Source of the DNA: an uncultured bacterium
Lineage (GTDB): Bacteria > Cyanobacteriota > Vampirovibrionia > Gastranaerophilales > Gastranaerophilaceae
DNA: 41,940 bases
Reading direction: 5' to 3'
Assembly (NCBI GenBank): GCA_949284155.1
Contig: CASDVD010000028.1
Coordinates: 1-41,940 of the forward strand
Shown: piece after piece, positions 1 to 41,940 of the stretch
Position numbering within the stretch: the stretch's first letter is position 1
Layout of the letters: the number at the start of each line of letters is the position of its first letter
Notes under the pieces: generated by a model
Database searches by the model: none
What the model saw: only the letters and a program-made list of their open reading frames with translations
What the model was told of the DNA's origin: nothing
Program-made: the position numbers and the translations under genes

Positions 1-1
1 A

Positions 2-448
2 GAAGCGCTGATACAAGTAGTAATAAACGAACAAACAGCAGCCGCAGCAATCCAAGCAATCCGCTCGCTATGGAATCTTGGAGGAGGGCTGCTAGGATTC
101 GGAAAAAACGTAGCACAATCCGGAGCCGGATTCTTAAGCGGAATCTTCAAACACCATTCCGGCGGAATAATCCCCTCCGGCGCAAACTACAGTCTGCCCG
201 GTTCAGAGGAGCAGCTTGCACTGTTGAAAGGCGGCGAGCGGGTTTTGAGTCCCGGCGAGAATGTTCAATATGAAAGCGCTGCTAATGCTCAATCTCCTAT
301 TGTGTTTAACAACTTCAATGTAAAAGCATGGGATTCAAAGGATGTTAAAAGTTATCTGCTGGAAAACAGGGATTTGATTAACTCAATAACCGCAAGAGGC
401 ATAAAAGACAATAATCAACAGCTGCGTCACATGATAAGAAACGCTTAG
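2..448 (+). CDS. Phage tail tape measure protein, C-terminal fragment (5' truncated)
   Basis: The frame is open from the left edge of the window and ends at TAG 446-448, so only the last 148 residues are present. The fragment begins with Ala/Gln-rich helix and a glycine-rich stretch (LGGGLLGFGKN). It then has HSGGIIPSG and LLKGGERVLSPGE, which are typical of the extreme C-terminus of tape measure proteins of siphovirus-like tails. These proteins set tail length and are extended in the tail tube before injection. The neighbours downstream are tail-tip genes, which fits. Codon use changes inside the fragment: the first 180 bases favour C- and A-ending codons, and the rest resembles the following genes. 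The full size cannot be judged. Confidence 0.75.
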   Translation, partial: EALIQVVINEQTAAAAIQAIRSLWNLGGGLLGFGKNVAQSGAGFLSGIFKHHSGGIIPSGANYSLPGSEEQLALLKGGERVLSPGENVQYESAANAQSPIVFNNFNVKAWDSKDVKSYLLENRDLINSITARGIKDNNQQLRHMIRNA

Positions 449-513
449 TATAATAATATGCAGCAGATGTTGTAAAATCTTTCTGCACTGTTTTTTGTTT
501 TTTTACTAAGTAA

Positions 514-611
514 ATCGCCCCGATGAACTAATAGATATTTAGGATTCTCCAGGTACCAAAAATATATTAAATGGTATCTGTTGAATAATAATCTATAATC
601 TATGGGGCGGT
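514..611. repeat. Imperfect inverted repeat of about 100 bp between phage tail genes
   Basis: CGCCCC (516-521) and GGGGCG (604-609) form perfect outer arms, and one further A-T pair outside a G-T pair extends them. An inner pair, AGGTACC and GGTATCT, sits near the centre, and the stretches between are loosely complementary. It lies in the 232-base gap between the tape measure fragment and the next tail gene, where I see no coding frame. It could be a structured RNA element, a degenerate small inserted element, or chance in AT-rich DNA. Confidence 0.35.
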
Positions 612-680
612 GTTGTGTATGGTGTTTTGTTTATATTTAACATCTTGCAGATGGTATTTGCTCAAAATAGGAGATTAAGG

Positions 681-1070
681 ATGTGTGATATTGAAGAACG
701 GATGGAACTGCTCTTGCAGCAGGCCGGCAGAAAATTTGTGCCGCTTAACGAGGACGGCACATATCAGGGATGTTTCTATCCTTTACAGTTCGTTTATCCA
801 GACAAGCCCAGATTTAAAGTTGATACTGACAACGTAGAGGAAAACTATATTTTCGGGATTCAAAAACTGGCTGAAAACGGAAGGGAAATCACTAAAGATG
901 AACTGCGTACAGGTGACGTCGCCGCAATGAAGGTGAACGGTCATTTGCATATCGGTTTATATTGGAAAAACGGAAAAATAGTTCATGTTTTCGAAAAATC
1001 GGCATTGCAAATTAACCGTATGCGGTTTTTTGAACGGTTTGAAACCAGATATTACAGAATGGAGGAATAA
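681..1070 (+). CDS. Putative NlpC/P60-like phage tail assembly protein
   Basis: This encodes 129 residues from ATG 681. That start is preferred over a GTG at 615 because AGGAG and AAGG lie just upstream (670-680) and the extra N-terminus looks like untranslated leader. It has a Cys in GCFYPLQFVY (early), and later HLHIGLYWKNGKIVHV. The latter resembles the catalytic His strand of NlpC/P60 peptidases (pattern H-x-G-x-Y-x-x-G-x-x-x-H). Tail-tip cassettes of many prophages and gene transfer agents carry such a peptidase between tape measure and the J-like protein, which is the position seen here. The Cys motif is not the usual D-C-S/D form, so activity is uncertain. The stop is three bases before the next start, which suggests translational coupling. 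Confidence 0.55.
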   Translation: MCDIEERMELLLQQAGRKFVPLNEDGTYQGCFYPLQFVYPDKPRFKVDTDNVEENYIFGIQKLAENGREITKDELRTGDVAAMKVNGHLHIGLYWKNGKIVHVFEKSALQINRMRFFERFETRYYRMEE

Positions 1071-1073
1071 TAT

Positions 1074-3491
1074 ATGGGTGTATTTTTAGGTATCGGAACA
1101 GCGGTGCTGGCAGGAATCGGTGTCAATGTCGGTACGGTCGCTGCTGCAACAGGTGCATTATTTACCGTCACTGCCACGACGGCGACTGCTGTCGGCATTG
1201 CTTCAACGTTGGTGACTTTTGGCGGGATTGCTCTGTCATTAACGAGTTGTTTTATGAGGCAGGATTTTAGCGCTCAGTCGCCGACATATTCCGGTATGAA
1301 GCAGACACAGACAAATCAGGATTTGCCTATTCCGCTTCTGTACGGAACCTGCAAACTCGCAGGAAACCGCATCTGGCAGGATGATAATACGGACAGTACG
1401 ATAAAAAGGATTGTGGCTTTTGCTGAGGGCGAGGTGACTGAGTTTTCTGATATCAGGCTCAATGATATCCCAATCGGTCAGATTTCCGGTGCGAAAGTCT
1501 CCTGTTATTACGGTACGTCAAATCAGGTCGTTGACCCCATTGTCGGAGGTTCGACGCAGGAACAGCGTGCAGAAAAAGTGGGGTCGCTGCGTAATATTGC
1601 TTATCTTGCCGTTACTACACCGAGAACCCCTAAAATTGATATGAATTACAACCTTACTGCCATAGTTAAAGGAAGGAAAATTCGGATTTACAATTCCAGA
1701 AACAGCTATTACGTTCAATACAGCGAAAATCCTGCGTGGGTAATGCTGGATTTTTTAACCTCTTATAACGGGCTGGGGCTTGCTGTTAATAATTATGGCA
1801 ATATTAGCGACGAACTGATTGATGATTTGTTCGATATAGACAGTTTTATCGAAGCCGCACAGTTCTGCGACGAGCCGGTTAATCTGAAGCCGAGGTTTAC
1901 TTTTAACATGGTTTTTGATTCACAAACTTCTGCCAGAGATTTGATTGATGAAATTTATCGAAGCTGTCGGGGCGGGTTGTTCGTTAAAAACGGGAAGCTC
2001 CAATTTAAAATCGACAAGGCTGAACCGGTGAGCAAGGTTTTTTCTTCCGAGGATATAATAAAAGGTTCTGAGACTTTTGAGACTATACCGTCTGAGGAGC
2101 ATTATGATATATTGAAGTGCGAGTATATTTCTCCGGAACATGAATGGCAGAAGGTGGAAGCTTTTGCGGAAATTCCTGAATACAGAACCGGGGTTCCGAT
2201 TGAACACAGTGTGAAAATATATTCCTGCACCAATTTCGAACAAGCCAGCAGATTGGCCTGGTATTATGTTAATTCAAAAATTTTGCAGCCTTATTTCGGT
2301 TCTTTTAAGACTGACTACAGGGCTTATGATTTAGAAGTCGGTGATGTAATTTCTTTCGACAGTTTATTAATGGGATTGGAAAATTACAAAGTCAAGGTGA
2401 CAAGTGTTACTGATGACGGAACCGGGGTTTACACTGTGAGTTGGAGAACTTATGATGAGCGTTTGTATTCTGATACGCTCGGAAGTTATGAGCCGACTGT
2501 TATTATCAGCAATATTGACGACAAGATGAAGTATCCTGATAATGTTAACAGTTTTAATGTTGTGCAAATCAACAATACATTTAGCTTTGTCTGGGAGCCG
2601 ACGCTGGATGCCGACGATGTCTATGAGATTAGAATGGGAGATTCCTGGGAGAACGGGGCGATTGTCGCAAAGAAAATTTCCGGTACAAAATATTCCGCAG
2701 AAATCTCCTCAAGCGGTATATTCAAATTCTGGATAAAAGCTTTTAACGGGTATAATTATTCGGAAAGTGCGGCTTTGGATGTTATAAGTATTGATTCTGT
2801 TCCTAATGTGAATGAGATTTGCCGTTTTGATTTGCTGCAGGATGTCAATCCCGAGGGTTTGGATTCCAATCTTAAATTTTATAACAATAAAATTAAACTC
2901 AAAGAAGTGGAAACATTATGGCAGACTATTGATGATAACTGGAGCAGTTATGCCGGATATTATCAGACAGACGGTATATGGGGAGGCAAAACCTTAGCCA
3001 AATCCGGTGTTTATGAGTCGCAGGTGTTTGATATCGGAGGGGTGCTCTCATGTATTCTTAATTTTAGTCTGAAAGTAGTCAGTTTTGATAAGGAAAATGA
3101 TTATTATCTGGAGTGGGCGTTTTCCGAGGATAATGAGGTTTGGTCTGAATGGCAGTTTGCGAATACCGGTACATATACTTTCCGTTATTGCAAATTCAGG
3201 ATTACTTTAAATTCTTACAATAACAAGCAGATTGTTTTATCGGAATTTGTCGTAAGAGTCGATGTTCCTGATAAAGAAGTCATTTTAGAACTGGAAATTA
3301 CTGATACAGAGGGATTAAGGATTGAGTACAGTTTTATTGAACCGCCTTCAATAGTTGCCACTGTTAATGATAACAATGATGCTTATGTTGTAGTTGCCGA
3401 AAAAACTAATGAATATGCAATATTAAAAGCTTACACAAATGCCGGTGATTTAACCACTTGCAAGTTGAGTTTGAGAGCTAAGGGTTTTTAG
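1074..3491 (+). CDS. Phage tail tip / host-specificity (J-like) protein
   Basis: A protein of 805 residues. It opens with a hydrophobic Gly/Ala/Thr-rich segment (about residues 1-60) and continues with YSGMKQTQTNQDLPIPLLYGTC. A pattern of this kind, followed by early beta-rich domains and a baseplate-hub-like middle, is common in lambda J-like tip attachment proteins. A fibronectin-type-III-like region can be guessed from about residue 480 (PDNVNSFNVVQ, then SFVWEPT and YEIRMGDSWENG). The C-terminal 200 residues look beta-rich and probably contact the host surface. Its position behind the NlpC-like gene supports the call. It is shorter than lambda J (over 1100 residues). Receptor specificity cannot be read from the sequence. 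Confidence 0.75.
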   Translation: MGVFLGIGTAVLAGIGVNVGTVAAATGALFTVTATTATAVGIASTLVTFGGIALSLTSCFMRQDFSAQSPTYSGMKQTQTNQDLPIPLLYGTCKLAGNRIWQDDNTDSTIKRIVAFAEGEVTEFSDIRLNDIPIGQISGAKVSCYYGTSNQVVDPIVGGSTQEQRAEKVGSLRNIAYLAVTTPRTPKIDMNYNLTAIVKGRKIRIYNSRNSYYVQYSENPAWVMLDFLTSYNGLGLAVNNYGNISDELIDDLFDIDSFIEAAQFCDEPVNLKPRFTFNMVFDSQTSARDLIDEIYRSCRGGLFVKNGKLQFKIDKAEPVSKVFSSEDIIKGSETFETIPSEEHYDILKCEYISPEHEWQKVEAFAEIPEYRTGVPIEHSVKIYSCTNFEQASRLAWYYVNSKILQPYFGSFKTDYRAYDLEVGDVISFDSLLMGLENYKVKVTSVTDDGTGVYTVSWRTYDERLYSDTLGSYEPTVIISNIDDKMKYPDNVNSFNVVQINNTFSFVWEPTLDADDVYEIRMGDSWENGAIVAKKISGTKYSAEISSSGIFKFWIKAFNGYNYSESAALDVISIDSVPNVNEICRFDLLQDVNPEGLDSNLKFYNNKIKLKEVETLWQTIDDNWSSYAGYYQTDGIWGGKTLAKSGVYESQVFDIGGVLSCILNFSLKVVSFDKENDYYLEWAFSEDNEVWSEWQFANTGTYTFRYCKFRITLNSYNNKQIVLSEFVVRVDVPDKEVILELEITDTEGLRIEYSFIEPPSIVATVNDNNDAYVVVAEKTNEYAILKAYTNAGDLTTCKLSLRAKGF

Positions 3492-3508
3492 TTATTAGAA
3501 AGGGTGTT

Positions 3509-4039
3509 ATGAAAAAGAATAAAGTTGCCGGAGTGAAATTCAATGTTACTCCAAAAGTTGCTGTACGTGTTATAGACAAAAACGACTCTGAACAGGTTGT
3601 GCAAGAAAAGAAAAAGTATCCGTTTGAGTTGAAAAATGATGTTATTGTGACTGTTTTTACGGATAAATTTAATTTCTCTTTTAAAATAAAATCCGGTTAT
3701 ATCTGGAACGGTGCTGACATCCCAAAACCTTTATGGTGGATTGGGTCAAGCAAGGATAATGACTATTTGGTCGCTTCGATGGTTCATGATTTTTTGCTTG
3801 AGTTTAAGGAGTTTATCTATAATGACGTTCTTAAAGGATGTATTGAGGTTAAGGAGTACAGGCGGTTAACCAGTTTGATTTTTCGTGAAATTTTAAAAGA
3901 TTCCGATATAAATTGTGTTAAAGCGAATATTATGGCTTTTTGCGTTGATGTTTTCCAAATGACGATTAACCGCAGGGCCTGGCATATTGAAAAAACTGAC
4001 GAAAAATTATGTATTAGCTCGGAGGCGGAAGGTAAATAG
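3509..4039 (+). CDS. DUF1353 family phage protein
   Basis: A protein of 176 residues with the DUF1353 core around residues 62-100: GYIWNGADIPKPLWWIG followed by a short spacer and ASMVHDFLLE. The WNGADIP and HD pieces are the recognisable family signature. DUF1353 genes are common next to tail and lysis genes of prophages, but their biochemical role is not established. A ribosome binding site (AGAAAGGG) precedes ATG 3509. The stop codon abuts the next start, so this gene belongs to the tail/lysis operon. Confidence 0.75.
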   Translation: MKKNKVAGVKFNVTPKVAVRVIDKNDSEQVVQEKKKYPFELKNDVIVTVFTDKFNFSFKIKSGYIWNGADIPKPLWWIGSSKDNDYLVASMVHDFLLEFKEFIYNDVLKGCIEVKEYRRLTSLIFREILKDSDINCVKANIMAFCVDVFQMTINRRAWHIEKTDEKLCISSEAEGK

Positions 4040-4276
4040 ATGACAATTTCACATGAATTTTTGCTTGTAATCATTATAAATGTGCTTTCTTCCGGGCTCT
4101 TCCTCGGCGGGATGGCTGTGTCTATTAAATTTATCGAAGAACAGATAAAACGTCTGGAAATTAAGCAGGACAAACACAATCACTTGATTGAACGAATGGT
4201 AAAGGTCGAAGAGTCTCTGAAAAGTGTTCACCACAGAATTGATGAATTGAATTGGAAGATAGGAGAAGAAGAATGA
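4040..4276 (+). CDS. Small one-helix coiled-coil phage protein (XhlA/holin-accessory-like)
   Basis: A protein of 78 residues. Residues 7-30 form one hydrophobic helix (FLLVIIINVLSSGLFLGG), followed by a charged heptad-like region to the end (IEEQIKRLEIKQDKHNHLIERM). One membrane span plus a coiled coil just before an endolysin gene is the layout of XhlA-type and related lysis accessory proteins. I cannot assign a family by sequence, so the lysis role is inferred from position and topology. It starts immediately after the preceding stop and overlaps the start of the endolysin gene by four bases. Confidence 0.6.
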   Translation: MTISHEFLLVIIINVLSSGLFLGGMAVSIKFIEEQIKRLEIKQDKHNHLIERMVKVEESLKSVHHRIDELNWKIGEEE

Positions 4277-4698
4277 TGTTAATTACAAAAAATTTTAAGC
4301 TTGAAGAATTTTACTATTCTGAAACCGCCTCTCAGTTAAAAATCGATAACACTCCGGATATTGCGGCTGTTATCAATATTACGAGGCTTTGCGACAATGT
4401 TATGCAAAAAATACGGGAACATTTCAATGCTCCCGTATTTATTTCCTCAGCTTACCGCTGTGAGGCTTTGAATAACGCTCTCGGCGGTGTAAAAAACTCG
4501 CAGCACCTGTGCGGACAAGCCGCTGATTTTACTGTCTCCGGGTATTCAGTTATGCAGGTTTTTCAATGGTGTAAAGAAAATCTTGAGTTTGACCAGTTAA
4601 TTATTGAAAAAAATCTTTGGATTCATATATCTTTTAATTATTTCAAGAACAGGCATGATGTATTGAGTTTCGATGGTGCAAAATATACTGCTGTGTGA
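4273..4698 (+). CDS. Phage endolysin, peptidase M15A-type (D-Ala-D-Ala carboxypeptidase fold)
   Basis: This gives 141 residues from ATG 4273, behind AGGAGAAG at 4261. A second ATG follows at 4276, and the upstream ATG 4252 lies inside the preceding gene without a good ribosome site. The metal-site motifs are visible: FISSAYRCEALNNALGG, then SQHLCGQAADF (His and Asp ligands), and near the C-terminus WIHISF (third His). This matches the M15A/Peptidase_M15_3 group, which cleaves peptide cross-links of peptidoglycan. It is the last phage gene on this strand, and the next gene is convergent with a four-base gap. No export signal is visible, so release would need a holin. Confidence 0.85.
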   Translation: MMLITKNFKLEEFYYSETASQLKIDNTPDIAAVINITRLCDNVMQKIREHFNAPVFISSAYRCEALNNALGGVKNSQHLCGQAADFTVSGYSVMQVFQWCKENLEFDQLIIEKNLWIHISFNYFKNRHDVLSFDGAKYTAV

Positions 4699-4702
4699 GG
4701 TT

Positions 4703-5161
4703 CTACCTGCAAAAGCTTGCATCGCCTATGTCTGAACATCTTGCGCTGTATTGTTTGGGCGGATCGGATTCCATGTTTCTTACTCTTGTATAGTCAAGAG
4801 TATTATATCTGAACGGTATGGCTTTTATTGTCGATGCACCCTGTGTGCTTTGTATCTGGGCTGTTTCCGGATAATTTTTGTAAGTTGTGCGGGTGCTGTC
4901 GTAGTATGATTTATTCATTTTGTAGGGGTTATAGTTATAGTTGTAATTAGCGGAGTTTGTCGAAGTGTATGAGGCGGAGGATGAGCTGCCGTAATTGTAT
5001 CGGGAATGCGTCGCTTTATACCTTGCTGATGTTGCAGCGGCAGAGTTATAGCTATAGGCGCCTGTGCCGTATGAACTGTATCCCGCAGTTCCGTACCTGC
5101 TATATGCAAATACCGGTGTTCCTATTAGTAGTAATGTAATTATAATTATATTAATTTTCAT
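4703..5161 (-). CDS. Secreted Tyr/Ser-rich low-complexity protein
   Basis: A protein of 152 residues. It starts with a clear signal peptide (MKINIIIITLLLIGTPVFA, cleavage likely after FA). The mature part up to about residue 95 is built almost entirely of Tyr, Ser, Gly, Ala, Asn and Thr, with short irregular repeats such as YGTAGYSSYGTGAYSYN. The last 50 residues are more normal and contain two Cys (SARCSDIGDASFCR). No known family was recognised. It may be an adhesive, cell-surface or matrix protein, or a host-altering gene at the prophage edge. The gene starts 24 bases after hemW but with a poor ribosome site, so it may have its own promoter. Confidence 0.65.
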   Translation of the reverse strand: MKINIIIITLLLIGTPVFAYSRYGTAGYSSYGTGAYSYNSAAATSARYKATHSRYNYGSSSSASYTSTNSANYNYNYNPYKMNKSYYDSTRTTYKNYPETAQIQSTQGASTIKAIPFRYNTLDYTRVRNMESDPPKQYSARCSDIGDASFCR

Positions 5162-5185
5162 ATTGATGAAATGGTAGCATACTTT

Positions 5186-6271
5186 TTATAAAAATTCACA
5201 CAGAATTAAATTACTTAACAAAATGCCCTCGTTGCTAAGTCTATATCCTGTTCGGGTTTTTAGCAAATGTCCTGTTTCAAGAAATTTTTTAAGCGGAAGT
5301 TTGTATGTTTGCTCAAAATCTATTGAATATTTTTGGTTTATCAGTTTTATATTTATGCCGTTGCACTTTCTAAAGCCCAGAAATATTTCTTCTTGGAGTT
5401 TTTCTTTTGTTGTGAGTTTATGCGATGTTGATTTTTTTAACGGTTCTTTCAGGTATTCCTTTAGGCTCGCAGAGTTTGCATATCTTATTCCGTCAACATA
5501 GCCGTGTGCTGCAATTCCAAATCCGTAATACTCGCTGTTATTCCAGTAGTTTAGATTATGCCCGGATTCTTTTCCTTTTTTTGAAAAGTTGCTGAATTCG
5601 TAATGTATATAACCGTATTTTTTCATTATGTCTGTTGCACTCAGAAACATATCAGCCTGCAAATCTTCATCCGCAAGATTTGCAGGCTTTTTTTTGGCAA
5701 ACTTTGAACCTGCTTCAATTTTTAATCCGTATAAAGATATATGTTCCGGATTCAATTCTGCGGCTTTAGTTAGGGTGTTTTGAAAATTTTTCAGCGATTG
5801 CAGCGGTAAACCGTATATAAAATCAAGGTTGATATTGTTAAAACCGGCTTCTTTTGCTGCAAGATATTTTGTAACAGCTTCTTCTGAATCATGCAACCGC
5901 CCTGCCGCTTTTAAAATATTATCGTCAAAACTTTGAACCCCAAGGCTTAAGCGGTTAATTCCGGCACTCCTTATTTCTGATAAATATTCCGTATCTATTG
6001 AGTCCGGATTGGCTTCCATCGTGATTTCAGTATTTTTAGAAATTTTAAAACAATCCAGAAGTCTTTTTACTTCTTCTGCGCTAATCAGTGACGGTGTTCC
6101 TCCGCCAATATATAAGGTCTTTAGAATTTCTCCCCTGTAAAAGTGCTTTATTTCTGTCAGTAGTGTGTCAATATATTGAGATATCAATTCTGTTTGTGCA
6201 AAAGAAACAAAAGAACAATAGCCGCATTTTCGTTTACAAAAAGGAATATGAATATATACGCTTTCCGGCAT
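5186..6271 (-). CDS. hemW: HemW-like radical SAM protein (putative heme chaperone)
   Basis: A protein of 361 residues. The radical SAM cluster motif is at the N-terminus (C12, C16, C19 in IPFCKRKCGYCSF), followed by LYIGGGTPSLI and EANPDS. Later comes GVQSFDDNILKAAGR, a hallmark of the HemN/HemW group. Oxygen-independent coproporphyrinogen oxidases (HemN) are near 450 residues with extra N-terminal sequence, so the short length and single C-x3-C-x2-C favour HemW, which binds heme and delivers it to respiratory enzymes. HemW family members are often misannotated as HemN. Its ATG overlaps the proA stop by one base (TAATG), so it is co-translated with proA. A strong antisense-strand hairpin lies within the gene at 5654-5695. 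Confidence 0.85.
   Translation of the reverse strand: MPESVYIHIPFCKRKCGYCSFVSFAQTELISQYIDTLLTEIKHFYRGEILKTLYIGGGTPSLISAEEVKRLLDCFKISKNTEITMEANPDSIDTEYLSEIRSAGINRLSLGVQSFDDNILKAAGRLHDSEEAVTKYLAAKEAGFNNINLDFIYGLPLQSLKNFQNTLTKAAELNPEHISLYGLKIEAGSKFAKKKPANLADEDLQADMFLSATDIMKKYGYIHYEFSNFSKKGKESGHNLNYWNNSEYYGFGIAAHGYVDGIRYANSASLKEYLKEPLKKSTSHKLTTKEKLQEEIFLGFRKCNGINIKLINQKYSIDFEQTYKLPLKKFLETGHLLKTRTGYRLSNEGILLSNLILCEFL
5654..5695 (+). terminator. Terminator-like hairpin on the plus strand, antisense inside hemW
   Basis: A perfect 14-bp stem (5654-5667 with 5675-5688) has a 7-base loop and is followed by an eight-base T run on the plus strand. It is embedded in hemW codons of the minus strand (KKKPANLADEDLQA). 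It would stop transcription running rightward out of the prophage end into the proBA-hemW operon. Confidence 0.6.
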
Positions 6272-7572
6272 TATATCAGTCTTTCATGCTTAAAATGCTT
6301 TTTCCCTTCGCAATAGTCTTCTACGATTTGTCCGCTTCCGTACAATTTATATTTATAAATAGTAAGTCCTTCCAATCCTACAGGCCCTCTGGCATGTGTT
6401 TTATTTGTTGAAATGCCGACTTCTGCTCCCAGTCCGTATCTGAATCCGTCAGCGAACCTTGTTGATGCATTAGCAAATATCCCCGCTGAATCAACAAGAT
6501 TCATAAAAAGTTCTATTTTCCCGGGGTTTAGTGATAAAATACAATCAGTATGGCCGGAGCCATAAATGTTAATATGAGCGATTGCATCAAATATGTCTTT
6601 TACGGATTTAACGGAAACGGTCTTGTCTCCATATTCCGTTGCCCAATCTTCTTTGTCTGCTGCTTCCAGATGTTTAACAACTTTTCTGCAGTGCTCATCT
6701 CCTTTTATTCTTACACCTGCAAGTTCAAGTGCTTTGACCAGTTCCGGCAGAAAATCATTCAATATATTTTCGTTAATTAATATAGTTTCAACAGCATTAC
6801 AAGCACTTGGATATTGTGTTTTTGCATCCACACAGATTTTAATCGCTTTTTCTTTATCAAGCGTTTCATCGGCGTATATGTGACAAATTCCTGATGCATG
6901 TCCCAAAACAGGAATTTTTGTATTTTCTTTTATGTATTTAACCAGTGAATTTCCGCCTCTTGGGATAATTAAATCTATATACTTATCCATAGTTAACATT
7001 TCATTAACGTCATCTCTTGTTAATAGAAGATTTATCGCTCCTTTAGGAAATTCCTCAACAGAATCAAGCGCTTTATTTATTAGTTCCGTTAATATTAAAT
7101 TTGTATTCGTTGATTCTTTGCCGCCTTTTAACAATACTGCATTTGCGGATTTTACCGCTAAAGATGCTATTTGCGGTATTACATCCGGTCTTGCTTCAAA
7201 AATTACGCCTATGACTCCTATAGGGCAGCTTACTCTATATAAGTCAAGTCCGTCATCCAGCTGCATTGCCCATTGCTTTTTATTAACGGGATCGTCCAAT
7301 TTTGCAACATCTTTTATGCCGAGAATCATATCTCGCATTTTATTGTCATCCAGTTTTAAACGGTTATAAACGGATGTGCTGATTTCTCCTGATTCAAGCA
7401 TTTTTTCTGCTATATTAAGGTCTTTTTTATTTGCAGCAAGAATTTTTTCTTTATTGTTTTCAAGTGTTTCAGCTATTTTTATGAGAGCCCGGTCTTTTAT
7501 CTCTCTTTCTAGTGATGCCAATGTGTAGGAGGCAAGTTTCGCATTTTGTGCAATTTTTTTTAAATTAGTCAT
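6271..7572 (-). CDS. proA: Glutamate-5-semialdehyde dehydrogenase (gamma-glutamyl phosphate reductase)
   Basis: A protein of 433 residues. It reduces gamma-glutamyl phosphate with NADPH in the second step of proline synthesis. Aldehyde-dehydrogenase-fold markers are clear: CPIGVIGVIFEARPD, LLKGGKES, IIPRGG, the catalytic Cys258 in YPSACNAVET, and near the end ARGPVGLEGLTIYKY. It is slightly longer than the usual 415-420 residues. A GAGG ribosome site precedes the ATG. The gene lies 13 bases after proB and overlaps hemW by one base, so proB-proA-hemW are one transcript. Confidence 0.96.
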   Translation of the reverse strand: MTNLKKIAQNAKLASYTLASLEREIKDRALIKIAETLENNKEKILAANKKDLNIAEKMLESGEISTSVYNRLKLDDNKMRDMILGIKDVAKLDDPVNKKQWAMQLDDGLDLYRVSCPIGVIGVIFEARPDVIPQIASLAVKSANAVLLKGGKESTNTNLILTELINKALDSVEEFPKGAINLLLTRDDVNEMLTMDKYIDLIIPRGGNSLVKYIKENTKIPVLGHASGICHIYADETLDKEKAIKICVDAKTQYPSACNAVETILINENILNDFLPELVKALELAGVRIKGDEHCRKVVKHLEAADKEDWATEYGDKTVSVKSVKDIFDAIAHINIYGSGHTDCILSLNPGKIELFMNLVDSAGIFANASTRFADGFRYGLGAEVGISTNKTHARGPVGLEGLTIYKYKLYGSGQIVEDYCEGKKHFKHERLI

Positions 7573-7585
7573 AAAACCTCCGTCT

Positions 7586-8737
7586 CTATAGCCGTGCTAT
7601 ATTATCTCTTGTAATTATTGCATCATAATTTTTGTATCCGAGTATTTTAAGAATATTATCGGAGTGTTCTCCCATAATTTTTCTACAGTCACTGCAGTTA
7701 TAATTTATCATGCCTCTTGCAAATTCAACATTGTTTGTGTCTAAAATACTGACAATTTCGCCCTTTTGAAAATCTCCTCTGATTTCAGTGACTCCTATCG
7801 GCAGAAGGCTTGAGTCTTTTTCTGTAATTGCTTTTTTTGCTCCGTCGTTTACAATCAGTTGTCCGTTTATATTTGTTGCATATGCAATCCACCTTTTTTT
7901 GTTAGGCAGATTTTCAATAGGCAAAAATACAGTTCCGAGTTCTTCTTTTGCAAAAAGTCTTTTTATTATATGGGGCTCTTTTCCGTTTGCTATTATTGCC
8001 ATTCCTCCTGAACGGGTGACCACTTTCATTGCTTCCAGTTTTGTTTTCATCCCGCCTCGTCCGCCTTTAGATGCATTTCTTGCAAATTTTTCAATGTCTT
8101 CTGTTACGTCATCAACAATTTTTATTATTTTTGCGTTTGGATTCTCTTTTGGATTATCATCGAAAAGTCCGTCAATATCTGACAGTACAACCAGCAAATC
8201 TGCTTCGAGTTCGCTTGCTACCAGTGCGGAAAGTTTGTCATTGTCGGAAAAACTTGTATGAAAGGCGTCTCCGTAAAAATCCAGCTCAGCTGTTGAGACT
8301 GTATCATTTTGATTTATAACAGGTAATGCACCTATAGACAGCAATGTATTAAGCGTTTCTGACAGGCTTAAGTATTTTTTTCTTTGAGTAAAATCCTCTT
8401 CAGTGAGCAGTATTTGAGCAGTAATAATGCCGTACTTGCCAAAACCGTCTTCATATATTGACATCAGTCCGCATTGTCCGACTGCGGCACAGGCCTGTTT
8501 TAATGCAACACTTTCATTTGAATCGACATTTAGCTTTTTAGCGCCGAGGCCTACTGCACCTGAGGTGACTATAATGATTTCTTTTCCTGTACGTTTTAGC
8601 AGTGCAAGTTCTTCAATGAATGAATATATGCGTGATAACGATATTTCACGCTGTTCATTTCTCAGAACATTTGTTCCGAATTTAAAAACAATTCTTTTTG
8701 CGTTTACTAATTTATCTCTTATTTCTTGTTGATTCAT
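7586..8737 (-). CDS. proB: Glutamate 5-kinase
   Basis: A protein of 383 residues. It phosphorylates glutamate to gamma-glutamyl phosphate, the first and usually feedback-regulated step of proline synthesis. The amino-acid kinase domain covers about residues 14-265 (RIVFKFGTNVLR, IIIVTSGAVGLGAKKL, INQNDTVS, FSDNDKLSALVA, GRGGMKTKLEA). A C-terminal PUA domain follows (about 285-370, ending near EFARGMINY). The two-domain form matches the E. coli type. It is followed 13 bases later by proA and preceded by prmC with a 44-base gap. Proline inhibition is expected from the family but not visible. Confidence 0.96.
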   Translation of the reverse strand: MNQQEIRDKLVNAKRIVFKFGTNVLRNEQREISLSRIYSFIEELALLKRTGKEIIIVTSGAVGLGAKKLNVDSNESVALKQACAAVGQCGLMSIYEDGFGKYGIITAQILLTEEDFTQRKKYLSLSETLNTLLSIGALPVINQNDTVSTAELDFYGDAFHTSFSDNDKLSALVASELEADLLVVLSDIDGLFDDNPKENPNAKIIKIVDDVTEDIEKFARNASKGGRGGMKTKLEAMKVVTRSGGMAIIANGKEPHIIKRLFAKEELGTVFLPIENLPNKKRWIAYATNINGQLIVNDGAKKAITEKDSSLLPIGVTEIRGDFQKGEIVSILDTNNVEFARGMINYNCSDCRKIMGEHSDNILKILGYKNYDAIITRDNIARL

Positions 8738-8781
8738 AGTTATGATTATAATTTAAAGAGATATAAAAGTAAATTTGCAGA

Positions 8782-9624
8782 TTATTTTTCAAAGACTGCG
8801 CTGATAACTCTGTCTGTTCCGCTCAAGTCCTTAAGAATTTCAACATTTTTGTATCCGTAAAATTCTAAGATGTCTTTGACAAGTCTGGATTGGTTTATAC
8901 CAATTTCAAAAATTAAGTGCGCATTGGGATTTAAATACTTGTAAGACTGTGAAATTATTTTTTCGTAATTTTCTATTCCGTATTCATCTTCCGTAAACAG
9001 CGCAAGTTCCGGTTCATATACGCTCACTTCCGTTTGAAGATTCTTTTTTTCTTTTTTAGGAATATATGGAGGATTTGATATTATTAAATCAAATTTTTCA
9101 TCTATATTTGAAAAAAAATCAGATTTTCTAAATAATGCACGATTCATAAGGTTCATTTTCATTGCGTTATCAAGAGCTATTTTTAGTGCATCTTTTGATA
9201 TGTCTACTCCTAAAACCTGTGCATTTGTCAATTTTGCTATCATGCAGGCAATACATCCTGAGCCTGTGCCGATATCTAATACTTGTGCGCAGTTTTCGTT
9301 TTGTATTATTTCTATTGCTCTTCGCACGAGAAGTTCAGTCTCCGGGCGGGGAATTAAAGTGTCTTTTGACACAATAAATTCCTCATTCATAAAATATGAT
9401 TTTCCTAAAATTTGTGCTAACGGTTCTTTTGTTTTTATTCTTCGCTGTACGATTTTTAATATCTTTTCCTTGCTTAATTCGTCAGGATTTTTCCCTAAAA
9501 TAATATCCTTTTTAGATAAACCGGCAATCGCTTCTATTGCAAAATCTATTTCAGCCGCAGCTTCCGAGTCAGAATAATTATTGGTCTTATATAAATCATA
9601 CAACTTTTTACGAAGATGTTTCAT
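8782..9624 (-). CDS. prmC: Peptide chain release factor N5-glutamine methyltransferase
   Basis: A protein of 280 residues from ATG 9624; a TTG directly upstream at 9627 is the alternative. PrmC methylates the Gln of the GGQ motif in release factors RF1 and RF2. The N-terminal helical domain (about residues 1-85) ends with EPLAQILGKSYFM. The SAM-dependent methyltransferase domain follows with TLIPRPETELLV, VLDIGTGSGCIACMIA (SAM loop) and LIISNPPYIP, the NPPY motif that binds the substrate glutamine. prfA, its frequent neighbour, is not here. The start overlaps the end of the upstream orphan gene by 17 bases, which implies translational coupling. Confidence 0.94.
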   Translation of the reverse strand: MKHLRKKLYDLYKTNNYSDSEAAAEIDFAIEAIAGLSKKDIILGKNPDELSKEKILKIVQRRIKTKEPLAQILGKSYFMNEEFIVSKDTLIPRPETELLVRRAIEIIQNENCAQVLDIGTGSGCIACMIAKLTNAQVLGVDISKDALKIALDNAMKMNLMNRALFRKSDFFSNIDEKFDLIISNPPYIPKKEKKNLQTEVSVYEPELALFTEDEYGIENYEKIISQSYKYLNPNAHLIFEIGINQSRLVKDILEFYGYKNVEILKDLSGTDRVISAVFEK

Positions 9625-10096
9625 CAAGAATTTTCCCTATCATATTCTTTAAATCTAAGCGGGAAAGTCCTGTTGTGTCAACTTTTTTTATATTATGTCT
9701 TGAACAAAGCTGTTCATAGTAATAAAGCTGCTTTTTTGTCGGCTCTTGCTTTGACATTATCCGTTCTTGTAATTTTTGTTTTTGCTCTTTGAGTACTTTT
9801 TTCTGAGTTTCTGCAAATGACTTTTGTTTGTTTTTTATTTCAATTTGTTTTTTACATTCAATTATATATTTTTTTAATTCTTCTATAAATTTTTCTTTTT
9901 CAAATTCTGTTATTATCCATTCAAAATGGGGATTATGCTGTTCGTAATAGTATGTTTCGTTTTCTATGAACAAATCTAAAATTTCTTCTGTATTTTTTTC
10001 ACAATGTTTTTTTACAAAGCTTTTTATGAAGCTCAATAGTGATGACTTTTGATTTCTAGTCAACTCTAAAAACAGCATATTTTTTATATAATACAT
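9608..10096 (-). CDS. Lys/Glu-rich orphan protein coupled to prmC
   Basis: A protein of 162 residues, not recognised. It looks all-helical: an N-terminal half with aromatic and acidic residues (ENETYYYEQHNPHFEW), a charged coiled-coil-like middle (about residues 75-115, rich in K, Q, E), and a compact C-terminal segment KKQLYYYEQLCSRHN followed by TGLSRLDLKNMIGKI. The last part resembles small helical modules that start with a T-K-K-Q-L-x-Y pattern in other proteins of unknown role. No signal peptide or membrane helix is seen. It overlaps prmC by 17 bases and is probably the second gene of the operon. Confidence 0.7.
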   Translation of the reverse strand: MYYIKNMLFLELTRNQKSSLLSFIKSFVKKHCEKNTEEILDLFIENETYYYEQHNPHFEWIITEFEKEKFIEELKKYIIECKKQIEIKNKQKSFAETQKKVLKEQKQKLQERIMSKQEPTKKQLYYYEQLCSRHNIKKVDTTGLSRLDLKNMIGKILDETSS

Positions 10097-10132
10097 TATT
10101 CTCAGCTATTTATATTTTTACTTTTAACACGA

Positions 10133-10303
10133 TTATTTTAATATATCATTAATATCAAATTTTTTGGTCAGTTTTTCATTTGCAAAGACAGCCAGTTTTT
10201 TTAATATAGGGTTGGTTACCTTTGCTTTAGAAGAGCAGGGCTTAATTTTTTCTGCTTCTTTTTGCTGTTTTAAGTTTTCTGTTATATCTATGATTTTATC
10301 CAT
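10133..10303 (-). CDS. Small orphan protein (56 residues)
   Basis: ATG at 10303 and TAA at 10133-10135 give a 56-residue Lys-rich, probably helical protein (starts MDKIIDITENLKQQKEAE, ends KKFDINDILK). There is no strong ribosome site, only a weak GAG upstream. The composition is protein-like (no low-complexity run, mixed charge) and it lies 36 bases upstream of the 162-residue orphan on the same strand, which supports it as first gene of the prmC operon. Function unknown. Confidence 0.45.
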   Translation of the reverse strand: MDKIIDITENLKQQKEAEKIKPCSSKAKVTNPILKKLAVFANEKLTKKFDINDILK

Positions 10304-10438
10304 AATTATATTTTAACTCATTTTTTTCAGTGCTGCTATATAAATAAAAAAGCTTTTTATTGAAGAATTGCTATTTTATTTCTGATTTGAATATTAAGAA
10401 ATATTAAGTGAAATTAAACCAAAAAGGCAATTATTTAA

Positions 10439-10452
10439 AAAGTATATACTTT
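10439..10452. promoter_or_regulatory. 14-bp palindrome upstream of the coiled-coil gene
   Basis: AAAGTATATACTTT is a perfect palindrome ending 36 bases before the ATG at 10489. Its core AGTATATACT also occurs at 11898-11907 ahead of minC. The right half contains TATACT, which could be a -10 element, but no convincing -35 box was found at the right distance. The 185 bases between the two divergent genes (10304-10488) hold nothing else I can identify. Confidence 0.3.
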
Positions 10453-10488
10453 ATACATATAAGAAAGTAAAAATCACGAGAGGACAAC

Positions 10489-11694
10489 ATGGGCTCACCA
10501 AAAGACATACAAAAAAATCAAAGCTCATTTCTGGTTAAAAGACCGGCAATATCCGATAGTGCGAATATACATAATATAAATTCTCAACTCGGCCCGGGTG
10601 TACCGCTTTTTAACAACTTTAGTGATTTGGGTGTATCCAGAATACAACCAAGCCGGTTTAATATCGGAAGCAATGTTACTAAAATGGATCTCAAAACAAA
10701 AGATGTCTTTAGCGTTGCTTACGGTAATTGTGATTGTAAATATTTTAATACCGGTTATGATTTAAGCGATAAGTATAATACTTGTAATTATCTCAATTCT
10801 TATCAAAATAAAACCAGTTTCTGGGACAGATTGTTTAATGGTTTTGGAAAAGCGCTGATGATTGGCGGTTTTGTTTCTGCCGGAATCGGATTGGTCGGCG
10901 GCATAATGTCATTATTTTCAAAAAATAAATCCGAAGCCTCTTCAGAATCCGACAAAGGCGAAGAAATAAAAGTACATGATGCCGAAGATATAAATGTCAG
11001 CGATACAGAAGAATCTCAAACTTTATCGGAATTAGATGAACTTGATATTTCCGAACTTATTGAACGAAGAGACAATTTGCAAACTGAAGTCGATAAAATG
11101 AAAGAAGACTACGCAAATATAGATTCAAGTATCAGTTCATTGGAACAAGAAAAAGAAGCTTTGACATCACCAAAGCGCCAAGCTAAAACTGCTTGGGATA
11201 ATAAACAAAAAGAACTGGGCAATATGCGCTCAGAGTTTAATAGAGCAAGAGATAATCAAGAAAAATGTAACAAGGCTGTAACATCCATCAGAAAAGATTT
11301 AGACGGTATTAATGAGGATATTACCTTAAAAGAAAACCAATTGCAGCAAATGCAGAATGCAGGGCAGGATACAACAGCTTTATCGGCTGAAATCAGAGAA
11401 TTGAAAGCTAAAAGAGAAGAAACCAAACGTGCTTTGAACGTAGCAATGAATAATTTAGAAAAAGCTAATGAGGAATTCAAGCAAAAAGGTGAACAAGTTG
11501 AAACTTTAGAAAAAGAAGCTAACTCATTGAAAGAACAATATAACAGCTATCAAGACAGAATTTCTCAAATTGATGAAAAAATCAAATCATTAAAAAATGA
11601 CAAAAAAGAATATCCTTCAAAAATAGCAGAAAAAGAAACACATATTGAAATAGTAAATATAAAACTTCAACATAAAGAAAACGAACCTGCATAA
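10489..11694 (+). CDS. Orphan protein with a glycine-rich membrane helix and long coiled coil
   Basis: A protein of 401 residues, not recognised. The N-terminal about 115 residues are polar, with NCDCKYFN and several Asn/Tyr. Residues around 118-143 are a glycine-rich hydrophobic segment (GGFVSAGIGLVGGIMSLF), a probable membrane span or glycine-zipper hairpin. After an acidic stretch, residues about 180-395 form an uninterrupted charged coiled coil (Lys/Glu/Gln-rich, few Pro) similar in appearance to SMC/myosin-like rods. A good ribosome site (GAGAGGA) precedes the ATG. It is upstream of minC with a 244-base gap, so it probably has its own transcript. No signal peptide is evident. The coiled coil will match many unrelated proteins, so homology calls need care. 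Confidence 0.75.
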   Translation: MGSPKDIQKNQSSFLVKRPAISDSANIHNINSQLGPGVPLFNNFSDLGVSRIQPSRFNIGSNVTKMDLKTKDVFSVAYGNCDCKYFNTGYDLSDKYNTCNYLNSYQNKTSFWDRLFNGFGKALMIGGFVSAGIGLVGGIMSLFSKNKSEASSESDKGEEIKVHDAEDINVSDTEESQTLSELDELDISELIERRDNLQTEVDKMKEDYANIDSSISSLEQEKEALTSPKRQAKTAWDNKQKELGNMRSEFNRARDNQEKCNKAVTSIRKDLDGINEDITLKENQLQQMQNAGQDTTALSAEIRELKAKREETKRALNVAMNNLEKANEEFKQKGEQVETLEKEANSLKEQYNSYQDRISQIDEKIKSLKNDKKEYPSKIAEKETHIEIVNIKLQHKENEPA

Positions 11695-11938
11695 ATAATA
11701 TAAATATTTTGATACAAATATTGTTAAATAATTGTAATCTGTAAGTATTTCGTATATCCTTTAAGTACAGATATTCTCTGTAATCCTTCTTTATATGTAT
11801 AGCTTTTTAGCTGTTCTGTTAATAGGAGTATAGTTAAAAGTGAGTATCAGATGTATTGTAACGGATAAATACGAAAAATTCGGATTTATATCGAATTAGT
11901 ATATACTGATATCGCACCATAAAGAAAAGGTGTCGGAA

Positions 11939-13141
11939 ATGGAAAATAATTCACAAGATTTCTACTTAATTGATTTGTCATATGCATTGAGTCCTGCTGA
12001 TATAGTTTTTGAACTCAGCACAATTTTAGAACAGGAAATGGCTCATAATCAAAAAGTTTATTTGAAATTGGGTAATGTTGATTTAAACCAATCCCAGCTA
12101 TTGAGCATCAAATCTCTTATCAATAGCATTAATTCAACGCTAAATGCTCTTTCTTCCGAGTCAAAACAAACAGAACTTGCAGCTGCGACAATCGGTCTAA
12201 ATGTCTCGGTAAAAGAAAAAGAAGAGGAACCCTCTGCTCAGTATATTCCAATGACAGAACATCTGGAAAAAACGGTTTCTGCTGAGATGGCGGATTCCGG
12301 TTTTGAATTTGAAGTAAATGCAGAAAAAGAAACACAAGAGATACAAGAAACAGAAACTGTTGAGGAGAAAGAAAATAACATCGGGAATAAAGCTTTAAAT
12401 ACCGTGTCTGCTGATGAACAGCAAGAGCCTGTTCCTTCTCTTGAGAAAACGGCGGCTGAAAATGAAGGTAAGGAGGAAGTCCTTGGTTTAGATAAAGAGT
12501 CTGCCGGTATTGAAGAAACTGAAACACAAAATAATGACAATTCCGATAACTTTGAAAATTCCGATAATATAGATTCACTTGATGAAAAGATTGAATGCAA
12601 ACAAGAATCTGTTAATATACCGCCCTTAGAAAATGAAGAAATACAAGCGCAGCTTGACAGTATTTTTAATTCTGAGACAAAACTTGAAAATATACTGGCT
12701 GAGCAGGAAAATTATCCTTTTGTACAAGAGGCTGTTGATATTGAAATTCCGGAGGAAGAGGAACTTACGGAAGAAGATTATCAGATATTAACAATGCCTA
12801 CAAAGTATGTAAAACAGACTATTCGCTCGGGTCAGGTTATAAAATTTGACGGAAATATAATCGTTATCGGCGATTGTCATCCAGGTTCGGAACTGCATGC
12901 TGCGGGTGATATAACGGTATGGGGCACATTAGGCGGTATAGCTCATGCCGGTTGCGAGGGCAATCGAAGAGCAAGAATACGTGCACTGCAATTGAATGCA
13001 ATTCAATTACGTATCGGTGAATTTTATGCTCGCAGACCTGATGCGCTCAATGTTGCATATATCGACAAAACAAATTCGGTAACTCCGGAAGAGGCGAGAA
13101 TTATAAATGATAATATTGTTATTTTAAAATTAACAGATTGA
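11939..13141 (+). CDS. minC: Septum site-determining protein MinC with long acidic linker
   Basis: A protein of 400 residues from ATG 11939; a GTG at 11930 is in frame, but AAAGAAAAGG at 11921-11930 fits the ATG. MinC blocks FtsZ assembly away from midcell and is recruited by MinD. The C-terminal MinC domain (about residues 287-397) is clear: IRSGQVIKFDGNIIVIGDC, GSELHAAGDITVWGTLGG, AHAGCEGNRRARIRAL and QLRIGEFYARRP. The N-terminal about 85 residues are a plausible FtsZ-binding domain (LIDLSYALSPADIVFELS). Between them lie about 190 residues rich in Glu, Asn, Ser and Thr with no hydrophobic core, which is much longer than the usual MinC linker (E. coli MinC is about 231 residues in total). 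It is followed by minD with a 51-base gap. Confidence 0.92.
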   Translation: MENNSQDFYLIDLSYALSPADIVFELSTILEQEMAHNQKVYLKLGNVDLNQSQLLSIKSLINSINSTLNALSSESKQTELAAATIGLNVSVKEKEEEPSAQYIPMTEHLEKTVSAEMADSGFEFEVNAEKETQEIQETETVEEKENNIGNKALNTVSADEQQEPVPSLEKTAAENEGKEEVLGLDKESAGIEETETQNNDNSDNFENSDNIDSLDEKIECKQESVNIPPLENEEIQAQLDSIFNSETKLENILAEQENYPFVQEAVDIEIPEEEELTEEDYQILTMPTKYVKQTIRSGQVIKFDGNIIVIGDCHPGSELHAAGDITVWGTLGGIAHAGCEGNRRARIRALQLNAIQLRIGEFYARRPDALNVAYIDKTNSVTPEEARIINDNIVILKLTD

Positions 13142-13192
13142 ATTTAAAACCAGTAGTACTAATTAGAAAACCATATAAAAGGAGCACAAATA

Positions 13193-14005
13193 ATGACAGG
13201 GAGAGTAATCGTAATTACCTCAGGAAAAGGCGGGGTTGGAAAAACTACTACCAGTGCTAATATAGGAACGGCATTGGCAAAGAACGGAGCCGGTGTAGTT
13301 TTAATAGATACTGATATCGGGTTGAGAAATTTGGATTTGCTGTTGGGATTGGAAAACAGAATTGTCTATACACTGGTAGATGTAGTGGAAGAACGATGCA
13401 AACTTAAGCAGGCACTTGTTAAAGATAAAAAGAATCCTAATTTATGCCTGCTGGCAGCGGCTCAAACCAGAGATAAATCTGCAGTAACTGCCGAACAGCT
13501 GAAAGCTATTTGTGAGGAATTGCAAGAAGAATACGATTACATATTAGTCGATTGTCCCGCAGGTATTGAACAGGGCTTTCAAACTGCTATTGCCGGAGCA
13601 TCAGAGGCTATTGTTGTAACTACGCCTGAAATGTCAGCGGTACGGGATGCGGACAGGATAATAGGTCTGTTGGAAGCAAAAGAGGAAATCAAATCATACA
13701 AGCTTTTAATAAATCGTGTACGCCCGAGTATGATTAAAGCAAATGACATGATGAGTGTCGATGATGTTGTTGATATACTTTCTTGCAATCTCATTGGTAT
13801 TATTCCGGAGGATACCGGTATAATAACATCTACAAATAAAGGCGAGCCTATTGTAAATGATGAAAAATCACTTGCCGGACAGGCATATAATAATGTTGCC
13901 AGAAGAATATCCGGCGAGGAAGTTCCTTTTCTTGATATAGATGAACCTAAAGGTTTTGATGCTCTGGTTGCTAAAGTAAAAAAACTTTTCGGGATAAAAG
14001 GATAG
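13193..14005 (+). CDS. minD: Septum site-determining ATPase MinD
   Basis: A protein of 270 residues. This ParA/MinD-type ATPase binds membrane as an ATP dimer, recruits MinC, and is released by MinE. The deviant Walker A motif GKGGVGKTT (residues 11-19, signature Lys12) is intact, as are DTDIGLRNLDLLLGLE and YILVDCPAGIEQGF (switch II/Walker B). The C-terminus FDALVAKVKKLFGIKG has the amphipathic form of the MinD membrane-targeting helix. AAAGGAG precedes the ATG. Length is normal for the family. It lies in the minC-minD-minE order, 15 bases before minE. Confidence 0.97.
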   Translation: MTGRVIVITSGKGGVGKTTTSANIGTALAKNGAGVVLIDTDIGLRNLDLLLGLENRIVYTLVDVVEERCKLKQALVKDKKNPNLCLLAAAQTRDKSAVTAEQLKAICEELQEEYDYILVDCPAGIEQGFQTAIAGASEAIVVTTPEMSAVRDADRIIGLLEAKEEIKSYKLLINRVRPSMIKANDMMSVDDVVDILSCNLIGIIPEDTGIITSTNKGEPIVNDEKSLAGQAYNNVARRISGEEVPFLDIDEPKGFDALVAKVKKLFGIKG

Positions 14006-14020
14006 GAAGGAGCCGGAACG

Positions 14021-14608
14021 ATGAAAGAGATTTTTACAGATTTTTATAAACGTGTCATAGGCTTTTTCCAAAATGATAAAGGCGAAAATACAAAGGATGC
14101 TGCTACCAACCGATTAAAATTGGTTCTTTTGCATGACAGAACGAATCTTGATACTGTAACGATGCAAAAAATGCGTGAACAGTTGATTAATGTGATTTCT
14201 AAATATATAGAAATTGATAAAGAGGCTCTTGACTTAAACCTTGAAGGTGAAGGGGATTCAATTGCTCTTATGCTCAACATTCCTGTTGTCAGAGCAAGAA
14301 CAAAAGAGGAAATTGAAGAACTTGAAATAGCAGAAGAAGAGGCAAAAAGAGCAGAAATTCTTGCAGCTCTGGAGGAGGCCGCTTCTGAAGAAGATGGTAC
14401 TGCATCTGCGGAAAATGAGAAAAATGAGGAAGATGCGTCTGAGAAATCAGATGAATCCGGGCAGACAGATTCGTCTGAAGATGCAAATCCTCAGGACAAG
14501 GAACCTGAGAATTCATCTGAATCATCTGTTAATGAAACGGAAGTGGAGGATTCTTCTGATACACCTGTTGAGCAAACAGAACACAAAAAGAAAAAAAGTA
14601 AAAAATAA
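14021..14608 (+). CDS. minE: Cell division topological specificity factor MinE with acidic C-terminal tail
   Basis: A protein of 195 residues, about twice the usual 80-100. The MinE part is residues 1-95. It begins with an amphipathic start (MKEIFTDFYKRVIGFF), then AATNRLKLVLLHDRTNLD, the anti-MinCD segment. The dimerisation part follows (MQKMREQLINVISKYIEID, then LMLNIPVVRAR). Residues about 96-190 are almost only Glu, Ser, Asp, Ala, Asn and Lys (EEEAKRAEILAALEEAASEE and onward) and the end is KKKKSKK, so this tail is probably disordered. AGGAAGGAG precedes the ATG. It is the last gene of the Min operon and is followed by a strong terminator. Confidence 0.92.
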   Translation: MKEIFTDFYKRVIGFFQNDKGENTKDAATNRLKLVLLHDRTNLDTVTMQKMREQLINVISKYIEIDKEALDLNLEGEGDSIALMLNIPVVRARTKEEIEELEIAEEEAKRAEILAALEEAASEEDGTASAENEKNEEDASEKSDESGQTDSSEDANPQDKEPENSSESSVNETEVEDSSDTPVEQTEHKKKKSKK

Positions 14609-14628
14609 ATCATAAATTAAAATAAAAA

Positions 14629-14659
14629 GGGCCGATAAGTTTGTTTATCGGCCTTTTTT
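14629..14659 (+). terminator. Intrinsic terminator of the minCDE operon
   Basis: The hairpin GGCCGATAAG / TTTATCGGCC (14630-14652; GGCCGATAA pairs with TTATCGGCC around a short loop) is followed by a run of seven T. It starts about 20 bases after the minE stop. Confidence 0.9.
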
Positions 14660-14723
14660 CATCTATTAAAGGTATTTTATTTTTAAGAATATTATTTATT
14701 ATAAAAATGAAGAGGTGTTTAAT

Positions 14724-15764
14724 ATGTGGAAACATTTTGGTGAATCAATAATATTAACTATAATAGGTTTAGTTATTGCATATTTATGGGCTGAACATAT
14801 GCATCCGGGAAGCGGTTTGTTCAGTTTGTTTATCGTATTTGTGCTGAGTGTATTAGAGATTAGTCTTTCTTTTGACAATGCAGTCGTTAATGCCATGAAA
14901 CTTGAGCATATGAGCGACAAGTGGAGACATAGATTTTTAACCTGGGGTATTGCCATAGCCGTGTTCGGCATGAGGTTTTTATTCCCGGTGCTGATAGTTT
15001 CTTTATTTGCTAATGTTTCTATGCTTAATGTGGCAAAAATGGCTGTTTATAATGCTGATAAATATGCACATTACCTGCATGAAACCCATGCTCCGATAGT
15101 GGCATTCGGCGGTGCTTTTTTGATGATGTTGTTTCTTCACTACTTTTTTAATGAACAAAAAAAGATACACTGGATAAAATTTATTGAAGAAAAACTGTGC
15201 CATGCCGGGCATATATACGGGTTGGAGACGGTTATTACTTTGATTTCAATCTGCCTTGTTCAGCAGCATGTTGCGGAATCTCACAGATTACAGGTTGTGT
15301 TGTCGGGTATTGGAGGTGTAGTTTTATACCTGTTAATTGATGGTATCAGTAAATTTTTGGAAGCAAAAGAAGCGGAAAGAACTGCAAAATTAGTGAACAG
15401 TTGTGCCAGAACCGGCGGATTTGTTTCATTTATGTATTTAGAACTGATAGATGCGTCTTTTTCTTTGGACGGAGTATTAGGTGCTTTCGCATTGAGTAAA
15501 GATATTATAATTATTTCTATCGGGCTTGCGATTGGAGCCATTTTTGTTCGTTCATTAACAATTCTTCTTGTTGAAGAAGGTACGCTAAAGCAGTTCCGGT
15601 ATCTTGAACACGGAGCCCACTGGGCAATTGGTGCTCTGGCCTGTTTGATGTTTGTTTCTACTTTTCATGAAGTGCCGGAGGTCATAACGGGGCTTTTGGG
15701 ATTAGTGTTTATAGTTTGTGCTTTTATTTCTTCTGTTTTGTATAACAGAAAACAAAATCAATAA
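14724..15764 (+). CDS. TerC/DUF475 family integral membrane protein
   Basis: A protein of 346 residues from ATG 14724; GAAGAGG ending at 14715 is the ribosome site, so the in-frame GTG at 14715 is rejected. It has about nine hydrophobic helices. Two acidic membrane motifs mark the TerC superfamily: LEISLSFDNAVV near residue 45 and ASFSLDGVLGAFA near 250, plus LEHGAHWAIGALA in the C-terminal part. DUF475-type members are longer than Alx/TerC and have these conserved in-membrane Asp residues. TerC relatives are implicated in manganese export and metal homeostasis, but the substrate of this subgroup is not settled. It stands alone between the minE terminator and dnaK. Confidence 0.85.
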   Translation: MWKHFGESIILTIIGLVIAYLWAEHMHPGSGLFSLFIVFVLSVLEISLSFDNAVVNAMKLEHMSDKWRHRFLTWGIAIAVFGMRFLFPVLIVSLFANVSMLNVAKMAVYNADKYAHYLHETHAPIVAFGGAFLMMLFLHYFFNEQKKIHWIKFIEEKLCHAGHIYGLETVITLISICLVQQHVAESHRLQVVLSGIGGVVLYLLIDGISKFLEAKEAERTAKLVNSCARTGGFVSFMYLELIDASFSLDGVLGAFALSKDIIIISIGLAIGAIFVRSLTILLVEEGTLKQFRYLEHGAHWAIGALACLMFVSTFHEVPEVITGLLGLVFIVCAFISSVLYNRKQNQ

Positions 15765-15889
15765 TTTTTTCGGCTTATATTATTTTTTATTTTGAATTAT
15801 TAATTTTTTGTTTATTTTTTTATAATTTTTGAAATTCGATGATATAAAATAAATAGTTAGTAAATGTTGATAGTTCAAAGGAGAATAAT

Positions 15890-17722
15890 ATGGCTAAAAC
15901 AATTGGTATTGACTTGGGAACTACAAACTCTGTTGTTGCGGTAATGGAAGGCGGAAAACCAACCGTTATTGCTAATGCGGAAGGTTCCAGAACAACTCCG
16001 TCAATAGTTGGCTTTTCCAAAACAGGTGAGAAATTGGTCGGTCAGCTGGCAAAACGTCAGGCAATTCTTAACCCGGATAAAACAATTGCTTCAATTAAAA
16101 GACAGATGGGTTCTGATTATAAAAAAGAAATAAACGGAAAAGAATATACACCGCAAGAAATTTCGGCAATGATATTGAGAAAACTTGCTGATGATGCTTC
16201 TGCGTATCTCGGCGAAAAAGTTACATCAGCTGTAATTACGGTTCCTGCTTATTTTAATGATGCTCAAAGACAAGCAACAAAAGATGCCGGTAAAATCGCA
16301 GGTTTGGATGTACTTCGTATTGTAAACGAGCCTACGGCAGCAGCTCTTGCTTACGGTCTGGAAAAAGATAAACCGGAAAAAGTTTTGGTTTTTGACCTTG
16401 GCGGCGGTACGTTTGATGTGTCTGTTCTTGAAATTGGGGACGGAGTGCATGAAGTTCTTTCAACATCTGGTGATACACACCTCGGTGGTGATGACTTTGA
16501 CCAAAAGATTATCGATTGGATGGCTGAAGAATTCAAAAAACAAGAAGGTATTGACCTTAGAGGTGATAAACAAGCTATGCAGCGTTTAAAAGAAGCTGCT
16601 GAAAAAGCTAAATGTGAACTTTCGTCCGTAGTTGAAACTACAATTAATCTTCCGTTCATTACTGCTGATGCAAATGGCGCAAAACACCTTGACTTGCAAT
16701 TGACAAGAGCAAAATTTGAAGAGCTTTCTTATGATTTGCTTGAAAGATGTAAAAAGCCTGTAGAACAAGCCTTGCAAGATGCAGGTTTAACAAAAGGCGA
16801 TATAAATGAGGTTGTTCTTGTCGGTGGTTCAACCCGTATTCCGGCTGTTCAGGCTCTGGTTAAAGAGTATACAGGAAAAGAACCTAACCAGTCAGTTAAC
16901 CCTGATGAAGTAGTTGCCGTAGGTGCTGCTGTTCAAGCGGGTGTTCTGGCTGGGGAAGTTAAAGATATCGTACTTCTTGATGTAACTCCGTTAACACTCG
17001 GTATTGAAACATTAGGCGGGGTAATGACTCCTTTGGTTCCAAGAAATACAACTATACCGGTTTCAAAATCTCAGGTATTCTCTACTGCTGAGAATAACCA
17101 GACTGCTGTTGATGTTCATGTACTTCAAGGTGAACGCCCGATGGCTAAAGATAATAAATCTCTCGGTATGTTCAGATTGGACGGTATTCCGCCGGCAATG
17201 AGAGGTTTGCCTCAAATTGAAGTTACTTTTGATATTGATGCAAACGGTATTGTTAATGTTTCTGCTAAGGATAAGGCAACTAACAAAGAACAAAAAATAA
17301 CTATCACAAATTCTTCTAACCTTTCAGAAGCTGATATCGACAGAATGGTTAAAGAAGCTGAAGCTAACGCTGAAGCAGATAAAAAGCATAAAGAAGAAGC
17401 TGAAATAAGAAATAATGCAAACAGCTTAATCTCATCCGCTGAAAGAATTGTTAAAGACTTTGAAGGCAAAATTTCGGATGCGGATAAAGCTAAACTGGAA
17501 GAACAAAGAAAAGCTCTTGAAGAAGCTGTAAAAGCTAATAAACCTGCTGATGAACTGAAAAAGCTGTCAGAGGATTTACAGCAAACTATGTACGGAATCT
17601 CTCAAGCTGCTTATAGCCAGGTTCAACAAGAGTCTGCTGATAATTCTTCATCTGAATCCGCTTCTTCTGAAACTTCAAACTCTGATGACGATGTAATAGA
17701 TGCAGAGTATACAAAAGAATAA
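15890..17722 (+). CDS. dnaK: Chaperone protein DnaK (Hsp70)
   Basis: A protein of 610 residues. This is the ATP-driven protein-folding chaperone. The nucleotide-binding domain is intact: [17 protein letters not shown] at the N-terminus, [53 protein letters not shown] and [14 protein letters not shown]. The substrate domain begins after [16 protein letters not shown], and the lid ends in a Ser-rich tail with [12 protein letters not shown], close to the usual DnaK C-terminus. AAAGGAG precedes the ATG. Neither grpE nor dnaJ is adjacent, and no CIRCE-type inverted repeat was seen upstream, so the usual HrcA control is not evident. A strong terminator follows. Confidence 0.97.
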
Positions 17723-17750
17723 TTGAGTTTCAAGTTCTTATAACCTAACT

Positions 17751-17779
17751 AAAGTCCTGCGAAAGCAGGACTTTTTTTG
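17751..17779 (+). terminator. Intrinsic terminator of dnaK
   Basis: AGTCCTGC (17753-17760) and GCAGGACT (17765-17772) pair around a GAAA tetraloop, followed by seven T. It lies 30 bases after the dnaK stop. Confidence 0.93.
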
Positions 17780-17881
17780 TGCGGTAAATTTTTCTTAACA
17801 GTGCTGCTGATTAATAGCAAAAATTTTCTTTTTTTTCTTTTAAATAAACACTGTTAAAGAGAACGAAAAGAGTGTATTGTA

Positions 17882-18085
17882 GTGCGCACAATTTCAACTG
17901 TAACTGTTTCCGGTAGAGAAAAACCCTATTATTTGACGAGAGAACGTACGACCGAAGAAAAAAAGATAATAGCGGAAGAAAGAAAGCGGGCAAAAATCCT
18001 TACCGCAAGTTGTGTATCCGGTGGTTTACTCGGTACTGTCATATATTTTGGTATAAAGTTGCTTCGCCGCAGACCGACGCTATAA
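17882..18085 (+). CDS. Small single-span membrane protein
   Basis: This gives 67 residues from a GTG start, with a purine-rich GAAAAGAG about nine bases upstream. Residues 1-40 are polar and highly charged (RERTTEEKKIIAEERKRAK), residues about 43-60 are a hydrophobic helix (SCVSGGLLGTVIYFGIKLL), and the end is RRRPTL. The Arg-rich end next to the helix suggests a membrane anchor. No family was recognised. It is behind the dnaK terminator, so it would need its own promoter. Its end overlaps the convergent metallophosphoesterase gene by six bases. Confidence 0.5.
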   Translation: MRTISTVTVSGREKPYYLTRERTTEEKKIIAEERKRAKILTASCVSGGLLGTVIYFGIKLLRRRPTL

Positions 18086-18922
18086 TGAGGGTTTCTTTTC
18101 TACATTGACTTGAAAGTTGCCCGGTTTTAGCAGCGGCAGTTTGTCATATGTAACTTTGATTCTTAAGTAATCATAAGACGGTTCAATCAACGCAGGTGCA
18201 CTAATATGATAAATGTCTTTTGAATCTTCTTTTATTGAAAAATGATGATAATGGCCGGAAACTATCATTAATATGTTGCTATGTTTGTTTATAACCGAAG
18301 CATAATCTAAAGAATTCAGGATATTTCTGCTGTTGTCTTTTACAGGTTCAAAATATGGTACATGCTGTAGTAATATTACCTTTTTATTCTTATATTTAGT
18401 TAAAATTTCATCAAGCCAGGTCAATGTATCTGTTGAAAAATACCCATGATTTCCGGGCATGGCCAAAGATGTACTGTCCAAACCAATAACCACTATATCC
18501 GATGTTGGTTTAAAATAGAAGTTTGTATTATATTTTTTCTGGGTTTTGCTGTGTTGTGAAATGATTTTTGCAAAATCCTCCCGATTTATCCCTGAATATT
18601 TATATGTATCTGTATTGCCGGCAATAATATAATAAGGGCGTTTGATTCTTTTTATTCTTTCCAGAAAAGATGTTAAAATTTCAGGTTTGGATTTTTCAAT
18701 ATTGCTGCCTAAAAATACAACAAAATCCGGTTTTTCTTCGTTCATTCTGTCGATAAAACAGCTTAGGACTTTGGGTGAAACATTTTTTTTTGTATTGTTT
18801 GGCGATATTAGAGAATAATGAAGGTCAGAACCTACGGAAAATGTTAATGTTTTTGCGCTGCAAAATGGTGCACATAACATTACGATAAATAAGATTGCAA
18901 ATTTAATAACAGTTCTGTCCAT
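18080..18922 (-). CDS. Secreted calcineurin-like metallophosphoesterase, partly degenerate
   Basis: A protein of 280 residues with an N-terminal signal peptide (hydrophobic core FAILFIVMLCAPF, then CSAKT; a lipoprotein-type Cys at 21 is possible but not a clean lipobox). The metallophosphoesterase order is visible: SDLHY (D33, H35), VVFLGSNIE where GD is expected, YIIAGNTD where GNHD is expected, LLQHVPY, and SGHYHH. Two of the five motifs have therefore lost a usual residue (bridging Asp to Ser, His to Thr). GGGGAAG just before the ATG is a good ribosome site. Substrate unknown; it may be a weakly active or non-catalytic member. Confidence 0.8.
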   Translation of the reverse strand: MDRTVIKFAILFIVMLCAPFCSAKTLTFSVGSDLHYSLISPNNTKKNVSPKVLSCFIDRMNEEKPDFVVFLGSNIEKSKPEILTSFLERIKRIKRPYYIIAGNTDTYKYSGINREDFAKIISQHSKTQKKYNTNFYFKPTSDIVVIGLDSTSLAMPGNHGYFSTDTLTWLDEILTKYKNKKVILLQHVPYFEPVKDNSRNILNSLDYASVINKHSNILMIVSGHYHHFSIKEDSKDIYHISAPALIEPSYDYLRIKVTYDKLPLLKPGNFQVNVEKKPSL

Positions 18923-19005
18923 CTAACTTCCCCTAATATTTATTTCATACTATAAATTATAAGAGAGATGAACTAAAAAGTGAAACATGTAATTTTTATG
19001 ATGTT

Positions 19006-19719
19006 TTACTTGATTGTCGAATTATGTTTAGTTCCGGCTTCGTAACCGCAGATTAAAAATATAGCGGGAAGCGCTTTACTTATAAAGTTTTTAACAGTTT
19101 CGCCCGTTGCGGTAAGAGCGACAACTGTCATTATATCATCAATATGTATGCCAAAATCTTTTGCCGTAATTTTTCTTTTGTCATCTTCTTTAAAAATGAC
19201 TTTGTTAACTTTAGAAGCAACCCAATTTCCGCCGGTTACACCTGCTCCAACGCCTACAATTGCTGCCGCACCGCCAATAATTCCCTCTTTTAATTTTGAT
19301 AAATTGCGTTTCTTAATTTGGTTCAGCGTAATCCCAACAATCGATATAGGTGTAATTATATTTCCCAAGAACTGATGGATTCCTTCTTTAAGCTTTGCTT
19401 TTCGATTTTCTTTTTTGTCGGCAATAAGTCCGCCTGCAAGTCCGCCGACAGTTGAAGATGTCGCAAGAGCAATAACTTTTAACGGAGATTCAAAATCGAT
19501 TTTAAAAAGATTTTTTATATTTAACTTTCCCGGAAATTGTTTTTTGGAAAGTACTGCTAGAATGCCGAGTGTTGTAACCATACTTCCGCAAAGAGCTGCT
19601 GCTTTAACTTTGTTATCTGTATGATAACTGTTCTCTGCCATCTGTTTTACATCAAGAACTCCGCCTGTGTTTACATATTTATGAGTTTGTGCCGGTTGTT
19701 GTACTAATTTTGTAATCAT
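19006..19719 (-). CDS. Glycine-rich multi-span membrane orphan
   Basis: A protein of 237 residues, not recognised. The first 35 residues are polar. Several hydrophobic segments rich in Gly, Ala and Thr follow: LCGSMVTTLGILAVL, ALATSSTVGGLAGGLIA, GNIITPISIVGITLN, GIIGGAAAIVGVGAGVTGG and IMTVVALTATGETV, separated by short Lys-rich loops. The pattern suggests four or five membrane helices or hairpins. There is no signal peptide. CCCAGG precedes the ATG by nine bases. It resembles in style, not in alignable sequence, the orphans at 10489-11694 and 26576-27295. The 135-base AT-rich gap upstream probably holds its promoter. Confidence 0.7.
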   Translation of the reverse strand: MITKLVQQPAQTHKYVNTGGVLDVKQMAENSYHTDNKVKAAALCGSMVTTLGILAVLSKKQFPGKLNIKNLFKIDFESPLKVIALATSSTVGGLAGGLIADKKENRKAKLKEGIHQFLGNIITPISIVGITLNQIKKRNLSKLKEGIIGGAAAIVGVGAGVTGGNWVASKVNKVIFKEDDKRKITAKDFGIHIDDIMTVVALTATGETVKNFISKALPAIFLICGYEAGTKHNSTIK

Positions 19720-19854
19720 TAATTTTTACCTGGGATATGTTTGAATTAAATATCTGAAAATTTTTCTTTGCTGATTTTTTTTAGCTTTGTAAAATAAATT
19801 AACAGAAAGTGACGGTCTTTAATATACCCATTATATTATAAAAATTATAATAAG

Positions 19855-20640
19855 TTATAATGAGGAATTTTCTTTATAAACTAATTCTTTAGCTTTTTTC
19901 CATAATAAGTCATATTCTTCAAATGAATATTTATTTAAATCTTTTTGCGCAATTTCTTCCATTTTTCTGAATCTTTTCATGAATTTTTTATTTGCCTTTA
20001 AAAGTGCTTGTTCTGCGTCTATTTTATTCCATCTTGCAAGATTTACTATAGCAAATAATAAATCTCCCAGTTCTTCTTCTGCATTTTCTTTATCTTGTTG
20101 TTTTACTGCTTCTTGAAATTCAATCATTTCGGATTTAACACAGTCAATTAACATTTCTTCATTCGGCCATTCAAAGCCGACAGAAACAGCTTTTTTGCTG
20201 ATTTTTTGAGCGCTCATTAATGCTGACTGGGATTTTGAAATCCCGTCCATTAGGGATTTTCTATGCTTTTTTTCCTGTTGTTTGATAAGTTCCCAGTTGT
20301 GTATTATGTCTTCTGTTGAATTTATATTAACATCACCGAATACATGCGGATGTCTTCTGATGAGTTTGTCAGCTATGCCTTTGGCTACTTCCTCTATATC
20401 GAATTCTCCAGCTTCTTTAGCAATCTGAGAATGAAGAACTATTTGCAAAAGGACATCTCCCAGTTCCTCTTTAAGATGAACCGCATCGTTATCGTCAATT
20501 GCGTCGACTGCTTCATATGCTTCTTCCAGCATGTTTTTACGCAATGTTTGGTGTGTTTGTTCTCTGTCCCAGGCACAGCCGTTTTCTGAACGTAATGTTT
20601 TTATTATATCTATTAATCTTTCAATTTCAGGATAATTCAT
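19855..20640 (-). CDS. mazG: Nucleoside triphosphate pyrophosphohydrolase MazG
   Basis: A protein of 261 residues, matching the two-domain E. coli form (263). It hydrolyses non-canonical or excess NTPs to NMP and pyrophosphate. The first MazG repeat shows WDREQTHQTLRKNMLEEAYE and LKEELGDVLLQIVLHSQIA, and the second shows GFEWPNEEMLIDCVKSEMIE and EEELGDLLFAIVNLARW. The acidic E-x2-E...E-x2-D metal ligands are present in both. It begins 16 bases after the stop of the LCP gene, so the two are likely co-transcribed. Confidence 0.94.
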   Translation of the reverse strand: MNYPEIERLIDIIKTLRSENGCAWDREQTHQTLRKNMLEEAYEAVDAIDDNDAVHLKEELGDVLLQIVLHSQIAKEAGEFDIEEVAKGIADKLIRRHPHVFGDVNINSTEDIIHNWELIKQQEKKHRKSLMDGISKSQSALMSAQKISKKAVSVGFEWPNEEMLIDCVKSEMIEFQEAVKQQDKENAEEELGDLLFAIVNLARWNKIDAEQALLKANKKFMKRFRKMEEIAQKDLNKYSFEEYDLLWKKAKELVYKENSSL

Positions 20641-20655
20641 TTTCTCATTTACCGC

Positions 20656-21957
20656 TTAAGAGCCTGAAACAATAATTGTAAAATCACTGTGTACACAATA
20701 CATTCGTATTGGGTCATATACAAATTGGGATGATTTTAATTCAGGGATACGTTTTTTTAGCAAGGTAATAAACTCGCTTGTGACTGCTGCGTTGTGCCCG
20801 ATAACCTGTGAATGAGGGAGATGTGCTCTTCCGATACAGTTTACTTCATATCCGTTGGCTTTCAGAGCTTCTTTGATTCTCATTGCTTCATCTTCTTTAT
20901 CAAAAGAATACATAATTCCTGCAATTAACTTTTTGTCGGAAACATCCGGTTTGTCTCTGTATACCAGTCTGTCAATGACCTCCTGTGTTTTTTCAGGATC
21001 CAGAATCCAGTAGCTGATATAGCCTTTTTTTGACGGAGCTCCGGGTAATGTTGCAAATTGAACATCATCGAGCCGGATATTTCTCATTGCTGCGGCAAGG
21101 TGTGACATTTCATATAATGTCATATCTGTCTTTACATATGTAGACGCAAGGTTCAGAACTTCAGGAATTTGAGGAATAACTGAAGGAGACTGAAGTTTTT
21201 CCAATAGTGCCTTTAAAAACCATTGTTGTCTGGAGGTTCTTCCGATATCTCCCAGTCCGTCTTTTCTGTATCGCAAATAACCTTCTACCTGATCACCGTT
21301 TAAAACCCGTAAACCTTTTTGAAGGTTTATGTGCAGTCCTCCTGCATTGTCATTGTAGTACATATTTTTTTCAATATATACAGGTACGCCGCCTATTGCG
21401 TCAACAAGTTTTTTTACGCCTTCATTATTGATTACAACATATCTGTTGATTTTAATTCCCAGTGTTTCTTCTATTGTTTTTTTTGTTAAATCAATTCCTC
21501 CGAGTGCATGTGCCGCATTTATCTTTTGAACACCATATTCTCCGGCTAAATATACTTTACTGTCTCTGGGTATTGAAATGGCATTAACAGAATGTGAACG
21601 GGGGTCAATATTTAATAGTACTATTGTATCCGAACGTGTTCCTTTAAATTTATCAGCATTTTGACCGTTTGAATCGACTCCTAATATCAAAATGTTTTGT
21701 TTTTGTTGAAAAATAGGAACATTAAATCCTTTTTTGACTTTTGGGTCTAAGGTTTTCAAAGGTGTCAGAAAGCTGATTTTGCTTAAGTCTATATATTCTC
21801 CGGCTGCAGCCAGATAGCCGAAAGCGGCGATAACGGCTATTAAAACAGTTAAGAATAATCCCGCAAAAAGCTTTTTAAAATTTGTTTTGGTTGCGGATTC
21901 CTCCGTATAATTTAAGAATTCATTGTATTGTTCGTTTTTATCTCTTAATTCATTCAT
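20656..21957 (-). CDS. LytR-CpsA-Psr (LCP) family phosphotransferase
   Basis: A protein of 433 residues. A cytoplasmic N-terminus is followed by one membrane helix (about residues 33-52, LFAGLFLTVLIAVIAAFGYLA). The LCP catalytic domain is then outside: ILGVDSNGQ, KGTRSDTIVLLNIDP, AISIPRDSKVYL and KINAAHALGG, then LRYRKDGLGDIGRTSRQQWF with the conserved Arg and Asp residues. The C-terminal about 100 residues (IAGIMYSFDKEDEAMRIKEALKANG) form a LytR_C domain. LCP enzymes transfer lipid-linked polymers to the cell wall. In Cyanobacteria-related Gram-negatives the acceptor is peptidoglycan-bound polysaccharide or unknown. AAAGGGG precedes the ATG. It probably leads an operon with mazG. Confidence 0.92.
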   Translation of the reverse strand: MNELRDKNEQYNEFLNYTEESATKTNFKKLFAGLFLTVLIAVIAAFGYLAAAGEYIDLSKISFLTPLKTLDPKVKKGFNVPIFQQKQNILILGVDSNGQNADKFKGTRSDTIVLLNIDPRSHSVNAISIPRDSKVYLAGEYGVQKINAAHALGGIDLTKKTIEETLGIKINRYVVINNEGVKKLVDAIGGVPVYIEKNMYYNDNAGGLHINLQKGLRVLNGDQVEGYLRYRKDGLGDIGRTSRQQWFLKALLEKLQSPSVIPQIPEVLNLASTYVKTDMTLYEMSHLAAAMRNIRLDDVQFATLPGAPSKKGYISYWILDPEKTQEVIDRLVYRDKPDVSDKKLIAGIMYSFDKEDEAMRIKEALKANGYEVNCIGRAHLPHSQVIGHNAAVTSEFITLLKKRIPELKSSQFVYDPIRMYCVHSDFTIIVSGS

Positions 21958-22159
21958 TATTAATGCCCCTTTAACGTAGTGTCGTAAAGTTTTGCGCTAA
22001 ATTTTACGCATCATAATCAAGTCGGGTTTCCTCTACATATTTAATATTTTACTTCAAAAAAAAATTTAAAGAAAAAGCTTTTGGTACAAAAATATTATGT
22101 AAATATTTGTAACTAAATATATAAATTATGAATACTCTATATATAAATTGTTTTTATTA

Positions 22160-22172
22160 ATATGTGGTTAAT
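22160..22172 (+). repeat. 13-bp repeat, left copy, upstream of the 565-residue orphan
   Basis: ATATGTGGTTAAT here has its exact reverse complement at 23916-23928, just past the gene's stop. A shorter direct copy (TAATATGTGGT, 11 bp, matching 22158-22168) occurs at 24085-24095. This copy sits 17 bases before the ATG at 22190. Confidence 0.5.
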
Positions 22173-22189
22173 TAAAAACAGGAGACGTC

Positions 22190-23887
22190 ATGGTTGACGG
22201 CGTAAATTATTCACTCGCTAATTCTGAGACATATCAGTACCACTATGAGCAATATCTGAAAATGAAAAAAGCTTATGGGCCTGATTTGACGTTTCAGGCA
22301 TATTTGAGCCTTCAATGTTCGGGTTCGGATTATGCAATGCAGCGTATGGAAAATTACGTAGAGTCCGGAAATCCCAACAGAGGTGACGGAATAGACGGAA
22401 ATACCCTGAGCAATAACAGGACTGTTTATAGTTCCACAAACAAAAACGGACAAATGTATCAAACCGAAGACATGGAAGGATTCTACGAAATAGACTGGGA
22501 TACCGGTAATATGAATTATACTACCGACAAAAACGCAGCAGCGGGAATGCTCGGTCTTGATACTTCCAGTGTCGATTTTGATACTATAGTTTTTGGCGCC
22601 GGTACAGCACAAGTTACCGATTTCGTTTTCAGCGGTCTTGATGATGGTCAACAAAGAGAAGAGTATGACCTGAAAGGTATGTACAAAAATATTGAATATG
22701 CTGTTCAGGAATTTGACCCTTGTTATATACTCAATTCTTCTTTACAGAATATGTCAGATCCTGAATATCAGAAAGCTTTGAACAACTGGGAATATCTGCA
22801 AGCTACAATTACTCAATGGATGAGTGAAGCTGATATGGAAAAACTTGCTGAATTGGATCCTTCATCTAATGAATATAAACAAGCTTTAATAGACATAATT
22901 CTTGATAAACTTGATCAGACTAATTCTTTCACCGACCACGAACATGTTCAAAGTACTGCAGGTATTGATGAATCTGGAAATGGTGAACAAATCATTGGGC
23001 CCGGCGATACAGGCTCCGCTGAAACTGACGAAGAGTTTGACTATGACAAGACTCAAGCTATCAAAGATGCAGGTATTTATCATGAATATCTGACCGGCTA
23101 CAACTGGAGCGGTGAATGGTATGAAAAAGACCATCACACTGCAGGTGAAAGAGCAAATATGGACGCTCTGGAATATATGGAGCCGATTATAAATAACCTT
23201 ATAAATGCACTGAAATCACAGGCCGGTTCTTCTTGGAACAGTGAAATGGCTGACTGTGCAGAAAAAGCCAAAGATGAATTGCTTCAAGGATTCTTTATCA
23301 CAAAAAATGAAGATATTTGTGATGACGGAAGAATTAAACAAAGCGGTGTTTGGGCGACTACTGACTGTAAACGAAGCGGCGGCAGCGACAAACGTGCTGT
23401 TGTTAATATAAAAAATCTTGCTGATGCCTTCTTTAAAAAATTCGATGCCCTTTGCGAAAATGGCGGTAAAACTCAAGAAGAAGTTAAAGAAGAGCAACAA
23501 GAAAATGACAGGCTCCGTAATGATTTGCAAACTTTTTATAACTTTAATATAAAAAGCTCATCTCTGGGTGTAACCGGAGTAAAAAGTGAATATACAATTC
23601 CAATGATAAGCGGAAATTATAAACAAGAGGCTCAAAATAAAGTTCTTACGCCTTACGCAAATAAAATAGTAAGTGCTGTTAAAGGGAAATGTCCAAATTT
23701 AACAACAGCGCAAATTCAAGGTATTGTTGACCGAGCAATGAGCGCCACATTAAATGATGACAGCTGGGTAACTGCTGTCGGAAATATTTCTAACGGCGGT
23801 ACATATCATATAGACACTGACAAGCTTTTGGATTCTTTTGCAGAAAATATAAGAGCACAGATTGTCAATGCGGGATATGAGCCTTAA
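22190..23887 (+). CDS. Large acidic orphan protein (565 residues)
   Basis: Not recognised. It has no signal peptide and no membrane helix. The N-terminal 90 residues have many Tyr and look helical (NYSLANSETYQYHYEQYLKM). A region to about 140 is polar and Asn/Asp/Gly-rich (ESGNPNRGDGIDGN). A helical middle is interrupted by an acidic linker near 255-290. Two or more Cys are spread through residues 345-425, then a charged coiled-coil-like stretch comes near 430-450 (GGKTQEEVKEEQQENDRL) and a mixed C-terminal domain of about 100 residues. ACAGGAG precedes the ATG and a terminator follows, so it is a monocistronic, apparently well-expressed gene. The long AT-rich divergent spacer upstream (21958-22189) suggests regulated expression. 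Roles such as secreted effector or surface protein are guesses. Confidence 0.75.
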   Translation: MVDGVNYSLANSETYQYHYEQYLKMKKAYGPDLTFQAYLSLQCSGSDYAMQRMENYVESGNPNRGDGIDGNTLSNNRTVYSSTNKNGQMYQTEDMEGFYEIDWDTGNMNYTTDKNAAAGMLGLDTSSVDFDTIVFGAGTAQVTDFVFSGLDDGQQREEYDLKGMYKNIEYAVQEFDPCYILNSSLQNMSDPEYQKALNNWEYLQATITQWMSEADMEKLAELDPSSNEYKQALIDIILDKLDQTNSFTDHEHVQSTAGIDESGNGEQIIGPGDTGSAETDEEFDYDKTQAIKDAGIYHEYLTGYNWSGEWYEKDHHTAGERANMDALEYMEPIINNLINALKSQAGSSWNSEMADCAEKAKDELLQGFFITKNEDICDDGRIKQSGVWATTDCKRSGGSDKRAVVNIKNLADAFFKKFDALCENGGKTQEEVKEEQQENDRLRNDLQTFYNFNIKSSSLGVTGVKSEYTIPMISGNYKQEAQNKVLTPYANKIVSAVKGKCPNLTTAQIQGIVDRAMSATLNDDSWVTAVGNISNGGTYHIDTDKLLDSFAENIRAQIVNAGYEP

Positions 23888-23915
23888 TAAAAAAGATGTA
23901 TTAACCTATAAATGT

Positions 23916-23928
23916 ATTAACCACATAT
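23916..23928 (-). repeat. 13-bp repeat, right inverted copy
   Basis: ATTAACCACATAT is the exact reverse complement of 22160-22172. It overlaps the upstream side of the terminator hairpin at 23931-23958. Confidence 0.5.
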
Positions 23929-23930
23929 GC

Positions 23931-23958
23931 GGAGATTTGAAAAAAATCTCCTTTTTTT
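23931..23958 (+). terminator. Intrinsic terminator of the 565-residue orphan gene
   Basis: GGAGATTT (23931-23938) pairs with AAATCTCC (23944-23951), followed by a T run. It begins 43 bases after the stop codon. Confidence 0.85.
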
Positions 23959-24102
23959 TATTTTTTTAATTGTAAAGTTATGTTAAAAATATGATTCAAA
24001 TATGTTTAAAAAATTCACAAAAGGGGAATAGTACAAGTAGAGGAACAAAAAAAGATTTAAATTTCTCTCTCTCTAATTCCTCTCTAATATGTGGTAAAGT
24101 TT

Positions 24103-24127
24103 AACCGGCGTGAGTCGGTTTTTTTTT
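24103..24127 (+). terminator. Orphan plus-strand terminator
   Basis: AACCGGC and GTCGGTT form a 7-bp stem (one G-T pair) with a GTGA loop, directly followed by seven or more T. No annotated plus-strand gene ends between the previous terminator and this one. Confidence 0.7.
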
Positions 24128-24147
24128 GCATAAAAATTGTTATTCAA

Positions 24148-24174
24148 ATAAAAAAAAGGCCTTAAATAAGGCCT
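24148..24174 (-). terminator. Minus-strand terminator downstream of the signalling cluster
   Basis: AGGCCTTA (24157-24164) and TAAGGCCT (24167-24174) are a near-perfect palindrome. On the minus strand it is followed by a run of T (complement of 24148-24157). Confidence 0.75.
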
Positions 24175-24229
24175 GAATGTTTTAAATAAGAAGAGAGAGC
24201 TTTCATATTTATATAAAGTATTTTTTTTA

Positions 24230-24256
24230 TTGAAAATTGCCCTCATTAGAGGGCAG
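24230..24256 (-). terminator. First minus-strand hairpin after the MalK-type gene
   Basis: TGCCCTC (24238-24244) and GAGGGCA (24249-24255) form a 7-bp stem with an ATTA loop. The T tract on the minus side is short and interrupted, so termination may be completed by the hairpin at 24148-24174. Confidence 0.55.
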
Positions 24257-24297
24257 CTTAACAAATTGAAATATTAGTTTTATATAAAGATAAAAGC

Positions 24298-25368
24298 TTA
24301 CTTCTGTTCTTCTTTTAGTCTTTTTTGAGTGTCTTTATCAAAAAATAAAAATTCATCAGAATTTATATGTAAAACTGCAGTTTTGCCAAACTTCTTTTGT
24401 GCGTCCAGTTTTGCGGAACATTTAACACCATTGATAGTGCAGTAAATAATTTTTTCACTGCCAAGCATTTCAGATATATCTATATTTGCTGCCAGTTCAA
24501 GATTATAGGCGCTGCAATCCATTTTTTCAGGACGAATTCCGATGATAACTTCTTTTTTATCTTTTAAAAGAGCATATTGAGCGTCTGATAAAACGCAAGT
24601 CGTATCATTAAGTCTTATTGTTCTGTCTGCAATGCTCACCGGTATGAAATTCATTGAAGGCGAACCCAAAAAACCTCCTACGAAAGTATTTTGGGGATTG
24701 TAATAAATATTTTCAGGTGTATCAGCCTGTTGAATAATACCTCTGTCTAAGACTACAACTCTGTCACCCATAGTTAATGCTTCCGTTTGATCATGAGTGA
24801 CATAGATAAAGGTAGTTTGTAATCTTTCGTGAAGCTTTTTTATTTCCGAGCGCATCTGTACTCTTAATTTTGCGTCAAGGTTTGATAAAGGTTCATCCAT
24901 AAGAAATACCTTCGGATTTCTTACTATTGCACGTCCGAGAGCCACACGTTGCCGCTGGCCGCCGGATAATTGCTTAGGCTTTCTGTTAAGGTATTCAGTC
25001 AGATTTAAAATTTCTGCTGCTTCTTTTACCTTTTTATATATTTCATCTTTTTTGAAATTGCGCATTTTTAACGGGAATGCGATATTTTCATAAACTGTCA
25101 TATGCGGATAAAGAGCATAGCTTTGAAAAACGAACGCTATATCTCTGTCTTTCGGATGTACATTATTTACGCATTTGTCATCAATGTAGATTTCTCCGCT
25201 TGTTATGTCTTCAAGTCCTGCAATCATTCTTAAAATTGTGGATTTCCCGCATCCGGAAGAGCCTACCAACACTATAAATTCTTTATCTTTGATATCTAAG
25301 GACACATCATTAATAATAGTTTTTTCATCATATTTTTTTATTATATTTTTGAGTTTGACTTCCGCCAT
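24298..25368 (-). CDS. ABC transporter ATP-binding protein, MalK/UgpC/MsmX type
   Basis: A protein of 356 residues. Its ATPase motifs are complete: Walker A GSSGCGKST, Q-loop in FVFQSYALYPHMTVYEN, signature LSGGQRQR, Walker B VFLMDEPLSNLDAKLR, and the switch His in YVTHDQTEALTMGD. The C-terminal about 120 residues (from PENIYYNPQNTFVGGFLGSP) are the TOBE/OB regulatory domain of the carbohydrate-importer subgroup. No permease or binding protein is in the window, so it may serve several sugar or glycerol-phosphate importers, as MsmK/MsmX-type ATPases do. Its ATG overlaps the stop of the kinase-like gene by one base, placing it at the end of the signalling operon. Confidence 0.92.
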   Translation of the reverse strand: MAEVKLKNIIKKYDEKTIINDVSLDIKDKEFIVLVGSSGCGKSTILRMIAGLEDITSGEIYIDDKCVNNVHPKDRDIAFVFQSYALYPHMTVYENIAFPLKMRNFKKDEIYKKVKEAAEILNLTEYLNRKPKQLSGGQRQRVALGRAIVRNPKVFLMDEPLSNLDAKLRVQMRSEIKKLHERLQTTFIYVTHDQTEALTMGDRVVVLDRGIIQQADTPENIYYNPQNTFVGGFLGSPSMNFIPVSIADRTIRLNDTTCVLSDAQYALLKDKKEVIIGIRPEKMDCSAYNLELAANIDISEMLGSEKIIYCTINGVKCSAKLDAQKKFGKTAVLHINSDEFLFFDKDTQKRLKEEQK

Positions 25369-26528
25369 TAGATTCTAGCTCCGATTTTTTCAGAAGGGAT
25401 TACAAATGTATAAGATGTTCCTTTCATCTGTTCTGCTTCTACCCAAATTTTTCCTTTAATAAGCTTAATCAAAAGATAGACAATCCCCATTGTAAGATTT
25501 CTGTTCAATGTTTTTTTAGTAATAGCTTTTTCAACATCGGCATAGGGGTTAAATATTACGTCTTTTTCATTTTCTTGCAAGCCGCAGGAGGTATCTGAAA
25601 TCTTAAACATTAAAAATGTCTTATCATCGGCCCCTTCCGGTATTTTAAATCCGGCTATTTCCAGAAATTCAAGTGACGGTGTGCTGATTTCAATTTTAAT
25701 TGTGCCTGATTCAGTTCCCTTAATTGCGTTGTCAATCAGGTAATTTATTACTTTTTTAACTATAGCTTCATCACTATAGCATCCTCTTTTGGCGAGTTTA
25801 TTTAAATCAACATTTAAAATAAGTTTCTTTTCATCTGCCAGTGGTTTGTATTCATTGAATATATTTGTCATTAAGCTTACAAAGTCAAACGCCTTAAATT
25901 CATAGTCGTAAATTCCGGATTCAAGCTTTGAATATTCCACAATTTTATTAATTAAGTCCAATAATTGTTCTGAATTTTTATTTATTATTCTGAGATATTT
26001 TTCCTGCTTTTCATTAATATCTCCGCTGAGTCCTTCAAGAACGGCCTGAGAAAATCCGTTCACTGAATGCAGAGGGGATGTTAATTCTGTTGCGATTTTA
26101 GAAATAAAAAGATTTTTTTCTTTAGTAATTTTATTCAAAAACTCATGTTCAAAAATAAGCTTATTAAGCATTTTCTGAGATTGTGTTACATCTCTTACTG
26201 AAACTATGAGTTCATCGGTTTCGTCAGAGTAGCGGGAGGCTTTAATCTCAAAATATCTTTCATCATCCGGTTTAAGTTTTGAACGCACAATGGAAGATGC
26301 TCCTGTTTTTGCCAAATCGCAGACAAGGTTATATCCTCCGTCGAATAAATCTAATAAATCGTAATTATCAAAATTTTCAATAGAAAACAGACTTTGAGCT
26401 TTTGAGTTTGTTTCAATTATTTCGCCTACAGGTGCTGTAATTAAAACAGCTTCAGGTAAAAATTCCAAATCCGGTTTTACTTTTGGACGGTTAAATAAGA
26501 ATGATAAAAATTTCATAAAAATACTCAC
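25368..26528 (-). CDS. PAS-type histidine-kinase-like protein lacking the phospho-histidine
   Basis: A protein of 386 residues from a GTG; an in-frame ATG four codons later (26516) is also possible. It has a PAS-like domain (about 25-115, ending ELIVSVRDVTQS), a HisKA-like hairpin (about 136-200) and a HATPase-like domain (about 245-380). At the H-box the sequence is KIATELTSPLHS, where S-H-E-L-R-T-P-L is expected, so the phosphoacceptor His is Thr147. The N-box Asn267 (NYLIDNAIKG) is kept, but the G1 box is SDTSCGL instead of D-x-G-x-G, and the Gly-rich G2 box is replaced by LNRNLTMGIV. It is therefore probably a pseudokinase or phosphatase/sensor. It sits 47 bases after the membrane orphan and overlaps the MalK-type gene by one base. 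Confidence 0.85.
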   Translation of the reverse strand: MSIFMKFLSFLFNRPKVKPDLEFLPEAVLITAPVGEIIETNSKAQSLFSIENFDNYDLLDLFDGGYNLVCDLAKTGASSIVRSKLKPDDERYFEIKASRYSDETDELIVSVRDVTQSQKMLNKLIFEHEFLNKITKEKNLFISKIATELTSPLHSVNGFSQAVLEGLSGDINEKQEKYLRIINKNSEQLLDLINKIVEYSKLESGIYDYEFKAFDFVSLMTNIFNEYKPLADEKKLILNVDLNKLAKRGCYSDEAIVKKVINYLIDNAIKGTESGTIKIEISTPSLEFLEIAGFKIPEGADDKTFLMFKISDTSCGLQENEKDVIFNPYADVEKAITKKTLNRNLTMGIVYLLIKLIKGKIWVEAEQMKGTSYTFVIPSEKIGARI

Positions 26529-26575
26529 AATTTATGAATAAATATTATCACATTATTCTTGATTTTAACAAGTCA

Positions 26576-27295
26576 TTAAGCTAACAATTCTTTTTGCAGC
26601 AGCTTGTTTTCTATTCCTGTGTCAAATTCGATATTTTCTTCATTTGTATTATCAGGAACCGCATTGTCCAGTCTGTTTATTTCTTCATGTAATTTTTTAA
26701 ATTCATCTGTGAAATTTTTCTTATGATTATTTTGTGTTTTCTCGACATAGATTTCTCCGACTTTGTATCCTGCGGTGCTTCCTGCTATAGAGCCGGCGAC
26801 AAACCCGAGGCCCTCAAGTACTGCCAATGCTGTTTTGGCATATTTGTTTTTCATATTTGAGTGTACTTCTTTTAGGTAGTCAGAGTTCAGGAAATTTTTC
26901 ATAAGAGCTTCAATACCAAACATGGCGCTCATTCCGAACACTTCTTTTTTCAACTGTGCTTCCTTGTCGTCAGAAACAAGAATTCTATACCCGGCGGCGC
27001 CGACAAGCAGCGGGTTGACATGGTCGCTTGCCCAGCTTGCGCTTTTTCCTGCATATTCAAGTATTTTACTGTGTTTGGAAGCAGAACACATTGCATTTAT
27101 TGCCGCCTGTGTTCCTTTGCCTAATGTATTATCCAATTTGGCTGCGGCTTTCCCTGCATTGGTTAATTGGCCTGCTGTCGCAGCAATCCGTCCACGGTCA
27201 TCAATACCGTTGTTGTCCCCGAATACTTTGTTCGCATTTCTGCCGCCAAACGTACCCGATTTAACCAATGTAACTAATGTAGAAACATCAATCAT
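26576..27295 (-). CDS. Orphan protein with Ala/Gly-rich helices in the signalling cluster
   Basis: This gives 239 residues from ATG 27295. An upstream ATG at 27394 would add a hydrophobic 33-residue piece, but AAGG seven bases before 27295 and the start MIDVSTLVTLVKSG favour the shorter form. The Gly/Asn-rich N-terminal part contains FGGRNANKVFGDNNGIDDRG. The middle has helices (KLDNTLGKGTQAAINAMCSA, PLLVGAAGYRILV). A glycine-zipper-like segment is near residue 175 (GLGFVAGSIAGSTAGYKVG), followed by a charged C-terminus with EFKKLHEEINRLDN. No family was recognised. It lies between the PilB-like gene and the kinase-like gene, all on the same strand, with 157 bases upstream that could hold a separate promoter. 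Confidence 0.7.
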   Translation of the reverse strand: MIDVSTLVTLVKSGTFGGRNANKVFGDNNGIDDRGRIAATAGQLTNAGKAAAKLDNTLGKGTQAAINAMCSASKHSKILEYAGKSASWASDHVNPLLVGAAGYRILVSDDKEAQLKKEVFGMSAMFGIEALMKNFLNSDYLKEVHSNMKNKYAKTALAVLEGLGFVAGSIAGSTAGYKVGEIYVEKTQNNHKKNFTDEFKKLHEEINRLDNAVPDNTNEENIEFDTGIENKLLQKELLA

Positions 27296-27452
27296 GCCGT
27301 ACCTTAATCTATAACACTTCCATTTATATAAAAACCATGCTTTTGAAAAAATTGCGGGCATGTATAAAAAGTGTAACAATTGGAAACATAGCACTGATAA
27401 AAGATTTCAGCTCTTGCGGATGAATGAGTTTAATTTAGTGTTTATTTTTATG

Positions 27453-28853
27453 TTAACTGAAGTATTTGTCTAATGCCGCTTTATCAAAGACTTCAATGCT
27501 TTCTTTGCTGTGAATAAATATCATGCAGGTTAATAATGATTTAAACATTGAAAATTCGCTTAACCCGAATTTTTTCATTAAGTCTGCCATATTTTCCGCC
27601 AAAAATTCAGTTATTAAAGTTTTATTTTTTAGAACCAAAGATGTAAAATAGTCTAAACCTTCTTTTGTGTTAATTCCTTCAAAGTAAAGAATATCAGGTG
27701 ATTGAAACTCTATGAAGCGCATAGCTTTATCCAGATTAAAGCCGACATGTTCGTTTAATTCGCACTGGTTGACATTTTCAAGGTTGTATTTCGTTATTGA
27801 CTCAATCGTCATCACATTTTTATTTTCAGTTGCAATTTCAGATAATATAGAATATACCATGTGCGTTTTGCCGCTTAATCCGGAGCCGCAAACAAGAATG
27901 ATACCCGGCTCTGACAGTGAATCTTTTATAATTTGTATTTTTTTTGATTCTATTCCTGTCTGACTGAGTTTTTTGGGCGGTTTGTAAATCTTTAGGGAAA
28001 TTCTTTCGCCATGTATTGTAGGAAAGGCTGATATGCTGGCAATTAAAGCTATATCATCTACTTTAAAACTCAACTTTCCTAATTGAGGCAGTTCTGAAAC
28101 GGTAGGGTCTAAATTTGATAATGTTTTTAATCTTGAAATGAAGGAAGATATAAGAATAGGCGGGATTTCTCCGGTTGAATAAATTTGTGCATTTTTTTTG
28201 AAGTTTACGCTCAACCCCTCAGGAACATGTTCAAAAAATAATTCATGAATATCTTCTGAAATAGCCTGTTTTATTATTGAACGTATAAGCTTTTGTATAT
28301 GTTCATCCGATAAATCTTCTTCATGCAGTTCTTCTCTCCAGTCGAATTTTGGCTGATTTTCATCAATGAAGATTTCGCCGACAGAATTTTCACTTTTATA
28401 ATATTCTTCAATTTTTTTTAGAACAGCGGATTCTGATGATATAACAGGTTCTATTTCGCATTTTGCATCTTCAACGATTTTATCGATTGCAAATAAATCC
28501 AGCGGATCTGACATTGCAACCGTCAGAATTCCTTCAATTTCAAAAAGGGGAATAACTTTATATTTAATTGCATTATTTATATTTATGTATCCGAGGCATT
28601 TTTTGTCCAACGAATAGTCGTCCAAATCTACATATGGAATATGAAGTTTGGATTCTAAAAATTTTAATAAAGTTTTTTCCTCAATAATATTAGAATTTAT
28701 CAAAACCTGACCGATATTGACATTTTGCGCTGATGCCACCTGCTCGGCTGTTTCCAAATCCTCGTATTTAATTAGCCCGTCTCGCACAAGGTCGTACTTG
28801 AGCTTTTCAAGTGTTTTATTTCTGACAAATTCTGTTTGAGATGTGTTTTCCAT
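27453..28853 (-). CDS. Degenerate PilB/GspE-type secretion ATPase with N-terminal MshEN-like domain
   Basis: A protein of 466 residues; typical PilB/GspE are 500-570. Residues 1-155 resemble the MshEN/T2SSE-N domain (KYDLVRDGLI, then NIGQVLINSNIIEEKTLLKFLE and VIPLFEIEGILTVAMSDPLD). Next comes the ATPase N-domain (SIIKQAISEDIHELFFEHV, FPTIHGERISLKIYKPP). The P-loop GSGLSGKT (323-330) is kept. The rest of the active site is eroded: the Asp box reads IESITKY, the Walker B region is SPDILYFEGINTKE instead of D-P-D-x-x-x-x-G-E-I-R-D, the His box is missing, and there is no four-Cys zinc module. It is probably a regulatory pseudo-ATPase. It starts three bases after the response regulator stop. Confidence 0.85.
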   Translation of the reverse strand: MENTSQTEFVRNKTLEKLKYDLVRDGLIKYEDLETAEQVASAQNVNIGQVLINSNIIEEKTLLKFLESKLHIPYVDLDDYSLDKKCLGYININNAIKYKVIPLFEIEGILTVAMSDPLDLFAIDKIVEDAKCEIEPVISSESAVLKKIEEYYKSENSVGEIFIDENQPKFDWREELHEEDLSDEHIQKLIRSIIKQAISEDIHELFFEHVPEGLSVNFKKNAQIYSTGEIPPILISSFISRLKTLSNLDPTVSELPQLGKLSFKVDDIALIASISAFPTIHGERISLKIYKPPKKLSQTGIESKKIQIIKDSLSEPGIILVCGSGLSGKTHMVYSILSEIATENKNVMTIESITKYNLENVNQCELNEHVGFNLDKAMRFIEFQSPDILYFEGINTKEGLDYFTSLVLKNKTLITEFLAENMADLMKKFGLSEFSMFKSLLTCMIFIHSKESIEVFDKAALDKYFS

Positions 28854-28856
28854 TAG

Positions 28857-29228
28857 TTAGTCCAGATATTCTTTAACTTTTTCTATGACTTCGTCTAAAT
28901 CAAAAGGCTTTGTAATATACTCATTCGCACCGGTTTCCTGTCCGATGAGTTTGTCTTCTTCTTGAGAACGGGCAGTTACCATTAGTATGGGAATGTCTTT
29001 ATATTTCGTATCATATTTTAAAAGTCTGCTTATCTTATAGCCGTTCATTTTAGGCATCATTACGTCAAGTATCATCAAGTCGGGAATTATTTCTTTTGCC
29101 ATAGAAAGGCCTGCTTCGCCGTCATAAGCGCAATAACATTCATACCCCTGTGCTTCAAGCATAAATTTTAGCGTTTCTACTATATCCTGCTCGTCATCGA
29201 CGATTAGAATTTTTTTTGTATCGCTCAT
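28857..29228 (-). CDS. Single-domain CheY/PleD-like response regulator
   Basis: A protein of 123 residues, a single receiver domain with all key residues: the acidic pair D11/D12 (ILIVDDEQD), phosphoacceptor D55 (LMILDVMMPKMNGY), T85 (MVTAR) and K107 (YITKPF). It lacks an output domain, so it must act by protein-protein contact, either as a phosphorelay intermediate or on a partner such as the PilB-like protein encoded next. Its ATG overlaps the kinase stop by four bases (ATGA), which makes the upstream kinase its likely phosphodonor. Confidence 0.95.
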   Translation of the reverse strand: MSDTKKILIVDDEQDIVETLKFMLEAQGYECYCAYDGEAGLSMAKEIIPDLMILDVMMPKMNGYKISRLLKYDTKYKDIPILMVTARSQEEDKLIGQETGANEYITKPFDLDEVIEKVKEYLD

Positions 29229-31339
29229 ACTGCAACTCTCCCCTTGTTTAAATTTTTTACGGCATATTCAAACAGTCCGGCAGCATTTTTACCGTTTTCA
29301 GGAAATAATGCTGTTGAATACAATATATCATAGTTTGGATTTTCGGTCTTGCTGTTTTGCGTAAAACTTTCAATCTTTTTTTCAATAAAATTTTGTGCAA
29401 ATTTGTCTGCTTCAGGAATGGAAATAAGAAGATATCGTTTTTTATTTTCGTTATAAAAGACTTCTTTTGTATTAGTTGTCTTTCTGATAATTGATATTTT
29501 TTCCTCTTTAATATCCTCAATAAATGAAATGTGTTCTGTATTCTGCCTTTGGGGCAAAAGTTCATCTTCACATATTAAAACCAGCAGAAGATTTTTTTCG
29601 GATGTTTGTGCTTTTGTTATATTTTTTTCAAGTTCAAGCATAAAGTACTCTTTTTCGTTTAAAACAGGGATGACAAATGCAAAAGTGGTACCTATATTAG
29701 GCTCGCTTTCAACCCAGATAAATCCTTTATGTGCTTCAATAAGCTGTTTTGCAATAGGAAGACCCAGCCCGGTGCCGCCGTTTTTTCTGCTCAAAGAGTT
29801 TTCAATCTGTTGAAATTTGTCAAAAACTTTTGGAATATCTTCTTTTGCTATTCCTATTCCGCTGTCAGAGACAGAAACTTTGATATAGTTGTCGTAAAAG
29901 ACCGGATTTTGTGCGTCAAACAGTTTTGTTTTATCAATATCAAAGCTTGTTATATTTTCAGTTTTGACAACAATTTTTCCGTTTTCATTTGTGAATTTAA
30001 TTGCATTAGAAATTAAATTCGAAACGACTTGCTCAATACGTTGTGAATCCAGATAAGTTTCTGATATATCTTTTTGTGCATTTAAAATTAATGTGATATT
30101 TTTTTCTTTTGCTAAATTTTCAAAAGTGTTTTTAACAAATTCCACAGGAGCATTAATGTCGCTTTTTTCAAATCTAAAATCCATTTTGCCTGCTTCAACT
30201 TTTGTCAAATCCAATAAATCGTTAATAATACCTGACAACCTTGTTACATTACGTTTCGCCAAATTCAGGAACTTGTCCATTGTTGCGGTGAGCTCGCCTG
30301 TTTTTCCGCTGAGCATGATATCAAGAGAATTTTTAATTGCAGTAAGCGGTGTTCTTAATTCGTGAGAAACAATAGATGTGAATTCTGATTTTAAACGCTC
30401 AAGCCGTTCTAATTTTGTATTTGTATCTTTAATTTCTTCATACAAAGATGCATTTTCAAGCGGAAGAGAAACTTGTCGTGAGAGAGTTTGAAAACAGGTC
30501 GTGTCTTCCTGTGAAAATTCAGCTTCTCTGAAAACTTCTATAAGTCCGAAAAATTTTTCTCCGACATTAATTGGGGCAAATAAATTGTCAAACTTAAGGA
30601 TGTTTAAATCATATTCTTCAAGCGGATGTTTTATGTTTTTTATAACATTAATATCTTCCACATTAATATCATAAGGGATTTGTTTTTTATCAAAGAGCGC
30701 CCTGTAGCTTAGAATAGAACGAAGTTTTAGAGAATGTTCCAGTCTTGGCGAAATGCCGTATAAGGAATTTATTATCAAATCAATATTATTTTCGCCGTTA
30801 AAAACTAAAGTGGAAGAAAGAGAAAAACTCAAACTCTTTTCCAGCCCGTCAATCATTATGTTAATAAGCTTTTGTTTATCTAAAGAGCCGGCTAGCTGTG
30901 TACTGGTATTATATAGAACATCCAGCTGATATAGGCTTTTTGCAAGCTCGCTGTTATTCTTTGAGAGAATATCCAGTGATTTTTTCATTTTTAAATTTGA
31001 AGAAACACAAGCGGAAAGAATTTTTTCATTAATCGGTTTACTTATACTTGCATTTGATAGTTTCAAAATATCATTAATTTGTGCTTCAGGATTAATAAGA
31101 GATATAATTAAAATGTTTTCCGTGTGCACATAAGCTTTTAGTTTTTTGCACAAAATAACTGCATCAAGAGCTTTTATATCTGCATTAATAATGATTAAAT
31201 CAATCAGGTTTTTTTCAATGTAATTAAAAATACCTGTTTCATCAACAGACAGAATAACAGAAATTCCATTTTGAGCTAAAACGGAAGATATATTTTCATT
31301 TTCTTCTTCGTTATCCGATACCAACAATACTTTAGACAT
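29225..31339 (-). CDS. Large hybrid sensor histidine kinase: degenerate REC, GAF, HisKA, HATPase, GGDEF-like
   Basis: A protein of 704 residues, soluble, with no membrane helix. Residues 1-115 have a receiver fold, but the phosphoacceptor site is Asn52 (DLIIINADIKAL); the Lys is kept (ISKP). Residues about 140-300 look like a GAF sensor domain (VLYNTSTQLAGSLDKQKLI ... NASLYEEI). A complete kinase core follows: H326 (SIVSHELRTPLTAI), N445 (LISNAIKFT), G1 at D492 (SDSGIGIAKED) and G2 GGTGLGLPIA (521-530). The last 140 residues resemble a diguanylate-cyclase fold without the GGDEF motif (RYLLISIPEAD, then STALFPENGKNAAGLFEYAVKNL). It leads the operon. A sensory role inside the cell is inferred; the signal is unknown. 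Confidence 0.88.
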   Translation of the reverse strand: MSKVLLVSDNEEENENISSVLAQNGISVILSVDETGIFNYIEKNLIDLIIINADIKALDAVILCKKLKAYVHTENILIISLINPEAQINDILKLSNASISKPINEKILSACVSSNLKMKKSLDILSKNNSELAKSLYQLDVLYNTSTQLAGSLDKQKLINIMIDGLEKSLSFSLSSTLVFNGENNIDLIINSLYGISPRLEHSLKLRSILSYRALFDKKQIPYDINVEDINVIKNIKHPLEEYDLNILKFDNLFAPINVGEKFFGLIEVFREAEFSQEDTTCFQTLSRQVSLPLENASLYEEIKDTNTKLERLERLKSEFTSIVSHELRTPLTAIKNSLDIMLSGKTGELTATMDKFLNLAKRNVTRLSGIINDLLDLTKVEAGKMDFRFEKSDINAPVEFVKNTFENLAKEKNITLILNAQKDISETYLDSQRIEQVVSNLISNAIKFTNENGKIVVKTENITSFDIDKTKLFDAQNPVFYDNYIKVSVSDSGIGIAKEDIPKVFDKFQQIENSLSRKNGGTGLGLPIAKQLIEAHKGFIWVESEPNIGTTFAFVIPVLNEKEYFMLELEKNITKAQTSEKNLLLVLICEDELLPQRQNTEHISFIEDIKEEKISIIRKTTNTKEVFYNENKKRYLLISIPEADKFAQNFIEKKIESFTQNSKTENPNYDILYSTALFPENGKNAAGLFEYAVKNLNKGRVAV

Positions 31340-31440
31340 GACAACATACTACCATATATTGAATTTATAAGGCTACCTGTTAACTTTTGCTCAATACAAT
31401 CTGCTATGATAAAATCAGATAAAACAGATACGAGGTTTTT

Positions 31441-32616
31441 ATGAAAAGAGCGATAGTTATTGTTATAGATTCAATGGGTGCAGGTGCAATGCCTGATTGT
31501 GCGGATTATAATGATATACCGGAATGTAACACATTGGCTAATGTAGCTAAAGCCTGCGGCGGCTTGAACCTTCCGGCAATGCGGACAATGGGGCTGGGCA
31601 ATTTGACAAATGTATCCGGTGTTGAACCGGTTGAAACTCCTTGTGCTCAGTACGGTATAATGCGAGAACAGTCAAAAGGAAAAGATACAACGACCGGCCA
31701 CTGGGAGATGGCGGGTCTCGTTTTGGAAGAACCTTTCAAAGTCTATCCCTGCGGATTTCCTGACGAAATTATAAATGAATTTATAAAAAGAACGGAATGC
31801 GGAGGTATATTAGGTAATTATCCGGCTTCAGGAACTAAAATAATTGAAGATTTGAATGAGGAACATCAAAAAACAAAATTTCCGATAATTTATACAAGTG
31901 CTGACAGCGTATTTCAAATTGCCGCTGATATTAATGTTATCCCGCTGGAAAAACTTTATGAATATTGTCAAACAGCACGGGAAATCCTTATCGGTGAATA
32001 TAATGTATCACGTGTAATAGCCCGACCATATCATATTGTTGATTCAAAACCTGTCAGAATTTCAAAAGACAGAAGAGATTATTCTGTCAAACCTCCAAAA
32101 CCAACTGTTTTAAATGAAATATTGAATAACAACGGCCAGGTTATCGGTATTGGCAAAATAGAGGATATTTTTGTTAAATCCGGTATATCTCATGCTGTTC
32201 ATACCGGAACTAATTTGGAAGGGCTGGAATTGACTCTTGCTGCGGTGAGAAATGAACTTGATTTAAACAGCATTAAGTTGATTGATAATGAAAATATAGC
32301 GCAGTGTCAGCTAATTTTTACAAATCTGGTCGATACGGATATGCTGTACGGGCATAGAAACGATTTTGAGGGTTATGGTGCCGCTATTGAACAAATTGAT
32401 GCATTTTTGCCTAAAATTATGTATTCTATGAGTGATGAAGATTTGTTGATAGTTACGGCCGACCACGGATGTGATCCTACTGTTCCCGGAACCGACCACA
32501 CAAGAGAGCAGGTGCCTTTATTAATCTGGAGTAAAAATATTGAACCTTGCAATCTCGGAATAAAACCTACTTTTGCTTATGTTGCAGAGCGGATTCGCAG
32601 TTGGCTTTCTATTTAA
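31441..32616 (+). CDS. deoB: Phosphopentomutase
   Basis: A protein of 391 residues, normal for DeoB. It interconverts ribose or deoxyribose 1-phosphate and 5-phosphate in nucleoside salvage. The alkaline-phosphatase-superfamily metal motifs are clear: IVIDSMGAGAMPD at the N-terminus, KGKDTTTGHWEM (active Thr), VHTGTNLEG, LVDTDMLYGHRND and VTADHGCDPTVPGTDHTRE. ACGAGG lies just before the ATG. The gene is divergent from the signalling cluster across a 101-base spacer with a TATGAT box at 31405-31410. No other deo genes are adjacent. Confidence 0.96.
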   Translation: MKRAIVIVIDSMGAGAMPDCADYNDIPECNTLANVAKACGGLNLPAMRTMGLGNLTNVSGVEPVETPCAQYGIMREQSKGKDTTTGHWEMAGLVLEEPFKVYPCGFPDEIINEFIKRTECGGILGNYPASGTKIIEDLNEEHQKTKFPIIYTSADSVFQIAADINVIPLEKLYEYCQTAREILIGEYNVSRVIARPYHIVDSKPVRISKDRRDYSVKPPKPTVLNEILNNNGQVIGIGKIEDIFVKSGISHAVHTGTNLEGLELTLAAVRNELDLNSIKLIDNENIAQCQLIFTNLVDTDMLYGHRNDFEGYGAAIEQIDAFLPKIMYSMSDEDLLIVTADHGCDPTVPGTDHTREQVPLLIWSKNIEPCNLGIKPTFAYVAERIRSWLSI

Positions 32617-32688
32617 AACTTTACTGAATAAAAAAAAGATGATAAAATATATATAGTTTGCATCTTTTAGAGTCAGTTGGTAATTTAA

Positions 32689-33024
32689 ATGAACTATGTA
32701 AGATGGTATGACAAAGATCCTGATTTAAGCCATTTAATGAAATTTTTGGAGGGCTTAAATGAAGAAATCCGTGATGAAATTGCACAGGATATGATACAAA
32801 TTTTGATGGGAGAATTGTCTTCAAATGCTGACGGAAAAATTTCCGACTTATCCGCATTAACTATCACTGAATATAAAAGATGGTATGACCAAAATTTGTC
32901 GCTTCATTCAGCTGTTGAACTGATTAAAAATTTAAATGACCAGGATAGAAAAGAAATTATTGAAAGGTTAATGGAGTCTATTGTTCAGATTCTGACTGAA
33001 TATAACTATGAAAAAAAAATGTAA
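32689..33024 (+). CDS. Small protein built from two tandem repeats
   Basis: A protein of 111 residues, not recognised. It consists of two homologous units of about 42 residues. The first begins YVRWYDKDPDLSHLMKFLEGL and continues NEEIRDEIAQDMIQILMGEL. The second begins YKRWYDQNLSLHSAVELIKNL and continues NDQDRKEIIERLMESIVQIL. Each unit predicts two or three helices. A short linker with SSNADGKISDLSALTITE joins them. No signal or membrane segment is present. Its end overlaps the SDR gene by 17 bases, so the two are translationally coupled. Only a weak ribosome site is visible. Confidence 0.75.
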   Translation: MNYVRWYDKDPDLSHLMKFLEGLNEEIRDEIAQDMIQILMGELSSNADGKISDLSALTITEYKRWYDQNLSLHSAVELIKNLNDQDRKEIIERLMESIVQILTEYNYEKKM

Positions 33025-33742
33025 TGTTTTGATTACCGGTTCATCTAAGGGTATTGGTGCAGCTGTTGCGAAAATACTTTCTCAAGAGGGGTACAATATT
33101 ATCCTGACCGGCAGAGATGAAGCCGGATTAAAACTGCTTTCCGAAAAATATAATGCACAATATTATGTTCAGGATTTATTGCAGGAGGGCGGTTGTGATG
33201 ACCTGATAAAAAATATCACTGCACGATTTGGCGGCATAAATGTTCTTATAAATAATGCGGGAGAATATATTTGGTCTCCTGTTGAAAAAACAGATGAAAA
33301 GGATATAGAACGTTTGGTAGAACTAAATACTGTTGTTCCTTATCGTTTGATTAAGCTGTGTGTTCCTTTTATGAAAGAAAATAGTTGGGGCCGTATTGTT
33401 AATATCGGTTCAATAAGCGGTTCTGTCGGAGAGGCTAACGCTTCTCTTTATTCAATGACAAAATCTGCCTTTTCAGGTTTGAGTAAGTCTTTGGCGCTTG
33501 AACTTGCTGAGAACGGTATCACCGTAAATACGATAAATCCGGGATGGGTAGAGACGGAACTGGCTAAAAATGCTTGCATAGAAGGCGATTTTTCTGAAGA
33601 AGAAAATATAGAAATGATACCTCAGAGAAGATTTATTGAGCCTGAGGAGGTTGCAAATCTTGTTAAATATCTGATTAGCGATGAGGCTAAAGGTTTAACC
33701 GGGCAGAGTATAAATTTGTGCGCCGGATTAAGCGTCGGATAG
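33008..33742 (+). CDS. Short-chain dehydrogenase/reductase (FabG-like)
   Basis: A protein of 244 residues with the classical SDR layout: cofactor loop TGSSKGIGAAVAKIL near residue 9, LINNAGEYIWSPVEK, catalytic Ser in VNIGSISGSV, the YSMTKSA Tyr/Lys pair, and NTINPGWVETELA. Length and sequence style resemble 3-oxoacyl-ACP reductases. It lies outside any fatty-acid gene set, so substrate assignment is not safe. NADP preference is plausible because of basic residues after the second strand (TGRDEA) but is unproven. It is coupled to the preceding repeat protein by overlap. Confidence 0.9.
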   Translation: MKKKCNVLITGSSKGIGAAVAKILSQEGYNIILTGRDEAGLKLLSEKYNAQYYVQDLLQEGGCDDLIKNITARFGGINVLINNAGEYIWSPVEKTDEKDIERLVELNTVVPYRLIKLCVPFMKENSWGRIVNIGSISGSVGEANASLYSMTKSAFSGLSKSLALELAENGITVNTINPGWVETELAKNACIEGDFSEEENIEMIPQRRFIEPEEVANLVKYLISDEAKGLTGQSINLCAGLSVG

Positions 33743-33872
33743 ATTATAAATTATACATTATACTAAAGTTTGAACCTTTCCGATAAAAAATACTACAAAA
33801 AGATGATTATATAAAATACATTAAATGATATTTTATTCAGGTAATCTGGAAAACAAGCAGGAAAGGCACAAA

Positions 33873-34343
33873 ATGGATAAAATTAGTATCGCTAAAATTA
33901 CCCCGAACATTTTTAAACCCCAATCTACCGACAACAAACAATCTGCTCATTCTAATCCTTTTGGTATTAACTTTAAAGGTAATGTTTTGGCAGCAGATGT
34001 TTTCGAATCATCTAAACCAAAAGAATCTGCATCCGCATCAAATCCTTTTGCTCAGGCTAATGAAAAATCAAAATTGTTTGCCAGCGCAATAGTAGGCGGA
34101 ATTAATTCTTTTAACAATGCTTTTAAATCTAGAATGAATGCGATTATTTCTTTTGGCAGACAAATTAAAGAAAATATTGCTCAATCTTGGGAAAAAGCAA
34201 AAAATACTGAAATCACATTCGATTTCAATGCATTGACTGAGTCAATTACTAATAAGTTTAATAACCCTTATAGTGTAAATAATCTGACCAAACGACCGGT
34301 ATCGGATTTGGAAATGATGCTAAAAGAAGAACTAAGTGCTTAG
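33873..34343 (+). CDS. Orphan protein with N-terminal NFKG motif
   Basis: This gives 156 residues from ATG 33873, chosen because AGGAAAGG sits seven bases upstream. A start at 33825 would add a piece that looks like leader. The protein begins MDKISIAKITPNIFKPQ and has SNPFGINFKGNVLAADVF, then a helical middle (FASAIVGGINSFNNAFKSRM) and an acidic end. No signal peptide or family was recognised. It is followed 11 bases later by the HEAT-like gene with AGGAGGAG at its start, so the two form an operon ending in a terminator. The 130-base spacer upstream is very AT-rich and likely holds the promoter. Confidence 0.65.
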   Translation: MDKISIAKITPNIFKPQSTDNKQSAHSNPFGINFKGNVLAADVFESSKPKESASASNPFAQANEKSKLFASAIVGGINSFNNAFKSRMNAIISFGRQIKENIAQSWEKAKNTEITFDFNALTESITNKFNNPYSVNNLTKRPVSDLEMMLKEELSA

Positions 34344-34354
34344 GAGGAGAATCC

Positions 34355-34717
34355 ATGAACACAGACAGAATTAATAATATAATTGAAGCTCTCGGCAGAC
34401 ATAAAGATGAAGATTCTATCAGAGTTCTCAATGAAATCGGAACTAATTCGGCAATTGATGAAATCAGAGAAAAAACTTCTCAGGCATTAATCAGAAAAAA
34501 TTCTCCCGAAGCTTTGAGAGTCGTTATTGCATCAGCCGGAAAAGGGATTAATGATTTAAGCTCAAGGGTTGCAATGAGTTCAATTAACGAAATTCTTGAA
34601 ATGGAAGATAAAACTGAGATTCTGAAGATTCTTGATGAAACTTTGGAAAATGCAGAACAACAACAGGTTAAGGATACAGCACGTTCTGTTAAAACCTTAA
34701 TTACATATTCTGTATAA
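34355..34717 (+). CDS. Small HEAT-repeat-like helical protein
   Basis: A protein of 120 residues, all-helical by appearance. It has repeating helix pairs of about 30 residues with small residues at the turns (DEDSIRVLNEIGTNSAIDEI, NSPEALRVVIASAGKG, LSSRVAMSSINEILEMEDK). This matches HEAT/PBS-lyase-like repeats, usually protein-binding scaffolds. A strong ribosome site (TAGGAGGAG) overlaps the previous stop. The partner could be the preceding orphan. No cofactor or catalytic residues are evident. Confidence 0.7.
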   Translation: MNTDRINNIIEALGRHKDEDSIRVLNEIGTNSAIDEIREKTSQALIRKNSPEALRVVIASAGKGINDLSSRVAMSSINEILEMEDKTEILKILDETLENAEQQQVKDTARSVKTLITYSV

Positions 34718-34747
34718 TCTCAATTTATAAAACAATTTATAAAATAA

Positions 34748-34774
34748 AAAAGACCGCATTTGCGGTCTTTTTTA
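34748..34774. terminator. Bidirectional terminator between convergent genes
   Basis: AAGACCGC and GCGGTCTT pair around a short ATTT loop, with a T run on the plus side and an A run on the other. It can therefore serve the HEAT-like gene (plus) and ispE (minus). Confidence 0.9.
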
Positions 34775-34789
34775 TGTCTTTTTTGATTA

Positions 34790-35641
34790 TTATACAATCT
34801 CTATGCCTGAATTTACTGTTTTGAGCTTTTCTATTTTTATAAATTTATCGGGCGGAAATTCAATATTTATTTCATCTTCAAAGACAATAAAAGTCGGCCC
34901 TGAGCCGGACATGAGCGAATTTTGATATTTGCTTTTTATTAGTGTTAGTTCCGGATAGTCGTTTATTACTGCGTTTTCCAGACTGTTATAGGCGAGCTGT
35001 TTGTCAAAATGTCCCTCGGTTATCATTTGGGCCAGTTTTTCAGTATTATTGGGAACGCTTTTATTTTTTAATGAAGAAAATTTGCTGTAAGCTTCTTTGG
35101 CAGATATACCGAATTCAATCGGTTTAATTAAAGAAACCCAAAATTCAACCGTAGGAATTTTTTGTATTTTTTCGCCCCTGCCTGTGCAAATAGCTGTTCC
35201 TCCGCATAAGCAGAAATTTAGGTCAGAACCTAGACTTGCACAAAGTTCATTTATTTCTTTGGGGGTTAAAATGTTGTTATAAACCTCATTCAATGCATAA
35301 AATGTTCCTGCTGCATCAGTGCTTCCTCCTGCCAGGCCTGCTTCAACAGGAATATTTTTTTCAATATGAACGGAAATTTTCTGATTCTGTATACCTGTTT
35401 TTTGAAGGAATAAAGCAGCAGCTTTATGAACCAGATTTTTTTCATTATAGGGGATTTCTTTGCTGTTTCCGTCGAGTGTTATTGATTGGGTATCTGAGTC
35501 TTGAACTTCTATTGTCAGATAGTCATAGAGGCTTATTGCCTGCATTATACTTTTTATGTTGTGAAATCCGTCTTCTCTTTTATTTAATACTTCAAGCGTC
35601 AGATTAATTTTTGCAGGGCATTTAACCTTGATTTTTTTCAT
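34790..35641 (-). CDS. ispE: 4-diphosphocytidyl-2-C-methyl-D-erythritol kinase
   Basis: A protein of 283 residues. This GHMP-family kinase phosphorylates CDP-methylerythritol in the non-mevalonate isoprenoid pathway. Motif 1 is KCPAKINLTLEVLNKREDGFH at the N-terminus (Lys and Asp/His contacts), the ATP loop is NIPVEAGLAGGSTDAAG, and motif 3 is LMSGSGPTFIVF. The order and length match IspE. It overlaps the rsmA stop by 20 bases, and rsmA-ispE pairing is common in bacteria. No other isoprenoid genes are in the window. Confidence 0.95.
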   Translation of the reverse strand: MKKIKVKCPAKINLTLEVLNKREDGFHNIKSIMQAISLYDYLTIEVQDSDTQSITLDGNSKEIPYNEKNLVHKAAALFLQKTGIQNQKISVHIEKNIPVEAGLAGGSTDAAGTFYALNEVYNNILTPKEINELCASLGSDLNFCLCGGTAICTGRGEKIQKIPTVEFWVSLIKPIEFGISAKEAYSKFSSLKNKSVPNNTEKLAQMITEGHFDKQLAYNSLENAVINDYPELTLIKSKYQNSLMSGSGPTFIVFEDEINIEFPPDKFIKIEKLKTVNSGIEIV

Positions 35642-36470
35642 TTCTTTTTAACTCCTGTGCGAGCTGTGCAAGCTTTTCTATTGACAATGATTCTGCTCTT
35701 GTATTTTCTTCTATTTCTGCTGCTGATAGAGCCGATTGTATAATATCTTTCATAAAACCTCCGTTCAGAAGGGCATTTTTGATATTTTTTCGTCGTGTAC
35801 TGAAGGCTGCTTTTATTGTTCTTTTCAGATATGTGTAGTCATCTGATTTGACGAGCGGCTCTTTTCGTACAGTTAATTTGACAAGTGCTGAATCAACTTT
35901 TGGTGCGGGATAAAATGAGCGTCTCGGTACTTTTTTGATTATCTGTGCATTTGTATAAAATTGTGTAAGTATTGACAATAATCCGTATTGCTTAGACGGA
36001 GAATTTTCATTTGCTGTGATTCGCTGTGCAACTTCATATTGAACCATAAGTATTATTTCAGATATCCTGTTTCTGTTTTCATTATCCGAGTCATCTATCT
36101 CTCCTAACAGATGGACAAGTATGGGACTGGTAATATAATACGGAATATTAGCAACAATTTTAAATGTTGTATCTTCTACATCTTTCAATTTGGTTTTTAA
36201 AATATCATTATGAATAATGGTTAAATTGGATGCATTAATTTTTTTTAATTCAGATATTGCATCTTCATCTATTTCAACAGCATAGACATGTTTTGCCGCA
36301 CAGACCAGACGTTCTGTTACAAACCCTGCACCTGCTCCGATTTCAAGAATCGTATCATCTGGATTGACTTCTTCAATGATTCTTTCTATTGCCGATTCAT
36401 CTATTAAAAAGTTTTGTCCGAGTCTTTTTTTGGTTCGGAACTGCTTTGCTCTCAAAAAATAATTATTCAT
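35622..36470 (-). CDS. rsmA: 16S rRNA (A1518/A1519) dimethyltransferase RsmA/KsgA
   Basis: A protein of 282 residues. It dimethylates two adjacent adenosines in the 3' helix of 16S rRNA late in small-subunit assembly. Visible motifs are KKRLGQNFLIDES at the N-terminus, the SAM loop LEIGAGAGFVTERL, VYAVEIDEDA, and the catalytic NIPYYITSPIL. The helical C-terminal domain (from KKVPRRSFYPAPKVDSALV) is complete. The gene is divergent from the spermidine-synthase-like gene with a 34-base gap, so their promoters must lie close or overlap. Confidence 0.96.
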   Translation of the reverse strand: MNNYFLRAKQFRTKKRLGQNFLIDESAIERIIEEVNPDDTILEIGAGAGFVTERLVCAAKHVYAVEIDEDAISELKKINASNLTIIHNDILKTKLKDVEDTTFKIVANIPYYITSPILVHLLGEIDDSDNENRNRISEIILMVQYEVAQRITANENSPSKQYGLLSILTQFYTNAQIIKKVPRRSFYPAPKVDSALVKLTVRKEPLVKSDDYTYLKRTIKAAFSTRRKNIKNALLNGGFMKDIIQSALSAAEIEENTRAESLSIEKLAQLAQELKRNEKNQG

Positions 36471-36504
36471 ACTATAATAAGTCTATCATGAAAAGGATGT
36501 TTTA

Positions 36505-37383
36505 ATGATTATAAAGCCTGAAGATTTTGCAATACATGAACCTGATTCCGGATTATTGAAGATTATAAATGCCAGAGTTTTTGATGACAAAATTTTATAT
36601 AAAACAGAGTCTGACTTTCATCATATAAGCGTAGTCGAAAATGAAATAGGACGTTTTTTGCATTATAAAGACACATATCAGGCCGGTTATATTAATACGC
36701 AGGGCTATAAAGGGAATTTGCCTTATATTAATTATTTTACGATTCCGTATTTAATCAACAAAGATATTCAAAATATATTAGTAGCTGGCTTTGGCTCGGG
36801 AAGGTTGGTCAATGATTATGAATATCTTTTTGATAGCATAAAGAGCATTGATGTGGTTGATATAGAAGAGAACATATTTGGAATAGCGGAGAACTTTTTC
36901 GGGTATAAAAAATCTGATAAGGTTAGTTTTTATTTGCAGGATTGCCTTGTATATCTGCGCTTGTGCAAGAAAAAATATGATTTGATAGTTGTTGATGTTG
37001 CCTCTGATGAAGGTATTGACGATAGATTTTTGAAAGAAGATTATATTAAAAATATAAAAAAATCTCTCAGCCCTCAGGGCCTTTTTGTTTCTAATTTGTG
37101 TGCCAGTCCTGATTTTGAGCATAAAGATAATATTTTGTTCAAACGTATAAAAAAATTGTATGAACATAACTTTAAAAAGAACTTTGTCTTTAAAGGTAAT
37201 ATGTCTGATATGGTCTATTATTCAGCATTTTTCGGGATAAATGAAAGGGTTATAGATATTACGAATGTTGTGATAATTTCTGCTTTATATGATGCAGAAA
37301 TCAGGCAATTAACAAATGAAGACAGAAAAAAATATTTAAAAATATTACCGGATATAGAAAAATATCTGGCTGATCTTTATTAA
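36505..37383 (+). CDS. Spermidine-synthase-like protein of uncertain function
   Basis: A protein of 292 residues. The first about 85 residues are beta-rich, ending in a segment (GYKGNLPYINYFTIPYLI) like the lead-in of spermidine synthases. The Rossmann part follows: ILVAGFGSGRLVNDYEYLF, IDVVDIEENIFGIAENFFGY, FYLQDCLVYLRLCKKKYDLI and VVDVASDEGID. The GGGDG motif of true aminopropyltransferases is GFGSG, and the D-S-x-D-P motif is DVASDEG without Pro, so polyamine synthesis is doubtful and a methyltransferase or other SAM role is as likely. AAGG precedes the ATG. Confidence 0.75.
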   Translation: MIIKPEDFAIHEPDSGLLKIINARVFDDKILYKTESDFHHISVVENEIGRFLHYKDTYQAGYINTQGYKGNLPYINYFTIPYLINKDIQNILVAGFGSGRLVNDYEYLFDSIKSIDVVDIEENIFGIAENFFGYKKSDKVSFYLQDCLVYLRLCKKKYDLIVVDVASDEGIDDRFLKEDYIKNIKKSLSPQGLFVSNLCASPDFEHKDNILFKRIKKLYEHNFKKNFVFKGNMSDMVYYSAFFGINERVIDITNVVIISALYDAEIRQLTNEDRKKYLKILPDIEKYLADLY

Positions 37384-37395
37384 AATATTTGCACC

Positions 37396-37422
37396 TTGAC
37401 ATGGCTCATGCTACTATGTCAA
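37396..37422. promoter_or_regulatory. Inverted repeat upstream of topA
   Basis: TTGACAT (37396-37402) and ATGTCAA (37416-37422) are exact inverted arms separated by 13 bases, 27 bases before the topA ATG. TTGACA is also a consensus -35 box, but no -10 box was found 16-18 bases downstream. It may be an operator or a leader hairpin. Confidence 0.35.
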
Positions 37423-37449
37423 AACTTGGGTAAATAAATTTTAAATGTC

Positions 37450-39768
37450 ATGGCAAAAACAAAACAAAAAACTGAAAAATCAGAGGATATTGCAGAAGTT
37501 TCCGCTAAAACAAAAAAATCAAAATCAAATAAAGAAAAGGCACTTGTAATAGTTGAGTCTCCCGCAAAATCTAAAACCATAAAAAAAATACTGGGTGATG
37601 CATATCAAATTGAAGCAAGCTATGGTCATATAAGAGATTTTCCTCCTAAGGTGCTTGGTTTTGACGTTCAAAATAATTTTGAGCCGTCTTTTATAGTAAT
37701 TCCCGAAAAAAAATTAGTCGTAAAAAAATTGAATGATTTGGCGCAAAAATCAGATAAGGTGTATCTTGCATCCGACCCTGACCGTGAAGGAGAAGCTATT
37801 GCCTGGCACGTAAGGCAGGTTTTAGATGTGCCGGATGAGAAAATTTTTCGTATAGAATTTAATGAAATTACGCCTAATGCAATAAAACATGCAGTAGAAT
37901 CGCCTCGGCAGATAGATATGCAGAGGGTAAAGGCCCAGCAGACACGCCAAATTCTTGACAGACTTGTCGGATACAAAATCAGCCCTGTGTTATGGGAAAA
38001 AATGCGCAATTACAGACTTTCTGCCGGACGGGTTCAAAGTGTTGCACTCAGAATGATTTGTGAACGTGAAGATGAAATAGATGCATTTGTTCCTGTTGAA
38101 TACTGGTCTGTTACGGCTGAACTGGAAAAGGATAAGAAACCGTTTAGTGCTGAACTTTCTAAATATAAAGATAAAAAAATAGAAATAAAAAATGAGAGTG
38201 AAGCACAAAAAATAGTCGATGAACTCAACGAAAAAGGCCTTAAATATCAAGTGACAAAAGTTACTTGTCGTGATACCCAAAGAAAACCTTCAGCTCCGTT
38301 TATAACTTCTACATTGCAAAGAGAAGCCAGTTCCAAATTGGGATACGGTGTCTCAAAAACAATGCAGATTGCGCAGAAATTGTATGAAGGTGTTGAAATA
38401 AACGGCGAGCCTATAGGTTTGATTACTTATATGAGAACTGATTCAGTAAGAATATCTGATGACGCTCAAGCTGCTGCAAAAGATTTTATTGTTAATGATT
38501 TTGGTGAACAATACTATCCCAAAACTCCTAATAACTATATAAAAGGAGCAAAAGGAAAAAATGTTCAGGATGCTCACGAAGCTATAAGACCTTCTTATAT
38601 AGATAAAACACCGGAGAGCATTAAACAGTATCTGACATCTGAACAGTACAGACTCTATAAACTTATATGGTCGAGATTTATTGCTTCACAGATGGAAAAT
38701 GCAAAAGTTAAAAATACCTCTGTAGATATAACAGCCGGTGATTATCTCTTTAAAACAGGCACCAGCAAAATAGAGTTTGACGGATTTTTGAAGGTCTATA
38801 ATGACTCGGAAGATGAGCTTGATCAAAGCAAGATTCCGGAACTGGTTCAGGGAGATAAGGTTGAGTTGAAAAAAATCAATCCCAAACAGCATTTCACCCA
38901 GCCTCCCCCAAGATATACAGAAGCTTCTTTGGTAAAATGTCTCGAAGAACATGGTATCGGTCGTCCTTCTACGTATGCGCCAATTATTTCTAAAATTCAA
39001 CAAAAGGGTTATGTTGAAAAAATAGAAAAGGCTCTTGCTCCGACGATTCTGGGGCGCACGTTGAGCAAACAGCTTGTTCAATATTTCACAGATATTATGA
39101 ATTATGAATTTACCGCACAAATGGAGACTAAGCTGGACGATATAGCTGAAGAAAAAGCAGTCTGGAATAAAGTTTTGCAGGATTTTTATGAACCGTTTAA
39201 TAATGTTGTAAATTCAGCAAAAGAAAAAATGCCAAAAGTTTTGATTGAGTCTGAACAGGTTTGTCCTAAGTGCGGCAGGAAAATGATTGTCAGAACAAGC
39301 CGCTTTGGTACGCAGTTTCTTGGCTGCTCGGGATATCCTGAATGTAAAACAATGATGCCGTTGGCAAAAGACGGGACTGCTGTTCAGATTGATGAAAAAA
39401 GTGATGAAAAATGTGAAAAATGCGGTTCTGAAATGCTTGTGAAAGTCGGGCCTTACGGAAAATATCTGCAATGCACCAATGATGAATGCAAGCACAGAAA
39501 ACGTGTTGTGATTACGACCGGGGTTAAATGTCCAAAATGCAAAGAGGGTGAAGTAATACAACGTAAATCTAAATATGGAAAAATATTTTATGGCTGTAAT
39601 AGATATCCTGAATGTGATTTTGTGTCTTGGAATGAGCCGGTCTCAGAAACTTGTCCTGAGTGCGGTGAATATCTTGTTAAAAAGATAACCAAAAAAGAAT
39701 CTAAGCTTCAGTGTTCAAATCCAAAATGCTCATTCTCAAAACCTTTGGAGGAGGATTCCAATGCTTAA
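37450..39768 (+). CDS. topA: DNA topoisomerase I (type IA)
   Basis: A protein of 772 residues. It relaxes negative supercoils. The TOPRIM domain is complete (ALVIVESPAKSKTIKKILG, SYGHIRDFP, LASDPDREGEAIAWHV). The active-site Tyr327 lies in GLITYMRTDSVRIS. The core also shows SAGRVQSVALRMI and LVKCLEEHGIGRPSTYAPII. From about residue 600 there are four C4 zinc ribbons: CPKCGRKM, CEKCGSEM, CPKCKEGE and CPECGEYL with matching second Cys pairs. A Lys-rich N-terminal extension of about 28 residues precedes the core. No clear ribosome site precedes the ATG. The end overlaps aroE by eight bases. Confidence 0.96.
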   Translation: MAKTKQKTEKSEDIAEVSAKTKKSKSNKEKALVIVESPAKSKTIKKILGDAYQIEASYGHIRDFPPKVLGFDVQNNFEPSFIVIPEKKLVVKKLNDLAQKSDKVYLASDPDREGEAIAWHVRQVLDVPDEKIFRIEFNEITPNAIKHAVESPRQIDMQRVKAQQTRQILDRLVGYKISPVLWEKMRNYRLSAGRVQSVALRMICEREDEIDAFVPVEYWSVTAELEKDKKPFSAELSKYKDKKIEIKNESEAQKIVDELNEKGLKYQVTKVTCRDTQRKPSAPFITSTLQREASSKLGYGVSKTMQIAQKLYEGVEINGEPIGLITYMRTDSVRISDDAQAAAKDFIVNDFGEQYYPKTPNNYIKGAKGKNVQDAHEAIRPSYIDKTPESIKQYLTSEQYRLYKLIWSRFIASQMENAKVKNTSVDITAGDYLFKTGTSKIEFDGFLKVYNDSEDELDQSKIPELVQGDKVELKKINPKQHFTQPPPRYTEASLVKCLEEHGIGRPSTYAPIISKIQQKGYVEKIEKALAPTILGRTLSKQLVQYFTDIMNYEFTAQMETKLDDIAEEKAVWNKVLQDFYEPFNNVVNSAKEKMPKVLIESEQVCPKCGRKMIVRTSRFGTQFLGCSGYPECKTMMPLAKDGTAVQIDEKSDEKCEKCGSEMLVKVGPYGKYLQCTNDECKHRKRVVITTGVKCPKCKEGEVIQRKSKYGKIFYGCNRYPECDFVSWNEPVSETCPECGEYLVKKITKKESKLQCSNPKCSFSKPLEEDSNA

Positions 39769-40612
39769 ATTTGCAGTTATCGGGCATCCTATTACACAAT
39801 CTCTTTCTGCCGTTATGCATAACGCAATGTTAAAAGATTTAGGGTTGGATGGCGAATATGAAACCTTAGATACTGAAAGTGAAGATTTGGTTTCCAGAAT
39901 TAAATATCTTAAATCACGGGATTATGCGGGATTTAATGTAACTATCCCTTTGAAGGTGCCTATTACGCTTTTTTTGGATAATGTTGATAATATTGCAGAT
40001 ATTGCAGGTTGTGCAAATACTGTTAAAATAATGCAGGACAAGTCACTGTTCGGATATAATACAGATGTATACGGCTTTCAAAAAGCAATTCCACCTGATG
40101 TTCAATCATCATTAAAAGGAGAGTCTGTCAGTATATTAGGCACTGGCGGTGCTTCCAGAGCGGCTGCAATTGCTTTTTGTCAGATTGGGGTTAGAGAAAT
40201 AAATTTTTATGCCAGAAATATTATTAATGCGAGCGGCATGGTGAATTTTCTGAGAGGCAGATTTCTCAATGTAACATTTAATTTGAAGCAAATTCAGAGT
40301 TTGAATAATCTTTCTTCATCTGCAATGCTGGTTAATTCCACTCCTATTGGTATGAGAGGAAAAGCTATGGGAACAAGCCCGGTTGATGAGGCTGTTATAA
40401 AAACTTTACCCGAAAGTGCTGTCGTTTACGATATAGTTTATAATCCTATTAAAACAGAATTTTTACAGATTGCTCAAAGAGCCGGGTATAGAACTATTTC
40501 AGGGCTTGATATGTTTGTTTATCAAGGTGCAAAAGCTTTTGAAATTTGGACCGGAAAAACAGCAAAACCGGAAGTTATGAAGATAGCGGTTCTTGAACAT
40601 CTTGCTCAATAA
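39761..40612 (+). CDS. aroE: Shikimate 5-dehydrogenase
   Basis: A protein of 283 residues. It reduces 3-dehydroshikimate to shikimate with NADPH. Substrate residues are present: Ser14 and Ser16 (GHPITQSLSAVMHN), Lys65 (FNVTIPLKVP) and Asp102 (YNTDVYGF). The cofactor loop is LGTGGASRAAAIAF, followed by YARNIINA. The closing motif is GLDMFVYQGAKAFEIWTG. A strong GGAGGAGG ribosome site lies inside the end of topA, and the eight-base overlap makes the genes co-translated. The pairing with topA is not functional in an obvious way. Confidence 0.95.
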   Translation: MLKFAVIGHPITQSLSAVMHNAMLKDLGLDGEYETLDTESEDLVSRIKYLKSRDYAGFNVTIPLKVPITLFLDNVDNIADIAGCANTVKIMQDKSLFGYNTDVYGFQKAIPPDVQSSLKGESVSILGTGGASRAAAIAFCQIGVREINFYARNIINASGMVNFLRGRFLNVTFNLKQIQSLNNLSSSAMLVNSTPIGMRGKAMGTSPVDEAVIKTLPESAVVYDIVYNPIKTEFLQIAQRAGYRTISGLDMFVYQGAKAFEIWTGKTAKPEVMKIAVLEHLAQ

Positions 40613-40626
40613 ATAAGGAGAATTGC

Positions 40627-40971
40627 GTGAAAATTAATGCGATGAGTTCATCGAATATAGCTCTTTCTTTTAAATCAATAAAAATTTTAAATAAAAAGAA
40701 ACTCGGGCCGGAAATGACCAAAGTAATAAATGATGTTTTTTCGCCGATAAAAGAGTCCTATAATGTCAGGGTAAAGCCGATATTTGTGCCATTTTCTTTA
40801 TATGAGCCGGATTTTTTAGTTACTGTGACAAAAAGGGCGTCAGGCTTTTTTAATAGGTTAAAAGCTTTTTTGAGCAGAGAACAATGTCTGATAGAAACCC
40901 CTGAATATTTTGACGGAGGTATTCAATTTAAGTCGGCTGCAAAACATTTTATTAAATCAATAACGTCATAA
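40627..40971 (+). CDS. Small orphan protein with N-terminal SFK motif
   Basis: This gives 114 residues from GTG 40627, with AAGGAG six bases upstream. The in-frame ATG at 40642 is less well placed. It starts MKINAMSSSNIALSFKSIK, then has a mixed helical and beta body rich in Lys and Phe (FGKFL-like stretches are absent; FLVTVTKRASGFFNRLKAF is present). No signal peptide or family was recognised. The N-terminal hydrophobic-FK pattern recalls the orphan at 33873-34343 (INFKGN). It follows aroE by 14 bases and ends at a terminator, so it is the last gene of the topA-aroE unit. Confidence 0.65.
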   Translation: MKINAMSSSNIALSFKSIKILNKKKLGPEMTKVINDVFSPIKESYNVRVKPIFVPFSLYEPDFLVTVTKRASGFFNRLKAFLSREQCLIETPEYFDGGIQFKSAAKHFIKSITS

Positions 40972-40977
40972 AATAAA

Positions 40978-41009
40978 AAAAGCCTTCCTGCGATAGGAAG
41001 GCTTTTTTC
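40978..41009. terminator. Intrinsic terminator after the topA-aroE unit
   Basis: AGCCTTCCT and AGGAAGGCT pair around a short GCGAT loop, followed by six T on the plus side and preceded by seven A. It can also serve the convergent rubrerythrin gene on the minus strand. Confidence 0.92.
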
Positions 41010-41031
41010 TATCTGAAAGAGATATTTGCGA

Positions 41032-41583
41032 TTAACCGAAATATCTTTTTAAAAGACCTGCAAAAGCTTGTCCGTGACGAGCTTCGTCCTTACACATTTC
41101 ATGTACTGTGTCATGGATAGCATCGAGATTGAGTTCTTTTGCACGGGCCGCAATAGCTTTTTTAGCTGCGCAAGCGCCGCATTCAGCATCTACACGCATT
41201 TGAAGGTTTTTCTTTGTGGAATTAGTTACAACTTCACCGAGCAGTTCAGCGAATTTAGCCGCATGTTCAGCTTCTTCAAACGCAATTCTTTTATATGCTT
41301 CTGCAACTTCAGGATATCCTTCTCTATCAGCTTGTCTTGACATAGCAAGATACATACCTACTTCTGTACATTCTCCGGTGAAGTGTTCTTTGAGACCTTG
41401 AAGTACTTCTGCATCAACACCTTGTGCAACGCCGATTCTGTGCTCATCAGCCCAGCCTTGAGCTTGAGAATTTTCATCTACTTTATTAAATTTGTCAGCA
41501 GGTGCGCCGCAGAGGGGGCATGCTGCCGGCGGTGTATCTCCTTCATGAACATAACCACAGATTGTGCATACGAATTTTGCCAT
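41032..41583 (-). CDS. Reverse rubrerythrin (rubredoxin domain first)
   Basis: A protein of 183 residues. The rubredoxin-like iron site is at the N-terminus (C6, C9, C22, C25 in FVCTICGY ... CPLCGAP), followed by the ferritin-like diiron domain with [29 protein letters not shown] and [15 protein letters not shown]. This order is the reverse of classical rubrerythrin. In anaerobes such as Clostridium, such proteins reduce hydrogen peroxide. There are also Cys residues in [12 protein letters not shown] with no assigned role. The upstream region has a good promoter and a 23-bp palindrome. The short unrelated C-terminus KRYFG completes the protein. Confidence 0.93.
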
Positions 41584-41616
41584 AATTTACCTCTTTCATC
41601 CTTAATTTATAATTCC

Positions 41617-41639
41617 TTAATAAGAATTATTCTTATTAA
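41617..41639. promoter_or_regulatory. Fur-family-like operator upstream of rubrerythrin
   Basis: A perfect 23-bp palindrome with 11-bp arms and one centre base (arm TTAATAAGAAT). The core ends in AAT-N-ATT as in Fur/PerR boxes. It lies just downstream of the -10 box of the rubrerythrin promoter, where a bound repressor would block transcription. The bound regulator (PerR-like is the most sensible) is not in the window. Confidence 0.65.
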
Positions 41640-41643
41640 CTTT

Positions 41644-41671
41644 ATTATACACTTTATTAAAATAATTGCAA
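41644..41671 (-). promoter_or_regulatory. Promoter of the rubrerythrin gene
   Basis: On the minus strand TTGCAA (41666-41671, -35) is followed after 16 bases by TATAAT (41644-41649, -10). Transcription would start within or next to the palindrome at 41617-41639. Confidence 0.75.
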
Positions 41672-41692
41672 GCGGAATTTAAAAAATTATTG

Positions 41693-41698
41693 TATAAT
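41693..41698 (+). promoter_or_regulatory. Possible -10 box of the XerC-like gene
   Basis: A perfect TATAAT ends six bases before the ATG at 41705. No ribosome binding site is visible, so the transcript may be leaderless. A -35 box at the normal distance is not convincing. Confidence 0.35.
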
Positions 41699-41704
41699 TA
41701 CTGT

Positions 41705-41940
41705 ATGAGCGTAAGTGCATTGTCTAAAAATTATCTTAAAGATTTTTGTGTATATCTTGAGGTGGAGAGAAATTTTTCAAAGCATACGGTAAGGGCCTAC
41801 CATTCTGATATCTTAGGATTTTTGATATGGCTTGATAATATGAACGTTGAAGAGGTAAATCACAGCAAGATTAAAGAATATTTGGCCTTTATACAAAAAT
41901 TTAATTATTCAAAGACTACAATTTCGAGGAAAATTTCTGC
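41705..41940 (+). CDS. xerC: XerC/XerD-like tyrosine recombinase, N-terminal part (runs off the window)
   Basis: The frame is open from ATG 41705 to the right edge, giving 78 residues. The sequence has the SAM-like core-binding domain of tyrosine recombinases: NYLKDFCVYLEVERNFSKHTVRAY, SDILGFLIWL and KEYLAFIQKFNYSKTTISRKI. This fits XerC/XerD, which resolve chromosome dimers at dif with FtsK. The catalytic R-H-R-Y residues lie beyond the window, so XerC versus XerD or a phage integrase cannot be decided. It is divergent from the rubrerythrin gene. Confidence 0.85.
   Translation, partial: MSVSALSKNYLKDFCVYLEVERNFSKHTVRAYHSDILGFLIWLDNMNVEEVNHSKIKEYLAFIQKFNYSKTTISRKIS

Follow-up and report, generated by a model that had tools for sequence, protein, structure and literature searches.

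A Conserved, Probable PilB-Derived Pseudo-ATPase Linked to a Kinase–CheY Pair and Retained without the Pilus Motor in Candidatus Gastranaerophilales

The protein of 466 residues encoded on the (−) strand at 27,453–28,853 of the window (the whole stretch of 41,940 nucleotides that was analysed) is probably a pseudo-ATPase that acts independently of pili, in partnership with a two-component phosphorelay dedicated to it. It descends from the PilB/GspE family, and it has kept the P-loop and lost the other catalytic motifs. Its gene lies beside those of an intact CheY-like receiver and a sensor histidine kinase, and it is found even in genomes that no longer have the pilus motor.

Gene Organization and Predicted Fold

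Pfam, orthologues, motif patterns, the tree, the AF2 model and fold comparison together place this protein in the PilB/GspE family as a putative pseudo-ATPase. Its reading frame is open throughout and is separated by three bases from the upstream CheY-like gene. The frame, the length, the strand, the position of GSGLSGKT at residues 323–330 and the three-base gap are all as the sequence-only reading had given them. Pfam detected MshEN (8e-17) and T2SSE (3e-28), but the T2SSE match spanned only profile positions 4–216 of 370. In phmmer comparisons with PilF/PilB, the matches ranged from 5e-47 to 1e-41.

The AF2 model, built with 54 sequences (pLDDT 82.9, pTM 0.64), showed an MshEN domain, an N2D domain and a compact RecA-like core. 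Residues 180–466 matched PilB (5zfr_B) with a Z of 23.5 and an rmsd of 3.6 over 281 aligned residues, without the metal-binding and C-terminal parts of PilB. Residues 14–152 matched MshE (5htl_B) with a Z of 17.5 and an rmsd of 2.6 over 138 aligned residues. The earlier domain picture was right about the lost motifs but had missed this N-terminal MshEN domain, in which the c-di-GMP residues are replaced.

Excerpts of the published work on the MshEN c-di-GMP receptor describe the motif RLG...LxxxLxxQ, which occurs twice (PMC5013675). Motif comparison and the fold match to MshE placed the region equivalent to the two 24-residue motifs at residues 17–69 (28,647–28,805, (−) strand). The Arg and Gln of both motifs are replaced, by K17 and A40 in one and by N46 and K69 in the other, and the hydrophobic positions are partly kept. 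Among the 68 family sequences, the two Arg positions held Lys in 66 and Asn in 68, and the two Gln positions held Ala in 65 and Lys in 67, respectively. Judged from these residues, the protein is unlikely to bind c-di-GMP in the known way. GGDEF genes were present in 19 of 19 genomes tested, with seven matches in this genome, and the cell may therefore contain c-di-GMP.

Linkage to the CheY-like Receiver and the Histidine Kinase

The CheY-like gene (28,857–29,228, (−) strand) encodes a single-domain receiver of 123 residues with an intact phospho-acceptor site. It was found directly upstream of the PilB-like gene in 125 of 126 loci, which hold 111 distinct PilB-like sequences, and the remaining locus is at a contig end. 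The acidic pair D11 and D12, the phospho-acceptor D55, T85 and K107 were invariant in 21 of 21 sequences. The same gene overlaps the end of a kinase gene (29,225–31,339, (−) strand), and a kinase on the same strand lies upstream in 106 of the 114 loci whose upstream sequence exceeds 3.5 kb. Mirror-tree correlations were 0.82 for target and CheY, 0.85 for target and kinase and 0.85 for CheY and kinase, so CheY is not singled out. No third neighbour of comparable linkage was found that would name the output, the next cluster being present in 29 of the 111 distinct loci.

The kinase has 704 residues and is composed of a degenerate receiver, a GAF-like domain, HisKA, HATPase and a C-terminal tail. 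Its N-terminal receiver is weak and falls below the Pfam cut-off. The last 147 residues (29,225–29,668, (−) strand) gave no Pfam match in any of 20 kinases, and AF2 folded them as a GGDEF domain (pLDDT 86.9). The best structural match was 6khu (Z 13.4, rmsd 2.7, 123 aligned residues); GGDEF structures made up all the matches listed, and no GGDEF motif was visible among the tail sequences listed. According to the model, a cryptic and degenerate GGDEF fold forms the end of the kinase. In the cassette, an intact phosphorelay is thus combined with several domains that have degenerated.

We propose that a PilB-type pilus extension motor became a pseudo-ATPase before the two Gastranaerophilales families split and would no longer power a pilus. 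The kinase would phosphorylate the CheY-like protein, which would then bind the PilB-like protein and alter its conformation or its oligomerization, and the state so reached would be the signal. In the main family, to which the genome of the window belongs, ATP may still bind to the PilB-like protein and serve there for structure or sensing, while hydrolysis is probably absent. In the sister family, no ATP could be bound through the P-loop. The output may be surface polysaccharide or some other cell-surface behaviour, which is a guess made by analogy with PilB of M. xanthus. Phospho-control had been suggested before from the spacing of the two genes, and it appears likely, as the gene is almost always linked to those of a kinase and an intact CheY-like protein. 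CheY binding, the control itself and the direction of signalling are what we infer from this arrangement, and operon linkage proves neither binding nor direction.

Signalling could also run in reverse, with the PilB-like protein as an input that senses the nucleotide level or an MshEN ligand and governs either the kinase or how CheY is dephosphorylated. We regard this as unlikely, although several observations suit it. The P-loop is kept in the main family, the MshEN fold is kept with a new set of conserved residues, and the CheY–target pair stands together in eight loci without a same-strand upstream kinase. Against it, the kinase has sensory-type domains of its own and a CheY that stands alone requires a partner for its output; neither point is decisive.

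The pair lacks a kinase upstream in L052, L059, L155, L167, L170, L180 and L185. At L074, which belongs to genus g34, a kinase relative lies downstream on the opposite strand.

Persistence without the Pilus Motor

Of the pilus INDEPENDENCE, PilC (PF00482) was detected in 133 of the 146 family genomes and in 129 of the 141 genomes that bear the PilB-like orthologue. Of the 13 family genomes without a PilC match, 12 have the PilB-like protein. By profile search, PilC was absent from all genomes sampled in two genera, g34 (four genomes) and g40 (four genomes). Canonical T2SSE was absent there too, the sole matches above the cut-off being the PilB-like protein itself. PilB and PilT are both gone in these genera, alongside PilC and the secretin, which was not found in seven of seven genomes tested. 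Prepilins were missing from six of these seven genomes, and G070 gave two prepilin-like matches.

The PilB-like protein is kept in seven of the eight genomes of g34 and g40, with omega values of 0.015–0.036 (six of nine pairs with finite dS). It persists without the pilus motor, and a genome need not have a pilus or secretion machine to carry it. The loss of type IV pili in g34 and g40 was read from profile searches of draft genomes in two sister genera. The target tree, in which each genus has one row, makes them sisters, and identity between their targets is 77%; pilus loss may therefore be one old event. PilM (PF11104) gave no match above the cut-off in 19 genomes, including genomes with both PilB and PilC, and is for that reason useless as a pilus marker.

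These results bear on the possibility that the protein is an accessory, inactive subunit or an inhibitor of the pilus motor, which mixes with PilB or sits at PilC while phospho-CheY sets the amount of pili. Such a role would account for the PilB fold and ancestry and for the frequent co-occurrence with PilC. It also has a precedent in PilT, which still aids pilus function together with PilU when it has no ATPase activity, as described in the available part of PMC11656802. We nevertheless consider it improbable, since the protein remains under purifying selection in g34 and g40 without canonical T2SSE, PilC or secretin. Furthermore, in the genome of the window, the cassette and the secretin–PilB–PilC cluster lie on different contigs.

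A prepilin peptidase was kept in seven of seven g34 and g40 genomes (G034, G092, G112, G131, G040, G070 and G116), which, like the two prepilin-like matches in G070, counts against the proposed reading. The number of prepilin N-terminal matches varied widely between genomes, with 70 in G013 and 55 in G006 compared with 12 in the genome of the window (G000).

Catalytic Motifs

The motifs were compared with PilB of the same genome, which was aligned with the 466-residue protein. The P-loop reads GPTGSGKT in PilB and GSGLSGKT in the PilB-like protein (residues 323–330; 27,864–27,887, (−) strand). In the Asp box, TIEDPVEI became TIESITKY, which leaves the degenerate box IESITKY at residues 350–356 (27,786–27,806, (−) strand). 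Further along the alignment, QDPDIILIGEIRD became QSPDILYFEGINT and TGHLVLSTLHTN became KNKTLITEFLAEN. The Walker B stretch changed from DPDIILIGEIR to SPDILYFEGIN, within the degenerate region SPDILYFEGINTKE at residues 385–398 (27,660–27,701, (−) strand). Here the sequence-only reading, which took Walker B as lost, held for the canonical pattern and not for the Glu, which has moved by one residue (GE to EG) and is not simply gone. No His box is left, and the four-Cys region and the C-terminal subdomains are deleted.

Orthologues showed the same picture. The Asp box, the canonical Walker B, the His box and the four-Cys pattern were present in none of 71 distinct orthologues (68 from the family and three from the sister family). 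The Walker A pattern was found in 68 of 68 family orthologues and in none of the three from the sister family. As a control, the same patterns were applied to canonical PilB; Walker A, Asp box, Walker B and His box were found in all 22 loci listed, three of which are second copies of the same gene. The four-Cys pattern was found in 20 of these 22, with both exceptions outside the order. Motif-complete PilBs are encoded elsewhere in most genomes that bear the PilB-like protein. As had been proposed, the P-loop is retained while the Asp box, Walker B, His box and four-Cys module are lost. Orthologues with intact motifs in close relatives, which would have spoken against the proposal, were sought and none was found. 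With no lost motif in any of the 68 family or three sister-family sequences, the loss, as far as sequences can tell, is not due to chance.

Both families share four invariant residues, E351, K355, Q384 and E392. Of these, E351 (the Asp-box Glu) and E392 (the shifted Walker B Glu) were found in 68 of 68 family and three of three sister-family sequences. As the sister family has no P-loop, these residues are presumably kept for something other than catalysis. The invariance of the P-loop, E351 and E392 in the main family makes residual ATPase activity possible, and the protein might then be an active, slow nucleotide switch that still hydrolyses ATP in a rearranged site, with the shifted E392 and E351 as metal or water ligands. 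This is quite improbable in our view. The sister family, which has lost the P-loop, keeps E351 and E392 just as strictly, which suggests a reason other than hydrolysis for their conservation, and the Asp-box Asp, the His box and the metal-binding and C-terminal modules are gone.

Distribution, Phylogeny and Selection

An orthologue was found in 141 of 146 family genomes, three of the 141 being partial. The five without one (G029, G031, G039, G087 and G134) gave a PilB match only, or none, and three of the five are less than 90% complete. In the sister family, three of four genomes have an orthologue, with 37–38% identity. Beyond both families, the phylum sample gave PilB-like matches only, at about 24–28% identity among the matches listed. 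Named matches belonged to Candidatus Gastranaerophilales or to records titled bacterium, uncultured bacterium, Melainabacteria or Cyanobacteria, and one was named Candidatus Avigastranaerophilus. At least 569 relatives were confirmed in the genome collection, of which 80 were kept.

In a tree of 35 rows, 13 of them targets, the PilB-like orthologues formed one clade (support 100/100) on a long stem. The stem measures 2.41 changes per column, a length at which the tree program warns of long branches meeting, and the tree does not resolve which PilB lineage gave rise to the clade. Judged from these sequences, Candidatus Gastranaerophilales has in the PilB-like protein an ancient paralogue that has been conserved and is not a product of decay.

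Omega was calculated by pairwise Nei–Gojobori, and 218 of 319 pairs were dropped for a dS outside 0.2–2. The 101 usable pairs gave omega values of 0.013–0.085 with a median of 0.056 for the PilB-like gene, which shows purifying selection across orthologues. The pairs of the window's own genome are mostly saturated (target dS infinite in all six), so these values come from other, closer pairs. In 40 close pairs, the PilB-like gene was generally as constrained as the CheY-like gene and more constrained than the kinase gene. The low omega, the single order-wide clade and persistence without pilus motor, platform and secretin give good support to the earlier proposal that the protein is under selection in a new role and not in decay. 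A decaying pseudogene or an assembly artefact, with which the loss of catalytic motifs alone would fit, is ruled out for practical purposes by a frame that is open in nearly all orthologues, an omega far below 1 and conservation across the whole order.

Relation to Known Systems

Traffic ATPases are treated as parts of machines. The PilB-like protein shares with PilB/GspE the domain order of MshEN, N2D and RecA-like core, and with PilB the fold and, in the main family, the P-loop. It differs from PilB/GspE in having no Asp box, canonical Walker B, His box, four-Cys module or C-terminal subdomains, and from PilB in that its gene lies outside the pil cluster and persists without PilC. Compared with MshE, the MshEN fold is similar, but the Arg and Gln of both motifs are replaced.

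Two-component modules in which a single-domain CheY has an output partner other than DNA form a known class. The cassette resembles them in placing an intact receiver and kinase beside a non-transcriptional partner, and it is unlike them in that the partner is a PilB-derived pseudo-enzyme. PilB of M. xanthus offers a precedent. According to excerpts of PMC5544727, this protein has a signalling function in exopolysaccharide production that is independent of its work as a motor, and its Walker A mutant assembles no pili and still signals, the nucleotide-free state being the proposed signalling form. Signalling there is separable from pilus assembly and a nucleotide-poor form is active. In M. xanthus, as those excerpts describe it, one active motor does both jobs, whereas here a separate motor-less paralogue is linked to a kinase and a CheY of its own. 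All extension ATPases are described with a catalytic glutamate and Walker A and B in the available part of PMC11656802, a description that the PilB-like protein does not fit.

Passages on the Gastranaerophilus genome report pil genes, and a PilB-like pseudo-ATPase paralogue is absent from those passages (PMC5877343). Literature searches returned nothing on PilB as a "pseudo-ATPase". Judged by titles and the beginnings of abstracts, nothing was found on a bacterial PilB paralogue with degenerate Walker motifs, and titles and abstracts gave no kinase–CheY–PilB-like cassette or pair of CheY and PilB-derived pseudo-enzyme. Little published signalling work on Gastranaerophilales was found. What is new is a conserved, probable PilB pseudo-enzyme that is linked to a two-component system of its own and has outlasted the pilus motor.

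A wider interpretation, which we put forward tentatively, is that a pilus motor was converted into a signalling pseudo-enzyme that outlives its machine. An ancestral control of pili by c-di-GMP and ATP could then have been rewired, across the order, into a chain of purely protein–protein contacts. All the domains around the intact kinase–CheY phosphorelay would be dead ones, whether catalytic or for a ligand, namely the pseudo-receiver and pseudo-GGDEF of the kinase and the pseudo-MshEN and pseudo-ATPase of the output protein. Evolution appears to have split signalling into a gene of its own, with the engine removed and the signal kept where the pilus is gone. If this is true, the cassette offers a clean system for studying signal transmission by a motor fold that turns over no ATP. 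It would also identify a core signalling cassette of Gastranaerophilales, a gut-dwelling order related to cyanobacteria.

Other Genes in the Window

Downstream of the cassette, at 24,298–27,394 on the (−) strand, lie a 272-residue ORF without a Pfam match, a second histidine kinase and an ABC ATPase. Among the loci compared, this block recurs beside the target only in L082 of the same genus, and L079 gave one weak match to the 272-residue ORF. Further away, at 11,930–14,608 on the (+) strand, there are three consecutive ORFs which, by eye, resemble MinC, MinD and MinE.
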